Source of the DNA: Chloroflexota bacterium
GTDB taxonomy: Bacteria; Chloroflexota; Anaerolineae; Anaerolineales; Villigracilaceae
Direction: 5' to 3'
NCBI GenBank assembly: GCA_016234495.1
Contig: JACRBI010000047.1
Coordinates: forward strand, 1-64,000
Length of the DNA stretch: 64,000 bases
Within the stretch, counting starts at the first letter, position 1. Each line of letters opens with the position of its first letter. Positions 1-64,000 of this stretch are shown here, piece by piece. Position numbers and translations under genes: made by a program. A model generated the notes under the pieces. The model saw nothing but the letters and a program-made list of their open reading frames with translations, made no database searches and was not told the origin of the DNA.

Positions 1-44
1 ATCTCCAGTCGCTCCGCTCTACTCAAACTTGAAGCCAGATTTTT
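1..44 (-). CDS. IS3-family transposase OrfB, N-terminal fragment (window edge)
   Basis: Reading the minus strand one base back from the OrfA frame across the A-run at 49-40 gives N-L-A-S-S-L-S-R-A-E-R-L-E. The LSRAERL segment resembles the start of many IS3 OrfB integrase proteins. OrfB would supply the DDE catalytic domain and be made as an OrfAB fusion by -1 frameshifting. Only about 14 codons are inside the window. Confidence 0.6.
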
Positions 45-319
45 TTTTTCAGCCAGGACAATTGAGCGCTCAAGCGCCCAATCTCGGCATACAGTTCGTT
101 GATCTGTTTTTCATGCTCGGCTTCGCGAGCGCGTTCGCCTTTGCGGTCATCCTCGAACAATTGGGCAAAATCCTCCAACGCTTGTTTTTTCCATTTGTGG
201 ATTTGGTTCGGATGAACGCTATTTTCAGTCGCGATCTGTGCCACGCTCTTGTCTTCTCGGATGGCTTCCAATACGATTTGCGCTTTTTGAAGAGCCGATA
301 GGCGTTTTCTTTTGGGCAT
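23..319 (-). CDS. IS3-family transposase OrfA (helix-turn-helix)
   Basis: This 98-residue protein is basic at the N-terminus. It carries a transposase-8 type helix-turn-helix (SVAQIATENSVHPNQIHKWK) followed by a predicted coiled coil (EKQINELYAEIGRLSAQL), the usual OrfA layout. OrfA binds the terminal repeats and is joined to OrfB by frameshifting. The ATG at 319 is chosen because GGAG lies six bases upstream; a GTG at 340 is in frame but has no ribosome site. The last codons cross the slippery A-run before a TGA at 25-23. Confidence 0.85.
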   Translation of the reverse strand: MPKRKRLSALQKAQIVLEAIREDKSVAQIATENSVHPNQIHKWKKQALEDFAQLFEDDRKGERAREAEHEKQINELYAEIGRLSAQLSWLKKKIWLQV

Positions 320-381
320 GTTTTTCTCCAGAAACTGCACCTTAATTATGCCCGTTTTTGTGTCTAAATTTCCTTATCCAC

Positions 382-573
382 TATAGTCCGTCCGTAATCC
401 ATCGCAAAGTCATGGGCAGTTTCCTTTCCGACTGGGACGCTCAGACCTACGCCTCTTTGGCCACTGTTCTCAACACTGCAAAACGAAACGACGAGAATGC
501 CTTTCAAAAATTGATGCGCTTGATGGGCTCGCCAGTTTTACCTTCCTTGCTTCAATCAGATTTTGCTGCGTAA
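382..573 (+). pseudogene. C-terminal remnant of an IS66-like transposase
   Basis: The frame encodes RKVMGSFLSDW, then AQTYASLATVLNTAKR and a PVLPSLL tail. This layout (K-V-x-G-x-F-R/L-S, a helix ending in TA-K-R, then a short tail) resembles the C-terminus of IS66-type transposases. It begins abruptly at the end of the IS3 element, has no start codon or ribosome site, and lacks the catalytic domain. The IS3 element may have inserted into the older transposase, or a deletion joined them. The family assignment is by pattern only. Confidence 0.55.
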
Positions 574-577
574 GCAG

Positions 578-850
578 TTACCCTGACGGTAGTTTCTTGT
601 TCGAATGTTCAATTTCTTTACGACCTCGAACTATCGTTGTTGGGCTTAATCCTGTTATCTCTGCTAATTGTGAAGTGCCGCCTCGACCTTTTTCATTTGC
701 CAAGACACCAACAAAACGTCTTCTGTTTCTCTCGTTCAACTCCAAGAGTACACGATTGATTGCCTGATGTTGTTGGGCAGTTTTTTCATACGGATGTTTT
801 GCACAACTTTTACAAGTACACCTATGAATTTTTCGCTTGGCTTTCTTCAT
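578..850 (-). pseudogene. ISAzo13-like transposase, N-terminal fragment
   Basis: The 90-residue frame has a short Cys-containing N-terminus (CTCKSC), then NRRRFVGVLA and a helix-turn-helix-like part (TSQLAEITGLSPTTIVRGRK). That segment is typical of the N-terminus of ISAzo13 transposases, which are normally about 400 residues long. The frame stops after KKLPSG, and what follows on the minus strand is the IS66-like remnant, so the catalytic part is missing. It could still be expressed as a small DNA-binding protein, but decay is more likely. Confidence 0.6.
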
Positions 851-1312
851 TGCGCTTATCCTGATTTTTTCAAGACAAGATTATCATATTTCAAAGTGTT
901 CAAGTTATTTTTGGACAAACCCTTCGCCAGTCCATAAATAAACCCTGAATTCAAATTCTCTACCGTACAAAAACGAGTAAATTCAGCCATTGCGAGGGCG
1001 TTCTTGGTTTTGCCCAAAGCAATCTGAAACTGCGAGGGGATTGCTTCTCCGCCAAAGAGTAAAAGCGGCGGCTCGCAATGACGGATGTACGGTAGCCAAA
1101 ATTCAAATAAAATTGAAAGAATTAATTCTTGAACAAATCCTTCCTTTATGTTATAAGAAAAACGATAAGCGAGACTTCCCTGGGGTACGGTGGGTATTTT
1201 ATTGTAGGCAAGCCATAGATCAAAATTACAGTTTATAAAAACATTGCAGGTAGGGAACGTTTGCGCCATGAACTTGATTCATGGATTCAACCCGCTTTTT
1301 TAGGAGGATACC
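851..1312. other. Intergenic stretch with one repeat element
   Basis: No convincing gene is visible. Weak frames exist on both strands but show no family features. The stretch holds the palindromic repeat at 986-1087 and ends with the strong ribosome site AGGAGG (1302-1307) of the nuclease gene. The nuclease promoter was not identified. Confidence 0.5.
986..1087. repeat. Interspersed palindromic repeat, ATTGCGAG family, copy 1
   Basis: Nested inverted repeats: ATTGCGAG and AAGCAATC on the left are mirrored by GATTGCTT and CTCGCAAT on the right. A second, shorter copy sharing GATTGCTTC and GGCTCGCAATGACGGATG lies at 38583-38637. Confidence 0.75.
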
Positions 1313-4300
1313 ATGCAGAAAAACGTTGCGAAGTACCTTTTGATCGTCGCTGTTTTGGCGGCGCTGGTCGGTTCCACCGCAGGAGGAATACATCAAGCCC
1401 GGGCAGTTTCGTCGAATATTGTGATCACTCAAATTTATGGGGGCGGGGGAAACGCAGGCTCAACTTACACCAACGACTATATCGAAATCTTCAATCTGGG
1501 GACAACGCCGGTAAACCTGGCTGGCTGGAGCGTTCAATATGCCGGGGCGACCGCCGCAACTTGGTCCAAGACCGACCTGACGGGCACGATTCAGCCGGGG
1601 CAATATTTCCTGATTCAGGAAGCAGCCGGCAGCGGGGGGACGCAGGCGCTTCCCACACCGGATGTGACGGGCACAATTGCCATGTCTGCCACTGGCGGGA
1701 AGATTGCGCTGGTAAGCAGCACGACCGCCTTGAGTGGCGCCTGTCCGTCCGGCGTGATTGACCTCATCGGGTTTGGCACTGCCAATTGTTTTGAGACAGC
1801 CGTTGTGCCTGCGCTTACAAATACTCTTGCCGCCAAGCGGATTGCAAACGGCTGCACGGATACAGACAATAACAGCACTGATTTTATGCGGGCAGACCCA
1901 ACTGTTGTGCCGACCCCGCGCAACACGGCTTCGACTTTGAATCTGTGCAGCGTCCCGGCCGATACTGCGCCGTCTGTTTCAGGTGTAACGCCGGCAACCG
2001 GCGCAATTGATGTGCCGGTCAATGCCGATGTGATTGTGACTTTCAGCGAGGATGTGTCTCTCACCAACCCATGGTTTACCCTGGTTTGTTCCGCGTCGGG
2101 AGCAAAGACTGCAGCGGTGAGCGGCGGCCCGGCATCCTACACCATCAATCCGGATACAGATTTTAGCGGCGGCGAGACCTGTACCTTGACCGTGACGGCG
2201 AGCAATGTCAGCGATGTGGATGCGAATGACCCGCCGGATACGATGGCGGCGGATTTCACTTCCACTTTTACGGTTGTCAGTTCCACGCCGGTTTGCGACC
2301 AGCCTTTCACGCCGATTTATACCGTTCAAGGCAGCGGCGATACAGCAGCTATCACCGGCACTGTCACCATCGAGGGAATCGTTGTCAGCGATGATGAAGG
2401 AGCCAGCCCGGCCCTCGGCGGCTTTTATGTTCAGGACGTGAGCGGTGACGGAAACCCGTCCACATCGGACGGAATCTTTGTCGGCAACGGCACGAATAAC
2501 AATGTGTCCAATGGAGATATTGTGCGCGTGACCGGCAGCGCAGGCGAATATCAGGGTGAGACTCAACTCAGTGCGGTGGTATCAATTGTCGGCTGTGGAA
2601 CTGATACGCTGATTCCTGTCGATATCAGCCTGCCATTTGCAAATCCATCTGAAAAGGAACAATATGAAGGGATGCTGGTGCGCGTCCCGCAAACTTTGTA
2701 TGTGACTGACAATTATTTTTTGGGGCGCTTCGGCGAAGTGACTCTTTCCGGCAGCCAAAGATTGGATTCACCAACCGATGTTGCATTGCCGGGTGCGCCT
2801 GCTTTGGCGGTGCAAGCTGCGAATGATTTGAACCGCATCATTCTGGACGATGGGTTGATGAATCAAAATCCCGACCCGATCTTGTTTGGACGGGGCGGGA
2901 CTCTGCTTTCGGCGGCCAACACTTTGCGCGGCGGCGATGCGGTGACCGGGCTTGTCGGTGTGATGGCGTATGGCTGGGGCGGAGTTGTGGCCAGCCCGAA
3001 TGCATATCGAATCCGCCCGCTTCATGCTTTGGGTGGCGGCGTTCCCAATTTTTCGGCGGCTAATCCCCGGCCGGCTTCTCCGCCGGCGACGGGCGGTTCG
3101 ATCAGAGCGGCGAGCATGAATCTGTTGAACTACTTCAACACCTTTGGAGTCGGCGCCTGTGCGAACGGTATCGGCGGCTCTGTCACTGATTGCCGCGGCG
3201 CGAATGATTCAGCCGAGTTTGCCCGCCAATCGGACAAATTGGTCAATGCGATTCTGGCCGTGGATGCCGATGTACTGGGTGTCATGGAAATTGAGAATGA
3301 TGGACATGACTCTGCAAGTGCCATTCAGGACCTTGTGAATAAACTCAACGCCATCGCCGGGGCGGGGACATATTCATTCATTGATGCAGACGCGCGCGTT
3401 GGGCGGATTAATGCGCTGGGCGGTGATGCTGTCAAGGTTGGCATTTTATATCAACCAGCCAATGTGACACCAGTCGGCGCGACCGCTGTTTTGGATACGA
3501 CTGCTTTTGTGAACGGCGGCGATGCATCGGCGCGCAACCGCGTTTCGTTGCTGCAGGCATTTCAAACCGCCGGCGGCGAAAGATTTCTGTTCAATGTCAA
3601 CCACCTCAAGAGCAAGGGCAGTGCCTGTGATGCTGCGGACGCCGGCGATGGACAGGGCAATTGCAATATCGTCCGCGCCAATGCCGTGAATGAACTCATC
3701 AACTGGTATGCATCTGACCCAACCGGCACAGGCGACCCGGACCTGTTGATCGCAGGTGATTTCAACTCCTATGCCAAAGAAGACCCGATTGCGGCGCTTG
3801 AGTCGGCGGGATACGTGAACATGATTAATCATTTCAACGGCACAGGCGCGTACTCGTATGTGTTCGACGGTCAATGGGGCAGCCTTGATTATGTCTTCGC
3901 TTCGCCGAGTCTTTTGGCGCAAGTAAGCGGAGCTGCAGACTGGCACATCAATGCCGATGAGCCGGTCATTCTCGATTACAACACTGAGTTTAAATCTGCC
4001 GGGCAGGTAGGCAGCTTGTACAGCGCCGAACCGTTCCGCGCTTCTGACCATGACCCGCTGCTGGCTGGCTTAAGCCTTGACTCTGTCGCGCCGGATATTC
4101 AAATTGATTCGCACCCAACTGACCCGAGCGCCAGCGGCTCCGCAGATTTCAGTTTCTCGAGTCCCGAAGCGCTGGTCACATTTGAATGCAAGCTTGATAA
4201 CAATATTTTTTCCCCGTGTAATTCTCCGATTAATTACAGCGGATTAAATGACGGCGCTCATTCTTTTCAAGTACGCGCGAAAGATGCGATTGGAAATGTG

Positions 4301-5362
4301 GATGCAACCCCCGCTTCATTTATCTGGACCGTTGAGTCGGGTGCGCCAATTGTCATTTCCAACATCCGTGGGAATGCCAGCCCAACGAATACCGCGTCGG
4401 TGAATTTTATTGTCACGTTTTCTGAAGTTGTGACAGGTGTGGACAGATATGATTTCAGCCTGACACCCACTGGAGATATCACAAACGCATCCATAATATC
4501 AGTTAGTGGAATCGGCTCAACCCGCATTATTACTGTAAATACAGGTACAGGTTCTGGCACACTTCAACTTAATTTGATTGACAACAACACCATCAAGGAT
4601 ATGGCAAAGAATCCGTTGGGTGGCCTGGGGCTGGTAAATGGTGACTTCACAACCGGCGAAGCTTATGTCATAGACAAGGTGCCGCCCTCGGTAAGTTCGA
4701 TCGTGCGAATGTCTGCCGATAATACCTCTGCCGCTTATGCTAATTTTTTAGTGACGTTTACCAAGCCGGTGGCTGGTGTGGATAAATTTGATTTCAATGT
4801 AATAACCACGGGTACCATATCAGAAGCATCTATCATTAGTGTTGCCTATCCCATTGGCACAACGCGTAAAGTTACTATTCTGCTTGGGAATGGTTCAGGC
4901 ACAGTCCACATTGATCTGATTGACAACGGAACCATCCGCGATGACGCAAGGAATTATTTGGGTGGGGCAGGTTTGTCAAATGGAGATTACACAAACGGCG
5001 AGACATACACGATCGAAAGAACTCCACCGACAGTGGTATCTATCACACGTGGTAACGCCGACCCATCTGGAGCGTCCACTGTGAAATATGTTGTAACCTT
5101 TTCTGAGTCAGTGACGGGCGTGGATAAATACGATTTCAATCTGACTGCGGCAGGCGGCGTTTCTGGAGCCTCGATCGTCAGCGTGGGCGGCATTGGCTCA
5201 GTGCGTACGATCATTGTAAATACCGGCGCGGGTTCGGGAACTTTGCAGTTGGATTTGATTGACAATGACTCGATTCGCGATGCAAAGAATAACCGTCTCG
5301 GCGGGGTAGGCGCGGGGAATGGAGATTTCAGCGGGCCGGTTTACACAATAAACAAGCCCTAA
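1313..5362 (+). CDS. Secreted ExeM/NucH-family endonuclease with lamin-tail and Ig-like repeats
   Basis: A 1349-residue extracellular nuclease, probably for scavenging DNA. A signal peptide (about residues 1-32, ending near QARA) leads into a lamin-tail domain (about 33-210), a Big_5-type Ig domain (about 215-325), an OB-like ExeM region (about 330-590) and an endonuclease/exonuclease/phosphatase domain (about 595-930). Catalytic motifs are MEIEND (E659/E661), NHLKSK, GDFN (815-818) and SDHD (911-914). Three Ig-like repeats of about 112 residues follow (1012-1122, 1123-1236, 1237-1349), each with a TGVD/AGVD...DF pattern and a G-S-G-T...LIDN motif. AGGAGG precedes the ATG. It is monocistronic and ends at a strong terminator. 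No sorting signal is seen at the C-terminus, so the repeats may bind the cell surface or matrix. Confidence 0.9.
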   Translation: MQKNVAKYLLIVAVLAALVGSTAGGIHQARAVSSNIVITQIYGGGGNAGSTYTNDYIEIFNLGTTPVNLAGWSVQYAGATAATWSKTDLTGTIQPGQYFLIQEAAGSGGTQALPTPDVTGTIAMSATGGKIALVSSTTALSGACPSGVIDLIGFGTANCFETAVVPALTNTLAAKRIANGCTDTDNNSTDFMRADPTVVPTPRNTASTLNLCSVPADTAPSVSGVTPATGAIDVPVNADVIVTFSEDVSLTNPWFTLVCSASGAKTAAVSGGPASYTINPDTDFSGGETCTLTVTASNVSDVDANDPPDTMAADFTSTFTVVSSTPVCDQPFTPIYTVQGSGDTAAITGTVTIEGIVVSDDEGASPALGGFYVQDVSGDGNPSTSDGIFVGNGTNNNVSNGDIVRVTGSAGEYQGETQLSAVVSIVGCGTDTLIPVDISLPFANPSEKEQYEGMLVRVPQTLYVTDNYFLGRFGEVTLSGSQRLDSPTDVALPGAPALAVQAANDLNRIILDDGLMNQNPDPILFGRGGTLLSAANTLRGGDAVTGLVGVMAYGWGGVVASPNAYRIRPLHALGGGVPNFSAANPRPASPPATGGSIRAASMNLLNYFNTFGVGACANGIGGSVTDCRGANDSAEFARQSDKLVNAILAVDADVLGVMEIENDGHDSASAIQDLVNKLNAIAGAGTYSFIDADARVGRINALGGDAVKVGILYQPANVTPVGATAVLDTTAFVNGGDASARNRVSLLQAFQTAGGERFLFNVNHLKSKGSACDAADAGDGQGNCNIVRANAVNELINWYASDPTGTGDPDLLIAGDFNSYAKEDPIAALESAGYVNMINHFNGTGAYSYVFDGQWGSLDYVFASPSLLAQVSGAADWHINADEPVILDYNTEFKSAGQVGSLYSAEPFRASDHDPLLAGLSLDSVAPDIQIDSHPTDPSASGSADFSFSSPEALVTFECKLDNNIFSPCNSPINYSGLNDGAHSFQVRAKDAIGNVDATPASFIWTVESGAPIVISNIRGNASPTNTASVNFIVTFSEVVTGVDRYDFSLTPTGDITNASIISVSGIGSTRIITVNTGTGSGTLQLNLIDNNTIKDMAKNPLGGLGLVNGDFTTGEAYVIDKVPPSVSSIVRMSADNTSAAYANFLVTFTKPVAGVDKFDFNVITTGTISEASIISVAYPIGTTRKVTILLGNGSGTVHIDLIDNGTIRDDARNYLGGAGLSNGDYTNGETYTIERTPPTVVSITRGNADPSGASTVKYVVTFSESVTGVDKYDFNLTAAGGVSGASIVSVGGIGSVRTIIVNTGAGSGTLQLDLIDNDSIRDAKNNRLGGVGAGNGDFSGPVYTINKP

Positions 5363-5381
5363 TAGAATAAGACTTAACAAC

Positions 5382-5411
5382 AAAAAGAGTCCCCGCGCGG
5401 GGACTCTTTTT
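5382..5411. terminator. Bidirectional intrinsic terminator
   Basis: A perfect palindrome of two 15-base arms (AAAAAGAGTCCCCGC and its complement) with A- and T-runs on the two sides. It serves the convergent nuclease and metK genes. Confidence 0.92.
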
Positions 5412-5431
5412 GATTTGGTTTATGCTTTTAC

Positions 5432-6643
5432 TTATAACCCTGCGGCCTGCTTCAATGCGGCTGCCTTGTCAGTTTTTTCCCAGGGGAATTCGATGTCGTC
5501 GCGGCCAAAATGACCATAAGCGGCGGTCTTGCGATAGATTGGGCGGCGCAGGTCAAGGTCACGGATGATCGCGCCGGGGCGCAGGTCAAAATGTTCGCTG
5601 ACAAGCGCGGCGATCTTTTCATCCGCTATTTTGGCGGTACCGAAAGTTTCAACATTGACCGAAAGCGGGTGCGCCACACCGATCGCGTACGCCACCTGTA
5701 CTTCCACGCGGTCAGCAAGCCCGGCAGCGACGATGTTCTTCGCTACATAACGCGCAGCATACGCGGCGGAGCGATCCACCTTCGTGGGGTCTTTTCCGGA
5801 GAAAGCGCCGCCGCCATGACGACCCATGCCGCCATAGGTATCCACGATGATCTTGCGGCCTGTTACGCCGGCGTCACCCATTGGGCCGCCGATGACAAAA
5901 CGTCCCGTGGGGTTCACGAATATTTTTAGATTTTTATCAACCAGGCCATCCGGTAAAGTTGGGTAAATAATATGCTCGCTGATCTGTTCAACGATCTCGG
6001 CATGGGAAATATCCGGCGCATGTTGCGTGGAAATCAACACAGTGTCAATGCGCTTCGGTTTGCCCTGCGAATATTCCACAGTGACCTGACTCTTGCCATC
6101 GGGGCGCAGCCAGGGGAGTGTGCCGTCTTTGCGCAGCTCACTCAGGCGGCGGGATAACTTATGCGCCAGGTAGATCGGCATGGGCATCAGGGTTGCCGTC
6201 TCATTGCAGGCAAAACCGAACATCATGCCCTGATCGCCTGCGCCGACATGTTCGATGTCTTTGTCGGTCATTTCGCCGCTTTTATCTTCGAGTGCATGAT
6301 CCACGCCCAAGGCAATATCCGCGCTCTGGCTGGCGACGGCTGAAAGCACCGCGCAGGTATTTCCGTCAAAGCCTTTGTCGCTGCTATCATATCCGATCTC
6401 GTTGACCACCTTGCGGACGAGTTCATCAAAGTTGACGTAAGCGTTGGTTGTGATCTCGCCCAACAGTGCAACGAAACCTGTCTTGACAGCCGTCTCGCAA
6501 GCCACCCGCGACATTGGGTCCTGTTCAAGACAGGCATCCAACACCGCGTCAGAAACCTGATCGCAGATCTTGTCCGGGTGACCTTCCGTCACCGATTCTG
6601 ATGTGAACATCAGGCTGGGTGACGACATAAAAGTATTGCTCAT
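5432..6643 (-). CDS. metK: S-adenosylmethionine synthetase
   Basis: MetK (403 residues) makes S-adenosylmethionine from methionine and ATP in the cytoplasm. Family signatures are visible: [20 protein letters not shown] at the N-terminus, [12 protein letters not shown] in the middle, and [19 protein letters not shown] for phosphate and metal binding. The length and full set of motifs indicate an active enzyme. GGAG precedes the ATG. Upstream on the same strand are a sigma70-type promoter, a SAM-I riboswitch and a terminator hairpin, so the gene should shut off when SAM is abundant. It stands alone and converges on the nuclease gene. Confidence 0.98.
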
Positions 6644-6653
6644 TTTTGTTTCT

Positions 6654-6695
6654 CCTTAAAAAATATAATTGCCCTTTCGACGTGAAAGGGCAATT
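6654..6695 (-). terminator. Riboswitch-controlled terminator hairpin of metK
   Basis: Two 12-base arms (AATTGCCCTTTC and its complement, 6667-6695) with a five-base loop are followed on the minus strand by a T-run just before the metK ribosome site. This is the expected expression platform of the upstream SAM-I riboswitch. Confidence 0.88.
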
Positions 6696-6715
6696 ATGCA
6701 TGATGCTTTTCTACC

Positions 6716-6903
6716 CTCTCATCTCCCAGATGTTTATCTGTCGGATTTGGCACCGTTTAGTTAGTCGTTTAGTCTTATGGTCGGTTAGTCCTGTAGTCAT
6801 TAAGATCGTCTGACTAATTGACTATTCGACTATCCAACTATTTGACTACCCACCGGTTGTCGAGGCATCGCAGGGCCGTTCCCTCCGCCTCTCTGGATAA
6901 GAG
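6716..6903 (-). promoter_or_regulatory. SAM-I (S-box) riboswitch
   Basis: On the minus strand P1 pairs CTCTTATC (6903-6896) with GATGAGAG (6723-6716). Conserved core segments are in order: AGAGAGGCGGAGGGAACGG, CCCTGCGATGCC, GACAACC, GGTGCCAAATCC and the P4 arm CAGATAAACATCTG. The class senses S-adenosylmethionine and its bound form favours termination, matching the hairpin at 6667-6695. At about 188 nt it is longer than usual because the P3 arm is expanded by an 88-nt periodic insert. A G-to-A change in the usual GGCAACC segment gives GACAACC. Confidence 0.93.
6761..6848. repeat. Eleven 8-nt units forming a periodic hairpin inside riboswitch P3
   Basis: Read on the plus strand the 88 bases divide exactly into 8-mers: four TTAGTCNN-like units and GTAGTCAT, a central TAAGATCG, then five units ending in GACTA or AACTA. 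The TAGTC cores on one side pair with the GACTA cores on the other, separated by 3-nt internal loops. Confidence 0.9.
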
Positions 6904-6934
6904 CGCCGTACTAGGGCTATTGATTTGTGTCGGG

Positions 6935-6963
6935 ATAATACCATAGCTGACAGGGTGCGTCAA
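6935..6963 (-). promoter_or_regulatory. metK sigma70-type promoter
   Basis: On the minus strand TTGACG (6963-6958) and TATTAT (6940-6935) are separated by 17 bases. The predicted start falls about 25 bases before the riboswitch P1 helix. Confidence 0.75.
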
Positions 6964-7005
6964 ATAAAATAAGGTAAATGCAAAATGATATAAGTTAAAA
7001 AAATT

Positions 7006-7033
7006 CAAGCCGCCATAAAATTATGACGGCTTG
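7006..7033 (-). terminator. Intrinsic terminator of the SUMF1-fold lipoprotein gene
   Basis: CAAGCCGTCATAA pairs with TTATGGCGGCTTG on the minus strand (one mismatch) and is followed by a run of seven Ts. Confidence 0.8.
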
Positions 7034-7052
7034 ATAGTTAATGTGTTGCTAA

Positions 7053-7991
7053 TTAATCAGAAGCGCAGCGGAAACCGATCTTCGGCGAAACTTCTCCAAG
7101 ATATTCTTTCGAGTTTACATCTGCCGCATCCAGATTTGAGCCGAGTACCGAAGCGCGGTTGGCAAGGCGGATATCAATGAATGCATCCTGATATGTGCCG
7201 CCGCGGACAACACGGTTAAAGTATTGGCTTCGTTCGCCCGGGCCCGGCGGATTCATAGTCACGCCTTGGGCATAGTAGTTGCTGTCAAAATAATCGTTGA
7301 CCCATTCCGCCACGTTGCCAGCAAGGTCCAGCACGCCAAACGGACTCGCTCCAGCCGGGAAGTCGCCTGCGCGGGTGGTGTCGCCCACGAAGTAATTGAA
7401 ATTGCCGCGGGATGAATCCGGACGCTCATCGCCCCAAGGGTAGGTGCGGAAATCATCACCACGTGCAGAGCGTTCCCACTCGGCCTCGGTCGGTAAACGG
7501 CGCCCTGCCCATGTGCAGTATGCGGCGGCCTGTGCCCAAGTTACGTAAACGACCGGGTAATCATTGAATTCAGCGTTGTTGAAATATGAGTCGCGAGTTC
7601 CCGACTTGAAGTATTGAGGCGGCTCGCAAACACCGGCCTTCATACATAAAGTGAACATGCCATTGGTCACTTCCAATTTATCCATCCAAAATCCCTTAAG
7701 TGTTACATTGTGGGCAGGTATCTCATCTGTCTTCGCGTCCGAATCAAGGCCCCCCATACGGAAGGTACCATCGGGAATATAAACTTGCGGCATTCCGTCA
7801 ACGGAGGAAACCCGCTCAGTACCCGCGTCATTTCCGCCGCTGACTTCTGCCGGGGCATTGACTGCCGGCGGAGTGTTGGTGGGGAAGGCGGTCGGGAGCG
7901 AAAGCGCTGTCGGCTCAACTTGTGCGCCCGGGGCCTGGCAGGCCGAAGCAAATAAAGCAAGAATAACCAGAATTGGGAATAGTTTTTTCAT
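7053..7991 (-). CDS. SUMF1/FGE-fold lipoprotein, paralog 1
   Basis: A 312-residue lipoprotein. The signal peptide has a lipobox (FASAC, Cys18), then a Thr/Pro/Ala-rich linker to about residue 65. A formylglycine-enzyme/SUMF1-fold domain fills the rest: IPDGTFRMGG, DEIPAHNVTL, DKLEVTNGMF, WAGRRLPTEAEWE, YPWGDE, GNVAEWVNDY, RVVRGGTY and GFRCASD. The family includes the copper enzyme that makes formylglycine in sulfatases. The cysteine pair expected before GFRCA is absent, so a structural or binding role outside the membrane is more likely than that chemistry. GGAG precedes the start. A close paralog lies at 8913-9866 and a distant one at 40235-41134. Confidence 0.88.
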   Translation of the reverse strand: MKKLFPILVILALFASACQAPGAQVEPTALSLPTAFPTNTPPAVNAPAEVSGGNDAGTERVSSVDGMPQVYIPDGTFRMGGLDSDAKTDEIPAHNVTLKGFWMDKLEVTNGMFTLCMKAGVCEPPQYFKSGTRDSYFNNAEFNDYPVVYVTWAQAAAYCTWAGRRLPTEAEWERSARGDDFRTYPWGDERPDSSRGNFNYFVGDTTRAGDFPAGASPFGVLDLAGNVAEWVNDYFDSNYYAQGVTMNPPGPGERSQYFNRVVRGGTYQDAFIDIRLANRASVLGSNLDAADVNSKEYLGEVSPKIGFRCASD

Positions 7992-8077
7992 CTTATCTCC
8001 TTTGTGATATGTTTCCAGTATACGGAAGGACGAAATTATTCTACATCCCCCAAAAGTAACATTTTAGTAAAATTTTG

Positions 8078-8106
8078 TGACAAATTACGACTTTTAGGCG
8101 TATAAT
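8078..8106 (+). promoter_or_regulatory. Promoter of the OmpR-type regulator
   Basis: TGACAA and TATAAT are 17 bases apart, about 68 bases before the start codon. The -10 is perfect and the -35 is weak. Confidence 0.55.
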
Positions 8107-8173
8107 CGGTTTACATCTTTGTAATGAACCAAATTCGAGGATTTTGAAGCGTTTTATCACAAAATAACCCGCC

Positions 8174-8878
8174 ATGACCATGCCTGATTTTTCAATAACA
8201 GCTCAAAATACCCCCCGCGTTTTTGTCGTCTGTGACCAGGATGCGACTGCACCCATTTGGGGCTACATCATCCGCGACAAGGGGCTGGTCGCAATTCTTG
8301 AAACCTCCGTCCAGCGCGCCATGAACCGTTCGGTCGAAGAAATTCCCGACCTGATCGTGATCGATGTAAATGCATCACACGCACAGCGCATGGAGTTATG
8401 TCGTCAGTTCCGTTCCCTGAGCGCCAGCCCCATTCTGCTGTTTCTGCCAAGCAATAATGAATCCGAAATACTCGAAGCGTATCAAAACGGCGTGGACGAG
8501 TGTGTGATCAAGCCGATCAGCCCCGCAATTTTTCTTGCCAAGATCATTGCCTGGTCACGCCGCAGTTGGAAAGATGCGACACCTCCCCGTCAGACAGGCC
8601 GCCTGCGCCTCGATCCGTCTCACCGTTCAGCGGTCGGGTCGAATAACCTCGAGATCAAATTAACCAACCTTGAGTTTCGCCTCCTGCACCTGTTGATGAG
8701 CCGCCCCGGTTATGTTTTCCCCGCTGAAGACATCATTCAAACCGTCTGGGGCGCCGAGGGCGATATTGTCCTTTTGAAAAATGTCGTTTACCGCCTGCGA
8801 AAAAAATTGGAAAAGGTAACCAGGGAAAAACACTTCATCAAGACCTGGCCCGGCGGCTATAGTTTTTTGGAGGATTAA
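8174..8878 (+). CDS. OmpR-type response regulator
   Basis: A 234-residue cytoplasmic DNA-binding regulator. Residues about 14-130 form a receiver: acidic residues D21/D23, phosphoacceptor D64 in LIVIDVNA, and K113 in VIKPIS. Residues about 140-232 form a winged-helix output domain (LEFRLLHLLMSRPG, VWGAEGDIVLLKNVVYRLRKKL, TWPGGYSFLE). No histidine kinase is adjacent, so its partner is elsewhere. It sits between two minus-strand SUMF1-fold lipoprotein genes and converges on the second, so it is monocistronic. ATG codons occur at 8174 and 8180; no good ribosome site separates them. Confidence 0.9.
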   Translation: MTMPDFSITAQNTPRVFVVCDQDATAPIWGYIIRDKGLVAILETSVQRAMNRSVEEIPDLIVIDVNASHAQRMELCRQFRSLSASPILLFLPSNNESEILEAYQNGVDECVIKPISPAIFLAKIIAWSRRSWKDATPPRQTGRLRLDPSHRSAVGSNNLEIKLTNLEFRLLHLLMSRPGYVFPAEDIIQTVWGAEGDIVLLKNVVYRLRKKLEKVTREKHFIKTWPGGYSFLED

Positions 8879-8912
8879 GAACCGCTCCATTTTAACTGCG
8901 GCCTGTTCCTGT

Positions 8913-9866
8913 TCAATGATCAGCCGCGCATCTGAAGCCGATATGCACCGAACCGCGGCCGTAGTATTCCTCCGCGAGCGGTGGCGCAAATGGATTTGGC
9001 CCGACTTCATATCCGCGATTCGCGAGCCGTAAATTTAATAACGTGTCTTGAAACGAACCGCCGCGGATAACCCGCAAATGAGTGCCAATATCGTCTTCCG
9101 GACCAGGCGGGTTTTCCAGCGGGGACGATGCGTAATAATACGCCTTGTAATAATCCGAAACCCATTCCCACACATTGCCAGCCATATCCAATGCCCCAAA
9201 CGGACTCATGCCATCAGCGTATGAACCCACACGCGAAGTGTCGCCGACGCTGTTCCCCGAGTTGGAGTTGTTTGCATTCGGCGGCTCATCACCCCATGGG
9301 AATGTGCGCATGTCATCGCCGCGCGCGGCACGTTCCCATTCCGCTTCGGTGGGCAGGCGCCGCCCCGCCCATTGACAATATGTGTTCGCGTCAAGCCATG
9401 CGACATGGATAACAGGATAATCACTGAATTCCGGGCTGCCAAAATAATCAAAGCGAAGATTTGAATTAAGTTTTACCGGCGGCCTGCACGAACCCGCATT
9501 GACGCATAAGCTGTACATGCCGTTGGTTACTTCCACCTGGTCGATCCAGAACGCATTGAGCTTTACCTGATGCGCTGGTATTTCGTCACTGTCACGCAGG
9601 ATGTCCAACCCACCCATGGTTAATATCCCAGCCGGGACAAAGAGTTGAGTCATCCCATCGGCGGGCGATACTTTCACGGTCACAGGTTCGGAAGTGGCTG
9701 TTGGCACTGGCGTATTTTCCGGCGTTGGCGTGGATGGAATTTGAGTTGGCGCGGGCGTGCCGGTTGGGAGCGGCGTGTTCGTCGAAGGTGGAAGCGTTGT
9801 GCTTGCGCCTTGACAGGCCGTGAGAAAAAAAATGGCAAGGATGCGGGCGGTGATGAATTTTTTCAT
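8913..9866 (-). CDS. SUMF1/FGE-fold lipoprotein, paralog 2
   Basis: A 317-residue paralog of the protein at 7053-7991. It has a lipobox (FLTAC, Cys18), a Thr/Pro linker to about residue 68 and a SUMF1-fold domain with VPAGILTMGG, DQVEVTNGMYSLC, WAGRRLPTEAEWERAARGDD, FPWGDE, GNVWEWVSDYY, RVIRGGSF and GFRCAADH. As in paralog 1 the copper-site cysteines near the C-terminus are missing. It starts five bases after the stop of the C39-like peptidase gene, so the two should be cotranscribed and both products act outside the membrane. Confidence 0.88.
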   Translation of the reverse strand: MKKFITARILAIFFLTACQGASTTLPPSTNTPLPTGTPAPTQIPSTPTPENTPVPTATSEPVTVKVSPADGMTQLFVPAGILTMGGLDILRDSDEIPAHQVKLNAFWIDQVEVTNGMYSLCVNAGSCRPPVKLNSNLRFDYFGSPEFSDYPVIHVAWLDANTYCQWAGRRLPTEAEWERAARGDDMRTFPWGDEPPNANNSNSGNSVGDTSRVGSYADGMSPFGALDMAGNVWEWVSDYYKAYYYASSPLENPPGPEDDIGTHLRVIRGGSFQDTLLNLRLANRGYEVGPNPFAPPLAEEYYGRGSVHIGFRCAADH

Positions 9867-9871
9867 GGGGA

Positions 9872-11098
9872 TTATTGAATCAAGTCGATCGCTTTCTGCG
9901 CCTGATCTTCATAAAAATTCGGGTTGATATTGGCTGCCTTTTGCCATGCCTTCAACGCGCCAGCATTATCGCCATCTCGATATAATCCAAAGCCATACCA
10001 TAGCCAGGCTTCTTCCGACATTTCTGTGACGCCTCTCGCGTAATCAGTGAGCACAAGCAGGTCTTCGTTTCGGCCGGAGTGGAAGTAGGCAAGGAATGGA
10101 CCGAACTGATAGCGGAACATTCGCAGCGGCAGGCCGATCTCACGCGCCTTGTCGTAGGCGAGCGCGGCTTCGTCGTAGCGGTCAAAGTAGACAAGGTTGC
10201 TGCCGAGATTGAACCATGCAAATGCGTCGGTTGGGTTCTTGGCTGAGTCTGCCTGGGAGGCGGTCAATGCATTTTGCCGATTCAGGTCCGGGTCCCAGTT
10301 GGATGCGAGCAGGGTCTTCATCTCCTCTTCAAATTCCGGGAAGTACATCACGAGATATAAATTGTTGAACGGCTTCCATTCCTCTTCGAGTTTGGAATAT
10401 GTGATCTTTAAATCTGCGCCGTGGTAGGAATCCTGAATGGTGAATGTTTGCGTGCTGTCGTCGTAACCTGTCAACAAAAGATAATGCGCCGCCCAAAGAT
10501 CATCTGTCGGGCCGAGCGCGTCGTTGGGGTCAAGTGATGTGACGCTTTCCACGATGACGGGATAATTTGCTGCGATCAGCCGCTTGAGCAAGTCAATGCT
10601 GCCGCCGACGCGGTATTCAAGGTTGAGCCAGCCGGCCTGTGTGCGGACGTAATAGCGCAGTTCCTCAGGGTTGACATTGCGGTCGCCTGTGACGGGTTTT
10701 ATCAGATCAGAGATATTTGCCTGATTGCCCTCCCAGCCGTACATGTGCAGAGCCATTGAAAGTGTGGCGGGACCGCAATTATTTGGCGTTTGTTTTTCAT
10801 ATTCAGGTGAGGCGATGGATGCCTGCGCGGGCAGGGGGGGGAGGGTGGCGGTCGCTGTTACAGTTGGCGGAGTGTTGGCTGCGAGGGTCGGTGTGTGGAC
10901 ATTCGTTGTGGGCTGCGCCGTGACCGGCAGTGCTGTCGGCACAGGTCCCGGCGGATTGATGGTATTTTTTAAGTAGATCGTAAATTTTTCCACGCGCCAC
11001 GCAACCGCCGCTTTGACTCTTGGAATCTGGTAAATCAGAATCGCCGCCGCCAGTAAAACGGCCAGTGCGATGAGTATGGTTCTTGTTTGTTTCGACAT
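9872..11098 (-). CDS. Membrane-anchored C39-like peptidase with TPR repeats
   Basis: A 408-residue protein. One N-terminal membrane segment (about 8-24) is followed by a Thr/Pro linker (about 50-95), a C39-type papain-fold domain (about 96-245) and TPR-like helices (about 270-405). The expected cysteine is C108 in TPNNCGPATLSMALHMYGW, and the histidine is in WAAHYLLLTGYD, about 95 residues later, with D in IQDSYHG. The fold cleaves peptides, often leader peptides, but this version lacks an ABC exporter and likely works outside the cell. It leads the two-gene unit with the downstream SUMF1-fold lipoprotein. Confidence 0.82.
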   Translation of the reverse strand: MSKQTRTILIALAVLLAAAILIYQIPRVKAAVAWRVEKFTIYLKNTINPPGPVPTALPVTAQPTTNVHTPTLAANTPPTVTATATLPPLPAQASIASPEYEKQTPNNCGPATLSMALHMYGWEGNQANISDLIKPVTGDRNVNPEELRYYVRTQAGWLNLEYRVGGSIDLLKRLIAANYPVIVESVTSLDPNDALGPTDDLWAAHYLLLTGYDDSTQTFTIQDSYHGADLKITYSKLEEEWKPFNNLYLVMYFPEFEEEMKTLLASNWDPDLNRQNALTASQADSAKNPTDAFAWFNLGSNLVYFDRYDEAALAYDKAREIGLPLRMFRYQFGPFLAYFHSGRNEDLLVLTDYARGVTEMSEEAWLWYGFGLYRDGDNAGALKAWQKAANINPNFYEDQAQKAIDLIQ

Positions 11099-11204
11099 GG
11101 GCGAGAGTCTACCATGCGATTATGAAAGGGATTTAAGATACAGCGGGTTCACCCCGCCCGTGAGCCTATGGTTGTAGCAAAGTCGCTTGACAAAAATCTT
11201 TTCA

Positions 11205-11282
11205 GTACACGGATTGCACGGACGCCACGGAAAGAGCAGAAAAATAAAACAAAAATCCGTCCAATCCGTGAGTTCCGTGTAC
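11205..11282. repeat. Interspersed inverted repeat, CACGGATT family
   Basis: GTACACGGATTGCACGGA on the left is mirrored by TCCGTCCAATCCGTG and CCGTGTAC on the right. It occupies the gap 11099-11376, where nothing else is visible apart from the start region of the flavin reductase. Confidence 0.75.
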
Positions 11283-11376
11283 AAAGAATACGTTCTTCCG
11301 GGCTTTGCCACAGTCCTGCCCGTAATCCTTTTTTTGTCTTGACGCTTCACTCCCTCACAATTATGATGAATTCACA

Positions 11377-11886
11377 ATGGAGAACCAAATTGTTATGACC
11401 CTTGATTCTGAAAATTTACGCGCGGCGATGCGCTCCTGGTCTGCGGGCGTGACCGTCGTGACGGCTGTGCATGAAGGCATAAAACACGGCATGACCGTGA
11501 ACTCGTTTACGTCCATTTCGCTGGAGCCGGCGCTGGTGACGATCTCGCTGCAGAAAACTTCGCGCACGCATGAAATTCTTGGCAAGGCGCGCGCGTTTGG
11601 GCTGACCATGCTTTCGAGCGAGCAAACAAAAATTTCGGATATTTTTGCGGGACGTGTGCCTGAAACCGAAGACCGATTTGCCGGCCTGCAAACGGAGACT
11701 TTGATCACCGGCGCTCCGTTGATCACGGGCGGGCTGGCCTGGCTCGATTGCCGCGTGGTCGAAACATTCAACGCGGGCATGAATACCTTGTTCATCGCGG
11801 AGGTGCTCACGGTGCGCAGTTCAGATGATGGCCTGCCGTTGATCTACCACAATCGCAAGTATTGGGGATTGTCTGAGTTGAAATAG
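11377..11886 (+). CDS. Flavin reductase-like, FMN-binding split-barrel protein
   Basis: A 169-residue cytoplasmic protein of the flavin reductase-like family, which binds FMN and often supplies reduced flavin to an oxygenase. Features: RSWSAGVTVVTA at the N-terminus, HGMTVNSFTSISLEPALVTISL for FMN phosphate contacts, GAPLITGGLAWLDCRV, and the final YHNRKYWGL. Length and motifs match the family (150-180 residues). An internal ATG seven codons in is an alternative start. No oxygenase gene is nearby, so the substrate partner is unknown. It precedes the AMMECR1 gene by 34 bases with a short palindrome between. Confidence 0.88.
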   Translation: MENQIVMTLDSENLRAAMRSWSAGVTVVTAVHEGIKHGMTVNSFTSISLEPALVTISLQKTSRTHEILGKARAFGLTMLSSEQTKISDIFAGRVPETEDRFAGLQTETLITGAPLITGGLAWLDCRVVETFNAGMNTLFIAEVLTVRSSDDGLPLIYHNRKYWGLSELK

Positions 11887-11908
11887 GTCGCGTTTCAAAC
11901 GCGACCTA
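11884..11908. repeat. 25-base palindrome between flavin reductase and AMMECR1
   Basis: TAGGTCGCGTTT and AAACGCGACCTA face each other with one base between. There is no T-run, so it looks like a repetitive palindrome rather than a terminator; it overlaps the flavin reductase stop codon. Confidence 0.65.
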
Positions 11909-11920
11909 CCGGAGGGCGCC

Positions 11921-12499
11921 ATGACCGATCAACTGACTGATGAAGAGAAGCAAATTCTTTTGCATCTGGCACGCGAGGCAATGGATAACAAAGTGAGGGG
12001 CATGAAACTGCCCGCGCTGGATTTGAATTCGCTCACGCCGCGTTTGTGTGAGAACGGCGCTTCCTTTGTTACGCTCACCATCAACGATGAATTGCGCGGA
12101 TGTATCGGCGCGCTCGAAGCCTATCAACCGCTGGCAGAGGATGTGCGCGAACATGCCATCGCCGCAGCGCTCGAAGACCCGCGATTCCGTCCCGTAGTTG
12201 AAAGCGAATTAAACAGGATCAGGCTTGAGGTGTCGAGGTTGACCGCTCCCCGGCTGCTGGAATATTCCTCGAGTGATGACCTGTTGCAGAAGCTGAATCC
12301 GCATGTGGACGGAGTCATCCTCAAAGATGGGCGGCGGCGCGCAACCTTCCTGCCGCAGGTTTGGGAGAAGATTCCGAACCCGTCCGATTTTCTTAATCAC
12401 CTGTGCGGGAAGATGGGCGCAAGAGCAAGTTTGTGGCGCGACGCGAAGTTGCAGGTTTATGTTTATCAGGTCGAAGAATTTCATGAAGTGAAAAAATAA
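11921..12499 (+). CDS. AMMECR1-domain protein (AmmeMemoRadiSam protein A)
   Basis: A 192-residue AMMECR1-family protein. The signature LRGCIGALEAYQPLAEDV with the invariant RGCIG loop is present, with HAIAAALEDPRF and VDGVILKDGRRRATFLPQVW further on. In bacteria the family often accompanies a MEMO protein and a radical-SAM enzyme, but neither is next to it here. Molecular function is not settled. GGAGG precedes the ATG by seven bases. It may be cotranscribed with the flavin reductase. Confidence 0.9.
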   Translation: MTDQLTDEEKQILLHLAREAMDNKVRGMKLPALDLNSLTPRLCENGASFVTLTINDELRGCIGALEAYQPLAEDVREHAIAAALEDPRFRPVVESELNRIRLEVSRLTAPRLLEYSSSDDLLQKLNPHVDGVILKDGRRRATFLPQVWEKIPNPSDFLNHLCGKMGARASLWRDAKLQVYVYQVEEFHEVKK

Positions 12500-12527
12500 T
12501 TTAGAAGACAAGCGGTAAAATATAAAC

Positions 12528-14342
12528 ATGGCCGACCTTTCTCCAGAAGATAGAACAATTGAAACAATGTTCCAGGATGCAGTGAACGCCTTGCGGAGCG
12601 GCGATAAACCGCGCGCCAAGGAACTGCTCACACTGCTGCTTAAAGCGGATCAGAATAATTCCACCTATTGGGTCTGGTTGAGCGCCGCGGTGGATAACAC
12701 CAAAGAGCGCATTTACTGCCTGCAAACAGCGCTCAAACTTGACCCTGGAAATGGTACGGCGAAACGGGGTTTGGTCTTGCTTGGGGCATTGCCCCCCGAC
12801 GAAAGCATTCAGCCGTTTTCTGTAAATCGCCCGCGCGCGTGGGAGGAAAAACTTCTGCTCGCGAATGAGAAGCCCAAAGAGAAGGGTTTTCGGGCTGTCT
12901 TAAAGAGTCCCGTTACGCGGTTGTTCAGCGTGCTGATTATTTTTGCGGGGCTGGCTTCGGCAGTACTATTTGGTTTTGTCCTGCCACGCCAGTCAACGGT
13001 CATTCCCACGCAGACCAATACACCCGGGCCTTCACCCACTTTTACCGGAACGCCGACCATCTTTGGCGCAACAGCTGCGCCGACCAAATCTTTTGCCGGC
13101 CCGACGCCGTTGTGGATGCTGCTACCGCAGACGTATACGCCCACGCCTTTTTATGTCAACACGCCGCGCGCGCTGGATTCAAGAGATCAGTTCCGCATTG
13201 CGCTGCAAGCCTATTCCGCTGGTGACTGGGATGCGTTCATCACCAATATGGAGTTGATCATCCCGATCGAGCCGGCCTCTGCGGATATTTATTACTACAT
13301 CGGCGAAGCCTATCGCTTTCAAGGGCAGGCCAGCAATGCCTTGAAAGCCTACAACGACGCCTTGAAAATTGACCCGGACTTTGGTCCGCCGTACCTTGGG
13401 CTGGCGCGGGCGCGTCTGCTGGCCGAGCCGAATTTAAATGTCGAAGACCTGTTCGATGAGGCTATTGCCCGCGACCCGAATTTTGGTGAGGTGTACCTGG
13501 AACGCGCGCGTTATTTTATTTTGCACAATGACCCCAAGTCTGCGATTGTTGATCTCGAACAGGCTGACAGGTTGATGCCCAATTCCGCCGATGTTTACAT
13601 GGCATATGCCAATGCCTACCTTGCATTGGACAACAAGGAGAGCGCGCTCGAAGCGGCGGAAAAAGCCTACTCGCTGGATATTACAGTCATCCCGGTTTAT
13701 AAATTGTTGGGCGACCTGTACATTGAAAATGGACAATATTCAAAAGCGGTTGAGGCGCTCGAAGTGTACGTCCTGTATAACGACACAGATTCCCTGTCGC
13801 TGGCGATGCTGGGACAGGCGTACTTTGAGATCGGAGATTTCAAGTCGGCGTTGTTGAATCTCGACAAGGCGATGACGCTCAACCGGACTGGCTTGAATAG
13901 ATATTATTATTACCGTGGACTTGCCAACCTTGAATTAAAGAACATTGACCAGGCCGTGTCGGATCTGGAATTGGCGCTCGAAGCAGATAAGACATCCTTC
14001 GACATCAATCTCGGTCTGGTGCGCGGATACTATATTCAGGAAAAATTCGGCAGCGCTTTTCTGAAGGTGGAAGTGCTCAATTCGCTGGCAGAGACTGACC
14101 AACAGGTTGCGCTCATGTATTACTGGCGCGCATTGATTCAGGAACAGCGCGGCGAGGTAAAGGATGCGCTTAAGAATTGGAAGGCGCTCTACGCCATGAA
14201 AGCCGATGCAATGACGACGGAAATGCGCGCCGATGCGGAACTACACCTGCGGACCATCATCACGCCGACCAATACACCGAAGGTCAGCCCGACGCCCTCA
14301 CGCACTCCCACGCGAATGCCGACGAATGTGGTGACGCCGTAA
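12528..14342 (+). CDS. Membrane-anchored TPR-repeat protein
   Basis: A 604-residue protein. Residues 1-90 form a cytoplasmic helical repeat (DAVNALRSGDKPRAKELL, TALKLDPGNGTAKRGL). One membrane segment (about 131-153) follows, then a Pro/Thr linker and a long series of TPR units (about 220-575) with signatures such as ADIYYYIGEAYRFQGQ and NALKAYNDALKIDPDF. The tail is Thr/Pro rich. The extracytoplasmic TPR array suggests a scaffold for protein contacts. TAAAAT (12516-12521) lies six bases before the ATG with no ribosome site, so the mRNA may be leaderless. Partners are unknown. Confidence 0.85.
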   Translation: MADLSPEDRTIETMFQDAVNALRSGDKPRAKELLTLLLKADQNNSTYWVWLSAAVDNTKERIYCLQTALKLDPGNGTAKRGLVLLGALPPDESIQPFSVNRPRAWEEKLLLANEKPKEKGFRAVLKSPVTRLFSVLIIFAGLASAVLFGFVLPRQSTVIPTQTNTPGPSPTFTGTPTIFGATAAPTKSFAGPTPLWMLLPQTYTPTPFYVNTPRALDSRDQFRIALQAYSAGDWDAFITNMELIIPIEPASADIYYYIGEAYRFQGQASNALKAYNDALKIDPDFGPPYLGLARARLLAEPNLNVEDLFDEAIARDPNFGEVYLERARYFILHNDPKSAIVDLEQADRLMPNSADVYMAYANAYLALDNKESALEAAEKAYSLDITVIPVYKLLGDLYIENGQYSKAVEALEVYVLYNDTDSLSLAMLGQAYFEIGDFKSALLNLDKAMTLNRTGLNRYYYYRGLANLELKNIDQAVSDLELALEADKTSFDINLGLVRGYYIQEKFGSAFLKVEVLNSLAETDQQVALMYYWRALIQEQRGEVKDALKNWKALYAMKADAMTTEMRADAELHLRTIITPTNTPKVSPTPSRTPTRMPTNVVTP

Positions 14343-14430
14343 GCAGGTAAACAAGGTGCTAGGTACATAGGTACACAAAAAGAGAGGCTGCTTGGATGGC
14401 AACCTCTCTTTTTATACATGCCTGCGTGTT
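14343..14430. repeat. Period-8 repeat arms around a terminator
   Basis: Left of the terminator stem the sequence reads in 8-mers resembling GGTANACA (GGTAAACA, AGGTGCTA, GGTACATA, GGTACACA). Right of it the complement gives AGTAAACA, CGCAGGCA and TGTATAAA. The unit matches the repeat at 40155-40234. Confidence 0.6.
14378..14414. terminator. Bidirectional terminator
   Basis: AAAAAGAGAGG and CCTCTCTTTTT enclose a 15-base loop. It serves the convergent TPR and DUF971 genes. Confidence 0.88.
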
Positions 14431-14445
14431 TACTTGTCTCCGAAT

Positions 14446-14796
14446 CTACGCCTTTACTCTTTTCCCGCGGCACTCGTCACACGGACATAATGCCCGCAGA
14501 TAATGCCAGTTGAATATGCCGTAGTCATGACCATCCTCCCAGACGATGGTCAGCGCGTAGGAGCCGACCGCCACCACATTGGATAACCTTGTGGAGAGCG
14601 AGTCTTCCATGATTTTTGTGAACACATCCTCGTCGGGTTCAGATTTCATGTTCTCGTGTCCGCCGCGGCAGGAAGCGCACGGACAGGCAGCGCGCAGCAA
14701 TCCGAACGGATAGTTGCTGGTGTGCCCATCGTCCCATGTGACGGTAAATTCACGTTTGCTTTTGTTGGCAGTTACGCCGGTTGCTTTTTCAGACAT
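14446..14796 (-). CDS. DUF971 family protein (gamma-butyrobetaine hydroxylase N-terminal-like)
   Basis: A 116-residue protein with two copies of the DUF971 pattern: FTVTWDDGHTSNYPFGLLRAACPCASC and LTIVWEDGHDYGIFNWHYLRALCPCDEC are the equivalent halves. Both keep W-x-D/E-G-H and C-P-C-x-x-C, so each may bind a metal; the single-domain relative fused to gamma-butyrobetaine hydroxylase binds zinc. The ATG at 14796 is chosen because GAGGA lies about eight bases upstream. A longer frame exists but would overlap the SH3 gene and lacks a ribosome site. Confidence 0.82.
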   Translation of the reverse strand: MSEKATGVTANKSKREFTVTWDDGHTSNYPFGLLRAACPCASCRGGHENMKSEPDEDVFTKIMEDSLSTRLSNVVAVGSYALTIVWEDGHDYGIFNWHYLRALCPCDECRGKRVKA

Positions 14797-14813
14797 TTTG
14801 TTCCTCATAATCA

Positions 14814-14876
14814 GGAGTCCAAAGTCTCCTGACTTTGGACTTGTATTGTATCCAACGTCGGGAGACGTTGGACTCC
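14814..14876. repeat. Double-hairpin palindromic repeat
   Basis: Two hairpins (AGTCCAAAGTC with GACTTTGGACT; TCCAACGTC with GACGTTGGA) sit inside an outer pair GGAGTCC/GGACTCC. There is no T-run, so a REP-like element is more likely than a terminator. Confidence 0.75.
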
Positions 14877-14878
14877 AG

Positions 14879-15352
14879 TTACGGTGATGGCACAACGGCC
14901 AGAAAATCGGCGGCAGACCAGCCAGCGCGGGTTTCGTCATACGGGGCGACGAGATACCACCAGGTATAACCGTCTGCCGTTTGCGGACCGTCCTTCACGA
15001 GGAAGACTTCCGCTTCTTCCCCGCGAAAAACTGTTTCTGAATTCAGACCGGGGGTTACGCGGATTCTTAATCCTTCACCTTCCGTGCCGTTGATTTGGAC
15101 GTAGCCGCCGATGCCGATAGTACCTGCCGCGAGGGTGGGGGTGGTCAATGGATCGTTGGTAGGCACGGCGGTGACGTTGGGCGTATGTGTCGGGGCGGGG
15201 ATCATCGTCAGGTCGGCAGGAGCAAACCCAACGTCAGGAGAGAAGCGCGGAGAAGTCCAGCCGATGATGATCAGGGTGACGATCAGCAAAATCCCGGCGA
15301 CGGCCAGAGCGCCGAGAATCACATAGCGGTTTAGATAAAGTCTTAAGTCCAT
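14879..15352 (-). CDS. Membrane-anchored SH3-like domain protein
   Basis: A 157-residue protein with one N-terminal membrane segment (about 10-32), a Thr/Pro linker (about 45-75) and a bacterial SH3 domain (about 80-155: GGYVQINGTEGEGLRIR, GYTWWYLVAP, GWSAADFL). SH3b domains often bind cell-wall peptides. Its start codon is four bases after the stop of the lipid kinase gene, so the two are probably cotranscribed. No catalytic domain is present. Confidence 0.83.
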   Translation of the reverse strand: MDLRLYLNRYVILGALAVAGILLIVTLIIIGWTSPRFSPDVGFAPADLTMIPAPTHTPNVTAVPTNDPLTTPTLAAGTIGIGGYVQINGTEGEGLRIRVTPGLNSETVFRGEEAEVFLVKDGPQTADGYTWWYLVAPYDETRAGWSAADFLAVVPSP

Positions 15353-15356
15353 TGTG

Positions 15357-16301
15357 TTATCTCTGCGGGTCTTTCAACAATTGTAAAGCATCCTTGGGCA
15401 TGAGCACTTTCAGCGCGCAGTGCAGCGTTTTGATCTCGGCCTGTTTTCCGCCGAGTGCGGGGTCGCCGTCCACTTGAATGGAGAAGGCCGCATCGGACTC
15501 GACGCGCGCATGGCGGAAGGGCAGCCGCCGTGCCTGATCGGATGTGAGATGGCGACCGGCGACGAGGTCAAAGAAATGACGCAACGCATCCGCGAGACTG
15601 TCGCCGCTTAAGAGCCACATGTCCATTTCGCCGTCATCGAGCAGAGCATTCGGTGAGATCAATGACATGCCGCCCGCGTAATGGCGGATGTTGGTTGCGA
15701 CTGCCACGAGATAATGTCCTTCGATAAATTCGCCGTCTGTCCACACGCGCAGGTCAAGCCCGTGCCAGAAGGTAGCTTCCCAAACGGTGGTTGCAAAAAA
15801 ATGTGGAACGGAAAGATGTTTGAAGAAACGCGGACGCGGTTCGAGTTTGTGAATGGTTTGTGCATCCAGCCCGACGCCGGCCCACAACAAAAACGGACGG
15901 TCATTGCAGAGTCCCACATCCACACGCTGCGGCTCGACATTCGCCAGCAGTTCCGCGTTCTCGCGCAGAGCCTTCCAGTTGAACCAGCTAAAGGGTTTTT
16001 GTCCCTGTTCAATTGCCCAGACGTTGGTCGTGCCGGCAGGTAGAACGGCCAGCGCGGTTTCGGTATTGATCAACCCGCTCGCCACCTGACCAACCGTCCC
16101 GTCGCCGCCGATGGCGAAGACCGCGTCATATTTTTCGCTGGCGGCCTGATGCGCCGTCTGCGTGGCATGGGTTCCACTTAATGTCTCGGCGATCTCCATG
16201 CTCCAGCCAGCGCTCTTCAGCGGATGAATGATTCCGCGCACAAAACGCCCCACGGGATAGCGCCCCGCGGTTGGGTTGTAGAGTAAAAGTCCCTTTCGCA
16301 T
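15357..16301 (-). CDS. Diacylglycerol kinase-family lipid kinase
   Basis: A 314-residue protein with the DAGK catalytic fold: YNPTAG near the N-terminus, the nucleotide motif AIGGDGTVGQ (GGDGT at 65-69), LPAGTTNVWA, and the C-terminal QVDGDPALGG. It phosphorylates a lipid such as diacylglycerol or a sphingoid-like alcohol at the membrane; the substrate cannot be read from sequence. A TATAAT lies only seven bases before the ATG (16314-16309), with no ribosome site, suggesting leaderless translation. The first 38 bases around this start are duplicated at 17146-17183. The SH3 gene follows by four bases. Confidence 0.9.
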   Translation of the reverse strand: MRKGLLLYNPTAGRYPVGRFVRGIIHPLKSAGWSMEIAETLSGTHATQTAHQAASEKYDAVFAIGGDGTVGQVASGLINTETALAVLPAGTTNVWAIEQGQKPFSWFNWKALRENAELLANVEPQRVDVGLCNDRPFLLWAGVGLDAQTIHKLEPRPRFFKHLSVPHFFATTVWEATFWHGLDLRVWTDGEFIEGHYLVAVATNIRHYAGGMSLISPNALLDDGEMDMWLLSGDSLADALRHFFDLVAGRHLTSDQARRLPFRHARVESDAAFSIQVDGDPALGGKQAEIKTLHCALKVLMPKDALQLLKDPQR

Positions 16302-16324
16302 GGCGAGGATTATACCTGAGGGGA
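16287..16324. repeat. 38-bp direct repeat, left copy (lipid kinase start)
   Basis: Identical to 17146-17183. It covers the first codons, the spacer and the TATAAT of the lipid kinase gene. The two copies bracket the VapBC-like module. Confidence 0.9.
16302..16314 (-). promoter_or_regulatory. -10 element for a probably leaderless lipid kinase mRNA
   Basis: TATAAT is followed by CCTCGCC and then the ATG. The space is too short for a ribosome site. The same layout occurs at 20453 and 28396. Confidence 0.6.
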
Positions 16325-16375
16325 ATTTTGCTCTGGGAAATTAAAGTATAATCATTGATGCAGAGGTAACTTATT

Positions 16376-16600
16376 ATGGAACAGATCACAATTCAAGTTC
16401 GAAACCGCCGCAAGGCGCGCGCTTTGAGAACCTTCCTCAAGTCATTGGATTATGTTGAAAAGGTCACCATTGCGAATATGAAAATTCCGTTGAAGGCTCA
16501 AGCCAAAAAAGCGGACTTCTTTGCCTCGGCTGGCATCTGGTCGAAGCGGGAGATTACGCTGGACAGCCTGCGTTCGTCCGCGTGGCCGAGGCGAATGTGA
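16376..16600 (+). CDS. VapB-like antitoxin candidate
   Basis: A 74-residue protein before a PIN-domain toxin gene. It starts with a short strand-like stretch and a helix (ITIQVRNRRKARALRTFLKSL), and its C-terminal part could wrap the toxin. It does not match a named antitoxin fold by eye; the assignment rests on size and position. Its stop TGA overlaps the likely GTG start of the toxin (GTGA at 16597-16600), typical translational coupling. AGAGG precedes the ATG. A TATAAT at 16347-16352 may be the promoter. Confidence 0.6.
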   Translation: MEQITIQVRNRRKARALRTFLKSLDYVEKVTIANMKIPLKAQAKKADFFASAGIWSKREITLDSLRSSAWPRRM

Positions 16601-17107
16601 TCCTTTGCGACACCAACATCCTGATTGAATTTTACAAAGGCCGCGCCGATGTCGTTGAGACGTTGAGCGCGGCTGGCGTATCCAATCTGGCTGTCAGTGT
16701 AATCACGGTGGGGGAACTGTACTTTGGGGCGCGAGATAAACGTGAATTGAAAAGTTTGCGTGAAAATCTTTCCCTGCTCCAGCAATTACCAATAGATGAA
16801 GAAATCTCCAGGCTCCATATTGAACTGCTCGAAAAATATTAGACTTTATCGGTAATAAGCAAAGAGCCTGTTTTTGGACGCTGAAAAATGCTGATTTTCG
16901 CTGATTCAAGAAAGAAAAATCTGCGTTTTCTGCGTGAATCAGCGTCCCGATTTAATTTCCGATAAAGTCTATTCTCTTAGCCATAAGTTAACCATCCCAG
17001 ATGCTTTGATCGCGGCAACCGCGCTCCGCTATTCAATCCCGCTTTACACGTTGAATATAAAAGACTTTCACTACATTTCGGGGTTGGATTTGTACTCCGC
17101 CAAATAA
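16582..17107 (+). pseudogene. vapC: VapC-type PIN-domain toxin, interrupted by a 133-bp insertion
   Basis: PIN nucleases cut RNA with a cluster of acidic residues. The 5' part encodes ILCDTNILIEFYKG (first Asp), SVITVGELYFGA (Glu) and runs to LLEKY, where the insertion creates a TAG (16840-16842). The 3' part at 16974-17107 encodes SLSHKLTIPDALIAATALRY (the late Asp) and IKDFHYISGLDLYSAK, the normal PIN C-terminus. Removing 16841-16973 restores one frame of about 130 residues. The true start may be the GTG at 16597, which overlaps the antitoxin stop, or the GTG at 16582. As it stands the toxin lacks its last catalytic Asp. Confidence 0.88.
16841..16973. mobile_element. MITE-like miniature element inserted in vapC
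   Basis: The terminal inverted repeats are AGACTTTATCGG and its complement (16841-16852, 16959-16970), with an ATT target duplication (16838-16840 and 16971-16973). Inside are GGACGCTGA and TGAATCAGCGTCC arms, the same palindrome family as at 22294 and 24881. There is no coding capacity, so it would need a transposase from elsewhere. Confidence 0.85.
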
Positions 17108-17314
17108 TTTTAAATTTATACGCCTGTAGCTGGGTCGTAGCATGGAAGTCCCTTTCGCATGGCGAGGATTATACCTGAGGGGATTCTATATCATGTTATT
17201 GCAAGGCGCTCTTTCTCTTTGCCGAAGCAATCTCCAGTTATTTTTGAACTGCTCTTCCAGAGAGAACTCAGTGTTCTTTATCTGCTATGATAAAATGATG
17301 AAAACAGGTAAATT
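17108..17314. other. Short gap with a kinase-start duplicate
   Basis: The right copy of the 38-bp repeat (17146-17183) lies here. Reading on into minus-strand codons gives MRKGLPCYDPATG before a stop, against MRKGLLLYNPTAG in the intact kinase. So this is a decayed copy of the kinase 5' end. Confidence 0.6.
17146..17183. repeat. 38-bp direct repeat, right copy
   Basis: Perfect copy of 16287-16324, 821 bp away from it edge to edge. Confidence 0.9.
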
Positions 17315-17605
17315 ATGGATGTAAAAACCTTGCTCGCAACCCGCCGAAAAGAAATCCTTGAGATCGCCGCACGCAATGGCGCGGTCAATGTGCGCGTGTT
17401 TGGATCGGTGGCACGCGGAGATAACAGACCTGACAGCGATATTGACTTCCTTGTTAATTTGGAACCGGGGCGAAGTCTAATGGATCTGGCGCGGCTCTTG
17501 CGTGAATTACATACCCTGCTTGATTATCCTGTGGATGTAATGACAGAAGCGGGATTACGTTCACGGATCAAGCCGCAAGTGTTAAGGGATGCGCATCCGT
17601 TATGA
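17315..17605 (+). CDS. mntA: MNT-type nucleotidyltransferase antitoxin
   Basis: A 96-residue minimal nucleotidyltransferase. The signature VFGSVARGDNRPDSDIDFLV (G30-S31 and D42/D44) is intact, with a later strand VDVMTEAGL. MntA proteins silence a HEPN toxin by adding AMP to a tyrosine. The downstream hepT gene overlaps by four bases (ATGA at 17602-17605), typical of the pair. The likely start is the ATG at 17315, before which no strong ribosome site is visible. Confidence 0.9.
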   Translation: MDVKTLLATRRKEILEIAARNGAVNVRVFGSVARGDNRPDSDIDFLVNLEPGRSLMDLARLLRELHTLLDYPVDVMTEAGLRSRIKPQVLRDAHPL

Positions 17606-17934
17606 GAAGTGAACGCGAACGATTGTTGGATATTCTCGAAGCTATCGAACGTATCGAGAAATATGCTGAAGAGGGAAAAGATGCCTTTGATGCGGATGAA
17701 CTTATCCAAACGTGGATAGTGCATCATATTACGATCATTGGCGAAGCCTGCCGTTCTTTGTCTGATGACTTTCAGGCGCGTTATGCCAATGTCCCGTGGG
17801 CGGATATTATCGGAATGCGTAACATTCTTGTCCATCACTATTTTGGAATTGATACGGAAGCTGTCTGGTCGGTGGTTGTGCGTGATATACCCGAATTAAA
17901 ACTGAACATCCAAGTGATCGTGAAGAATATTTAG
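17602..17934 (+). CDS. hepT: HEPN-domain toxin (DUF86)
   Basis: A 110-residue all-helical HEPN ribonuclease. The catalytic R-x4-H motif is RNILVH (R73, H78), and Y80 completes R-x4-H-x-Y, the tyrosine that MntA modifies in characterised systems. It is coupled to mntA by a four-base overlap. Both genes appear intact, unlike the VapBC-like pair 500 bases upstream. Target RNA is unknown. Confidence 0.9.
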   Translation: MRSERERLLDILEAIERIEKYAEEGKDAFDADELIQTWIVHHITIIGEACRSLSDDFQARYANVPWADIIGMRNILVHHYFGIDTEAVWSVVVRDIPELKLNIQVIVKNI

Positions 17935-17961
17935 ATAAGTTTTTTTATTTGGGAGGAAAAG

Positions 17962-19041
17962 ATGACAATTGCTCAATCCCTAAAAGCGGAATTGTTCTTA
18001 ACTTCATTGATTCTATTAACCGCTTGCGGAACACAACCCACGGGTGAACCAACGCCTGTTTCAACAGCGGTACTAATTCAACCTGCTTCATTTTCCACTC
18101 CATCTCCAATGGCTCCGGAAGCCAATGAAACCGCGACTCCAGTGGGTTCTAGTACTGAGGCACCAGCTACCCCAGCAACCGCTACTCCCGAAGCGCGAAT
18201 GACGGTGGAACAGCAAAAGGTATACCTCGAAGCTCACAAGATCCCGTATATCGTAAAGCCAAACGGTGAATTGCAGTTTGACTTTATGAAGATGTATACC
18301 GAGACAGCCAGTATTAAAGTAGGACACCAAGAGACACTTGGCGCGGATTTGGCAGCCGCGGCAGCGGAGTGTGAAGAAGGATTCCCAAACCCCATAAGTT
18401 CAAAAGCTGAAGATTTTACAGCAGTGAGGTGGGATAGCGGAGTCGATAAAGATCAACAACGGGTTGTTTATAGAATCGTCATTATTTCTGATGATTTCAC
18501 TGAAAAACGGATGCCTATTGAGCCTATGTGTCCAGTTATGGCAGAAATCGATGGAAATCAATTTGCCTTTTTTAATATGCGCTCACCACTTTTTGACCCT
18601 AAAGAAATTGTAAAAAATAACGGTGTACCTTATATAACCTATTGGATTATGGTTGATGCAGGTTCATTCACCTTAGATGCTACCGGACCAAAAGATACTC
18701 TCGAAAAAATTAGTCAAGGAAAGCTACAGTTCTCATTTTCTACTATTTTAGGCTCCGAAGATGATCTTAGATCAGCTCCAGAGATAGATATAAACATACA
18801 CACTCAATTATATATGAATGACCGAGCATGGCACGCACTACATGCAAACTTTAACAACGTAGATGGCACCAGTAGTTTACAACTAAAAAATGATATTCTA
18901 TTACAGAGATTAGTTAAAGGACAGGGTTTTTCAGCTGATATGCAGGGTGGTGTTTTTTTGGGAGAAGCATTAGTGTCACAAGATGTACGTGAACGATCAT
19001 TTGTCGAGAATTTATCGTTTCCTCCAGAGCATAATAAATGA
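17962..19041 (+). CDS. Lipoprotein of unknown function
   Basis: A 359-residue predicted lipoprotein. The signal peptide has a lipobox (LLTAC, cysteine at about 22), followed by a Thr/Pro/Ala-rich linker to about residue 75 and a globular domain I do not recognise. GGGAGGAAAAG gives a good ribosome site. The second half is clearly more A/T-rich than neighbouring genes, for example around 18600-18950, which suggests acquisition. It follows the hepT gene by 27 bases but is probably independent. Confidence 0.75.
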   Translation: MTIAQSLKAELFLTSLILLTACGTQPTGEPTPVSTAVLIQPASFSTPSPMAPEANETATPVGSSTEAPATPATATPEARMTVEQQKVYLEAHKIPYIVKPNGELQFDFMKMYTETASIKVGHQETLGADLAAAAAECEEGFPNPISSKAEDFTAVRWDSGVDKDQQRVVYRIVIISDDFTEKRMPIEPMCPVMAEIDGNQFAFFNMRSPLFDPKEIVKNNGVPYITYWIMVDAGSFTLDATGPKDTLEKISQGKLQFSFSTILGSEDDLRSAPEIDINIHTQLYMNDRAWHALHANFNNVDGTSSLQLKNDILLQRLVKGQGFSADMQGGVFLGEALVSQDVRERSFVENLSFPPEHNK

Positions 19042-19134
19042 TGCAGATCGAATGATGGATGATTCTTCATTGTTCAATCTGTTAGGCGATTTGGACCGCT
19101 ATATTCGCTGTTCTAAATGTGGTACTCTGGATAC

Positions 19135-20457
19135 ATGAGGCGTTCGAGATTGTTATTCATACTACTTTTTTGTATAGCACTAGCTTCCTTTAGTATTCCC
19201 GTCTTCGCTCAGTTGCACACGCTCATGCCTTTGCCAACGGCGACCCCAGTTCCCCCCACGCTTGTTCCTGGATTGTGTCAAGGCACAAAATGTGCAACCG
19301 CAGCGTCATGTCCGAAATGCTTAGAAACGATAGGTTCTGAACAGTGTCTAGGAAGAACCCAGTATGTATGTGGTGATTGTTATTGTAGTGCGGCACATCC
19401 GACATCTGGTCCCTGTACCGGTGGGTGGAGTGCATGTGCTGAACAGTATACGGGAGTATGGTGTCGCTCTAGGCGCTGCCCACCTGATCTCATCTATCAG
19501 ATAGATTGTAGCTGTCCTGTGCCGACGACAGGTTCTGGTGGAGGTGGCGGAGGCGCTACTGCGACTCCTATTCCACCGAGCAATACTCCAGGACCGTTTA
19601 CTGCGCTTGGAAATATAACTGTTGTCGGGTATTTGGTCAGCACCTCCTCCCCAACCTGTGCGCAGATACTCGCTGGATCTCTCCTGCCAAATTCATTTTA
19701 TGCCACAAATCCGTATTCTGGACCACCACCGAGTCAGGTGCAGACGACTGGTCCAGTATCGTGGGTCATGACATTAGCAGATAGGATATATGCCGTCATC
19801 GCGGGGTATGCGACTGATGAATATGTCCCTGTGGCATACTGCCACAACACGACATCTGATCCCACGTATGTAGTCGGGCAAAGTGGCTATCTCGCGGATG
19901 GAGATACGATCAACTTTTACGTCGGGTTTGCGCAGGCTGGACCATGGGTACAGACTATCGAAGGCGATGTCTACGGTACATCGAGCCTACAGACCTCGAT
20001 CCCATCACTCATCGATCCACGAGTCTTTAGTCGAACTGGCGCGGGTGGATCTGCTGGTGTCGCGATCACTGGTGGGTCGATGGGGCTCTCCCCTATCCCC
20101 GATCTTTCGATCACAGGACAATCATATACAACGCAAAATTTCTATGGAGACTATGCCCAGCGGCTTCGCACTACGACGAGTCATGCACTCGCGACACCGA
20201 TCGCGACTCTGACCAACCTCGGGACCGAGACGACGACGGTCTACACGATAACCGGAGCTGCGAGCATCGACTCAGCGCTCACAGTCCCTGCCGGGGATAA
20301 AGTGATCGTGCTCGTAGACGGCAGTCTGACGATCAACAATTCTATCACCCTTGGGAGCGTTGACTCATTTGTCGCATTTATCGTAAATGGGGATATCACC
20401 GTCGCATCGACCGTGGGTGGGACTGAGGCGGCACCGGCACTTACCCCAATGATATAA
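19135..20457 (+). CDS. Secreted Cys-rich protein, probably truncated, of foreign appearance
   Basis: About 440 residues with a signal peptide (MRRSRLLFILLFCIALASF...PVFAQ), a Thr/Pro linker, a Cys-rich segment (about 42-125, at least 14 Cys including CPKC, CGDCYC and CSCPVP), a Gly-rich linker and a beta-rich C-terminal region with repeated VDGSLTINN / VNGDITVAS strands. Style and codon use (many CGA and GGA codons, ATC) differ from flanking genes and recall extracellular proteins of Patescibacteria; this is an impression, not a search result. The frame stops at TPMI, with its TAA inside the TATAAT of the next gene, so the C-terminus is probably lost. A start at 19117 is also possible. Confidence 0.65.
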   Translation: MRRSRLLFILLFCIALASFSIPVFAQLHTLMPLPTATPVPPTLVPGLCQGTKCATAASCPKCLETIGSEQCLGRTQYVCGDCYCSAAHPTSGPCTGGWSACAEQYTGVWCRSRRCPPDLIYQIDCSCPVPTTGSGGGGGGATATPIPPSNTPGPFTALGNITVVGYLVSTSSPTCAQILAGSLLPNSFYATNPYSGPPPSQVQTTGPVSWVMTLADRIYAVIAGYATDEYVPVAYCHNTTSDPTYVVGQSGYLADGDTINFYVGFAQAGPWVQTIEGDVYGTSSLQTSIPSLIDPRVFSRTGAGGSAGVAITGGSMGLSPIPDLSITGQSYTTQNFYGDYAQRLRTTTSHALATPIATLTNLGTETTTVYTITGAASIDSALTVPAGDKVIVLVDGSLTINNSITLGSVDSFVAFIVNGDITVASTVGGTEAAPALTPMI

Positions 20458-20466
20458 TCCCAGCCG
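20453..20466 (+). promoter_or_regulatory. -10 element for a probably leaderless kinase mRNA
   Basis: TATAAT (20453-20458) is followed by eight bases and the ATG of the kinase. It overlaps the stop codon of the upstream secreted-protein gene. Confidence 0.6.
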
Positions 20467-21549
20467 ATGAACGAAGGCGCACTCCTCAACGGGCGATATC
20501 AACTACTGGAAAGACTCGGCTCCGGCGGCATGGCTGAAGTTTTTCGCGCGCGTGATTCTGTTCTGGATCGCATTGTCGCCATTAAAGTCCTGCGGAAAGA
20601 TTATTCAAGCAGCCCCGAATTTCAAGAACACTTCCGCACCGAAGCCCGCGCCGCCGCGAATCTGTCACATCCAAACATTGTCACCGTCCATGATTTTGGG
20701 CTGGCAGATAACCTGCTCTTCATCGTCATGGAGAACATCCCCGGCAAAGACCTGAAACAGCTCATCCGTCAACGCGGACGATTTACAGTCGAAGCGGGCA
20801 TCCCGCTCATCATCCAAGCCTGCGCCGGGCTGGGCTATGCTCACCGAGCCGGGCTTGTCCATTGTGACGTCAAGCCGCATAATATGCTCGTCTCGCCGGA
20901 CGACCGTCTCAAGGTCACCGACTTTGGGATCGCGCGTGCCCTTGCCACCATGATGCCCGGCGAACGCACCGATGTCGTCTGGGGGTCGCCGCTGTATTTT
21001 TCGCCCGAGCAGGCACAGGGTGAGTCGCCTTCGCCCGCGTCCGACGTCTATTCCATTGGCGTGGTCATGTACGAACTGCTGAGCGGCACGCCGCCGTTCA
21101 CCGCATCCACTGCTGAAGAACTGGCGCGTTTGCATATCTCGGCCAATCCAATTCCCATCCGCGAATACATTCCCGAAATTCCCACCGCGCTCGAAGAGAT
21201 CATCACCAAGGTGCTTTCCAAAGAGCCGTCTGCCCGCTACCGCACCGCCGACCAGCTTGGGCGCGTGTTGTTGAAATTTGGAATCCAGCCTGATGCGCCG
21301 TCGCTTGCATTAACTCCCGAACTCCCAGCAGATGGAATTCCAACCCGTGAGATAACTCCGCCGCCCCGGCTGGAGCCTGCCAAACCGAGATACATTCCGC
21401 CCGAGCCGACGCCTCCTGACGACCCCGGGCTTGGTTCTGTCTTCGGTGAAATTGATTGGGTCTCAGTCGGACTCAGCCTGCTGGCACTCGTGGCCGTTGG
21501 CGGCCTCATCCCATTTTGGACGATGGTCTACTTCGCCTGGAATCCGTAA
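20467..21549 (+). CDS. Membrane-anchored Ser/Thr protein kinase, non-RD type
   Basis: A 360-residue Hanks-type kinase. Residues about 10-270 are catalytic: GSGGMAEVF glycine loop, K40 in VAIK, catalytic loop VHCDVKPHN (H132-C133-D134), DFG and the SPEQAQGE region with SDVYSIGVVMYELLSG. The HRD motif reads HCD, so the enzyme is a non-RD kinase and may not need activation-loop phosphorylation. A Pro-rich linker (about 280-330) leads to one C-terminal membrane segment (about 335-357), which leaves no external sensor domain. It is monocistronic with a terminator after it. Confidence 0.93.
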   Translation: MNEGALLNGRYQLLERLGSGGMAEVFRARDSVLDRIVAIKVLRKDYSSSPEFQEHFRTEARAAANLSHPNIVTVHDFGLADNLLFIVMENIPGKDLKQLIRQRGRFTVEAGIPLIIQACAGLGYAHRAGLVHCDVKPHNMLVSPDDRLKVTDFGIARALATMMPGERTDVVWGSPLYFSPEQAQGESPSPASDVYSIGVVMYELLSGTPPFTASTAEELARLHISANPIPIREYIPEIPTALEEIITKVLSKEPSARYRTADQLGRVLLKFGIQPDAPSLALTPELPADGIPTREITPPPRLEPAKPRYIPPEPTPPDDPGLGSVFGEIDWVSVGLSLLALVAVGGLIPFWTMVYFAWNP

Positions 21550-21562
21550 ACTTCTTTCAGGC

Positions 21563-21602
21563 CTGACAGGTTCGCGCAACATGAACCTGTCAGATCTTTT
21601 TT
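21563..21602 (+). terminator. Terminator of the kinase gene
   Basis: CTGACAGGTTC and GAACCTGTCAG pair around a nine-base loop, followed by seven Ts. Confidence 0.88.
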
Positions 21603-21608
21603 AACCTC

Positions 21609-22277
21609 ATGAATCAATTCCTGATCGCCCCCTCCATTATCGCCGCAGACTTCACCCGCCTGGCTGACGAGATCGCCGCCGTCCAATCTGCCGGCGCCGA
21701 CTGGCTGCACATGGACATCATGGACGGGCACTTCGTCCCGACCATTACCATCGGTCCGCTGTTTGTAGAAGCCTGCAAGCGTGCCAGCAAACTTCCGCTG
21801 GATGTGCATTTGATGATCTCGAATCCGAATCAATATTTGGAAGATTTCGCCAAAGCCGGCGCGGACAACATCACCGTCCACGTGGAAACCTGCCTCGACC
21901 TGCCGCAAACGATACAGAAAATAAAATCACTGGGCTGTACTGCCGGCGTCACATTGAATCCCGCCACCCCCGTCTCTGCCTTGGATGCAGTCCTCCCGCT
22001 GGTTGATCTGGTCTTGGTGATGAGCGTGCAGCCCGGCTTCTCAGGTCAATCCTTTATGCCGGAGATGATCGGCAAAGTGGAAGAAGTCCGCAATAAATTA
22101 AACGCACTGCGATCCACAGCGCATCTCGAAGTGGATGGCGGCATTTCTTCTGAAACGCTGCCCCTCATGCTAAATGCAGGCGCAAACGTTTTTGTGGCAG
22201 GTAATGCAGTTTTCAAGCATCCGCAGGGCGCGGGTGAGGGGATTCGCGTATTGCGTCAGTGTGTCGCGCCTGCATAA
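21609..22277 (+). CDS. rpe: Ribulose-phosphate 3-epimerase
   Basis: A 222-residue TIM-barrel enzyme that interconverts ribulose-5-phosphate and xylulose-5-phosphate in the pentose phosphate pathway. Motifs: IAPSIIAADFTRL, WLHMDIMDGHFVP with the metal-binding His and Asp, PLDVHLMI, VLVMSVQPGFSGQSF and LEVDGGIS. Length and motifs are standard, so it should be active. It stands alone after a terminator. The ATG is six bases from the T-run, leaving no clear ribosome site. Confidence 0.97.
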   Translation: MNQFLIAPSIIAADFTRLADEIAAVQSAGADWLHMDIMDGHFVPTITIGPLFVEACKRASKLPLDVHLMISNPNQYLEDFAKAGADNITVHVETCLDLPQTIQKIKSLGCTAGVTLNPATPVSALDAVLPLVDLVLVMSVQPGFSGQSFMPEMIGKVEEVRNKLNALRSTAHLEVDGGISSETLPLMLNAGANVFVAGNAVFKHPQGAGEGIRVLRQCVAPA

Positions 22278-22293
22278 TCTATACAATAAAATA

Positions 22294-22366
22294 GATCGGG
22301 ACGCAGACAAACGCTGATTTACGCTGAGAAAATCTGCGTTCATCTGCGTGAATCAGCGTCCCGATC
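22294..22366. repeat. Palindromic repeat, GGACGC/GCGTCC family, copy 2
   Basis: GATCGGGACGCAGA at the left and the complementary GCGTCCCGATC at the right enclose AAACGCTGATTTACGC and ATCTGCGTTCATCTGCGTG segments. Related to the core of the element in vapC and to 24881-25005. Confidence 0.8.
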
Positions 22367-22378
22367 ATGGAATTAAAA

Positions 22379-22411
22379 ACAAAAATCACGGCTCAACGCC
22401 GTGATTTTTGT
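22379..22411. terminator. Terminator between rpe and rpmB
   Basis: ACAAAAATCACGGC and GCCGTGATTTTTGT pair around a five-base loop. It can serve both convergent genes. Confidence 0.88.
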
Positions 22412-22429
22412 CGCGAATGGAAAACAAAC

Positions 22430-22615
22430 CTAAGCCGCAGATTTGCCGAGCGTCTTGATGCACTTGGCGCACAGAGTCTTCTTGACCATGCGGCCCTTCT
22501 CCATCACCGAAACCTTTTGCAGGTTGGGCTTAAACGTGCGATTGGTCGCTCGTTGGGAGAATGAACGGCTGTGGCCGAAGGTGGTTGCTTTACCGCAGGT
22601 GTTGCACTTTGCCAT
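22430..22615 (-). CDS. rpmB: 50S ribosomal protein bL28
   Basis: A 61-residue protein with the L28 pattern AKCNTCGKATTFGHSRSFSQ, then RTFKPNLQKV and LCAKCIKTLGK. Both CxxC pairs are present, so it is the zinc-binding form. The ATG at 22615 is chosen because AAAGGA lies upstream and because the protein then begins MAKC as in the family; a longer frame starting at 22669 lacks these features. It is monocistronic. Confidence 0.95.
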   Translation of the reverse strand: MAKCNTCGKATTFGHSRSFSQRATNRTFKPNLQKVSVMEKGRMVKKTLCAKCIKTLGKSAA

Positions 22616-22730
22616 GTTATAGTTCCTTTCAATACAATGATTCCAGATTGCCGCCCTTTTCGAGGGCACGGCATTTTACCATAGAACGCAACCATCTTCA
22701 AGATTAGATGTTAAAATAGAAACAGGAATG

Positions 22731-22792
22731 CAGGTCAGGCTTTCGACCTGACAATATTTGAAGCAAAAGTCTTTGGCGGGCTGATACCCGCC
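22731..22792. repeat. Two small hairpins before the Asp23 gene
   Basis: CAGGTC/GACCTG (22731-22750) and GGCGGG/CCCGCC (22775-22792). The second is followed by CCTACAAAT, as in other intergenic repeats at 28619 and 36227. Confidence 0.6.
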
Positions 22793-22817
22793 CTACAAAT
22801 CATCAATGAGGAAAACC

Positions 22818-23174
22818 ATGGGCGACGAAACTACAACTTTGGGCGGGATTCACATTTCGCCAAACGCGGTGGCGACAATTGCATATCACGCCACCTTGCA
22901 ATCTTACGGCGTGGTGGGGCTTGCCCCGAAAAACCTGGCAGATGGGATCGTATCCACCATCACACGTGAGCCTTCGCGCGGAATTACTGTCCGCTACAAG
23001 GATGATGACATTGATATCGACATCAACGTCATCGTTGAATTCGGCACCCGCATCAACTCGGTGGCTGAGAGCGTGGCGAACACCGTGCGCTTCCACGTGG
23101 AAAAAGCCCTCGGCTTGCATGTGAACTCCGTCAACGTGCATGTGGCGGGATTACGCATCAGCGATTCGGATTAG
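22818..23174 (+). CDS. Asp23/Gls24 family protein
   Basis: A 118-residue protein of the Asp23/Gls24 (DUF322) family. ISPNAVATIAYHATLQSYGVVG at the start, GITVRYKDDDIDIDINVIVEFG in the middle and LGLHVNSVNVHVAGLR at the end fit the pattern. In Firmicutes these act at the envelope and often precede the DAK2 fatty acid kinase gene, exactly as here, 14 bases apart. The ATG at 22818 is chosen because AGGA lies five bases before it; the ATG at 22806 has no site. Confidence 0.92.
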   Translation: MGDETTTLGGIHISPNAVATIAYHATLQSYGVVGLAPKNLADGIVSTITREPSRGITVRYKDDDIDIDINVIVEFGTRINSVAESVANTVRFHVEKALGLHVNSVNVHVAGLRISDSD

Positions 23175-23188
23175 GAGAATAGATTCTT

Positions 23189-24856
23189 ATGAGTCTCGCA
23201 GAGCGCTCTGCGCGCATGGACAAATACCGCAGGCTGCCGATTGACGGGCAGTCTCTTAAACGCCTCGTCGACGCCGGCCTGACCTGGCTCCGTACCAACA
23301 AGGATATGGTCAACGCCTTGAATGTCTTCCCCGTCCCAGATGGCGACACCGGCACAAACATGGTGCTGACCCTGCAAGCCGCCTGGAATGAGATCAAAGA
23401 TTCAGGCACGCACAATCTGAGCGAGATGGCGGCCATGGTATCCAAAGGCGCGTTGATGGGCGCGCGCGGAAACTCCGGCGTCATCACCAGCCAGATCCTG
23501 CGCGGATTTTCGCGCGGCGTTCACGATAAAGCCACGCTGGATGTCGCGACGATGGTCAAGGCATTTGGCGAGGCGCGCGATACGGCCTATAAAGGAGTCG
23601 TCCGCCCGGTGGAGGGGACGATTCTCACCGTCATTAAAGAAGTGGCCATCGCAACAGAGGCATCTTTCGGGACAGTGAAAGATCCGATAGAAATGCTCGA
23701 AGTGGCGGTCAAGGCTGCGGACGAGGCGGTCAAAAAGACGCCGGACCTGCTCCCAGTCCTCAAACAGGCCGGGGTGGTTGATTCAGGCGGTAAGGGCTTG
23801 TTCCTTATTTTGGAAGGGATGCTGCGGCATGTGTACGGCGAGTCGCTTGAGACGCCGACTACGATTGTGCATTCGCTTTCCGCGATGGACCTGCAAGGCG
23901 CGCTGGATGAAGTGGAAGAGGGACAGGATTACGAAGTGGTGGTGGATTTTGTCCCGACAGATGAGTTGAATTTGGCTGCGTTCTATGGGCGGCTTGAAGA
24001 AATGGGCACGTCCATTCAGGTGGGCGAGGGCGAGGGCATGTACCGAATGCACATCCATGTGCCGCTTGAAAAACGGTACGAGCCGATCGATTACATCATG
24101 GGCATTGGCACGGTGACAAAGGTTGCCATGGAAAACCTGCTCGCGCAGATGGATGATATTCAAAAGAGCAAGCAGATCCAATTTTCGGCGGTCGAACCGG
24201 GCAATATCGCCGTGGTGGTGGTTTCGCCGGGGCAGGGGCTTAGCCGCATCTTCGCGAGTTTGGGCGTCGCTGCAATCGTTGCAGGCGGACAGAGCATGAA
24301 TCCGTCTACGCAGGATATTTTGAATTCCTTTGAAAACCTGCCGACCGATAAAGTCATCATCCTGCCGAACAACAAGAATATTGTGCTGGCGGCCAATCAG
24401 GCAAAGGAAGTGACCGTGAAGCAGGTGGCGGTTGTGCCGACTCGTACTGTGCCGCAGGGATTGGCCGCCATGCTCTCGCTCATTCCCGACGGGGAGCTGG
24501 CTGCTGTTGCCGAGAAAATGACCCGCGCTGCGGGCGCAGTGAAAACAGGCGAGATTACCATTGCCACGCGCACGGTTGAAATTGACGGCGTGAGCGTGAA
24601 GGACGGCCAGGTCATTGCGCTGTTGGATGGCAAACTGGTCGTTTCTGCTGAGTCTGTCGAGCAGGGTGTGATGGACTTGCTGGAAAAAGCGGATACCGCC
24701 GAACATGAATTGGTCACGTTGTTCTATGGTGAAGGCATGCCTCATGCAGAAGCGAACCGCATCAAGGATGTCATCAGCGAGAGATATTCAAACCTCGAAG
24801 TCGAAGTGCAGGAAGGCGGACAGCCGCATTATCAGTTTATTATTTCGATTGAGTAG
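23189..24856 (+). CDS. fakA: DAK2/DegV-domain fatty acid kinase (FakA-like)
   Basis: A 555-residue protein: an N-terminal DAK2 kinase domain (about 20-215) with VPDGDTGTNM (D51, D53) and the GARGNSGVI and DSGGKGL motifs, a middle region, and a C-terminal DegV-like domain (about 320-555). FakA phosphorylates fatty acids bound to a DegV-type FakB. A DegV-family gene lies 1.7 kb downstream (26566-27420) and is a natural partner. It is cotranscribed with the Asp23 gene. The ATG has AGGAG about 11 bases upstream. Confidence 0.93.
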   Translation: MSLAERSARMDKYRRLPIDGQSLKRLVDAGLTWLRTNKDMVNALNVFPVPDGDTGTNMVLTLQAAWNEIKDSGTHNLSEMAAMVSKGALMGARGNSGVITSQILRGFSRGVHDKATLDVATMVKAFGEARDTAYKGVVRPVEGTILTVIKEVAIATEASFGTVKDPIEMLEVAVKAADEAVKKTPDLLPVLKQAGVVDSGGKGLFLILEGMLRHVYGESLETPTTIVHSLSAMDLQGALDEVEEGQDYEVVVDFVPTDELNLAAFYGRLEEMGTSIQVGEGEGMYRMHIHVPLEKRYEPIDYIMGIGTVTKVAMENLLAQMDDIQKSKQIQFSAVEPGNIAVVVVSPGQGLSRIFASLGVAAIVAGGQSMNPSTQDILNSFENLPTDKVIILPNNKNIVLAANQAKEVTVKQVAVVPTRTVPQGLAAMLSLIPDGELAAVAEKMTRAAGAVKTGEITIATRTVEIDGVSVKDGQVIALLDGKLVVSAESVEQGVMDLLEKADTAEHELVTLFYGEGMPHAEANRIKDVISERYSNLEVEVQEGGQPHYQFIISIE

Positions 24857-24880
24857 GACTGATTACCTTACAGTTTGTTA

Positions 24881-25005
24881 TTGGACGCTGATATACGCAG
24901 ATGGACGCAGATTTTTTTGAAGATTTTGAAGAAAAAATATCCTGAATCAGCGTTTTCCCCTGGCACTGCCCGCCAGGGCAAGTGAGCGTTTATCTGCGTC
25001 CCGAT
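24881..25005. repeat. Palindromic repeat, GGACGC/GCGTCC family, copy 3
   Basis: GGACGCTGATATACGCAGA on the left and TATCTGCGTCCCGA on the right. A small hairpin (CCCTGGC/GCCAGGG, about 24959-24977) appears nested in the right arm, as if one repeat had inserted into another. Confidence 0.75.
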
Positions 25006-25037
25006 TATCAATGCATAGGATTGGATCGCTGGAAAAT

Positions 25038-25068
25038 AAAACGGACACAGAAGCCTGTGTCCGTTTTT
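25038..25068. terminator. Bidirectional terminator between fakA and the membrane gene
   Basis: AAAACGGACACAG and CTGTGTCCGTTTTT pair around a four-base loop. Confidence 0.88.
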
Positions 25069-25087
25069 GATTCACGCCGAATAAATT

Positions 25088-26110
25088 TTATGCGCTCAAC
25101 GCTAATTTCTGCTTGATCAGTTTATAGCCTGTTTTGATGATCTCAACAACAGTGCCAAAGATGCCCAGCCCGAGCGCAATGCGGATGCCAGCCTGTGCCA
25201 TCGTCCCCAGCGTTTGCGCGGAATCCGCATCGAAGATTTCAGTTGCTTTCAAGGCTTCCGGCGTGATCGCAAGGAAGGCCGGGCCGGTAACCAACAGCCA
25301 GAGAATTGCAATTTGGACGACTTTGATGCCAATGGAAGTCAGCCGCGCGGAGACATTCCAGCGGCCGGAGCGCAGGAGCATTCCATTCAGGATGATCTCG
25401 GCCGCCCAGGCAATGTTCATCAACGGCAGCCAGCGGAAGAATGCATCGGTGAAGAGCGGGAAGGATGTCCATTTTTCACCGTCAAAACTATAGATGCCAA
25501 TCAACTGTGGGTTGAAGTTGAAGATGCTGATTACAATGAAGGTGACCACGATCGCAAGAATCGGCTCCCACGGTTTGACATCATCGGGTTCGGGTTCCTT
25601 CATCAAACTGGCGGGATCCCACTCTTTTTCTTCATCCATTTTGAATTCAGAAACTGGGGCAAAGCGTTCGATTAGGGCAAAGACCAACGCGATGTTTCCG
25701 AACGCTCCAATGGATGCGGATACGATATTCAGGAGCCATTCGCCGATGGTCTTGAGCAATTCCACGACAGTCATCGGAGACTGTTTCATGATCTGAATGC
25801 CCGTCGCAATGGTCAGACCCAGAGCCACAGCCGCGATAACGATTTTCAGGATCATGATAAACATCGGGAACAAACGCGGGCCGATCAAATAGGGGGTTGG
25901 GTTATAGGTCTCGGCCACTTTGTCCGGTGCGCCATACTCTTTCAGCAGCTCGATCTCCATCGCTTCATCGCGCATTCGTCCCGTAGTGGAGATGCGGTCT
26001 TCGAGCATATCCTCCAGCGTGGAGCGTAATTCCTTCTCAATATCAGCACGCCCCTTCAAAAGCGGCAGGTTCTTTCCAACTTCTGTTACATAACGGTCTA
26101 TCAGATTCAT
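25088..26110 (-). CDS. HAAS-type integral membrane protein
   Basis: About 340 residues. The N-terminal part (MNLIDRYVTEVGKNLP, ADIEKELRSTLEDMLEDR) is the helical domain often found next to PadR regulators (HAAS/permease-prefix type). About six membrane segments follow, at about 92-115, 130-155, 190-210, 230-250, 265-290 and 315-335. No transport motif is recognised. The ATG at 26110 is chosen for the AAAGGAG upstream; the longer frame to 26164 overlaps padR and lacks a site. It follows padR by 11 bases and should be controlled by it. Confidence 0.82.
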   Translation of the reverse strand: MNLIDRYVTEVGKNLPLLKGRADIEKELRSTLEDMLEDRISTTGRMRDEAMEIELLKEYGAPDKVAETYNPTPYLIGPRLFPMFIMILKIVIAAVALGLTIATGIQIMKQSPMTVVELLKTIGEWLLNIVSASIGAFGNIALVFALIERFAPVSEFKMDEEKEWDPASLMKEPEPDDVKPWEPILAIVVTFIVISIFNFNPQLIGIYSFDGEKWTSFPLFTDAFFRWLPLMNIAWAAEIILNGMLLRSGRWNVSARLTSIGIKVVQIAILWLLVTGPAFLAITPEALKATEIFDADSAQTLGTMAQAGIRIALGLGIFGTVVEIIKTGYKLIKQKLALSA

Positions 26111-26121
26111 TCTTTCTCCTT

Positions 26122-26451
26122 TTACGCCAGCATCTTGTTCATCACAGATACAATGCCAGCCCATTCCTTTTTCATCTTTGGGAGGATCTTTTTTCCCTCT
26201 GCGCTGATGACGTAATATCTGCGCGGACGGGCTTCTTCCAGCTTCCAGACTGACTCGAGCAAGCCCTGCGCCTCCAGCCTGCGCAGAAGCGGATACAGAG
26301 TACCCTGATCCACTTCCAACCCCAGGTCTGCCAGCTGTTTCAGCAGGGAGTAGCCGTATTGTTCGGTTCCCAGCTGGCTGAGCGCCGCGAGTACGATCAC
26401 CCCGCGCCTCAGTTCAAGGACAACATTTTCGAGCGATTCAGTGTTTGCCAT
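26122..26451 (-). CDS. PadR-family transcriptional regulator
   Basis: A 109-residue winged-helix repressor. Helices ELRRGVIVLAALSQLGTEQYGYSLLKQL and the recognition region VDQGTLYPLLRRLEAQGLLES are typical of PadR, followed by the wing RRYYVISAEGKK. It is the short PadR class without a long C-terminal dimer domain. It heads an operon with the HAAS membrane protein. A perfect inverted repeat in its promoter spacer is the likely autoregulatory operator. The ligand is unknown. Confidence 0.93.
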   Translation of the reverse strand: MANTESLENVVLELRRGVIVLAALSQLGTEQYGYSLLKQLADLGLEVDQGTLYPLLRRLEAQGLLESVWKLEEARPRRYYVISAEGKKILPKMKKEWAGIVSVMNKMLA

Positions 26452-26468
26452 ATTTCAACCTTTACCAC

Positions 26469-26497
26469 ATTATACTGTGTGGAATACAGTATGTCAA
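26469..26497 (-). promoter_or_regulatory. padR promoter with embedded PadR operator
   Basis: On the minus strand TTGACA (26497-26492) and TATAAT (26474-26469) are both consensus, 17 bases apart. Between them lies ATACTGT-N7-ACAGTAT (26472-26492), a perfect inverted repeat in the PadR style that touches both elements. Confidence 0.88.
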
Positions 26498-26513
26498 GGG
26501 TAAAGTATAAAAA

Positions 26514-26543
26514 GATGACAGTCCTTTCAAAGTGACTGTCATC
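26514..26543. repeat. Inverted repeat upstream of degV
   Basis: GATGACAGTC and GACTGTCATC pair around a ten-base loop. It lies about 22 bases before the degV start, without a T-run. Confidence 0.7.
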
Positions 26544-26565
26544 TGGATTATGCTAAACTTCGCCC

Positions 26566-27420
26566 ATGAAAATCGGAATCGTCACCGACTCAACATCTGA
26601 CCTGCCTGCATATTTTGTCGAAGAACATAATATTCAGGTTGTCCCCACCATTTTGATTTTGGAGGGAAAAGAATATTTGGATGGGATCGGAATTTCACGC
26701 GAGGATTTTTATAACCGCCTGCCCTCGTTTCGCGCCCCGCCGACAACTGCTGCGCCTTCGATGGGAGATTTTGCCTCCCCGTATGAGTCTCTGCTTGCGC
26801 AGGGCTGTGACCACGTCCTGTCCATTCACGCGGCCAGTCAATTGACAGCCATTGTTAATGTTGCTCGTCAGGCCGCGCAGGAATTTTCCGGCAGAGTCAC
26901 GATCATAGACAGCGGCTCGCTTTCGCTCGGCCTTGGCTTTCAAGTGTTGGCCGCCGCGGAAGAATCAGAGCTTGGATTGAAGCCTGCTTTAGACGCAATT
27001 GAATCCACGCGCAGGCGGCTTCAAGTCTCCGCCGCGCTGGACACAATGGAATACCTCAAACGCAGCGGACGAGTCCCCGGTGCAGTGGCCGCGCTTGGCG
27101 GATTATTATCCATCAAACCGATGATCGAATTAATAGATGGGGAAGTGAAGGCTATTGGCGCAGTCCGCACCACAAAGCAGGCTGATGAGAAAATATTGAA
27201 CCTCCTGCTTGGGTTTGGCGACTTGGAACGGCTGGCGGTCTTGCATACCAACGCCGAGCCGCGCGCAAAAAGTTTGCTGGCTGAATTAATGAATCGCGTT
27301 CGGAAATCCATCCCCCGTGAAATTTTGTTTGTCAATGTCACTGCCGTGATCGGCACACATTTGGGGCCGAATGGAATCGGCTTTGCGGCGATTAGAAAAA
27401 GCTTAGCTTTTGATGCTTGA
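26566..27420 (+). CDS. DegV-family fatty acid-binding protein (FakB-like)
   Basis: A 284-residue DegV protein. Signatures: GIVTDSTSDLP, the TSxPS-like TAAPSMGDF loop, IDSGSLSLGLGFQVL, TMEYLKRSGRV, KPMIEL and the C-terminal IGTHLGPNGIG. These proteins hold a fatty acid for phosphorylation by FakA; fakA is 1.7 kb upstream. It ends overlapping the 3' end of the LacI-type gene by 18 bases in convergent orientation. The ATG is chosen because the conserved GIVTDST follows directly. Confidence 0.95.
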   Translation: MKIGIVTDSTSDLPAYFVEEHNIQVVPTILILEGKEYLDGIGISREDFYNRLPSFRAPPTTAAPSMGDFASPYESLLAQGCDHVLSIHAASQLTAIVNVARQAAQEFSGRVTIIDSGSLSLGLGFQVLAAAEESELGLKPALDAIESTRRRLQVSAALDTMEYLKRSGRVPGAVAALGGLLSIKPMIELIDGEVKAIGAVRTTKQADEKILNLLLGFGDLERLAVLHTNAEPRAKSLLAELMNRVRKSIPREILFVNVTAVIGTHLGPNGIGFAAIRKSLAFDA

Positions 27421-28389
27421 TCCTTTCACCTGCAAGGTGCCTTTAAGGATGACAGTCTTCGGCGAGCGGGTTGGTTCTTGAATGCGTTGAAACAGCAATT
27501 CAGTTGCTGTGCGGCCGATCTCCTCTGTCGGCTGGGCGATGACCGTGATGGGCGGTGAGACCAGATCGCCCCAGGTGGTTTCGTCAAATCCAACCAGTGC
27601 AACCTCGCTTGGTACTGAAACTTTTTTATCGCGCAAGGCTTGGAATGCTCCAGCGGTCAGCAGGCTGTTGCTGGTAAAGATCGCATCGGGACGATTGGCT
27701 GCGTCCAGCAGGGCGGCTGTCGCATCGTAGCCTTGCTTAATTCTTGGGGAAATAAAATGCGCCTCAAACGGATTGAGTTGATAGTCTTTGAGCGCGCGGT
27801 GGAATCCGCGGCTGCGCTCCTGGCCTGTGGTGCTGGCGTCGCCGAAGAGACCCGCAAGTTTGCGATATCCATTTTCCAGCAGGTGCATTGTCAATTCATA
27901 GGCTGCTGACACGTTATCGAGCAGGACCATGTCGGTTTCCTTGCTGTCCACAGCGCGGTCAATGACCACGAAGGGCATCTTCGCATCATAGGTGTTGAAT
28001 GAAGTGCTGAATTGCTGGGTGGGGGAGAATATCACTCCGGCTACATTTTCATCGTGCAGCAGATTTAAGTAGAGCTCTTCCTTTTCAGGGTTTTCATCTG
28101 TGTTGCACATCAACACGGAATAACCCTGTTCATAGGCGGCATCTTCCACGGCGCGGCCAATGGCGGTAAAGAACGGATTTCGGATATCTGAAACCACCAG
28201 CCCGATCTTGGCACTCTTTTGCGCGCGCAAACTGCGGGCGATCAGGTTCGGGCGGTAGTTTAATTGGGCGACGGCTTCGAGCACGCGCTCGCGTGTTTCG
28301 GCTTTGATGGGGGCGTTGTTGGCAAGCACGCGGGAAACTGTGGCAGTGGAGACCCCGGCAGCCTTGGCGACATCTTTGATACTGGTCAT
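27403..28389 (-). CDS. LacI-family repressor, probably of the fructose operon
   Basis: A 328-residue LacI-type regulator: an N-terminal helix-turn-helix (IKDVAKAAGVSTATVSRVL), hinge helix (NLIARSLR) and a periplasmic-binding-like sensor domain (PFVVIDRAVD, GFDETTWGDLVSPPITVI). It is divergent from the fructose PTS operon. Matching CG-centred palindromes lie over its own promoter (28422-28435) and over the -10 of the PTS operon (28561-28574), so it should repress both. By analogy the inducer is fructose-1-phosphate or fructose-1,6-bisphosphate; this is not visible in the sequence. Confidence 0.92.
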   Translation of the reverse strand: MTSIKDVAKAAGVSTATVSRVLANNAPIKAETRERVLEAVAQLNYRPNLIARSLRAQKSAKIGLVVSDIRNPFFTAIGRAVEDAAYEQGYSVLMCNTDENPEKEELYLNLLHDENVAGVIFSPTQQFSTSFNTYDAKMPFVVIDRAVDSKETDMVLLDNVSAAYELTMHLLENGYRKLAGLFGDASTTGQERSRGFHRALKDYQLNPFEAHFISPRIKQGYDATAALLDAANRPDAIFTSNSLLTAGAFQALRDKKVSVPSEVALVGFDETTWGDLVSPPITVIAQPTEEIGRTATELLFQRIQEPTRSPKTVILKGTLQVKGSSIKS

Positions 28390-28395
28390 GGGCAG

Positions 28396-28435
28396 ATTAT
28401 ACCATTTTGGTGTAACAGAAATGAAAACGATTACT
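28396..28435 (-). promoter_or_regulatory. LacI-gene -10 and auto-operator
   Basis: TATAAT (28401-28396) is six bases before the ATG, again leaderless in layout. The pseudo-palindrome TGAAAACGATTACT (28422-28435) covers the -35 region and resembles the operator at 28561. Confidence 0.7.
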
Positions 28436-28547
28436 GTTTGGTGGGGTTATTATGTAGTCCATCTTATCATGTAACGCCGAAAACTACAATAAAACAGATG
28501 AATTTTGCAATAATCATACAATTATCAGGAAAGACTTAACAAAAACC

Positions 28548-28576
28548 TTGACACAGGTAATGTAATCGTTTACACT
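28548..28576 (+). promoter_or_regulatory. Fructose PTS promoter and operator
   Basis: TTGACA (28548-28553) and TACACT (28571-28576) are 17 bases apart. The LacI-type palindrome TGTAATCGTTTACA (28561-28574) overlaps the -10, a repression position. Confidence 0.85.
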
Positions 28577-28618
28577 CTCGCCCGTCGTAACTCCTTGGTA
28601 CGGCTCCTCTTCCCTCTG

Positions 28619-28658
28619 AGGGCGGCCCGTGTTCAAGATTGTGACGGGTCGCCCCTAC
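28619..28658. repeat. Palindromic repeat in the PTS 5' leader
   Basis: GGCGGCCCGT and ACGGGTCGCC face each other over about 13 bases, followed by CCCTAC. It lies between promoter and start codon, so the transcript carries it. Same style as 36227-36273. Confidence 0.65.
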
Positions 28659-28680
28659 AAATTCAAGCACTAGAGGTTGT

Positions 28681-31137
28681 ATGCTGGATCTCAGTCCCGA
28701 GCAAATTGAATTAGGCGCTTCGCCAAAAACGAAGCAGGAAGCCATTCAACAAGTGGCTCGGCTGTTGATTCAAAGCGGCAATATTGACCCGCGCTACGTG
28801 GAGAGCATGTTCGAGCGTGAAAAGGTCGCCAACACTTACCTTGCGAACGGCATCGCCATCCCACATGGGATGACCGAAAACCGCGAACTGGTCTTGAAAA
28901 CAGGTATTGCCGTGTTACAGATTCCGCTCGGCGTCGAGTGGAATGAAGGTGAAACCGTTCAGCTGGTTGTAGGCATTGCCGCCGCATCCGGCGAACATCT
29001 CGGCATCTTGCGCAAACTCACAGGTGTAGTGTCTGATGAAGAAGAAGCTGCCCGACTTTCCGTCACCGAAGACAAGCTCGACATTATCGAATCTCTCACA
29101 GGCGCACGCCCCGAAACCCCCACGCAGACTAATACAACTGATTTTGAAAAATATTTTGATGTCGTGATCATCAACCCCACGGGGTTGCACGCACGCCCTG
29201 CCACAGAGTTGGTCAATATCGCGAAACGGTATCAGGCACAGGTCAAAGTGCGAAGCGGCGAGTTAGTCGTCGATGCAAAAAGTTTGGTCAATCTGCTTAA
29301 GTTGGGAGCGGTCAAAGGCGCGGCAGTCCGCGTTTCTGCTGAAGGTGTGGATGCGGATGCGGCGCTCACGGCGTTGAAGGATGCGATCGAAAGCGGACTC
29401 GGCGAAGAGGAAATGCAAACCCCGCTTCTTAACCGCGACCGATTGAATTGGCAGCCCAAAACGACAGTTGCCTGCGCTGAGGGAGTCCCCGCTTCGGACG
29501 GCATTGTGGTGGGGCAGATTTGCCAGCACACGCCCAAAGAAATTAAAGTGGAGGATGCGCCGTCCAGCCCGGCGTCTGGAAAACGGCAATTTAAAAATGC
29601 AGTGGACGCCGCGTACAAGGAACTCGTCAAACTTTATGATGAAGTGAAGGTGCGTTTGGGTTCGGGGCAGGCTTCCATCTTTTTGGTACATGCCGAGTTT
29701 TTGCAGGACAGCGAGTTGTTGAATGAAACTGAAAAACTCATCTCCGAAAAACATAACGCTGCCTGGGCCTGGCAGCAAACCATTCAAATCCGCATTGACC
29801 AGTTGAAGAAGCTGGATGACCCCGTGCTTGCCGGCCGCGCCATGGACTTGAGCGATGTTTGCCAGCGAGTGCTGCGTCATATGCTCGGCATCGCAGATGA
29901 ATCTCCGTCCACTTCACATATCCCATCTGTGTTGATCGCAGATGACCTCACTCCTTCTGACACTGCCAACCTCGACCCTGATTTGATCCTAGGCTTCATC
30001 ACCGCCAAAGGCGGACCGACTTCGCATACCGCCATCATCGCGCGCGCGATGGGAATCCCTGCCATTGTGGCGGCAGGGGAGGGCGTGCTGGAGATCGAAA
30101 ATAATACAAACTGCATTTTGGACGGCTTCAATGGGAAGCTGTATCTTAATCCGCTTGCAGACGAAATTGAGAGCGCGCAGGAATTACATGAGGAAGTGGA
30201 ACGTCAACTCAATGCAGATTTTGCAGAACGACTTTCGCCTACTGATACAACCGACGGACATAATGTTGAAGTGTTCGCAAATGTGAACCGTGTGGCAGAT
30301 GCCGTCAAGGCAATCGAATACGGCGCGGAAGGCGTGGGGTTGATGCGCACCGAATTCCTTTTCTTGGAAAGCGGCAAAACTCCCACAGAAGATGAACAAT
30401 ACGAAGTCTATCGCGATATGGCGAAGGCGTTGAACGGCGCTCCGCTCACCATCCGCACCTTGGATATTGGCGGCGATAAGCAGGTTCCGCATTTGGACTT
30501 GCCGAAAGAAGATAACTCATTCCTTGGCATTCGCGGCATTCGTCTGTGCTTTGCACGGCCTGATCTGTTCCTGCCGCAACTGCGGGCTGTGTACCGCGCG
30601 GCAAAGGAAGTCAACGTTCGCATTATGTTCCCGATGATCTCCACTGTGGAAGATGTGGAGCAGGTGCTTGAGATTGTGGAAAAAGTCCGCGCTGAGTTGA
30701 ATGCGCCGAAAATTGAAATTGGCATCATGGTCGAAGTTCCGTCCGCTGTTTTGCTCGCGGAACACCTTGCCAAGCTGGTGGACTTCTTCTCCATCGGTAC
30801 AAATGACCTGACACAGTACACCCTTGCGATGGATCGCGTTCACCCGCAGTTGGCGAAACAGGCTGATGCGTTGAATCCTGCAGTGTTGCGCATGGTGGAT
30901 CTGACCGTGAAAGCGGCAACCAAAGAAGGCAAGTGGGTGGCTGTTTGTGGCGGCGCGGCGAGTGATACGAAAGGCGCGTCCATTTTGGTGGGGCTGGGCG
31001 TGAAGGAATTAAGCGTCACTGTGCCGACCATCCCGACCATTAAAGCTCATTTACGCAAAACATCATTGACTGATTTGCAGGCATTGGCCCAGCAGGCTCT
31101 TGCATGTCGCACCGCTGCCGAGGTACGCGCTTTATGA
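28681..31137 (+). CDS. fruB: PTS EIIA(Fru)-HPr-Enzyme I fusion protein
   Basis: An 818-residue multiphosphoryl transfer protein. Order: EIIA of fructose type (about 1-145, H62 in IAIPHG), HPr (about 156-245, H170 in NPTGLHARPA) and Enzyme I (about 265-818, H449 in GGPTSHTAIIARA, with MRTEFLF and SIGTNDLTQYTLA for PEP binding). It takes phosphate from PEP and passes it to EIIB in the same operon, so this sugar system carries its own general enzymes. AGAGG precedes the ATG. Its stop overlaps the fruK start by four bases. Confidence 0.96.
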   Translation: MLDLSPEQIELGASPKTKQEAIQQVARLLIQSGNIDPRYVESMFEREKVANTYLANGIAIPHGMTENRELVLKTGIAVLQIPLGVEWNEGETVQLVVGIAAASGEHLGILRKLTGVVSDEEEAARLSVTEDKLDIIESLTGARPETPTQTNTTDFEKYFDVVIINPTGLHARPATELVNIAKRYQAQVKVRSGELVVDAKSLVNLLKLGAVKGAAVRVSAEGVDADAALTALKDAIESGLGEEEMQTPLLNRDRLNWQPKTTVACAEGVPASDGIVVGQICQHTPKEIKVEDAPSSPASGKRQFKNAVDAAYKELVKLYDEVKVRLGSGQASIFLVHAEFLQDSELLNETEKLISEKHNAAWAWQQTIQIRIDQLKKLDDPVLAGRAMDLSDVCQRVLRHMLGIADESPSTSHIPSVLIADDLTPSDTANLDPDLILGFITAKGGPTSHTAIIARAMGIPAIVAAGEGVLEIENNTNCILDGFNGKLYLNPLADEIESAQELHEEVERQLNADFAERLSPTDTTDGHNVEVFANVNRVADAVKAIEYGAEGVGLMRTEFLFLESGKTPTEDEQYEVYRDMAKALNGAPLTIRTLDIGGDKQVPHLDLPKEDNSFLGIRGIRLCFARPDLFLPQLRAVYRAAKEVNVRIMFPMISTVEDVEQVLEIVEKVRAELNAPKIEIGIMVEVPSAVLLAEHLAKLVDFFSIGTNDLTQYTLAMDRVHPQLAKQADALNPAVLRMVDLTVKAATKEGKWVAVCGGAASDTKGASILVGLGVKELSVTVPTIPTIKAHLRKTSLTDLQALAQQALACRTAAEVRAL

Positions 31138-32117
31138 AGATCGCAACCATCACCGTCAACCCCGCAATTGACCAGACCGTCTCGGTGGATAACTTTCAAA
31201 CTGGCACGGTCAATCGCAGCCGGACGATGCGATTCGATGCGGGCGGCAAGGGCGTCAATGTCGCGTCCTTCCTCGCCGACTATGGACTCGATGTTGCTGT
31301 GACAGGTTTCCTCGGCGAGGAAAACGCGGATGTGTTCGAGCGTCACTTTCAACGCAAGGGCATCGAAGACCGTTTCATCCGCGTGCCGGGCGAGACGCGC
31401 ATCAACATCAAGATTATGGATGAAGCCAGCCAGGTCACCACGGACTTGAACACGCCCGGACAAATTCCCGGGGAGTATGCTGTCTCTCGTTTTTACGAGC
31501 AGGTCGAGGCGATGTCGGAAGCGTGCGAGTGTTTTGTCCTCTCCGGGAATTTGCAGGCGGGGCTTCCGTCCAATTTTTATGCAGACTTGATTCGCTTCTT
31601 GAAATCAAAAAGACGCTCGGTCATTCTCGATACCAGCGGTGAGGCGCTTGCAGAGGCTTTGAAGGCTGGCCCGAACATTATCAAGCCAAATATCCATGAG
31701 TTGAGCGCTTTGGTGAACGAGCCTCTCGATGAGGTCAATGACGCCTACTCGTCTGCTGTTTCATTAATCAATGAAGAGACGGCCATGGTTGTGATCTCGA
31801 TGGGAAGCGGCGGCGCGCTCTTTGTTGAAAAAGATAATGCCTTTATTGCGCACCCTCCTGCCGTATCCGTGAAATCCACTGTTGGCGCAGGGGATGCGAT
31901 GGTGGCGGGATTGGTTGCCGGCCTGAGCAAAAAACTTTCATTGAAAGATTGCGCAAGACTCGCAACGGCTTTTTCCCTGAGCGCGGTGACACGCCTCGGA
32001 CGCGACCTGCCGAAAGCCGGCGTGATCGATGAATTTATTAAGCAGGTCGAGATAACTCCCTTTGTGTTCGAGCAAACCGCAGGGACGACCCGCCCTGATG
32101 GAACCAACCAGCGATAA
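31134..32117 (+). CDS. fruK: 1-phosphofructokinase
   Basis: A 327-residue PfkB-family sugar kinase that converts fructose-1-phosphate to fructose-1,6-bisphosphate. Motifs: ITVNPAIDQTV at the start, GGKGVNVA for substrate, and TVGAGDAMVAGLV with the catalytic Asp. The ATG at 31134 shares ATGA with the fusion gene stop and matches the family start (MKIATITVNPA), so the upstream ATG at 31104 is rejected. The context with fructose PTS components supports 1-phosphofructokinase over tagatose or 6-phosphofructokinases of the same fold. Confidence 0.95.
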   Translation: MKIATITVNPAIDQTVSVDNFQTGTVNRSRTMRFDAGGKGVNVASFLADYGLDVAVTGFLGEENADVFERHFQRKGIEDRFIRVPGETRINIKIMDEASQVTTDLNTPGQIPGEYAVSRFYEQVEAMSEACECFVLSGNLQAGLPSNFYADLIRFLKSKRRSVILDTSGEALAEALKAGPNIIKPNIHELSALVNEPLDEVNDAYSSAVSLINEETAMVVISMGSGGALFVEKDNAFIAHPPAVSVKSTVGAGDAMVAGLVAGLSKKLSLKDCARLATAFSLSAVTRLGRDLPKAGVIDEFIKQVEITPFVFEQTAGTTRPDGTNQR

Positions 32118-32171
32118 GCTCTGACGGGTCTCTTCTGCCCTGTTTATGTTTTTATTTGAAAGGAGAATTGA

Positions 32172-32474
32172 ATGGCAAAGATAGTTGCAATCACATCATG
32201 TCCGACAGGTATTGCCCATACCTATATGGCCGCTGAGGGGCTGGAGCGCGGCGCGAAGAAGTTGGGCCACACCATCAAGGTGGAGACACAGGGTTCCATC
32301 GGCGTGGAAAACCGGTTGACCGATGGCGAGATCGCGGAAGCCGATCTGGTCATCATCGCCGCCGATACCAAAGTGGATTTAAGCCGCTTCACGGGCAAGA
32401 AGATATTTGAGTCAGAAAGCAAAGCGGCTATCAAAGACGGAGCAGGTCTTATTACTGCTGCTCTTAATTCATAA
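32172..32474 (+). CDS. PTS fructose-type EIIB component
   Basis: A 100-residue free-standing EIIB. The phosphocysteine is C10 in [18 protein letters not shown], the fructose-class signature. It receives phosphate from the EIIA of the fusion protein and hands it to the sugar on EIIC. AAAGGAG precedes the ATG. In many bacteria EIIB is fused to EIIC as FruA; here they are separate genes 18 bases apart. Confidence 0.95.
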
Positions 32475-32492
32475 TCTCAAAGGAGAGAGAAA

Positions 32493-33578
32493 ATGACAAC
32501 AGCAACTGGTTCGACAAGCAATTCTTTCAAAGGTGCCTATAAGCACCTCATGACGGGCGTGTCTTACATGATTCCGTTCGTTGTGGCCGGCGGTCTTTTG
32601 ATCGCCATTGGTTTTGCGGCGCGCGGTATCTATGCCTACGATGCCACGCTCGCCATGGACGGCTCGACCATGGAAGCCACCGCGTGGACGACCTTCTGGG
32701 CGAACATCTTTGCCATCGGCGCCAAGGGCGGCTTTGGTTTGATGGTTGCCATCCTCGCCGGGTACATTTCCTACTCGATCGCTGACCGCCCCGGGCTTGC
32801 TCCCGGCATGATTGGCGGCGTCCTCGCTGGCACAACCGGCTCCGGCTTCCTCGGCGGCATCATCGCAGGCTTCCTCGCTGGTTACTTTACCCAATGGTTG
32901 AACGGCGCGATTAAACTTCCGCGCAACCTCTCCGGCTTGAAGCCTGTCTTGATCCTGCCTCTGATCAGTTCCCTCGTTGTGGGCTTGATCATGTTCTATG
33001 TGGTCGGCGTGCCTGTCAGCGCCGCGTTGAACGCGCTCACCGCCTGGTTGACCGGCATGCAGGCTGGAAGTGCTGCAGTCCTTGGTTTGATCCTCGGCGC
33101 GATGATGGCCTTCGATATGGGCGGCCCCGTCAATAAAGCCGCGTACACTTTCTCGGTTGGTTTGCTCAGCACCCAGGTGACCGCTCCGATGGCCGCAGTG
33201 ATGGCCGCCGGCATGACTCCTCCGCTTGGTATTGCGCTCGCTGCCTACCTCTTCAAGAACCGCTTCACCGAAGACGAGCGCGAATCCGCCAGCGCGACCG
33301 CTGTGCTTGGAATTTCCTTCATCACCGAAGGCGCGATCCCCTACGCCGCGCGCGATCCGTTCGCTGTTATCCCTTCCATCATGGTCGGTTCAGCGGTTGC
33401 AGGCGCGCTTTCCATGGCTTTCGGCGCGCAATTGCATGTTCCTCACGGCGGCATTTTCGTTCTGCCCATCCCGAACGCCGTTGATAATTTGCTCATGTAC
33501 GTCGTTGCCCTGCTCGTTGGCACTGGCGTAACAACGGGTATGCTCTTCTTCTTGAAGAAGCCTGTTCCGGCCGAATAA
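32493..33578 (+). CDS. PTS fructose-type EIIC permease
   Basis: A 361-residue membrane channel. About nine membrane segments are visible, with the family patterns [21 protein letters not shown] at the N-terminus, [12 protein letters not shown], and [13 protein letters not shown] near the sugar site. It brings in fructose and couples it to phosphorylation by EIIB. AAAGGAGAG precedes the start. Together with EIIB and the fusion protein it makes a complete fructose PTS. The operon ends at a strong terminator. Confidence 0.96.
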
Positions 33579-33595
33579 TTTTCACTTTGATGCAA

Positions 33596-33640
33596 ACAAT
33601 AAGAGGGCTGTCGAAAAAAGACAGCCCTCTTATTGTTTTG
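33596..33640 (+). terminator. Terminator of the fructose PTS operon
   Basis: AACAATAAGAGGGCTGTC and its complement pair around a short A-rich loop, followed by TTTTG and more Ts. Confidence 0.92.
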
Positions 33641-33690
33641 TTTCCTGTAAAATGGATTTCCCAATCCCTCCCCATGATAAAATTGCCCTC

Positions 33691-36213
33691 ATGCAACCAT
33701 CTTTGGAAAAACTAAGAAAATTCTTTCGACTCGAACACGAAAACAAATATCCGAATACCGCCATCATTGGCGGGCTTGCTCAGATGCTCGATTATTGGGA
33801 GGGTGAGGCGCGCGCCGATGGGATCGCCGAGGAAGTGATACAGGCTGTCGCGGCGCGTTTACGTTCCTATGAAAAGCTCAGTCCCGATGGGCGGGCAGAG
33901 TCACTCAAAGGCTTGTGGAAGCGCATCGGTGAGACCTACCCCGAAGCGGGGCAAAAGCCGAAAACGCAGACTCAGCCCGCAACGGGCAACCAGCCGCCCC
34001 GTCCGCCCAGAGCCGAGCCGCAGGCGCCGCAGAGTCAAAACACAGAAGCGCCGCGTCCGCCACAGCAGGTTCAGCAAAAGCCGCGCCCGGCTCCGCAGCC
34101 GCGCTCCGAATCTGTGCCGGGCGCCAAGACCAGCCAGACTCCGGCGGCATTGAACGCAAGCCTTACGGTTCTTCAGGGCGTTGGACCGCGCCATGCTGAA
34201 ACGTTGGTGAACCTCGGCATGAAGACCCTGGGCGACATGCTGTATTATTTTCCGCGCCGCTATGAAGATTACAGCCAGCTCAAACCGATCAAGTCGCTTT
34301 TTTATGGCGAGATGGTTACTGTGCTTGGAACGATCCAAAGCGTTAATAACCGTCCCATTCGCGGCGGCAAGGCATCGATCATTGAGGTCATCATCAACGA
34401 CGGCACCGGCTCGCTGCGAATTTCGTTTTTCAACCAGCCGTGGCTTGCAAACCGTTTCAAGCAGGGTGACGCAATTTCTGTTTCTGGAAAAATCGACCAG
34501 TACCTTGGCCGCCTTGTGATGAACAGCCCCGATTGGGAACCTGTTGAAGTTGAAAATTTACATACCGCCCGCATCGTTCCCATTTATGCGCTGACCGAAA
34601 AGATCACGCAAAAATGGCTGCGCGGAATCATGAATCAAGTTGTAACGCATTGGGCTCCCATGGTTGCGGATGCCCTGCCCGAAAAAATTAAACTTGCCGC
34701 GCGGCTCGTTTCATTAAGCGAAGCTTTGCAGCAGGCGCACTTCCCAAATTCGCAAGCCAGATTGAAAGCGGCGCGCGAGCGACTCGGCTTCGATGAAATT
34801 TTTTATCTGCAAATGGGAGTGCTGCGCCAAAAGCGGGATTGGAAATCTGTGGAAGGCCGCCGCTTCCCCGTCCCGACCGAGTGGCTGGGTGCGCGTTTAA
34901 GCAGCCTGCCATTCACGCTGACAGATGCCCAGCAAAAATCGCTCGCAGACATTCGCGCCGACCTGGACTCCGGTCAGCCAATGAACAGACTCGTGCAAGG
35001 CGACGTCGGTTCGGGCAAGACTGTCGTTGCGGCGTTGGGCGCGAGCATTGTCATCAACGCCGGCGCGCAAGCCGCGATCATGGCGCCGACATCCATTCTG
35101 GCAGAACAGCATTATCGCAACTTCACGAACATGCTCGCAGGCGATGGCGGATTCATGTCTGAGAGTGAGATTCGCTTGTTGGTGGGGAGCACGCCCGAGG
35201 CGGAGAAAGAAGCGATCCGTCAGGGGCTGGCAGACGGTTCGGTGAAAATGGTCATCGGCACGCACGCGGTCATTGAGCCGGATATCCAATTTAAAGATTT
35301 GCAATTCATTGTGATCGATGAACAACACCGCTTCGGCGTTGAACAGCGCAAGGAACTTCGCAGCAAGGGCACGAACCCGCATTTGCTGGTGATGACCGCC
35401 ACGCCGATTCCGCGCTCGCTGGCTTTGACAGTGTTTGGCGATCTCGATATTTCGGTCATTGACCAAATGCCTGAAGGACGGCAGCCCATCAGCACTTATG
35501 TGCTTCGCCCGCAGGAACGTGAGCGCGCATTCTCTTTAATCCGTGGACAGATCAAAGAGGGCAGGCAGGCTTTCATTGTTTACCCGCTGATTGACGAAAG
35601 CGAAAAGATCGAAGCGCGCGCGGCTGTGGATGACTTTGAAAAATTGTCGAAGGAAATTTTCCCCGACCTCAAACTTGGCCTTTTGCACGGACGCATGAAG
35701 CCCGCTGAAAAAGATGATGTGATGATGAAGTTCCGCGACAGGCAATATGACATCCTCGTTTCCACGACCGTCGTTGAAGTGGGCGTGGATGTGCCGAACT
35801 CGACCGTGATGCTGATCGAAGGCGCTGACCGTTTCGGTCTTGCGCAGCTGCATCAACTGCGCGGGCGTGTGGGACGCGGCGGGGCGCAATCGTACTGTCT
35901 GCTCATTCCCACGCATGAAGATGCAACAGAGAATGAACGCCTGCAAGCCATGTCACAAACCAATAGCGGCTTTGAGCTGGCTGACCTCGACCTTAAGACC
36001 CGCGGCCCCGGAGAGTTTTTGGGCACGCGTCAGGCGGGTTTTGCCACCACCTTGAAGATGGCAAGCATTACCGATGTTGTGTTAATTGAGAAGGCTCGTA
36101 CACAGGCGCAGGCTTTATTCGAGCGCGATCCGTATTTGCAGCAACCTGAACATGCCTTGCTTGCCGAAGCCTTTGAAAGATTCTGGGGCGCAGGAAAAGG
36201 GGATGTTTCGTAA
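33691..36213 (+). CDS. recG: ATP-dependent DNA helicase RecG
   Basis: RecG reverses stalled replication forks and processes recombination branches. An unusual N-terminal part with a Pro/Gln-rich linker (about residues 85-165) precedes the standard core: the wedge OB-fold (about 215-330), helicase motifs GDVGSGKT (Walker A), APTSILAEQHY, IDEQHRFGV (DEQH box) and TATPIPRSL, then the C-terminal helicase half with GRVGRGG and the TRQAG motif. I choose the ATG at 33691 (840 residues): TAAAAT lies seven bases upstream, a leaderless layout seen elsewhere here. An in-frame ATG at 33652 right after the terminator would add 13 residues. Confidence 0.95.
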   Translation: MQPSLEKLRKFFRLEHENKYPNTAIIGGLAQMLDYWEGEARADGIAEEVIQAVAARLRSYEKLSPDGRAESLKGLWKRIGETYPEAGQKPKTQTQPATGNQPPRPPRAEPQAPQSQNTEAPRPPQQVQQKPRPAPQPRSESVPGAKTSQTPAALNASLTVLQGVGPRHAETLVNLGMKTLGDMLYYFPRRYEDYSQLKPIKSLFYGEMVTVLGTIQSVNNRPIRGGKASIIEVIINDGTGSLRISFFNQPWLANRFKQGDAISVSGKIDQYLGRLVMNSPDWEPVEVENLHTARIVPIYALTEKITQKWLRGIMNQVVTHWAPMVADALPEKIKLAARLVSLSEALQQAHFPNSQARLKAARERLGFDEIFYLQMGVLRQKRDWKSVEGRRFPVPTEWLGARLSSLPFTLTDAQQKSLADIRADLDSGQPMNRLVQGDVGSGKTVVAALGASIVINAGAQAAIMAPTSILAEQHYRNFTNMLAGDGGFMSESEIRLLVGSTPEAEKEAIRQGLADGSVKMVIGTHAVIEPDIQFKDLQFIVIDEQHRFGVEQRKELRSKGTNPHLLVMTATPIPRSLALTVFGDLDISVIDQMPEGRQPISTYVLRPQERERAFSLIRGQIKEGRQAFIVYPLIDESEKIEARAAVDDFEKLSKEIFPDLKLGLLHGRMKPAEKDDVMMKFRDRQYDILVSTTVVEVGVDVPNSTVMLIEGADRFGLAQLHQLRGRVGRGGAQSYCLLIPTHEDATENERLQAMSQTNSGFELADLDLKTRGPGEFLGTRQAGFATTLKMASITDVVLIEKARTQAQALFERDPYLQQPEHALLAEAFERFWGAGKGDVS

Positions 36214-36226
36214 TTTTGAATTACCC

Positions 36227-36273
36227 GTAGGGGCGAGGTCTCCTGGCCCTGGGCGGGATAACCCCGCCCCTAC
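36227..36273. repeat. Palindromic repeat between recG and coaD
   Basis: GTAGGGGCG and CGCCCCTAC bound the element, with GGTCTCCTGGCCC between. Same family as the hairpins at 22775 and 28619. Confidence 0.75.
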
Positions 36274-36288
36274 GATTAATGGAGAATC

Positions 36289-36804
36289 ATGGTTAGAGCA
36301 ATCTTCCCCGGTACGTTTGACCCGATCCACCTCGGCCACATGGACATTGCCTCGCGCGCGGCGCGTCTCTTCGATGAAGTGGTGATGGCCGTCTACGACA
36401 GGCCGCTCAAGAGTTTGCTGTTCTCACCCGAAGAGCGCATCTCGCTTGTTCGAGAAGCCCTTCAAGACAACCCCAAGATCAAGGTCACAGGCTACAGCGG
36501 CCTGACCATTGACTTCGCCCGTCAGATCGACGCGCAGGTCATCGTGCGCGGCTTGCGCGTGTTCTCCGATTTCGAGTTCGAGTTCCGCATGGCATTGGCA
36601 AATCAACGCCTTGCAAAGGATATTGAAACAGTCGCGTTGATTACAGCCGAACAGCATACATTTTTATCCTCGAGCACGGTGCGCGAGATCGCAACCTTAA
36701 ATGGCGATGTCTCCAGCATGGTGCCGCCGCATGTCAAGAAGGCATTGCAAGCCAAAATGCTTAATATGGGTGAACATTCTCCGCCAAATTCGCTGCGTGA
36801 TTAA
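36289..36804 (+). CDS. coaD: Phosphopantetheine adenylyltransferase
   Basis: A 171-residue enzyme of coenzyme A synthesis that transfers AMP to 4'-phosphopantetheine. Motifs: FPGTFDPIHLGHMDIASRA (the TxGH-like nucleotide site), YDRPLKSLLFSPEERI, RGLRVFSDFEFEFRMA and FLSSSTVREIA. The length is close to the usual 160 residues. GGAG precedes the ATG. It may follow recG in one transcript. Confidence 0.97.
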   Translation: MVRAIFPGTFDPIHLGHMDIASRAARLFDEVVMAVYDRPLKSLLFSPEERISLVREALQDNPKIKVTGYSGLTIDFARQIDAQVIVRGLRVFSDFEFEFRMALANQRLAKDIETVALITAEQHTFLSSSTVREIATLNGDVSSMVPPHVKKALQAKMLNMGEHSPPNSLRD

Positions 36805-36851
36805 TTTGTGCTAGAATTGCCTCACTGCCTCGCAATATGGAGCAAAATAAC

Positions 36852-37340
36852 ATGGACATACTTCAACTGATTGACCGATTGGAAGAACTCTTCAACGACG
36901 CAAAGGCTTTACCCTTCACGCATAACGTCGTCGTGGATGAAGACAAAATGTTGGAACTGATCGACCAAATGCGCATCGCCATTCCCGAAGAAGTGAAGAA
37001 AGCCCAGCAGGTCATGGCGCAGCGTGACCGTGTCATGGCGCAGGCGCAGGAAGAAGCCAACCGCACTTTACAACTCGCGCGTGAAAAAGCCGATCAGGCA
37101 ATGCAAAAAGATATGATCGTGCAGGAAGCCCAGCGCCGCGCCGACCAGATCATCAGTCAGGGTCGCGCCGAAGCCGAAGCCACCCGCGCCGACGCCGACA
37201 ACTATGTGGTCGACACGCTCATGCAATTGCAGGATCAGATCGCAAAATTAAGCAATCAAGTCAGCAACGGCATCCGCGTGGTGCAGGAAGAACAGATGCG
37301 AAAAGAAGCAGGCAGAATTTCTGAAAAGATCGAGAATTAG
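36852..37340 (+). CDS. Coiled-coil protein, DivIVA/ATP-synthase-b-like
   Basis: A 162-residue, highly charged helical protein: MDILQLIDRLEELFNDAKAL, then long heptad-like stretches rich in Ala, Gln, Arg and Glu (EEVKKAQQVMAQRDRVMAQ, AQRRADQIISQGRAEAEA). No membrane segment is present. Such proteins are usually annotated from similarity to DivIVA or to the b subunit of ATP synthase, but the role here is unknown. The ATG at 36852 is used since GGAG is at a suitable distance; an ATG five codons earlier is weaker. Confidence 0.78.
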   Translation: MDILQLIDRLEELFNDAKALPFTHNVVVDEDKMLELIDQMRIAIPEEVKKAQQVMAQRDRVMAQAQEEANRTLQLAREKADQAMQKDMIVQEAQRRADQIISQGRAEAEATRADADNYVVDTLMQLQDQIAKLSNQVSNGIRVVQEEQMRKEAGRISEKIEN

Positions 37341-37344
37341 AATC

Positions 37345-37380
37345 AACAATCCCGCCAAATTTTTGACGGGATTGTTTTTA
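37345..37380 (+). terminator. Terminator of the coaD/coiled-coil unit
   Basis: ACAATCCCG and CGGGATTGT pair, followed by TTTTTATTT. It can also act on the convergent membrane gene. Confidence 0.85.
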
Positions 37381-37401
37381 TTTAACGGATGAAAACCCGC
37401 A

Positions 37402-38079
37402 TCACTGCTGGACCTGGAGCCTGCGCGCCCTTCCCCAAACATTTTCCCAGCTGACGAATAACCCCGCCCCGCACAAAATTAATCCCGCGCCGACCAATGT
37501 CAGTGACGTATTGAAAACGTCGGCATAGTTGACTCCATCCCACGTGTGCGTAGACGCCATGAAATATTGGATGGTGAGAGTCATCACGCCCAGCACGGTC
37601 AGCGCCGCGCCGCCGGCTGGTTTGTTGGATTTCACATCACCTTTTGAAAAATTCACGCCCTGCCAGATGAAGGGAATCTTGAACAGCAGGAAGACCGCCA
37701 GCGTAAGCACGGTCGTGTACACCACCGCATCCACCGGCATAGACTTGCCGCGCAGCATCCGCGACATGTAAATGTGCAGCCCGCCGACCAACATGCCAGC
37801 GATCAAGGCTTGAATGCTCATCAAATACGAATCAGCCGCGCCTTTCACGAGCTTGACGGTTGCCCAAATCCCCCAAATGCCGATTGCAATCCCTGCAAAG
37901 ACAAATAAAATGTACAGCCATTGGAAGGGAGCCAGCGCGGTCATGCTTTCATATTTTGCCGGGAACAAGGCAGCGCAGATCGTGCCGATACCGCCCAGCA
38001 GGGTGAACCCGCCAGTCAGCGCCATCAACACGATGCCGATGAAACGAAGGAACTTTGCGAAGAAACTGTTTGTGGACAT
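37402..38079 (-). CDS. Integral membrane protein of unknown function
   Basis: A 225-residue protein with about six membrane segments (about 12-35, 52-76, 86-110, 120-140, 155-176, 190-210). Histidines lie near membrane ends (GGLHIYMSRM, MASTHTWDG) and could be heme ligands, but no family is recognised. AAGGAG precedes the ATG. It is the last gene of the minus-strand cluster that includes heme O synthase. A terminator hairpin separates it from the gene before it, so it is either read through or has its own promoter. Confidence 0.75.
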   Translation of the reverse strand: MSTNSFFAKFLRFIGIVLMALTGGFTLLGGIGTICAALFPAKYESMTALAPFQWLYILFVFAGIAIGIWGIWATVKLVKGAADSYLMSIQALIAGMLVGGLHIYMSRMLRGKSMPVDAVVYTTVLTLAVFLLFKIPFIWQGVNFSKGDVKSNKPAGGAALTVLGVMTLTIQYFMASTHTWDGVNYADVFNTSLTLVGAGLILCGAGLFVSWENVWGRARRLQVQQ

Positions 38080-38104
38080 TGCACTCTCCTTTTGTAGAAA
38101 AAAA

Positions 38105-38130
38105 GTAGGACGAGATTAATCTCGTCCTAC
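38105..38130 (-). terminator. Terminator within the membrane cluster
   Basis: A 26-base perfect palindrome, GTAGGACGAGATT and its complement, is followed on the minus strand by seven Ts. It overlaps the last codon region of the 38127-38570 gene. Confidence 0.82.
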
Positions 38131-38570
38131 AGGTTGAAACCGTGTTGAATTTTTTGTTGCCTTACTCTAAGCCCGATGCCGCTTAACCTTCCGAACATGA
38201 TGCCGATGATGGCGCACATGATGAAATCTGCTTCGGGGGTGAAGAACGGTATGCGTCCGATGATGAGTTTGGCAATCACCAGCAGCCAGATCAGAAAAAG
38301 ATAGAAGCGGTCAAGTGAGAAGGTCACTGCGCGCAGTTCGTGGTCTGCCTGCATGGGGACCATGAGGCTGAGCAGTAATCCAACCGGGATGAAGGCCGCA
38401 ATGATCAACGCGACCCACTTCCAGTTGAAATAACCGTTTTCGATATCGCGCAGGAAGTAGATGGTGAACAGCGCCGAAAATTGAACGAACAGGAAGGCGC
38501 GCAGCCAGATCTTGAAGCGGCTTTTTTTCATTTCGCCGCGCAGTGATTTGAAGAAGGAGGGGAGGGACAT
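38127..38570 (-). CDS. Small integral membrane protein of unknown function
   Basis: A 147-residue protein with a basic N-terminus (SFFKSLRGEMKKSRFKIWLRAF) and four membrane segments (about 25-45, 52-75, 90-108, 115-132). No catalytic motif or known family is seen. Its position inside the heme-related cluster suggests a small accessory subunit, but that is inference. A palindromic repeat separates it from the 200-residue membrane protein gene upstream. Confidence 0.7.
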   Translation of the reverse strand: MSLPSFFKSLRGEMKKSRFKIWLRAFLFVQFSALFTIYFLRDIENGYFNWKWVALIIAAFIPVGLLLSLMVPMQADHELRAVTFSLDRFYLFLIWLLVIAKLIIGRIPFFTPEADFIMCAIIGIMFGRLSGIGLRVRQQKIQHGFNL

Positions 38571-38582
38571 GGTTACTTTTTC

Positions 38583-38637
38583 TCGTCATGCCGAGGAGGA
38601 GATTGCTTCGCCGCATCACGGCTCGCAATGACGGATG
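38583..38637. repeat. Interspersed palindromic repeat, ATTGCGAG family, copy 2
   Basis: Shares GATTGCTTCxCCGC and GGCTCGCAATGACGGATG with the copy at 986-1087; the left arm here is CGTCATGCCGAGG. Confidence 0.75.
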
Positions 38638-38647
38638 CAATTGGGTT

Positions 38648-39250
38648 TTATCCGAATTTGAATCCTGCCACGAAACAGATCGTCATCAGCAGGAGCAGGA
38701 TGGGCAGGATTTTGAAAATGGTCTCGCGTGATAGGATGGGACGTCCCGCTTTGAGGAAAGAGAGCAAGAGCCCGCCGATACCGATTAATGCGCCTCCGAT
38801 GCCGACGAGCGAAAAGAGCGGCTGAGTCTTTCCTTGAACGGAGAGGATGATGGGTAGCAGGAAAATGGTGAGGCCGGCAATGCCATGCACGATTGCGATC
38901 GTAATTGTTGGAAGCTTGCCCGGCATGGGGAATGAGCGGGTAATGACTATCGCGAAGAATCCGATGATGGCGAAGACCAGATACCAGGTCCCGAAAGATG
39001 CGTGCTGCCAGACCAGTCCAAGTGACAGGGAGAGGGGAATGATCGTTGAGACGATGACCACCACGGGCGAGTCCAGCACATCGAAGCCGAGGATGATGAG
39101 GAGCAGGCCTGCCACGAGCAAAACGCCGAACCCGATGGTGTAGGCGATGATGGGGAGTGCCCCGAAGCCATCTATGCCGACCGCCACCTGGTAGGCGGCA
39201 AGGATGCCGGTAACGAGCAGCAGGGTGCGGTCGAGGGAGGTCATTTTCAT
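38648..39250 (-). CDS. Six-helix membrane protein, paralog A
   Basis: A 200-residue protein with about six membrane segments. GFGVLLVAGLLLIILG, VHGIAGLTIF and VGIGGALIGIGGLLLSF align position by position with the protein at 42843-43448, so the two are paralogs. A membrane histidine in each (VHGIAG and FHGVAG) could bind heme; this is only suggestive. The start at 39250 overlaps the heme O synthase stop by one base (TGATG). A longer frame extends into that gene but is only its shadow. Confidence 0.78.
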   Translation of the reverse strand: MKMTSLDRTLLLVTGILAAYQVAVGIDGFGALPIIAYTIGFGVLLVAGLLLIILGFDVLDSPVVVIVSTIIPLSLSLGLVWQHASFGTWYLVFAIIGFFAIVITRSFPMPGKLPTITIAIVHGIAGLTIFLLPIILSVQGKTQPLFSLVGIGGALIGIGGLLLSFLKAGRPILSRETIFKILPILLLLMTICFVAGFKFG

Positions 39251-40137
39251 CACATCACTTCGATCACAACCAATATCATCGCAGCCAACATGTAAATGGA
39301 TGCGTATTTGAACAAGCCAAAGTTGACGCGCTCGGATGGTTTGAAGGTGATGGCGACAGCCAGCATGAGCAAGCCCGCAGAGAGCACGCCGAGCAAGCGC
39401 AGGAAGCCCCAATCCATGCCGATGCCGTAGCCCGCAATGACCATTGCCAGCGCGGCGAGAACTGATGAAATGGCGATCGTTGCGCGTGTGGCGGCCAACC
39501 CATACGTGGACGGGAAGGTCGGCACACAGGCGGCGGCGTAGTCTTTGGCGAATTTCATGCTGAAGGTGAGCGTGTGAGTTGGAATCCAGAAGAGGATGCC
39601 GAGGGCTAGGGTCAGGCCGATCCAGTCCACGACTCCGAGGCCGAGGGCGCGGCCAGCCAGGATGGGCATGGCGCCGGAGATGCCGCCCCAGACGATGCTC
39701 CACGCGGTGCGGCGTTTGAGCCACATGCTGTAGACGACGACATCGAAGAAGAGTCCCGCGAAGACGATCAGGCCGTAAAGCGCGTCCATCGCGACTGCCC
39801 AGCCTACGCCGACGACGGAGAGAATCAGCCCGACGCGCAGGACTTCATTTTCCGTGACCGCACCGGAGGATGTGGCGCGCTTTTGCGTGCGCCCCATTTT
39901 CGCGTCAATGTCGCGGTCCCACCACATGTTGAGCACGGTGCTGCCCGCGATGGCGAGAAAGAGGCTGCCTGCCAGGCCCAAAATCGTCCCAACATTAAAG
40001 ACGGGGCAGCGCGCACTCATGTAGCCAGCCAGACCCGTTGCGAGAAGCAGGCCAGATTGGAGGGGCTTGGTTAATGACCAATAGAGGCTGATTTTGGATT
40101 TACGATTGTCGATTGACGATTGGGCGGCGGTGGTCAT
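39250..40137 (-). CDS. ctaB: Protoheme IX farnesyltransferase (heme O synthase)
   Basis: A 295-residue UbiA-family prenyltransferase that converts heme b to heme O by adding a farnesyl group, a step required for A- and O-type oxidases. The diphosphate-binding motif is LNMWWDRDIDAKMGRT (N70, D74, D78), and the second loop reads FWIPTHTLTFSMKFAKDYAAA, which favours heme over quinone substrates. About nine membrane segments are present. No heme A synthase or standard oxidase gene is adjacent, which suggests the product serves the divergent subunit-I-like protein at 41131-42606. Confidence 0.93.
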   Translation of the reverse strand: MTTAAQSSIDNRKSKISLYWSLTKPLQSGLLLATGLAGYMSARCPVFNVGTILGLAGSLFLAIAGSTVLNMWWDRDIDAKMGRTQKRATSSGAVTENEVLRVGLILSVVGVGWAVAMDALYGLIVFAGLFFDVVVYSMWLKRRTAWSIVWGGISGAMPILAGRALGLGVVDWIGLTLALGILFWIPTHTLTFSMKFAKDYAAACVPTFPSTYGLAATRATIAISSVLAALAMVIAGYGIGMDWGFLRLLGVLSAGLLMLAVAITFKPSERVNFGLFKYASIYMLAAMILVVIEVM

Positions 40138-40154
40138 GTGGAACTCCTAGGAAA

Positions 40155-40234
40155 GGTATACAAGTAAATATGTAGACAGGCACACAAGTGGCGGCAAGTA
40201 TACCTGTGTACGTGTATACCTGTCTACATGTGTA
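40155..40234. repeat. Period-8 inverted repeat between SUMF1 paralog 3 and ctaB
   Basis: The left arm reads in 8-mers GGTATACA, AGTAAATA, TGTAGACA, GGCACACA. The right arm reads AGTATACC, TGTGTACG, TGTATACC, TGTCTACA, TGTGTATT. The units pair as GTANACA with TGTNTAC. Same unit as 14343-14430. Confidence 0.75.
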
Positions 40235-41134
40235 TTACCTCACACAACGGAAACCAACGCCCGGGCTGAAATACATTGGCGGGGCGCTGTTGCGAACCCA
40301 GAGGCGCAAGTCCATGTCGTAGGTGTCTTTCGAGCCGCCGCGCATGAAGCGGTCACTAAAGCCTTCCATGGTTTGCACGTCGCCGATCCATTGCCAGACG
40401 TTGCCAGCCATGTCGTAGAGCCCAAATGGCGAGGCAGAGTCGACGGTTTGATAACCGTCATAAGTCTGGCCGTTGTAGAAGCCGACTGGACTCGTCCGCG
40501 AGCCGAATGAACTCATATTTTCAAATGGATCACGCGAGGCGTAGAAGTTGGCATTGTTGCGCTCGATCTCCCAACCCCACGGGAAGGGACGCGCATCCGT
40601 GCCGCGGGCGGCTTTCTCCCATTGGATTTCGGACGGGAGACTCGCGTCGTAATATTGACAGTAGCCCCACGCGCCAAACCACGTGACCATCGTCATCGGG
40701 TGATTCTCGTATCCTTCCTGAACCGAGAACTGGCTGCCATCGAATTTGATTCTCTGCGCCGAATCATTGAGCGGGATATACGCCCAGTCGCCGGCTTTGA
40801 TTTCGAGTTCGTGCTTGACGCCGTGGAAGGGATCGCCAGGGTAGTTGCCGACGATGTTATCGCCGTCCACTTTGACGTAACCTTCGGCGAAGGCGGCGTT
40901 GAGGAAGTCTGCGTATTGCTGGGCGGTGACGTCGGTGACCATGACCTCGAAGGCCGGAGTATATTCTTCTTCGTTGAACTGGCCGTAGAAAAATTCACCT
41001 TCGGGCACTTGCGCCCAGGTGGTCGGGTCAATGCCTGTGTCGAAGGTGGGCATCGGAGCGTTCAAATCTACAGGGGCGCACGAGGCTATTAACGCCGCGA
41101 ACAGGACGAGGGTCAGGATGAAGCGGTTTTTCAT
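40235..41134 (-). CDS. SUMF1/FGE-fold lipoprotein, paralog 3
   Basis: A 299-residue lipoprotein with lipobox LIASC (cysteine at about 19) and a SUMF1-fold domain: VPEGEFFYGQF, DVTAQQYADFLN, MVTWFGAWGYCQYYDASLPSEIQWEKAARG, FPWGWE, DMAGNVWQWIGD, MRGGSKD and GVGFRCVR. The catalytic cysteine pair of true formylglycine enzymes is missing. Its ATG overlaps the stop of the heme-copper-like gene (ATGA at 41134-41131), so the two proteins are probably made together and may interact. More distant from paralogs 1 and 2 than they are from each other. Confidence 0.88.
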   Translation of the reverse strand: MKNRFILTLVLFAALIASCAPVDLNAPMPTFDTGIDPTTWAQVPEGEFFYGQFNEEEYTPAFEVMVTDVTAQQYADFLNAAFAEGYVKVDGDNIVGNYPGDPFHGVKHELEIKAGDWAYIPLNDSAQRIKFDGSQFSVQEGYENHPMTMVTWFGAWGYCQYYDASLPSEIQWEKAARGTDARPFPWGWEIERNNANFYASRDPFENMSSFGSRTSPVGFYNGQTYDGYQTVDSASPFGLYDMAGNVWQWIGDVQTMEGFSDRFMRGGSKDTYDMDLRLWVRNSAPPMYFSPGVGFRCVR

Positions 41135-42606
41135 TTCGCCACCTCCTCGGAGAGTTCGTGAGTCATTTCTTCCGTCCAGCGTCCCTTCGGTTTGAAGAGG
41201 TCGGTCAGACGCCAGACCATCACGACAGCGAGCAGGACGAGCAGGAAGCCGAGACCGAAATCAATCATGTACATGAGTGTGTTGACCAGCGGCTGTTGGA
41301 CGGCTTCACCGATGAAGAGGCGTTTCATTTCAAAGACCGTCACCGCGCCGAGGGCGATGTCGGAGAGGAAGATGATGCTCCAGCCGTAGAGTTGGCGGAC
41401 TTTGCCTTTCAGGCCGAGCATGTCGCCGTAATACATCAGGATGATGCTGGCGATGATGGCCGAGAGCGCGTGCCAGTGACCTGTCAGTTCGATGCGCTCT
41501 TCGCGGGCAGGCCACATGCGGAAAATTTCGTCGAGGCGGATGGCCATGAAAATGCCGATGCCGCTGGTCGTGAAGTTCATGAACAGCATTTGCCAGGTGG
41601 GTCCAAATTTGAGCGGGTCGCTGACCATCGCGCCGAGTTTTTGGAAGAAGGTCGGCTTGGCGATATGCGCCGTGCCTTCCTTCGCGAATTTGCCCCAACT
41701 CCAGATGAGCAGGAAGAGCGCCGCCAGCATGGACGGGGTCGCGCCGACGTAGATGATCATGTGCGCCACGGGTTCGAGCGGAGTGACCACGCCCCACACG
41801 CCGAGGTTGAGCACGATACAGCCGAGGATCATCAGCGGCATGGCGACCTTGTGCCACGCGCCTTTGAAGTTCAGCCAGCGTCCGATGATGAGCGTGAGCA
41901 TAATGGCGATCAGCGCCAACATAATGTGCAAGTGACCGATGACCGAATATTCCATCACGGACTTGTGCGGGTAGCGGATGACGTTTTCCGCGAGGAAGGT
42001 CTCGAAGCCGTGACCGTAATACGAGCCAGGTACCGCGCCGAAGAGGGCGGAGATGACAGTCGTCACTGCGGTGACGAAGAAGGCGACGCGCTCCAAGTCA
42101 ACGCCTTTTTTCGTGCGCGCGTAACTTGTGTCGGTGATGTAGTATTCCGAATCCCACGGCCAGAGCGCGATGCACAGCAATACGCCCGCGAAGAAGATCA
42201 GCGAGAGGCCTGTGATGTACAGCCCGTGGAACGCCCAGTTGTGGCCGAAGTACGCGAAGCCCATGCCGAAAATCATCGTCAGGATGTAGCCGACGGTGAT
42301 AAGGACGCGCACGGCCATTTTGTAGAATTCTTTCATCTTCAACAAACTGGTGACCATGTACGTCTCGATGGCGACAACGGCCATGGCAATGGAATGATAC
42401 AAAATGATGATGCGCCCCTCGCGCTCGGCCTGCACGATGTCCATGCCGAGAAGTTTAATCACGATCTCGCGCACGCCCATCTCGGCCATCGGTCCCGAGA
42501 GCATGCCCCACACCGCCGCGACGATTCCGATCATTGCAATCGCCACGAGGATGAGTCCCTTTGTCGAGCCGAAGAGGTAGTTGAAACGGTCTTTAACGAA
42601 TTGCAT
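41131..42606 (-). CDS. Polytopic membrane protein, candidate divergent heme-copper oxidase subunit I
   Basis: A 491-residue protein with about 12 membrane segments. Histidines fall where a heme-copper subunit I needs them: H71 (LYHSIAM, helix II), H225/H227 (IGHLHIML, helix VI), H282 (EPVAHMII, helix VII) and the H-x-H of helix X, H377/H379 (TGHWHAL). The spacings 227-282 and 282-377 are close to those of canonical enzymes. But helix VII has one His instead of His-His, and no cross-linked Tyr motif is obvious, so the metal site would be unusual, as in nitric oxide reductases. CuA or cytochrome c subunits are not nearby. ctaB and a SUMF1-fold lipoprotein follow in the same unit. Function is inferred; it could be an unrelated b-type cytochrome. 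Confidence 0.55.
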   Translation of the reverse strand: MQFVKDRFNYLFGSTKGLILVAIAMIGIVAAVWGMLSGPMAEMGVREIVIKLLGMDIVQAEREGRIIILYHSIAMAVVAIETYMVTSLLKMKEFYKMAVRVLITVGYILTMIFGMGFAYFGHNWAFHGLYITGLSLIFFAGVLLCIALWPWDSEYYITDTSYARTKKGVDLERVAFFVTAVTTVISALFGAVPGSYYGHGFETFLAENVIRYPHKSVMEYSVIGHLHIMLALIAIMLTLIIGRWLNFKGAWHKVAMPLMILGCIVLNLGVWGVVTPLEPVAHMIIYVGATPSMLAALFLLIWSWGKFAKEGTAHIAKPTFFQKLGAMVSDPLKFGPTWQMLFMNFTTSGIGIFMAIRLDEIFRMWPAREERIELTGHWHALSAIIASIILMYYGDMLGLKGKVRQLYGWSIIFLSDIALGAVTVFEMKRLFIGEAVQQPLVNTLMYMIDFGLGFLLVLLAVVMVWRLTDLFKPKGRWTEEMTHELSEEVAK

Positions 42607-42641
42607 AGGAGATACTCCTAAATTAAATTTTCAAACCTGCT

Positions 42642-42676
42642 GAAAAATATCACAAATCAGGCTTGCTGTCTTTGAC
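42642..42676 (-). promoter_or_regulatory. Bipartite motif upstream of the heme-copper-like gene
   Basis: GAAAAATATCACAAA (42642-42656) and TGTCTTTGAC (42667-42676) recur with identical spacing at 48263-48277 and 48288-48297. The first part contains a CRP-type half-site TCACA. Confidence 0.7.
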
Positions 42677-42702
42677 AAAAGACAAATGATTGCAGAAGAA
42701 TC

Positions 42703-42803
42703 ACCACAGAGTTTTTGAACCGCGAAGCACGCAAAGTTCGCTAAGAAATTCCTTATTATTCCTCGCGTTCTTCGCGGTCTTCGCGGTTGATAGTTCTCCG
42801 TGG
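42703..42803. repeat. Interspersed inverted repeat, ACCGCGAAG family
   Basis: ACCACAGAG, ACCGCGAAGCACGCAAAG on the left are mirrored by CGCGTTCTTCGCGGTCTTCGCGGT and CTCCGTGG on the right. It fills most of the gap between the heme-copper-like gene and the 201-residue membrane gene. Confidence 0.75.
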
Positions 42804-42842
42804 CTTGGCGGCTAGAAGACTAGCCGACCAGCGACAAGGTGA

Positions 42843-43448
42843 CTATCCCTTCTTTGCAAATCCCATCGTGAACGCGCCTGTCATCAAGAGGAGCAGGGGC
42901 GTGAGGATCATCATCACAAATTCCGGGCTGAAGAACAGCAATTGCGCGCCGACCGAAATGAAGGCGAGAGCAATACCTCCAAGGCCGATCAACAAGCCGC
43001 CGATGCCAACCCAGTAGAATCCTTTCGGGGCGCCTTTGGCAACGAACGGACCGCCGAAGATCACGAGTCCGGCCACGCCGTGGAAGAGCGGCACAGCGAT
43101 CTTCTTAAGCGTATCCATCCCGCCGATGCTGGTGATGGCGATCGCAAGGAAGCCGATGACCGCGAACCATTTGAAGGCTTTCTTCCAGGCGGGGAAGTAC
43201 TCCTCAGCCAGTCCCATCGAAATGCCGAGCGGGATCAGGCTTGCCACCGTCAGCACATAGGGTGAAGCCAAAATTCCCAGACCGAGGAAGATCAGCAGCA
43301 GCCCTGAAACCAAAAGCACCGCAAAACCCATCAAATAATACAGGTTGTGCAGTGCCTTGTTTTGGCCGTATCTCTGCCAGAAATACCAGCAAAGGTACAC
43401 GGCGAGCAGGCCGGTCAACAGAAGAAACAAATTATCAAGCGTGAACAT
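42843..43448 (-). CDS. Six-helix membrane protein, paralog B
   Basis: A 201-residue paralog of the protein at 38648-39250, with the same helix layout: FAVLLVSGLLLIFLGLG, LFHGVAGLVIF, VGIGGLLIGLGGIALAFI and a final LTPLLLLMTGAFTMGF. A start ATG with AAAGGAG upstream is clear. Two CRP-type sites lie 60 and 92 bases upstream, so it is probably activated or repressed by the Crp/Fnr proteins at 50.1-51.4 kb. Function unknown. Confidence 0.8.
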   Translation of the reverse strand: MFTLDNLFLLLTGLLAVYLCWYFWQRYGQNKALHNLYYLMGFAVLLVSGLLLIFLGLGILASPYVLTVASLIPLGISMGLAEEYFPAWKKAFKWFAVIGFLAIAITSIGGMDTLKKIAVPLFHGVAGLVIFGGPFVAKGAPKGFYWVGIGGLLIGLGGIALAFISVGAQLLFFSPEFVMMILTPLLLLMTGAFTMGFAKKG

Positions 43449-43507
43449 TTTACATTCTCCTTTTTAATTGGTTTGATTTTAACAACCCAAAAGGAAACGA
43501 GTCGTTG

Positions 43508-43523
43508 TGTGAATTATTGCACA
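43508..43523 (-). promoter_or_regulatory. CRP-type site, proximal
   Basis: TGTGA-N6-GCACA, one mismatch from the CRP consensus. Its centre is about 46 bases from the start predicted by a TAAAAT -10 at 43481-43476. Confidence 0.65.
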
Positions 43524-43539
43524 AGAACTGTCAATTTTC

Positions 43540-43555
43540 TGTGACGTATGTCACA
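43540..43555 (-). promoter_or_regulatory. CRP-type site, distal
   Basis: A perfect TGTGA-N6-TCACA palindrome (TGTGACGTATGTCACA), 32 bases upstream of the proximal site. Confidence 0.75.
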
Positions 43556-43641
43556 CTTTCGCTTCACGCCTGATCCTTCAACTTCGCTCAGGACAAGCCT
43601 TGAGCGGGCGCGTGGACCTCTGGCATTTTCCACGCCTGAAC

Positions 43642-43692
43642 CAGTACCGCAAAATTTATCTTGCGAGTGGCAACATAAATGTTGCGGTACTG
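43642..43692. repeat. Palindromic repeat, ACATAAATGT family
   Basis: CAGTACCGCAA and TTGCGGTACTG bound it, and CAACATAAATGTTG is nested inside. A related palindrome lies within the penicillin acylase gene at 45424-45441. The adjacent stretch 43570-43610 holds another common intergenic sequence with CTTCGCTCAGGACAAGC. Confidence 0.75.
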
Positions 43693-43702
43693 AAACTTTC
43701 CG

Positions 43703-44524
43703 CTACGTCGCCGCGTTCCACGCCTCGAGCATTTTCTTTGTGGACGGCAGCAGCAGGTAAATCAGCAACCCCGTGCTCATCAACGGCGCGGGCAGGAACA
43801 TCGAGAAGCGTTGCACTTCTGCCACATTGTGCAGTCCGAGCGGATAGCCCGCCAGCATGGACATGCTCGCCGCGAAGATGCCGACAGGAATCGCCCACGA
43901 TTTCTTTTTCAGCGTGGCGAAGATGAACATCGCCCAGCCTGCCGCGCCCCACCAACTGACCTCTTGCAAGATCACGTACATCCCATTCCAGAACGTGTTC
44001 GCGTTCTCAACGAATGTCGTCGGCGTTTGGAAGGTGGCCTGGAATTTGGAAAAAGGCGCGACACCGTCAATGAAGGTCAGCACGTACGCGAGACCCGCGA
44101 TGAAGGTGAGCGTGATGATCTTGCCGCTCACGCCGCCGACGAAGAGCATCCCAAACCACATCACGCCCGCCAGCATAAACACCCACATCGTCGGGACGGG
44201 CAGCCCGCTGTCCGCGGCGGGGATCATGGGGAAGAATCCCGCCAGCAGGAGGATGGTCGCGGCTACCGCGCCCCAGTGCCAGGCCCAATCCTGCTTGTTT
44301 AGGAAACCCCACAAAACGGCGGCAGAGAGAGCGCCAGCCGCCGTCCCCAGCCAGCCGAGCACCGCGTAGACAATCCGCACAGTGTTGCTCTCTTCCCAAT
44401 CGCCCGCGTTGAAGTGCGTGTGGATGACCGCGTTGTATGTGTCCGCAATGAAATACAGACACAGGATTCCCGCCACGATGCCGAGGACGGAAAGGGCAAG
44501 TCCAAGTTTATGGTTATTTTTCAT
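43703..44524 (-). CDS. Seven- to eight-helix membrane protein of unknown function
   Basis: A 273-residue protein with about eight membrane segments, with Trp-rich loops (DWAWHWGAVAAT, EVSWWGAAGWAMF) and a His in an external loop (VIHTHFNAG). No family is recognised. It has an AAGGAG-poor but plausible GGAGAATACC start. A CRP-type site is centred 48 bases upstream of the ATG, at about -42 from a TACTAT -10 (44541-44536). It is divergent from the penicillin acylase gene. Confidence 0.75.
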   Translation of the reverse strand: MKNNHKLGLALSVLGIVAGILCLYFIADTYNAVIHTHFNAGDWEESNTVRIVYAVLGWLGTAAGALSAAVLWGFLNKQDWAWHWGAVAATILLLAGFFPMIPAADSGLPVPTMWVFMLAGVMWFGMLFVGGVSGKIITLTFIAGLAYVLTFIDGVAPFSKFQATFQTPTTFVENANTFWNGMYVILQEVSWWGAAGWAMFIFATLKKKSWAIPVGIFAASMSMLAGYPLGLHNVAEVQRFSMFLPAPLMSTGLLIYLLLPSTKKMLEAWNAAT

Positions 44525-44564
44525 GGTATTCTCCCATAGTACAAAATTTTTACGTACATTATTG

Positions 44565-44580
44565 CGTGAAATGTATCACA
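44565..44580. promoter_or_regulatory. CRP-type site between divergent genes
   Basis: CGTGA-N6-TCACA. It is positioned like a class II activator site for the minus-strand membrane gene, and lies about 57 bases before the -35 of the plus-strand acylase promoter. Confidence 0.7.
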
Positions 44581-44636
44581 ACATATAACCGGAAATCTTT
44601 GCCTTAACGCAAACGACCGGAAACGCCTCTCCACTC

Positions 44637-44664
44637 TTGACAGGCGGGAGATTACACTTATAAC
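44637..44664 (+). promoter_or_regulatory. Penicillin acylase promoter
   Basis: TTGACA (44637-44642) and TATAAC (44659-44664) are 16 bases apart, about 42 bases before the ATG. AGAGGAG provides the ribosome site. Confidence 0.78.
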
Positions 44665-44706
44665 TGCCATCGTGTGAAGTAATCTTGTACACCAGAGGAG
44701 TCACCC

Positions 44707-47085
44707 ATGCATACCTTCAAGAAAATTATGCTTTACCTTTTTATCTTCATCCTCATCAGCGCCATCGCCGCGCCCACTTACGCCTACTTTGGCGTTGTCC
44801 GCTCCGCGCTGCCGCAAGCGGACGGGGAACTCGCGCTCGGAAGTTTGACCGCGCCTGTCACCGCCTATCGCGACGCGAGCGGAATCCCGCACATTCTCGC
44901 GGAGAACGCGCATGACCTGTTCTTCGCGCAGGGCTTCGTCACCGCACAGGATCGGCTCTGGGCGATGGAAGCCCAACGCCGCGCCGCGCATGGAACGCTC
45001 AGCGAAATCGTTGGGGATCGCGGCTTGAAGAACGACACCATGATGCGTATCCTCGGCATGACCGAATCCGCCGAAGCCGATTGGGAGACTCTCGACGCCG
45101 ATACACAGTCCGCGCTCACTGCCTACGCGGACGGAGTGAACGCCTTCCTCGCGCAGGCGGGCGATAATCTTCCGCTTGAATTTAAAATTCTCGGCATCAC
45201 GCCTCAACCCTGGACGCCGATTGATTCGCTCGTCTTTGGCAAACTCGTTGCCTGGGGCTTGAGCAACAACTATCAGGATGAACTCGTCGTCAGCCAGCTG
45301 ACTCAATCTCTCGCGTGGGACGAAGTCCTTGCGCTCCTGCCAGATTATCCCGGCCCCGATGTCATCCCCGATGCGAATGCATCTATTCTTCCCGAAACCG
45401 CCGATGCCATGTTTGCGTTTCAACGCGACATAAATGTCGCGCCACTGACATCGCTGACCAAACCCGACCAAGGCAGCAACGCCTGGGTGGTGGGCGGAAG
45501 TCACACAGCGTCGGGCAAGCCGCTGTTGGCAGGCGACCCGCATCAAGGACTCTCCATGCCCACGCTTTGGTACGAAGTCGGCTTGCATACGAAGGACAAT
45601 CAATACAATGTCGTTGGCGCGTCGTTGCCCGGATTGCCCGGAGTCGAAATCGGCCACAACGCGGATATCGCGTGGGCTGTCACCAACGCCCGCCCCGATG
45701 TGCAAGACCTTTTTGTCGAATCTCTCAACGCGGACGGCACGCAATATCAATTCAACGGTGAGTTGAAAGACATCGCCTTCCGCGAAGAAGTGATTCAAGT
45801 GAAGGACGCCGCGCCTGTCACGGTCAACGTCCGCGCCACGCATCACGGACCGCTCATCACGGATGCGACTCCAGATAGCAAGCAGAATCTCGCTCTGCGC
45901 TGGACGGGACTCGATCAAGGTCGCCCGCTCGCGCAAGCCATCATCCAACTTAATCAAGCCGCCAATTGGGACGAGTTCCGCGCCGCGCTTTCGCTCTGGC
46001 AATTGCCCGGCATGAATTTCGTCTATGCAGATACAGAGGGCAATATCGGATTCCAAATGTCGGGCGCGGTTCCTGTTCGGGCGCAGAATGATGTCTATGG
46101 TCTGCAACCAGTTGACGGGTCGAATGACGCGCACGAGTGGGAGAGTTTCGTCGCCTTCGATGATCTCCCATCCGCAATGAATCCCAGCGGCGACTTTTTC
46201 GCGTCCGCCAACAACCGCCCCGCGGGTGTGGATTATCCCAACTTCCTCTCACATTATTTCCAACCGCCCTATCGCGTGGCTCTCATCAGCGAGACCATCC
46301 GCAATTCAAAGAATGTCACCAGCGATGATTTTGCAAAACTTCAAGCCAGTTGGCAGAGCGATATTAATTTGCAGGTTGCGCGCGCGATTGCAAACGAAGC
46401 CAGCCCCGCAAACAAACATGAAGCAGATATGGCTTCGATGTTGGGAGATTGGGACGGGATGATGTCGCCCGACAGCGGCGAAGCCTCGTTGAGCGAACTT
46501 GCCCTGCGACACATCCTGCGCCTCACGCTTAACTCGAAGTTGGATTCTGCTTCGATTGACTCTTATCTCACTTTGGCAGGCTACCCGTACATGTTCCTGC
46601 AAAATTTGCTCGACGACCCGAACAACCCGTGGTGGGACGGACGCCGCGCAGAAATTTTGACCGCCGCCCTGCAAGCCGCGATGAATGAATTAACAAACGT
46701 GGACGGCGACCCCGCCATGTGGACGTGGGGCAACCTGCACACGCACACCTTCTCGCACCCGTTGGGAAGCGTGGGCGCGTTGCGTCCGATCTTCAATCGC
46801 GGACCATTTCCCACCGGCGGCAATTGGAACACGGTGGACAGCGGCGCGTATTACCCCGATAAACCGTACGCCATGACTCTCGGTCCCGCGTACCGCATCA
46901 TCGCCGACCCGGCAAATTGGGATGCCTCGCTCTCCATCATCCCCAGCGGACAATCGGGGCAGCCGTTCAGCCCGCATTACGACGACCAGATTCAGCAATG
47001 GCTGGCGGTGGAATATCACACCCTGCCGTTCAGTTGGGAGGCGATTGAGTCGGCGGCGGTTGAAGTGTTGGTGTTGAAACCGTAA
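44707..47085 (+). CDS. Penicillin acylase family protein (peptidase S45)
   Basis: A 792-residue N-terminal-nucleophile amidase precursor. An N-terminal membrane or signal segment (about 8-27) is followed by the alpha part (about 40-256) with the maturation motif GSNAWVV; S257 would become the catalytic N-terminal Ser of the beta chain after self-cleavage. Later motifs include GDPHQGLSMP, GLPGVEIGHNADIAW, NLALRWTGLD and FFASANNRP. The family hydrolyses amides such as beta-lactams and acyl-homoserine lactones; the substrate cannot be told here. A palindromic repeat lies in frame inside the alpha-chain coding region at 45424-45441. The long antisense frame over this gene is a shadow. Confidence 0.93.
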   Translation: MHTFKKIMLYLFIFILISAIAAPTYAYFGVVRSALPQADGELALGSLTAPVTAYRDASGIPHILAENAHDLFFAQGFVTAQDRLWAMEAQRRAAHGTLSEIVGDRGLKNDTMMRILGMTESAEADWETLDADTQSALTAYADGVNAFLAQAGDNLPLEFKILGITPQPWTPIDSLVFGKLVAWGLSNNYQDELVVSQLTQSLAWDEVLALLPDYPGPDVIPDANASILPETADAMFAFQRDINVAPLTSLTKPDQGSNAWVVGGSHTASGKPLLAGDPHQGLSMPTLWYEVGLHTKDNQYNVVGASLPGLPGVEIGHNADIAWAVTNARPDVQDLFVESLNADGTQYQFNGELKDIAFREEVIQVKDAAPVTVNVRATHHGPLITDATPDSKQNLALRWTGLDQGRPLAQAIIQLNQAANWDEFRAALSLWQLPGMNFVYADTEGNIGFQMSGAVPVRAQNDVYGLQPVDGSNDAHEWESFVAFDDLPSAMNPSGDFFASANNRPAGVDYPNFLSHYFQPPYRVALISETIRNSKNVTSDDFAKLQASWQSDINLQVARAIANEASPANKHEADMASMLGDWDGMMSPDSGEASLSELALRHILRLTLNSKLDSASIDSYLTLAGYPYMFLQNLLDDPNNPWWDGRRAEILTAALQAAMNELTNVDGDPAMWTWGNLHTHTFSHPLGSVGALRPIFNRGPFPTGGNWNTVDSGAYYPDKPYAMTLGPAYRIIADPANWDASLSIIPSGQSGQPFSPHYDDQIQQWLAVEYHTLPFSWEAIESAAVEVLVLKP

Positions 47086-47131
47086 TGCGAAAATTTTCCA
47101 TCTGAGCGATAAACAGAATCGTGTTAAAAGC

Positions 47132-47165
47132 AAACTCGGGGTCAGGTGATTCTGGCCCCGAGTTG
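47132..47165. terminator. Hairpin between convergent genes
   Basis: AACTCGGGG and CCCCGAGTT pair around a 14-base loop without a clear T-run. It is a probable but weak terminator for the acylase gene. Confidence 0.5.
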
Positions 47166-47197
47166 CAAAGGAGAATGCGGATATTTGTCTGTGGAGG

Positions 47198-48202
47198 TTA
47201 ATCGCCTTTTTCGATCAGGAATTGCTTGAAGGCGGGGATCAGCAGGATGGCAAGCAGAACTGTGGACAAAAGCCCGCCCTGCAACCATTCGGTGGAGTGG
47301 CGCACGATGAAACCCTGGAAACTGACAACTGCGGTCGCCAGCGCGGTGGATGTGGCAATATACCAGCCCACTTTGTTTTTCATCGCCATCAACGGAATGG
47401 AGACAATCAACAATACGGACGCAATGTACAACATGAAGCCGCCAAGCAACAGCGCCAGAGTCTGCGGACTGTACACGGCATTCTCCGAGACCATCTCAAA
47501 GGTTTGCCAGTTCAGGTGATCCAGGTTGGTGATGTAATGCGCCAGCGGAGTGGTGAACAGCGGCGGGTTGGGGTTGGCGGTGATCAGCCCATTCGCATCG
47601 GTGACAAATTCACCGGGGATGTGAATGAAATAGCGCACGCCGTGTTGCCCGTTCATGAAGACCATGCCCGAAACGACGCCAAGCGCCGTGAAGGGGACGA
47701 GTTTCATAATTTTATTCTTGAGCGTGTCCTGGTCTGCGAACAGGATAACGAAGTAGAACAACAGTCCCAGCAAAATGATGGGCATGGCAGGCGGCATCCC
47801 GTTGATCGTGTGCGTGGGGACGCCCTTTTCGGGATACTCAGCCAATACCAGCACGAACCAGGGGATCATCATGGTCATCCCCGCGACGGATGGGATGGCA
47901 AATAACCCGAGGGCGGCGGCGCGCGCCCACTTAACCCCGTCGTAGATCTTCTTTGACAATACCAACAGCACGGCTCCCGCCAGCACGAAGGCGATGATCC
48001 ATGCCGAGAACGTGGTCGAGAGGACGGGGACGGCGGGATAGAAATCCGCGTCGTGTGGCACGAGGCGCAACATCACCTGATCGAGCGCGATCTTCAGGGT
48101 CTGCATCGCCTGGGTGGGCGCCAGCAACATCAGGTACAAGCCGCCGATAACTGCGACAATCGTCATGACGATTCGTCCTGTTCTGGTGGTTTCGTTTGTC
48201 AT
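47198..48202 (-). CDS. Polytopic membrane protein of unknown function
   Basis: A 334-residue protein with about eight membrane segments, a long extracytoplasmic loop (about 180-240, with HGVRYFIHIPGEF and LDHLNWQTF) and several histidines. No family is recognised. The start at 48202 is chosen since TGAGGAG lies upstream; the longer frame to 48316 would overrun the promoter motifs. It shares a bipartite upstream motif with the heme-copper-like gene, which suggests co-regulation. Confidence 0.78.
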   Translation of the reverse strand: MTNETTRTGRIVMTIVAVIGGLYLMLLAPTQAMQTLKIALDQVMLRLVPHDADFYPAVPVLSTTFSAWIIAFVLAGAVLLVLSKKIYDGVKWARAAALGLFAIPSVAGMTMMIPWFVLVLAEYPEKGVPTHTINGMPPAMPIILLGLLFYFVILFADQDTLKNKIMKLVPFTALGVVSGMVFMNGQHGVRYFIHIPGEFVTDANGLITANPNPPLFTTPLAHYITNLDHLNWQTFEMVSENAVYSPQTLALLLGGFMLYIASVLLIVSIPLMAMKNKVGWYIATSTALATAVVSFQGFIVRHSTEWLQGGLLSTVLLAILLIPAFKQFLIEKGD

Positions 48203-48257
48203 GTTTTTTCTCCTCAGTGTGATTTTGGATTGACCTGCAATGCAGGATGCTTTACAC

Positions 48258-48297
48258 TGTGAGAAAAATATCACAAACAAAGATTCTTGTCTTTGAC
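48258..48297 (-). promoter_or_regulatory. CRP-like palindrome and bipartite motif
   Basis: TGTGA-N8-TCACA (48258-48275) overlaps the block GAAAAATATCACAAA, and TGTCTTTGAC follows at 48288-48297. The spacer is two bases longer than a standard CRP site. The second copy of the block is at 42642-42676. Confidence 0.7.
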
Positions 48298-48389
48298 TTT
48301 TTATAAATTGTTCCACCGCAGACAGTGACGGCGGGGCAAGCGCCAGGGAAATTCATTTTACGAATAACGACGAGGCAAACAGACAAACA

Positions 48390-50048
48390 ATGCGGCGGAT
48401 TACTTTCATCATCCTGATTTCCCTGCTGGCGGCATCATGCCTGCCCGCGCAAGATGCGGCGACTCAGATTCCGCCTGTACCTGCCACTGTTTCCCCAACC
48501 ATTGCTGCCCCGGCGGAGACTCCGCCCAGCCTTACCTCCCTTGCACCAGCGCCTGGCTTTCTTCGCGTTCAGGGTCGCGACATTCTGGATGACAGCGGCC
48601 AGTCCATTCTCCTGCGCGGCATCAGCATGGACACTTATTACTACAGTTACCTCTGGGACCCTGCCGCGCCGCAAAGTTATGCCACACAGGCAGATATCCA
48701 ATACCTCGACAGCCTCGGCGTCACCGTCATCCGCCTTGGCCTGCACTGGCGTTATTTCGACACCTCGCTCGGTTACGACCTGATTGACGACTACCTGGCC
48801 TGGTGCGAACAGGCCGGCATCTACGTTATCCTCGATATGCACGTCGTCCCGCCCGAAGACGACATCCTGCAAGGAAAAATTTGGGACGACCCCGCCGCCC
48901 AACAGCAATTCCTCGATCTGTGGACGGCTATCGCAACCCGTTACGCTGACCGCAAAATCATCGCCGGCTACGACATCTACAACGAGCCAGCCCCGTCCGA
49001 AGCCGCCCAGTGGTGGAAACTGGTCGAACGGACGCGAACCGCCATCCGCGCCGTGGACAACAATCACATCCTGTTCGTGGAAAACCCGCTCAGCGAGGAT
49101 GGCGGCTTCCAATTGCTTGCCGACCCCAACGTGGTTTATTCCTTCCACGACTATGAACCCTTCCTTGTCAGCCACGCGGGCGCAGAGTGGGTAGGCGATT
49201 CGCCCGTCCCCGACGACTACGCTTACCCAGGTCCGTCATTGACAGGCGTAGAATGGGCAAACTGGTCTGAAGGCGCCGCCGTGTTCACGAGCCAGACAAG
49301 CGAGTGGGTTTATTGGGACAGCGGGGTGTTGACCGTCCCGCCAAATGTGGAATTTGCAACCCTCAAGCCGGGCACCGACGGGGATGCAGGCGCGGTTTGG
49401 TTCGACGACCTGGAAGTGGAACACAACGGCGTTCCGCAAACCATATACAACCCCGGCATGGAAGAAGCCTCAATCAATGATGCGAGCCGTCCCGCCAACT
49501 GGGGCTTCTGGAGCGACAGCGGCTTCAGCGGCGAATGGAGCAGCGAACAGGCTCACAGCGGAACGCACAGCCTAAAAATCACCAGCGATGGGAACGGGTT
49601 CGGTGTGTGGACTCAATCCGAATGGATTTTCACCGCGCCGCTCTTCCGCGTGCAATCCGGCGACACTTTCCGCGTGCGCGGCTGGGTTTACGCCCCGCAC
49701 AACAACGGCGGCGTCAGCCTGGGATTGGATTACCTGAACGGCGTATACGAAAACTACGACCGCGCCCAACTGCTCGCCAACATGCAACCCTATCTCGATT
49801 GGGCGGCAGCCAACAACGTGCTGCTTTACGTGGGCGAGTTTGGGGCTGCGTTTACCGCGCCTGGCGATTCGCGCTACAACCTGGCGGAAGACAAAATCAG
49901 CGTGATGAATGAAGCCCATCTGCATTGGACGATGTGGAGCTACCGCGAAGCGTCCACACAAAGCTTCGGTCTCTTCTTCGGGGACGATGTGGACGAACGG
50001 CTGGCTGATATTCTGCGCTTGGGGCTGGGACTGTATGCCAGTCAATAA
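48390..50048 (+). CDS. Glycoside hydrolase family 5 lipoprotein with inserted carbohydrate-binding-like domain
   Basis: A 552-residue predicted lipoprotein (lipobox LAASC, C17) with a Pro/Thr linker and a GH5 TIM barrel that hydrolyses beta-glycans. Catalytic acid E199 lies in DIYNEP and nucleophile E483 in YVGEFG. Between them, at about residues 285-455, is a beta-sandwich-like insert (VWFDDLEVEHNG, GTHSLKITSDGNGFG, FRVRGWVYAP), so the barrel is interrupted by a likely carbohydrate-binding domain. Early motifs SILLRGISMDTYYY and LGLHWRYFDT fit the family. The ATG has no strong ribosome site. The Crp/Fnr pair follows 32 bases later. Confidence 0.88.
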   Translation: MRRITFIILISLLAASCLPAQDAATQIPPVPATVSPTIAAPAETPPSLTSLAPAPGFLRVQGRDILDDSGQSILLRGISMDTYYYSYLWDPAAPQSYATQADIQYLDSLGVTVIRLGLHWRYFDTSLGYDLIDDYLAWCEQAGIYVILDMHVVPPEDDILQGKIWDDPAAQQQFLDLWTAIATRYADRKIIAGYDIYNEPAPSEAAQWWKLVERTRTAIRAVDNNHILFVENPLSEDGGFQLLADPNVVYSFHDYEPFLVSHAGAEWVGDSPVPDDYAYPGPSLTGVEWANWSEGAAVFTSQTSEWVYWDSGVLTVPPNVEFATLKPGTDGDAGAVWFDDLEVEHNGVPQTIYNPGMEEASINDASRPANWGFWSDSGFSGEWSSEQAHSGTHSLKITSDGNGFGVWTQSEWIFTAPLFRVQSGDTFRVRGWVYAPHNNGGVSLGLDYLNGVYENYDRAQLLANMQPYLDWAAANNVLLYVGEFGAAFTAPGDSRYNLAEDKISVMNEAHLHWTMWSYREASTQSFGLFFGDDVDERLADILRLGLGLYASQ

Positions 50049-50080
50049 AGCGCAGCGTGTGTAATCAAGCATAATGAAAG

Positions 50081-50770
50081 ATGAACGACATGCAAACCGT
50101 CCTCAACTGTCTCTCCCGCGCACCCGTATTCGAAAAACTGTCAGACGCAGACCGCGCCGAACTGGTCGGCTGCGCCAGCCGCAAGGTCCACGAAAGAGGC
50201 GGATACATCTGCTGGCAGGGCGAGCCGTGGCCGAACGTCGCCTACATTGCATCCGGTCAGGTTGAGTGGGTGATGGTTTCACCCGAAGGCAAACGGCAGG
50301 TGGTGTTCAAACTTGGCGCGTGCGATGTGGTTTGGGGGCACACCATTTTCGATGACCAGCCCATGCCCGCCTCGCTTGAAGTGACCCAGCGCGCAGAACT
50401 ATTGCTCTGGCCGCGCGAAGTGGTTGTGCCCATTGTTTCGCGCAACCCGCAGGCGGTGTGGGAGACCGGGCGCGTGCTCGTCAATTACATGCGCCATGTG
50501 CGTGAACTGGTTTACGGGTTTGCATTCCACCCCGTCGCGGGGCGGCTGGCACGATTACTGTTGACTCATTACCAGCATGGGGATGGCGACTCTGCTCCGC
50601 GCGACCTGACCCTCGACCAGATGGCCGACTCGATCGGGACGACCCGTGAACTGGTCAGCCGCACGCTGCATCGCTTCGCCGACGAGGGACTCATCCGCGT
50701 CAACCGCGTGGAACTGGCTTTTCTGGACCGCGAGAAACTTGAATCTCTGGCGGGAGGTAATGATAGATGA
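50081..50770 (+). CDS. Crp/Fnr-family transcriptional regulator 1
   Basis: A 229-residue regulator with a cyclic-nucleotide-binding-like sensor (about 12-125: GGYICWQGEPWPNVAYIASGQVEWV) and a C-terminal helix-turn-helix (about 150-225: LTLDQMADSIGTTRELVSRTL). There are no Cys clusters of the FNR type, so it is not an Fe-S oxygen sensor. The typical cAMP-binding RxxAA site is not evident. It overlaps the next Crp/Fnr gene by four bases (ATGA). Together they are the nearest readers for the CRP-type sites at 43.5-48.3 kb. Confidence 0.92.
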   Translation: MNDMQTVLNCLSRAPVFEKLSDADRAELVGCASRKVHERGGYICWQGEPWPNVAYIASGQVEWVMVSPEGKRQVVFKLGACDVVWGHTIFDDQPMPASLEVTQRAELLLWPREVVVPIVSRNPQAVWETGRVLVNYMRHVRELVYGFAFHPVAGRLARLLLTHYQHGDGDSAPRDLTLDQMADSIGTTRELVSRTLHRFADEGLIRVNRVELAFLDREKLESLAGGNDR

Positions 50771-51444
50771 CCGCTCTTGCAGCCCTGCTCAAAAAAAATC
50801 CCATCTTCTCCTTTCTCGCTGACAACGATTTGGATTTGATGTCCCGTCAGGCAGCCACGCGTCAATACGATAAAAATGAAAACGTAATTCTCTACGGCGA
50901 TCTCTGGCCGTATCTTTTTCTGGTGGGGCAGGGCAGCGTGGACGCGGTCAAAGAATCAGGCGAGGGACGCAGCCTGCTCGTGACAACATTTTCGCAGGGC
51001 GATATTTTCTGGGGATTGGCATTCTTTCAGGATAACGCGCCGATGCCCGTCACGCTCGAAGCGCGCGAATCCAGCCGCCTGTATTTATGGCCGCGCGAAA
51101 CGATGATCCCCATATTTGAACGCAATGGGCGCGCAGGCTGGGAGTTGAGCCGCTTCATGGCGGGACGAATGCAGCGCGCCAGCGCCATCCTCGAAGAAAT
51201 GACCTTCCAGCCTGTGGCGGGCCGGCTGGCACACCTCCTGCTCGATCACTTTGAAATGGCAGGCGATGCAGCCATCTCGCGTCATTTGACTCTCGATGAA
51301 ATGGCGGCGCGCATCGGCTCGACCCGTGAAATGGTCTGCCGCGCACTGTACAGTTTTTCAGACAAAAAATTGATCGAAGTCACGCGCACCGAATTTGTGT
51401 TGACGAATCGCGGGGGGTTGTCTCAACTCGCGGAACACAGTTGA
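50767..51444 (+). CDS. Crp/Fnr-family transcriptional regulator 2
   Basis: A 225-residue paralog of the preceding protein: sensor domain (NVILYGDLWPYLFLVGQGSVDAV, GDIFWGLAFFQDNAPMPVTLEA) and helix-turn-helix (LTLDEMAARIGSTREMVCRALYSF). Both lack FNR-type Cys clusters and share WPREE/T and EL.R motifs, which points to duplication. A heme-based gas sensor (Dnr- or CooA-like) would fit the heme-related targets, but no ligand residue proves it. Coupled to the first gene by the ATGA overlap. Confidence 0.92.
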   Translation: MTALAALLKKNPIFSFLADNDLDLMSRQAATRQYDKNENVILYGDLWPYLFLVGQGSVDAVKESGEGRSLLVTTFSQGDIFWGLAFFQDNAPMPVTLEARESSRLYLWPRETMIPIFERNGRAGWELSRFMAGRMQRASAILEEMTFQPVAGRLAHLLLDHFEMAGDAAISRHLTLDEMAARIGSTREMVCRALYSFSDKKLIEVTRTEFVLTNRGGLSQLAEHS

Positions 51445-51604
51445 CAGCCTGCCCTTAAGCAGGACACATATTACAGGGTGTCGGGTTAATCCGCTCCCAC
51501 TCTTTTTCCATCCCCGGGTTATTTCCGGCATTGTGGATGAGATGTATAATGCAAGGCGACCCGGGGATTAGTTTCCGGAGTTATTGCAAACTGGCGCACG
51601 CTCC
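51445..51604. other. Intergenic stretch after the Crp/Fnr pair
   Basis: A hairpin-capable segment (CCCCGGGT near 51512 and ACCCGGGG near 51560) and a TATAAT at 51545-51550 are visible. No gene is seen. Confidence 0.45.
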
Positions 51605-51871
51605 ATGTTTTGTCTCTTCTTTATAAACCCCAACCCTGATTCTTTCTCTGTCAGCGGCAAACATGAAGGGCGGGCGAATGTATTAAATGGATTGCTGCGG
51701 GGAATTTTTTCGCTTTGGGCGTTTGCGATCTTCACCGAAATTCATAATATTGTCACATCACTGCGCCATCAAATTCGTGCAGATCACACTTTGAGTCTTC
51801 GCCGGGGAAATACACTCCTGGCGATTTTCTTTGAAGCTATTAAAAATTGTGTATGTTTGATATCCCTATGA
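51605..51871 (+). pseudogene. Remnant of a 7TM sensor paralog
   Basis: The frame reads FINPNPDSFS...RANVLNGLLRGIFSLWAFAIF and EIHNIVTSLRH, matching the stretch EIHPGINEF...RSRVLDGILRGIFTIWLIALV and VNNVVDAYHDLRH of the giant protein just downstream. Both the identity and its shortness suggest a degenerate tandem copy of that membrane region. Its last codons overlap the start of the intact gene. Confidence 0.65.
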
Positions 51872-54800
51872 ATTTACTGTTCAGCCCCCTCCTTTTAATT
51901 CCTGCGTTTTCCGCCCTTCTGGCGGCCTCGTTGGTGTGGTACGGCTGGCGCAGACGCCCAGCTGCGGGGGCGCAGGAATTTTCCCTGCTCATGCTGGCTG
52001 TGACGATCTGGTCGTTTGGCAATGCCCTCGGAATGGGCGCCGCCGACCTGCCAACAAAATTTTTCTGGCTCAGATTCGAATATATCGGCGTCCTGCTCCT
52101 GCCCGCCGCCGGGCTGATCTTTGCCCTGCAATTTTCCGGCCACGGCAAATGGCTGACGCGCCGCACGATTTTCTTCCTGGCGCTCGAACCGCTCTTGGTG
52201 CTGGTACTGCTTTGGACGAGCGAATCTCATGCCCTGTTTTTCCGGGAAATTCGAGTTCAGCCGGGCGGGGGCATTCCGTTTCAATGGGACAATGTAAAGG
52301 GATTGTTCTTCTGGGTTAATATCGCTTATTCATACTGCCTGATTCTTTTTGGAAATTATCTGCTCTTGCAATTTCTATCACGGGCGCGCGGAAAAATGCG
52401 CGGGGGCGAACTGATCATCGTCATGGGCGTGATCCTGCCCTGGGCGGCGAATGTCTTTTCCCATCTCCATGTCCTACCTGTCATCTCTGCCGTGGATCTG
52501 ACTCCCCTGACCCTTTCCCTGACCGGCCTAATCTTTGCCTGGGGACTCTTTCACCTGCGCCTGCTGGAAATTCACCCCGGAATTAACGAGTTTCCCGAAG
52601 AATTGGCTGGCTGGCGGTCGCGTGTGTTGGACGGCATACTGCGCGGAATTTTTACCATCTGGCTGATCGCGCTGGTTGCCGGAGTCAACAATGTGGTCGA
52701 CGCCTACCATGACCTGCGCCATTTATACGATAACCCGCTGGCTGGTGTGATTTTAACGATCTTCATCTATCTGGGCACCACGGCTCTGCTGGCGTATGTC
52801 ACATTCAATCGTCATTTTCGCTATGACTTGCGCGCCGGTTTGTTTCTTTTCGTTTTATATATACTGGGTACGACAGGATTATTCAACGCCGCCTTGAGCG
52901 GCGATGGCCGCGTTTTCTATTTTGCGCTGGTTGTTCTCGCCGCCATCCTGTTTGACCTTGGAACCAGCCTCGCTGTTCTGGCCGGGATGGTGTTGACCTA
53001 TGTAGCGGTTGGCTGGATGCAGGTTTCAGAGGTTGTTGTTGTACCTTTGGAGGTGCAAGCCAATGCTTCCGAACCTGCCGCATGGCTGACCGGAGCGATT
53101 GTCCTGCTGGCGCTGAGCATTGTCGCGCTGACATCCATCTCCTATCTGTTGAGCACGCTGGGGCGCAGCCTGGAAAATGCGCGCGAAGCGCTGGCAAATG
53201 AACAGCGCGTCAGCCGCATCCTGCGCATGGTCAGCGACATTAATCAACTCATCGTGCGTGAGACTGACTCTCAAAAACTGCTTACAGAAGCCTGCCACTT
53301 TTTTGTTTCCGGGCGCGGATATGCATTCGCCTGGATCGGCTTGATTGACTCAGATGGAAGCACTTTGAAACTAGCCGCCTCTGCCGGGGAGGCGCTCGAC
53401 CCCGGCTTGTTCACCGTCCATCTTGAACAGGCAGAGTCGATTCACTCCTGCGCGGCAAATGCGATTCGTTCTCGCAATTTTGTGCGCGTGACGCCTGCTG
53501 ATGAGCACGACCCGTGCGAGGCCTGTCCGCGGCGGATCAAATATCCGCAGCGATCTGCAATCGCCCTGCCGCTTCTTCGGGAGGATTATGCCTTCGGCGT
53601 TCTGGTAGTGGATCACACCCTGCCTTCCGCAAAATTTGAAGACCAGGAGATTGAACTTCTTCAGGAACTGGCAAACGACCTGGCTTTTGCTTTGGAAAAA
53701 CTGGAGATTGACCGCCGCTATCAGGCGCATGTCCGGCGGGAAACCCTGTTCCATGAGGTCACCCGTTCTGCATTGGAAACTCCGGATCTTGAGTCCATGC
53801 TGCAATCGATGGCCGACAGCCTGCGCGAACTGAGCGGCGCCCAGGATTGCTACATTGTCCTTTTGGATGAACCTGGCGGAAAATTCACCCCTGCCGCGGC
53901 CACCGGCGTTTTGCGCGAAGCATTCCTCTCGGTCAGCCTCGAAGCTGATGAAATAGAAGTTGCAAGAGCGCTCCTGCGGGAGGGGAAATCTTTAATCGTG
54001 AGCGATGCGCGAAATGACCCGCGCATCAGCCCGCGCATTGCTGAAGCCTTTTCTGTCGCATCCCTGCTGGGCTTGCTGCTCAATGCCGATGGACGCAATC
54101 TGGGCGCGGCCTTCCTGGTGTTTGATGAGCCGCGTCATTTTGCCGCGGATGAAATCTCATTTGTTGAGCGGGCTGCCAATCATGTTGCGCTTGCTTTGGT
54201 CAAAGCCATCCATTACAAGGAAACCCGCATAAAGGCCGCCGAGCTGGGCAGCCTGTACGCGGCCGCCCAGGACATGGCCTCCAGCATCATGGACCCGCCG
54301 GAACTGCTTCAAAAACTTGCCCGTCACATGACCGAAGCTCTGAACGCCACCAGCGGAAATATACTATCCATCAATCTTGCGGAAGAGACCATGCAAGTGG
54401 TCGGCGAATACTGGAGCGACGATGCTGTTTCGCTTGAAGTGCAATCAGACCTCGGCCGGGTGTATCCATGCAGAGATTACTCGACTGTCATAAGCGCAGT
54501 GAGCGACGGGAAGGTGCTGGCCATCCACAAGGATACTAACGGCTTGACTGAGGTAGAGAAAGAACAATTCGATCAATACGGCATTCAAAGCATGATGTTC
54601 GTGCCGATCATGGCGCACGGACAGCTGTTCGGCGATATTGAAATTTGGGAAAGCCGCAGAAGGCGCGAGTTTACCCTCGCAGAAATTCATCTCGCGCAGG
54701 CCATGGCCGGGCACGCCGCCTCGATCATTCAAAATGCAAACCTTGTTAATGCCGTGCGTGCTTCAGAAACCCGTTACCGTACTTTGATCGAACAGGCTTC

Positions 54801-57800
54801 CGATGGGATTTTCATCGCCGCCCCCGACCAGCATTATATAGATGTTAATACTGCGGGCTGTCAGATGACAGGTTACACACGCGAAGAAATTCTTAACATG
54901 ACCATGGCAGACTTGACGCCTGCCGATGCAAAAGTCGTCCTGCCTGCGCGAATGCAGGAGTTGAGAGAAGGCAAAACCATCATCATTGAAAGATCGCTCA
55001 AGCGCAAAGATGGCTCCTCATTCCCGGTGGAGATCAGCGCCAAGTTTTTATCAGATGGAACCTTGCAGGGCATTGTCCGTGATATTACCGAGCGTAAGCG
55101 GGCGGATGAAGCGATTCACGAGAAGGAGAAACACGCCCAATCGCTGCTGCGCCTTTCTAAAAAACTGGAACTTTCACAAACGAATGTCGATGTGTTGAAT
55201 GCGGCGTTTGAGGAGGTAATGCTTGCCATTAGTTACCAACACCTGTGGGTGTATTTGTTTACCGATGATATGAAGTACGCTAATATTTTGCTGGTCAGCG
55301 GCCCCATGGCGGAGACACTGCAATCAGAAGAAGGAATTGCAACGCTGGCCATTCAGGGCGACCGGATGCTCGAAGAGATAGCCGAAGCCAAAGAGATTGT
55401 GGTCGTTGAAGATGCGCGCACAGATGAGCGAACCAACAAGGAGATCGTGGCAAAGCTTGGTAATCGCACCATCATAAACGCCCCGATCATTCTCATGGAT
55501 AAACACCTCGGTTCGGTTGGCACCGGCACATTCGGCGAGGAAGGCGTGCGGGTCCCCACGCTGTCTGAAAGGGAATATTTGACAGCCCTGGCAGGCCACA
55601 TGGCGGTCACGTTAAACCGCATCCATTTGATCGCCGAACGCAAACATGCAGAAAAAGCATTGGCAGAGCGCGAGGCATACTTCCGCGCCTTGATCGAAAA
55701 CGCGGCGGAAGGGGTGGCCATCCTCGATGCGCAGGGCAACATCCTCTATATTGCGCCTTCAGAGGAGCGCTTGACCGGCTATACCGTTGAAGAGGTTATG
55801 GGTCACAGCGCGTTCAGGTACATTCACCCCGAGGACCTCCCACAAGTGCTGAGCGCCTTTCAGGAAGGCGCAGCAACTCCCGGCGCGGTGCGAACCGTTC
55901 AATATCGGCTTAAGCATAAATCCGGCGAGTGGCATTATTATGAGATCACCGGCCATAATATGCTGGACGATCCGCATGTAAATGGAATTGTCGCAAATTA
56001 TCGCGACATCTCCGAGCGCAAACAAATGAATATCGCGTTACAGGAAAGCGAGGAAAAATACCGGCAAATTTATGAGAACCTTGAAGATATGCACTACCAG
56101 ACAGATTATCATGGCATTCTCACCGACATCAGTCCTTCTGTTGAAAAGCAGACCGGGTATAAGCAGGCGGAAGTCATTGGGCATAATGTTATGGAATTCT
56201 ATGACGGCCCGGAAGATTATGAGGCGCTGGTTGCGGTGATTGAAGAGAAAGGTTCGGTCAACGACTTTGAGGCGCGGCTCAAACGGAAGGATGGAAAGTT
56301 GATCTTCGTCTCAATCACAGCTCACGCTGTCTTTGACTCTGCCGGACAGCCGGTTAAAAGTGAAGGCATCATACGTAACATCACTGAGCGCAAACAAGCC
56401 GAAGATGCCCTGCTGGCCAGTGAGAAAAAATTCCGCGCGCTGGCTGAAAATATTCCCAGCGTTGTGTATCTATGCAGGAACGATGAGCGTTACACAATGC
56501 TTTATTTGAATGATGCGATCGAAGAACTTACCGGCCATACCAAAGGAGAGTTTTTGGAGGAAGGGCTTAGCTTTTATGACCTGTATCACCCGGATGACTT
56601 ACCCCTGATTCCTTCTCCTTCTGATAATGACAACATTATTTTCAACAGAGGGTCATTTCACCTGACCTATCGCATTCGGCATAAATCCGGTGAGTGGCGC
56701 TGGGTGGATGAATGGGGTGTTGGTGTGGTGGATGACCTTGGGAATGTGCAATACATCGAAGGCGCAATGATAGATATCACCGAGCGCAAACTCACCGAGG
56801 AAAATCTTATCCGCCGCGCCCATGAACTTGAGGCATTGGCCGCTACTTCTGCGGCATTGCGCACTGCGCAAAACGTGACAGAGATGATCCCGGTTGTGGC
56901 CCGCCAGGCTCTGCACGCGGTTGGCGGCGATTTCAGTTCCATCTTCCTGCTTGAACCCGATAGCGGAGACTACATCTCGCAGGGCTGGTATTCAGCCGAC
57001 GATAAATTTCAACAGGAGCAAACGCAGTTGCGTCACCATCCCGGCGAAGGCATTACAGGCCATGTGGCGTTTACCGGTGAAATCCATATTACCGAATTTA
57101 TGCAGGAGGACCCGTTCATTTTTGTGTTGGACGGCGAAAGGGAGCGCATGAAAAGCCTGCAAAGCGGAATATCCCTGCCGCTGCGCGCGCAGGAGCAGAT
57201 CATCGGCGTGCTGCATGTCTGGACGAGCGCGCGCCGCAACTTTACTGAAATCGAAATCCGTCTGCTGGTGGCTGTGGCTGAAATGGCCGGCAACGCCATT
57301 CATCGCGCAATACTCTTTGAACAAACGCTCCAGCACGCTGAAAAACTTTCCCATGCTTATGACGATACGCTTGCAGGCTGGGCGCGCGCGCTTGAATTAC
57401 GCGATGAAATTACCGAAGGCCACACCCGCCGCGTGACCGAGTTGACGATGAAACTGGCGCAGGCGTTGAATGTGCCTGAAGAACAACTCATCCATATTCG
57501 CCGCGGAGCGCTGCTGCATGATATTGGAAAAATGGGCATCCCGGATTCCATTCTTCACAAGCCCGGTCCATTTACCGTGCAGGAACGTGTCATCATGGAA
57601 CAGCACACACAACATGCCCACGATATGCTTTCAACCATTTCATTCTTAAGGCCTGCGCTTGATATTCCGTATTGCCACCATGAATATTGGGACGGCAACG
57701 GCTATCCGCGAAAATTAAGCGGAGAGCAGATTCCGCTGGCTGCGAGAATATTCACAGTCGTTGATGTTTGGGATGCGCTGACTTCAGACCGCCCCTACCG

Positions 57801-57906
57801 TCCGGCCTGGTCAAAGGAAAAGGCGCACGACTATATCGTCGAACGCGCGGGCAAACAATTCGAAGCCCGCATAGTGAAAGCGTTCTTCTCGCTTGACCTT
57901 GATTAA
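51847..57906 (+). CDS. 2019-residue multi-sensor HD-GYP phosphodiesterase
   Basis: A membrane sensor that probably degrades c-di-GMP. Order: an N-terminal 7TM region (about 8-225), a second membrane block (about 255-440), GAF domains (about 470-625, 635-790, 800-970), PAS (about 975-1095), GAF (about 1105-1265), three PAS (about 1270-1390, 1390-1510, 1515-1645), GAF (about 1650-1830) and HD-GYP (about 1835-2019). The HD is H1891-D1892 (LLHDIGKMGIPD), and the second metal motif HHEYWDGNGYP starts at H1944, so the enzyme looks active. The start is uncertain: TTG 51847, ATG 51853 or ATG 51868; the last directly precedes the first membrane helix. Confidence 0.92.
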   Translation: MCMFDIPMNLLFSPLLLIPAFSALLAASLVWYGWRRRPAAGAQEFSLLMLAVTIWSFGNALGMGAADLPTKFFWLRFEYIGVLLLPAAGLIFALQFSGHGKWLTRRTIFFLALEPLLVLVLLWTSESHALFFREIRVQPGGGIPFQWDNVKGLFFWVNIAYSYCLILFGNYLLLQFLSRARGKMRGGELIIVMGVILPWAANVFSHLHVLPVISAVDLTPLTLSLTGLIFAWGLFHLRLLEIHPGINEFPEELAGWRSRVLDGILRGIFTIWLIALVAGVNNVVDAYHDLRHLYDNPLAGVILTIFIYLGTTALLAYVTFNRHFRYDLRAGLFLFVLYILGTTGLFNAALSGDGRVFYFALVVLAAILFDLGTSLAVLAGMVLTYVAVGWMQVSEVVVVPLEVQANASEPAAWLTGAIVLLALSIVALTSISYLLSTLGRSLENAREALANEQRVSRILRMVSDINQLIVRETDSQKLLTEACHFFVSGRGYAFAWIGLIDSDGSTLKLAASAGEALDPGLFTVHLEQAESIHSCAANAIRSRNFVRVTPADEHDPCEACPRRIKYPQRSAIALPLLREDYAFGVLVVDHTLPSAKFEDQEIELLQELANDLAFALEKLEIDRRYQAHVRRETLFHEVTRSALETPDLESMLQSMADSLRELSGAQDCYIVLLDEPGGKFTPAAATGVLREAFLSVSLEADEIEVARALLREGKSLIVSDARNDPRISPRIAEAFSVASLLGLLLNADGRNLGAAFLVFDEPRHFAADEISFVERAANHVALALVKAIHYKETRIKAAELGSLYAAAQDMASSIMDPPELLQKLARHMTEALNATSGNILSINLAEETMQVVGEYWSDDAVSLEVQSDLGRVYPCRDYSTVISAVSDGKVLAIHKDTNGLTEVEKEQFDQYGIQSMMFVPIMAHGQLFGDIEIWESRRRREFTLAEIHLAQAMAGHAASIIQNANLVNAVRASETRYRTLIEQASDGIFIAAPDQHYIDVNTAGCQMTGYTREEILNMTMADLTPADAKVVLPARMQELREGKTIIIERSLKRKDGSSFPVEISAKFLSDGTLQGIVRDITERKRADEAIHEKEKHAQSLLRLSKKLELSQTNVDVLNAAFEEVMLAISYQHLWVYLFTDDMKYANILLVSGPMAETLQSEEGIATLAIQGDRMLEEIAEAKEIVVVEDARTDERTNKEIVAKLGNRTIINAPIILMDKHLGSVGTGTFGEEGVRVPTLSEREYLTALAGHMAVTLNRIHLIAERKHAEKALAEREAYFRALIENAAEGVAILDAQGNILYIAPSEERLTGYTVEEVMGHSAFRYIHPEDLPQVLSAFQEGAATPGAVRTVQYRLKHKSGEWHYYEITGHNMLDDPHVNGIVANYRDISERKQMNIALQESEEKYRQIYENLEDMHYQTDYHGILTDISPSVEKQTGYKQAEVIGHNVMEFYDGPEDYEALVAVIEEKGSVNDFEARLKRKDGKLIFVSITAHAVFDSAGQPVKSEGIIRNITERKQAEDALLASEKKFRALAENIPSVVYLCRNDERYTMLYLNDAIEELTGHTKGEFLEEGLSFYDLYHPDDLPLIPSPSDNDNIIFNRGSFHLTYRIRHKSGEWRWVDEWGVGVVDDLGNVQYIEGAMIDITERKLTEENLIRRAHELEALAATSAALRTAQNVTEMIPVVARQALHAVGGDFSSIFLLEPDSGDYISQGWYSADDKFQQEQTQLRHHPGEGITGHVAFTGEIHITEFMQEDPFIFVLDGERERMKSLQSGISLPLRAQEQIIGVLHVWTSARRNFTEIEIRLLVAVAEMAGNAIHRAILFEQTLQHAEKLSHAYDDTLAGWARALELRDEITEGHTRRVTELTMKLAQALNVPEEQLIHIRRGALLHDIGKMGIPDSILHKPGPFTVQERVIMEQHTQHAHDMLSTISFLRPALDIPYCHHEYWDGNGYPRKLSGEQIPLAARIFTVVDVWDALTSDRPYRPAWSKEKAHDYIVERAGKQFEARIVKAFFSLDLD

Positions 57907-57908
57907 AA

Positions 57909-59252
57909 CTACAGCACCTCGTCGCGCCGCATAAGATCAGCCACAGCCTCGCGGCGCTGGATGATGCGCGCCTGCCCCGCCTCCAGCCATAAGACCGCAG
58001 GCTTCCTTGCGCCGTTGTAATTGGATGACATGCTCAATTGATATGCGCCGGAGGCGGGCACGGCGATCAATTCCCCGACCTCAATCTCCGGCATTAAGAT
58101 ATCTTCGATCAGGACATCGCCCGACTCGCAATATGGGCCGGCGATGGAAACCCGCCCGCATCTTTCTTCGCCCGCGCCTGATACCGTCAAACAAGAGTAT
58201 CTCGCCCCGTACATTGCGCGGCGCGGGTTATCCGTCATTCCGCCATCGGTTAATATCCAAACTTTCTCAGCCCGTCTTTTGACCGCGCCGACTCGATAAA
58301 GAGCCACGCCCGCGCGCGCAATCAGACTGCGCCCCGGCTCCAAATGTAAATGGGGGAGGGTAAGCGCGCGGTCTTTACAGCCTTTGATGACACTCTCTGC
58401 AACGACACGCACATACTCATGGATATTCGGCTGCGGAAGTTCATCCTCGTGATAAGCCACGCCCCAGCCGCCGCCCGGGCAAAAATGCCATTCGCCTGCG
58501 AATCCGATCTCTGCTGCAACATCCAACCCAATGGCAACCGCCTCTGTCAGCGGCGAGGGATCGCTGAAATTTGAGCCTTGATGAAAATGGATTCCATTCA
58601 AAGGCAAATTATGTTCCCTGCAAAAATCCGCCGCTGTCAAAATTTCTTCGCGCGTCATGCCGAACTTGCTGCCATGCTGACCGGTCTGTGTGTGCGGGTG
58701 GTGTGTTTCCACTGCAAGGCCGGGCAGAAGGCGCAGCCAGATTGATGGAGGTGATTGGTAATTGGTAATTAGTTTCTTTATCCGAGTGAGTTCAATAATA
58801 TTATCCACAACGAGCGTGCCAGCATTTTGCAGCGCGGACTTCAAGTCGGCTTCGGATTTGTTCACACCATGCACAAGAATATGTCCGCGCGGCACACCGC
58901 CGGACACGGCAATGGAAATCTCGCCTTCGCCTGTGCAATCCACGAACAGGCTGTGGAGTTGAGTCCATTGCGCGATGGCGAGATTCAAAAAGGCCTTGCC
59001 TGCATAGGTAACAGAGGCAGGCCCGGGGTAGTGCGAAGCGAGCGCGGTTTGATAATCCGCCGCGGCAGAATCCAGCGTGGCGCGGTCATACAAATATAAT
59101 GGCGTTCCATATTTATCCGCCAGTAAAGCCAGATCGTGCCCGGCGATGGTCAGCGAGTTGTTGATTATTTTGGCGGTGTCGGGGAATAGGTCAAGCCTGT
59201 TCAATGGGAAGTTCTTTCGAGGTCTCGCCGGCATAGACGCGGTTTTTGCCAA
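57909..59252 (-). CDS. lysA: Diaminopimelate decarboxylase-family PLP enzyme
   Basis: A 447-residue fold-type III PLP decarboxylase. The PLP lysine is K86 in TYAGKAFL; GIHFHQGSN, CPGGGWGV and EPGRSLIA bind phosphate; CESGD (active-site Cys) and GAYQLSMSSNYNG complete the site. It would form lysine from meso-diaminopimelate. Some family members act on other amino acids, so the substrate is not certain. The 5' end overlaps the GGDEF gene by about 62 bases, or 44 if the ATG at 59234 is used; it is also tail-to-tail with the HD-GYP gene with two bases between. Confidence 0.9.
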   Translation of the reverse strand: MAKTASMPARPRKNFPLNRLDLFPDTAKIINNSLTIAGHDLALLADKYGTPLYLYDRATLDSAAADYQTALASHYPGPASVTYAGKAFLNLAIAQWTQLHSLFVDCTGEGEISIAVSGGVPRGHILVHGVNKSEADLKSALQNAGTLVVDNIIELTRIKKLITNYQSPPSIWLRLLPGLAVETHHPHTQTGQHGSKFGMTREEILTAADFCREHNLPLNGIHFHQGSNFSDPSPLTEAVAIGLDVAAEIGFAGEWHFCPGGGWGVAYHEDELPQPNIHEYVRVVAESVIKGCKDRALTLPHLHLEPGRSLIARAGVALYRVGAVKRRAEKVWILTDGGMTDNPRRAMYGARYSCLTVSGAGEERCGRVSIAGPYCESGDVLIEDILMPEIEVGELIAVPASGAYQLSMSSNYNGARKPAVLWLEAGQARIIQRREAVADLMRRDEVL

Positions 59253-62200
59253 GGCGCTTGGCGGTCAACTCGGCATTGTCGGCGGAAAGTAATAATTCCC
59301 CGGCGGTTGTTCCGTCTTCAGGGAAGGTGGCCACGCCGAGACTGATGGTGTAGCCTGAGTAGGGTTTTCCGGGCGCGGGTGGAGTTGGCGATTGCGCTTC
59401 GGCAGATTCACGCAATCTTTCGGCAAGCATGACCGCGCCAACTTTGGTGGTGTGCGGCAGGATGACGGCAAATTCCTCGCCGCCATAACGCGCCGCAACA
59501 TCCGGGTCTCTGACGTTTGCAAGCAGGATGCCGGCAATGGCTTTGATGCGCTCGTCTCCGGCAGGGTGGCCGAAGGTGTCGTTGTATATCTTGAAGGAGT
59601 CCATGTCTATGATGATCAGCGAGAGCGGATGATCGTAGCGAATGGCGCGCGAGACTTCGGTCTCGAAGACCTGATCGAAGGCGCGGCGGTTGATGAGGCC
59701 GGTCATGCCATCGGTGAGCGCAAGTGAGGTAACTTTTGCGTGCAGGTTGGCGTTTTCAATCGCCATGCTGACCGGCCCGGCAATGGCGGTAAGCAATTCC
59801 ACATCGCGGTCTGTAAGCTTGCGGTGGGAATCTGATTCGATATTGAGCACGCCAAGCACCGTATCCTCATTGAGCAGTGGCACGCAGATTTCACTTTCCA
59901 CTTCATAGGAGGCTCTCAAAAAATTGGAGTCGGTTCCCACGTCGCGTATGAACTGAACCTGGCGGGTGCGGATTGCCCGCCCAGTGACTCCGCTGGTGAC
60001 GGGGATTTCGCAAATAATGGATTCTTGTGGATACCCAGCCTGCGCTCCCAGCCGAAGCGTTTCGCCGTCCAGCCTGTAGATGCTTGCATAGGTATATCCA
60101 AAACTTTCACGCAATAATTGGACTATGATGTTGAAGACTGTTTCAAGATCGAGCGATGAATTAATGGTCTGTGAAACGGATTGCAGGGTGGTTTTGGTCT
60201 TGAGGCTTTCGCGGGTTTCGGAATACAGGCGGGCTTTTTGAATGGCTGTCACAAGCTGGCTGGATAGTGTTTGCAGGATCTGTACATCGTCGGGGTTGAT
60301 AACGTGCGGAGGGGCGCTTTGGACGTAGATCACTCCCAAAAGCTGGTCTTCGTTCAACAGCGGGGCGCCCATGGCGGTCCCCGTTGTTTGAATGCTTGGG
60401 TGATAGTAATGCGGATCGTTCGTAATATCACTGGTGAAATACTGCCTGCGCGTCTGAGCCACGTGGCCTACAATCCCCTGCCCGATGTTTTGACGGAAGC
60501 CCGGTATTAACTCCATATCTTTGGTACCGCCGATGGCGATTAGTTCCAGTTGATATCCTTCAACGAGCAGCGAAATGGCTACCTCGTCATAGCCAAACAC
60601 TTTTACCATGGCTTCAACAGTGCGCTGGCAAATTTCGGTTTCGTCGAGGCTTTCGGTCATTTGCCTGCCTACTTCCTGAATCAACCCCATTTGCACAACA
60701 CGGCGCGAAATGGTATCGAGCAGTTGGGCTTTGTTAAACGCCAGCGCGATCTGCGCCGCGGCTTGCTCGCCAATGGCGACTTCCTGCCCGGTGAAGTGAT
60801 GCGGCTCACTGAACATGATCAAGACTGCGCCGAGTTTTTGTCCGTGCGTGATGAGCGGCAGCGCAAGGATGGATCGTCCCGGCAAACGCGCCGAGATGCT
60901 TGGGCTCATGTAAGGCGTATTGGCTGAATCTTCAATGATGAGCGAACGCCCGGCGCGTAAAGCAGATTCGGTCAACGTGGTCTCGCGCGCGTCGAATTTC
61001 ATCGTTGGGTATATTTCTCTTAATTCGCCGAAGGCTGCCGCTGGAATTGTCTTCTCTTCCAGTTCATCCCACAATGTAATGGCCGCTCCGTCTGACTGGA
61101 GCAATCCGCCCATCTGGTCTGCCAGCGTTTGCAGCATTTCGCGGAAGTCTGTAATTTCAAGCGATGCGCGTGTAATGGAGTTTAGCAATTCCAATTGACG
61201 GGCGCGGCGGCGTTCCGTGTCAGAAAGTTTTGCCTTGTAAATGGCCAATGCGATCTGCCCGGCAGCCTGTTCTCCGACTGCGATTTCCGCGGTTGTGAAT
61301 TGATGCGGTTGATTAAAACTGATCAGGGCCGCGCCCATTTTTGTTCCGCTGGCGACCAAGGGCAGCCCAAGCAGGGAGCGGGTGGGAAAGCGGTTTGCAA
61401 TGCTGGGGCTGATGTAAGGCGTATTGAACACATCCTCCACAGCCAGCGGATGCCCGGCTTCCAGCACAGCCCCCGACAGTGTCTTGTCCTTTGATGAATC
61501 TACTTTCAATGACGGGTAAGTTTCGCGCAGGTCGCCATAAGCCGCGCCCGGAATTATTTTCTGCTCCAACTCATCCCACAATGTGATAAAGGCCCCATCT
61601 GATTGCAGCAATTCGCCGATATGGTCAGCCAGGGTTTGAAGCATTTCCGGAAAGGTTGCCGTTTCAAGGGATGCGCGCGTGATGGAATTGAGCAGTTCCA
61701 TTTGATGGGAGCGATTGCGCTCGGCGAGCAGAAGTGCTTGTTCGCGGCTTATGTCGTGCGCGACAAGGACATGCCCTGTCAGATGGTTTTTTATATCGCG
61801 CATGGGAGTGATGCTCAAGTCGAACCATCGGCGCTGGTTCTCTTCGCCAAATTCGATTTGAATTTGATTTTCATCCGCGTCCCATAATTTCCAGACGGAT
61901 TCAAGCTGGGGCAATGCCTCGCGGACATTGTGGCCGATCGCTTCATTTCCGACCTTCAGCCAGTTCCTGCCCGCTGAGTTTATATCAGCTAGAAGTTTGT
62001 TCTCATCAAGGACGATGACCGCGTCGTGGAGATTTTCCATGACCAGCGCGCTGGCAATGGGGATCAGGTCCATCAAGCCATAGCGAAAGAATCCAATGGC
62101 CGATAGAACGCTGGAAAAGGCAAAGCCGAACGGCGTCAGGTCAAAGCCGTGCAGGGAGATGGGGGTGAATAATGTGAATGCGTTTACGAACAATGGCACT

Positions 62201-62769
62201 GTAGAGCCGATGACAATCAACGCCATCTGCTTGCGGAAGAAGGGTTGGGTTTGGAAGTAAGTAATAAGATATAACGCCACCCCGGCCAGAATCAGAACAT
62301 AGGAAAATGCAGTATGAATCCAAAACCATGAGCCATGACCGTTGATTACCAGAGATGGGTAGCCTAGCGGGTCAAGGCTCGTCGCTGCCCAGATTAGGCG
62401 GTGATACTCGTTGGTCAGAGCCAGGCAAAAGGTCAGGATGGGAGGCGCGATCAACGCGGCGCGCTTGAACGGAGTCAGCCAGTTTTTATGTCCGGTATAT
62501 TCAAGGGCAAACAGGAACCAGAATACAGGCACCAGCGTAAAGCCGATATACTCAAATTTTGCGAGGAGAATTTTTCCTGCGAGGGTCGGCGCAAGGACTT
62601 CCAGCGTGTAAAGAAAACTCCAGAGCGTCATACCCGCCGTCAGCCATCCAAAGGTGATTGCCCCCGCTTTTTGTGAGCGATTGAATGCGTAAATTGCTAT
62701 GGCCGCGGTGAGGATGGAAATTAAGAGGCCAGGTAATGCAAAAGGAAGCGAGCCGGGATAAAAGTTCAT
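59191..62769 (-). CDS. 1192-residue multi-sensor GGDEF diguanylate cyclase
   Basis: A membrane sensor that makes c-di-GMP. An N-terminal 7TM region (about 5-235) is followed by a PAS-like domain (about 240-345), two GAF domains that are clearly tandem duplicates (about 360-535 and 540-710, each beginning LLNSITRASLE), two further GAFs (about 715-870, 875-1025) and a GGDEF domain. The active site is GGEEF at 1096-1100, with an RxxD inhibitory site RDPD at 1087-1090, exactly five residues upstream, so product feedback is expected. The 3' end overlaps lysA on the same strand. Confidence 0.94.
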   Translation of the reverse strand: MNFYPGSLPFALPGLLISILTAAIAIYAFNRSQKAGAITFGWLTAGMTLWSFLYTLEVLAPTLAGKILLAKFEYIGFTLVPVFWFLFALEYTGHKNWLTPFKRAALIAPPILTFCLALTNEYHRLIWAATSLDPLGYPSLVINGHGSWFWIHTAFSYVLILAGVALYLITYFQTQPFFRKQMALIVIGSTVPLFVNAFTLFTPISLHGFDLTPFGFAFSSVLSAIGFFRYGLMDLIPIASALVMENLHDAVIVLDENKLLADINSAGRNWLKVGNEAIGHNVREALPQLESVWKLWDADENQIQIEFGEENQRRWFDLSITPMRDIKNHLTGHVLVAHDISREQALLLAERNRSHQMELLNSITRASLETATFPEMLQTLADHIGELLQSDGAFITLWDELEQKIIPGAAYGDLRETYPSLKVDSSKDKTLSGAVLEAGHPLAVEDVFNTPYISPSIANRFPTRSLLGLPLVASGTKMGAALISFNQPHQFTTAEIAVGEQAAGQIALAIYKAKLSDTERRRARQLELLNSITRASLEITDFREMLQTLADQMGGLLQSDGAAITLWDELEEKTIPAAAFGELREIYPTMKFDARETTLTESALRAGRSLIIEDSANTPYMSPSISARLPGRSILALPLITHGQKLGAVLIMFSEPHHFTGQEVAIGEQAAAQIALAFNKAQLLDTISRRVVQMGLIQEVGRQMTESLDETEICQRTVEAMVKVFGYDEVAISLLVEGYQLELIAIGGTKDMELIPGFRQNIGQGIVGHVAQTRRQYFTSDITNDPHYYHPSIQTTGTAMGAPLLNEDQLLGVIYVQSAPPHVINPDDVQILQTLSSQLVTAIQKARLYSETRESLKTKTTLQSVSQTINSSLDLETVFNIIVQLLRESFGYTYASIYRLDGETLRLGAQAGYPQESIICEIPVTSGVTGRAIRTRQVQFIRDVGTDSNFLRASYEVESEICVPLLNEDTVLGVLNIESDSHRKLTDRDVELLTAIAGPVSMAIENANLHAKVTSLALTDGMTGLINRRAFDQVFETEVSRAIRYDHPLSLIIIDMDSFKIYNDTFGHPAGDERIKAIAGILLANVRDPDVAARYGGEEFAVILPHTTKVGAVMLAERLRESAEAQSPTPPAPGKPYSGYTISLGVATFPEDGTTAGELLLSADNAELTAKRLGKNRVYAGETSKELPIEQA

Positions 62770-62864
62770 TTGATGAGGTAAATTTACGTAAAATCCCGCA
62801 ACATCTCTGGCGCTGCTAAAATCGTCAAAGATATTTGCGGGATCAAGTCAGATATTTTCCCTGG

Positions 62865-63242
62865 CTATTTGCCGAAGAACAAATTCCACCACTCCTGCCA
62901 GTTGGGTACAGGGGTGGGGACGGGTGTCGGCGTGGCGGCTAAAGCCGGCGCGCTGCCCGGCTGACCGACTGGGATGACTGGCTGTTCGCCCTCAAGGACG
63001 TAGTGTCCTTCGGTGCGCGCCCATTTCTCCACTGCTTCTGTGGAGGCCGCATACGCCACCTGTGTGTTCAGCGCCTCTTCGGTATGCTTTGCTTCCGTTG
63101 CCGCAATCCGCACTTCATCGCGTTGATCGTTCAATTGATTCAATTCCTGAACGCGCGAATTGAATTCGATCACCATCAGGATCAGAATGAAGATTCCAAG
63201 AAAGATCGCAAAGCGCCGATAATTGATGGGAATGTTTGGCAT
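62865..63242 (-). CDS. FtsB/DivIC-like septum formation initiator protein
   Basis: A 125-residue single-pass membrane protein: a short basic N-terminus, one membrane segment (about 10-27), a coiled coil (about 28-65, VQELNQLNDQRDEVRIAATEAKHTEEAL) and a short extracellular part with the conserved EKWARTEGHYV. This is the layout of FtsB/DivIC division proteins. A Thr/Pro-rich tail and WQEWWNLFFG close it. It is divergent from rplI. Confidence 0.85.
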   Translation of the reverse strand: MPNIPINYRRFAIFLGIFILILMVIEFNSRVQELNQLNDQRDEVRIAATEAKHTEEALNTQVAYAASTEAVEKWARTEGHYVLEGEQPVIPVGQPGSAPALAATPTPVPTPVPNWQEWWNLFFGK

Positions 63243-63270
63243 GGCATTATCTTAATCCTATTTGCCGATG

Positions 63271-63301
63271 TTGGCAAGAAAATATTTCTTTATGGTACAA
63301 T
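63271..63301 (+). promoter_or_regulatory. Possible rplI promoter
   Basis: TTGGCA and TACAAT are 19 bases apart, longer than ideal. The leader contains a hairpin CAGAACG/CGTTCTG (63311-63334). Confidence 0.45.
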
Positions 63302-63364
63302 CTGCGCTCGCAGAACGTAGTACCCTTCGTTCTGACTCCACTTGTTAGAAAGGGCTTATATCAA

Positions 63365-63931
63365 ATGAAAGTATTGCTTGTAAAAGATGTGTACAAACTT
63401 GGACGCGCGGGGGATATCAAGAAGGTAGCCGACGGCTTTGGCCGTAACTTCCTCATCCCGCAGGGATTTGCCGTACTCGCCACCGAAGGCGCCATGAAGC
63501 AGGTGCAGAAGATCAAAGCGCAGGCTGAGATCCGCCGCGCCACGCAAAACAATGAACTTTCCGGTCTCGCCGATCAGATCAAGGCTGTGACCCTGACCTT
63601 CGCCGCCAAAGCCGGTGACACCGGTAAATTGTACGGTTCCATCACCACACAGGATATCGCCACCGCGCTCTCCGAGCAGGTACGCTTCGAAGTGAAGCGC
63701 CAGCAGGTGGATATTCAACCCATCCGCGCGCTTGGCGAATTCTCCGCCCACATCCGCCTGACCATGGACCTGGTGCCTGAGATCAAGATCATCGTCCACC
63801 GTGAAGGTGAATCTGCCGAAGGCGCAGAAGCCGAACCTGAAAAAGCAGATAAGCCGAAGAAGGGCGGCCGCAAGGCAAAGGAAGAAACGGCAGAAGAAGA
63901 AGCGCCCGCCGCTGACGCCGCAACAGAATAA
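63365..63931 (+). CDS. rplI: 50S ribosomal protein bL9
   Basis: A 188-residue L9. The N-terminal domain MKVLLVKDVYKLGRAGDIKKVADGFGRNFLIPQG is canonical, followed by the connecting helix and the C-terminal RNA-binding domain to about residue 150. A charged tail rich in Glu, Lys and Ala (AEAEPEKADKPKKGG and onward) makes it about 40 residues longer than the usual 148. The ATG at 63365 matches the family start; an upstream in-frame ATG at 63236 lies in the promoter region. Confidence 0.96.
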   Translation: MKVLLVKDVYKLGRAGDIKKVADGFGRNFLIPQGFAVLATEGAMKQVQKIKAQAEIRRATQNNELSGLADQIKAVTLTFAAKAGDTGKLYGSITTQDIATALSEQVRFEVKRQQVDIQPIRALGEFSAHIRLTMDLVPEIKIIVHREGESAEGAEAEPEKADKPKKGGRKAKEETAEEEAPAADAATE

Positions 63932-63958
63932 CAATTCGGCAAGTTAAATAAACCTATA

Positions 63959-63993
63959 AACAATGACGCCCTGTTGTCAGGGCGTCATTGTTT
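63959..63993 (+). terminator. Terminator of rplI
   Basis: AACAATGACGCCCTG and CAGGGCGTCATTGTT pair around a four-base loop, followed by TTA TTC. Confidence 0.88.
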
Positions 63994-64000
63994 ATTCTCG

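Follow-up and report, generated by a model that had tools for sequence, protein, structure and literature searches.

What is the function of a 491-residue membrane protein encoded on the minus strand (positions 41131 to 42606) of the window, by which we mean the whole 64,000-nucleotide stretch of Chloroflexota DNA analyzed here? A preliminary description had read it as a divergent heme-copper-like subunit I on the basis of its histidines, and all of those that it named (H71, H225, H227, H282, H377 and H379) are found in the open reading frame at the places given. H71 lies in helix II, helix VI carries H225-L-H227-I-M229, A281-H282 forms the turn between helices VII and VIII and helix X contains H377-W-H379. 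Conservation was evaluated in a set of 96 distinct relatives, all from Chloroflexota, counting for each column only those sequences that cover it: H71 is kept in 89 of 89, H225, H227 and H282 in 90 of 90 and both H377 and H379 in 93 of 93. Because these six residues are invariant while H122, H199, H214, H252, H314 and H483 vary among the same relatives, the pattern of putative ligands is not a product of chance. Helix VI reads H-L-H-x-M in every covering relative, with two His residues, H225 and H227, and with Met at the +4 position (M229; 90/90). H127 and H227 are equally invariant, a property that the preliminary description had not stressed.

A profile search of the protein against heme-copper and NO reductase families, proposed in that description, gave no Pfam or NCBIfam match, and a search of PDB sequences likewise found nothing. 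PF00115 (COX1) was not matched at E ≤ 1; the genome search, which extended to E ≤ 10, did not pick the protein up either, and two homologs from clade 2 of the family were likewise without a PF00115 match. An AlphaFold model (pTM 0.83) has the 12-helix fold of a heme-copper subunit I, with cbb3 CcoN as the best fold match by VIA-align (Z 21.0, rmsd 4.2, 402 residues aligned) and cNOR at Z 17.6; among the matches listed, 50 of 50 have titles that name heme-copper oxidases or NO reductases, with Z between 17.4 and 21.0. Foldseek found no match to the same model at E ≤ 0.001, nor did a Foldseek search of a viral library at that threshold. Sequence likeness to the heme-copper superfamily is at the level of noise (HHalign probability 2.5%). 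Scores against single oxidases were 16.6-30.3; ten other membrane proteins, among which there may be distant relatives, gave 15.1-20.7 and four reversed oxidases gave 12.5-22.1. A joint alignment of 12 oxidases brings all five expected ligands into register, including the heme-ligand His of helices II and X (H and H-x-H), and is the sole alignment to place all five. Among single-oxidase alignments aa3 places four of the five, the six-cox group three (H282, H377 and H379) and ba3 two (H377 and H379, with H282 paired to something other than the HH pair), while FixN, NorB, eNOR and the gNOR-like protein are out of register. The predicted fold, taken together with the invariance of the ligands, bears out the original reading, and the assignment of the protein as a heme-copper-like subunit I is well supported.

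The predicted active site departs from that of known enzymes. In classical oxidases metal B is held by one His in helix VI and an HH pair after helix VII, and some accepted heme-copper families also vary in this set of histidines. The three-His set is absent from the 491-residue protein, which has one His (A281-H282, 90/90) at the turn that aligns with the HH pair of other oxidases. The single His ascribed earlier to helix VII is thus indeed single, H282, but the AlphaFold model puts it near the N-terminal end of helix VIII (278-311). Judged from aligned positions, moreover, Met takes the place of the Tyr, Glu, Gln, Asn or Asp found in known families. The protein also lacks a Tyr six residues before H282, which we take to be the cbb3 Tyr place.

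Comparison with individual families brings out the same mixture of likeness and difference. With cbb3 CcoN/FixN the protein shares the 12-helix fold and, in the joint alignment, the register of the His of helices II, VI and X, but it has A-H rather than HH after helix VII, H-L-H-x-M in helix VI and no Tyr at the cbb3 place, and the cluster in the window has no heme-c subunit of the CcoO/CcoP type. The cNOR NorB and qNOR proteins are alike in fold, similar in size and set in an NO-linked context, yet carry Glu where Met is found here at helix VI +4; the single His after helix VII and the lack of NorC are further differences. The alternative NO reductase families eNOR, gNOR and sNOR are defined by the helix VI position in table A4 of PMC8756737, with Q, D or N in place of the Met that is present in 90 of 90 relatives. 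An eNOR-like gene often occurs in the same genome as the 491-residue family and a gNOR-like gene adjoins it in clade 2, but two examined proteins of these alternative families match PF00115 and the 491-residue family does not.

The gene heads a conserved core made up of the oxidase-like gene, a lipoprotein with the SUMF1 fold and a second heme O synthase, and it is retained in most of the 73 loci compared, so that the same gene set is indeed found in related genomes. The lipoprotein (FGE-sulfatase domain; 40235 to 41134, minus strand) matches PF03781 at 2.6e-32, its gene does overlap the oxidase-like gene by ATGA, and it lies directly downstream in 68/73 loci, the remaining 5 ending at the oxidase-like gene or within 69 bases of it. 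Formylglycine-generating enzyme has a catalytic Cys pair. Across 68 lipoprotein sequences only C19, C159 and C297 are kept at 90% or above, and that pair, at its presumed positions, is not among the conserved residues. Heme O synthase (CtaB/CyoE family; 39250 to 40137, minus strand), identified correctly at the outset, scores 211.7 bits against TIGR01473, barely above the cut-off of 210.3; the other copy of the genome, on contig C18, scores 304 bits. A heme O synthase gene lies at most 2.5 kb downstream of the oxidase-like gene in 63/73 loci.

The five further membrane-type proteins reported around the oxidase-like gene are present, all on the minus strand: memA (37402 to 38079; in 47/73 loci), memB (38127 to 38570; 18/73), memC (38648 to 39250, its start read at the ctaB stop), memD (42843 to 43448) and memE (43703 to 44524; 44/73). 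The paralogues memC and memD each have like sequences in 59/73 loci, counts that include some cross-matches between the two. MemE has no conserved His, and its model gave no match to PDB folds at E ≤ 0.001. A further membrane protein, mem_372 (47198 to 48202, minus strand), has relatives that sit inside the cluster of some other genomes. No CuA subunit or cytochrome c had been noted in the cluster, and a scan of nine proteins (the eight of the cluster plus mem_372) found neither CxxCH nor a match to a rough CuA pattern.

The core gene set is usually preceded by CRP/FNR-type sites. Upstream of memD there is a TGTGA-N6-TCACA site with zero mismatches (43540 to 43555), found at the same place in relatives, and a second with one mismatch (43508 to 43523); others with one mismatch lie upstream of memE (44565 to 44580), upstream of ctaB (40229 to 40244) and upstream of the likely ATG of mem_372 (48260 to 48275), inside a longer GTG-started frame. 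The density of such sites is 0.91 per kb over the first 1 kb upstream of the oxidase-like gene, compared with 0.033 per kb away from the cluster windows, a count from which 5 of 73 loci were left out, the match starting inside the gene. The motif has also been given for HcpR, and plain CRP fits it too. Two tandem genes for CRP/FNR-family regulators (50081 to 51444, plus strand), with 25-26% identity to a CRP/FNR protein beside the cluster of a relative, are candidate controllers, and from these sequence features a regulator of this type probably controls the operon.

The family occurs in 43 of 101 related genomes and, after four short weak matches (E 0.005-0.18) are dropped, in 17 of 400 genomes. 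The profile search was made within Chloroflexota, one of its sets being a single genome, and the restriction to Chloroflexota holds for close relatives since the scan of all genomes reaches close relatives only. Among 67 relatives, eNOR-like genes are found in 21/34 genomes with the family versus 2/33 without, and NirS in 14/34 versus 2/33, in tests that treat genomes without correction for the tree; 13/34 family genomes have no eNOR-like match and 20/34 no NirS. Within the genus the association is weaker (eNOR-like p 0.017, NirS p 0.08). Here "eNOR-like" denotes COX1 matches of 212-223 bits in frames of 575-598 residues, and outside genome G000, which has such an oxidase, the class rests on score because only the G000 protein sequence was read. 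In the same 67 relatives no association was found for NirK (22/34 with the family versus 14/33 without, p 0.09) or for NosZ. A role in N2O respiration was considered and rejected, NosZ being above cut-off in 4 of the 67, one of them with the family. In the 11 loci of clade 2 (rows of at most 400 residues were left out of the family tree) a DUF438-hemerythrin-PAS gene lies nearby in 9, a gNOR-like oxidase in 4, with fragments in one more, and a flavodiiron protein gene in 1. Of the two possibilities originally raised, NO reductase and unusual terminal oxidase, the former thus gains from gene neighbors, co-occurrence and regulation, and the latter is weakened because M229 occupies the helix VI Tyr position of oxygen reductases and the cbb3 place also lacks a Tyr.

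We consider it about an even chance that the protein is subunit I of a heme-copper family that is new, has diverged deeply and acts on nitric oxide, and from sequence and gene context reduction or scavenging of NO is the most likely role. H71 and H379 would ligate a low-spin heme, and H377 would ligate a high-spin one of b or o type, perhaps o because the heme O synthase gene is linked. Above it a second metal would be bound by H225 and H282, with a further ligand, perhaps M229, H227 or H127, in place of the usual second His. Met at the Tyr position and the NO genes nearby make it most likely that the protein binds and reduces NO (2 NO to N2O), or else scavenges it, near the membrane's outer face. 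Quinol or a small carrier would supply the electrons, as the cluster in the window has no CuA or heme-c subunit. The lipoprotein is a probable structural partner on the outside, and a CRP/FNR-type regulator would adjust expression of the whole. A more specific proposal, which we put forward tentatively and by analogy, is that H225, H282 and M229 hold the second metal above heme o in an NO-handling class. This would be a His2-Met copper site like CuM, the His2-Met site of copper monooxygenases. If so, M would join the active-site series Y/E/Q/N/D, and the protein might reduce, dismutate or store NO.

A different possibility, doubtful in our view, is that the protein is a heme-copper paralogue without catalytic activity, which would work beside true NO reductases in an NnrS-like role by sensing or scavenging NO (or O2) or as a protective heme protein. 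In keeping with such a role, an eNOR-like oxidase is already encoded in G000, the protein has a reduced set of metal-B ligands, and nearby genes in clade 2 code for the hemerythrin-PAS protein and, in one case, a flavodiiron protein. Yet the five expected heme and metal His are all kept and a dedicated heme O synthase stands alongside, where sensors usually need less. NnrS contains heme and copper and, like the 491-residue protein, is a polytopic membrane protein tied to NO, but PF05940 (NnrS) is not among the matches of our protein at E ≤ 1, and comparison with two pSymA proteins, which we take to be NnrS, stayed at control level.

The family is probably not a terminal O2 reductase. An unusual enzyme of this kind, resembling a bo-type quinol oxidase, would explain the heme O synthase in the operon and the closest fold match being the oxygen reductase cbb3, but several features make it improbable: the Met that all 90 relatives covering the position have in place of the helix VI Tyr, the cbb3 place without Tyr, the aa3 and ba3 type oxidases that the genome already has and the NO-related neighbors. 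We judge it quite improbable that the protein is an electron-transfer partner, oxidizing quinol and passing electrons to a gNOR- or eNOR-type oxidase. At one locus (L119) the gene does lie 111 bases from a gNOR-like gene whose subunit II is without CuA cysteines. Clade 1, however, has its own operon with SUMF1 and CtaB and no other oxidase, and more than a third of the family genomes compared above are without an eNOR-like match.

Murali and colleagues have reportedly treated NO reductase diversity in PNAS, work that was outside the scope of our literature search. In that search, which included PMC8756737, PMC1274295, PMC12569097 and PMC10359470, no paper was recognized as describing the 491-residue protein. 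Surveys of NO reductases, as portrayed in PMC12569097 and PMC10359470, rely on profiles or on references drawn from families already known. A family missed by the COX1 profile would be absent from NO reductase inventories, despite its frequency among related genomes. On the strength of the structural model, a conserved cluster in uncultured Chloroflexota encodes an unrecognized distant cousin of the respiratory enzymes that reduce O2 and NO. Its predicted active site is unusual, and its genomic ties to NO metabolism recur. Heme-copper enzymes govern the use of O2 and the formation of N2O, and this family, having naturally lost one metal-B His and carrying Met at the diagnostic position, would lend itself well to testing which features the superfamily requires for its chemistry with NO and O2.

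The 491-residue protein (41131-42606, minus strand) had been described preliminarily as a heme-copper-like subunit I, a nature that is hardly visible from sequence alone. Searches of Pfam, NCBIfam and PDB sequences gave no useful match, and the COX1 profile, run on the genome, matched three other places and missed this gene. An AlphaFold2 model built with 33 family members as input (pLDDT 77.8, pTM 0.83) has twelve long helices, with weak stretches at 192-213 and 360-368. In Foldseek no PDB chain reached E <= 0.001; the top eleven rows comprise ten T. thermophilus ba3 entries and one lipid flippase. With VIA-align, all 50 of the 50 entries listed belong to the heme-copper superfamily, class being judged by title; Z is 21.0 for CcoN (rmsd 4.2, 402 aligned residues), ~18.8 for aa3 and ba3, 17.9 for bo3 and 17.6 for cNOR, values that cover most of the chain and exceed the Z of about 13 up to which unrelated helical bundles can score. 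The structure prediction thus upholds the superfamily fold, and on the basis of this fold and of the heme ligands the protein is assigned, by architecture, to the heme-copper superfamily.

Conservation was evaluated over 104 proteins (96 distinct), counting the sequences that cover each column. H71 and H127 are invariant (89/89), as are H225, L226, H227, M229, A281 and H282 (90/90) and H377, W378 and H379 (93/93), while six other His of the protein are variable; every His proposed as a ligand on helices II, VI, VII and X is therefore invariant where covered, and the helix VII place indeed holds a single His, preceded by Ala, and no pair. A joint alignment with twelve oxidases puts the five expected ligands in register, with a weak HHalign match (E 0.018, probability 2.5%), and the register is mixed in single-sequence HHalign runs. 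The usual His pair lacks its second member, and the fourth residue past the helix VI His is Met. The active-site residue tabulated in PMC8756737 (table A4) is Tyr in oxygen reductases, Glu in cNOR and qNOR, Gln in eNOR, Asn in sNOR and Asp in gNOR; on our reading of the alignment this position would correspond to helix VI His +4. Taken together, the predicted heme ligands are kept and the predicted metal-B site is altered, in a manner for which we found no match among named families; the protein fails the diagnostic test of every named family tried.

The gene lies in an eight-gene cluster (37402-44524, minus strand) of memE, memD, the 491-residue protein, a SUMF1-fold lipoprotein, heme O synthase (CtaB), memC, memB and memA, in an assembly of 57 contigs and 4.1 Mb. 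The ATGA overlap with the SUMF1 gene is seen as described, and the memC start sits at the ctaB stop. The gene set, whose presence in related genomes had been proposed as a check, recurs in relatives: among 73 loci of unequal length from clade 1, one of two branches of the family, SUMF1 lies immediately 3' of the oxidase gene in 68 and CtaB within 2.5 kb downstream in 63. The five without adjacent SUMF1 stop at the oxidase gene or <=69 bases past it (in L067 SUMF1 lies farther along, in broken sequence), and of the ten without nearby CtaB nine, among them L038 with a CtaB elsewhere in the locus, have <0.9 kb after the oxidase gene and one, L016, is genuinely without it. Since a second, stronger CtaB (304 bits) accompanies the aa3 oxidase on contig C18 and the genome has one CtaA, the cluster CtaB looks dedicated. 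Formylglycine-generating enzyme has a conserved cysteine pair; it is missing from the SUMF1 partner, which we therefore take to be probably structural. MemE (44/73 loci) has no conserved His among relatives, and its model matched no known fold. Genes for a divIVA-like protein, coaD and recG adjoin this cluster and those of L052, L008, L021, L061, L069 and L072, and these shared neighbours suggest that part of the clade inherited the cluster vertically.

Several further genes occur at some of the loci. A small lipoprotein, absent from the window, carries a single CASCH heme-c motif close to the C-terminus and is found upstream in 7/73 loci and also in L186 (11219-11644, minus) and L187 (5798-6226, plus), there upstream of memE-like and oxidase genes; these last two have no Pfam match, and the protein is a candidate electron donor in some family members. 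Two tandem membrane proteins of L158 (9362-10177, minus; 132 and 138 residues) each resemble COX1 positions 1-113 below cut-off (E 2e-7 and 1e-5); such quarter-size heme-copper-like proteins occur upstream in 5/73 loci, relatives being in L004, L008, L017, L046 and L061. The same locus has a NapH-like 4Fe-4S membrane protein (PF12801; 8/73 loci have it close to the cluster) and a duplicated lipoprotein (no Pfam match; 2/73) upstream at 10269-11090 and 12297-13835 (minus). A 405-residue membrane protein (L157, 6110-7327, plus; 7/73 loci) matches NnrS weakly (PF05940, 4e-4, below cut-off) and is also weakly COX1-similar; a relative beside a CRP/FNR gene lies in our genome at L192, 2697-3638.

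A single scan across 84,980 species returned 73 homologous loci, the closest with Chloroflexi or Anaerolineales titles. The gene is present in 43 of 101 relatives, in 17 of 400 genomes sampled across the phylum (four weak matches dropped) and in 13 of 48 of the order of G282, a further genome. Homologs at G090:C28:2685-4139, G497:C3:5949-7298 and G496:C473:1926-3242 have one in-frame stop codon each, as either pseudogenes or sequence faults. In a tree of 86 rows clade 2 (L112, L113, L178-L184) stands apart with support 100/100, the bootstrap being not fully settled and L112 a long branch.

The window contains six TGTGA-N6-TCACA sites (<=1 mismatch) against 1.73 expected, six being reached in 0/100 shuffles; four fall within cluster genes or shortly before them, and a fifth precedes the probable start of mem_372, a membrane protein gene (47198-48202, minus). 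Over 68 loci, which are related so that counts are not independent, there are 88 sites from -4.5 to +5 kb around the oxidase gene against 14-16 in Markov sequence, 60 in the 1 kb before it (0.91 per kb) and 17 in the remaining 516 kb (0.033 per kb); 24 perfect sites lie inside the -4.5 to +5 kb range and 1 outside. A site occurs <=1.2 kb upstream in 42/68 loci and none there in 26/68. The HcpR motif of Desulfovibrio, wTGTGAnnnnnnTCACAw, is similar to the CRP consensus (PMC1274295), so our sites would fit both and the motif would not distinguish the acting regulator. Two tandem CRP/FNR genes (50081-51444) have recognition helices TRELVSR and TREMVCR, keeping, by eye, the Arg-Glu pair that the same source ties to TGTGA-type sites. 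CRP/FNR-family matches occur in 46/73 clade 1 loci; their strand and distance vary, and identity ranges from 20 to 100%.

Among 67 relatives of >=90% completeness, with p values that ignore kinship, a gene for an eNOR-like (NO reductase-like) oxidase occurs in 21/34 genomes that have the family against 2/33 that lack it (p 1.3e-6; inside the genus 20/28 against 2/9, p 0.017), NirS in 14/34 against 2/33 (p 0.001; 10/28 against 0/9, p 0.08), NirK in 22/34 against 14/33 (p 0.09) and NosZ in 1/34 against 3/33. Our genome has NirS, an eNOR-like oxidase whose helix VI reads GHPAQQ, and aa3 and ba3 type oxidases; NirK gave no match at E <= 1e-30. In clade 2, counted over 11 loci of unequal length (L118, L119, L178-L185, L189), DUF438-hemerythrin-PAS is nearby in nine, a gNOR-like oxidase in four (with fragments also in L179), its cupredoxin partner in three, an NDH2-like gene in three and CtaB in one; L180 has none of these. 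The gNOR-like protein of L119 (10316-12379, minus) belongs clearly to the COX1 family (221 bits) and has DMVAD in helix VI, Asp taking, by eye, the expected His place, and the adjacent cupredoxin subunit has, by eye, lost its CuA cysteines. In L118 a flavodiiron gene stops 11 bases short of the homolog start, with DUF438-hemerythrin-PAS just upstream; the best matches of the flavodiiron protein are NO-reductase flavorubredoxin models, at scores that stay under the cut-offs.

The preliminary description left the choice between an unusual terminal oxidase and an NO reductase. The missing Tyr argues against O2 reduction, and it is the NO side of that proposal that we retain: we infer that the protein works on NO. 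Among reduction, scavenging and sensing of NO we lean to reduction, since both the ligand set and heme O synthase are kept, so that this family may reduce NO.
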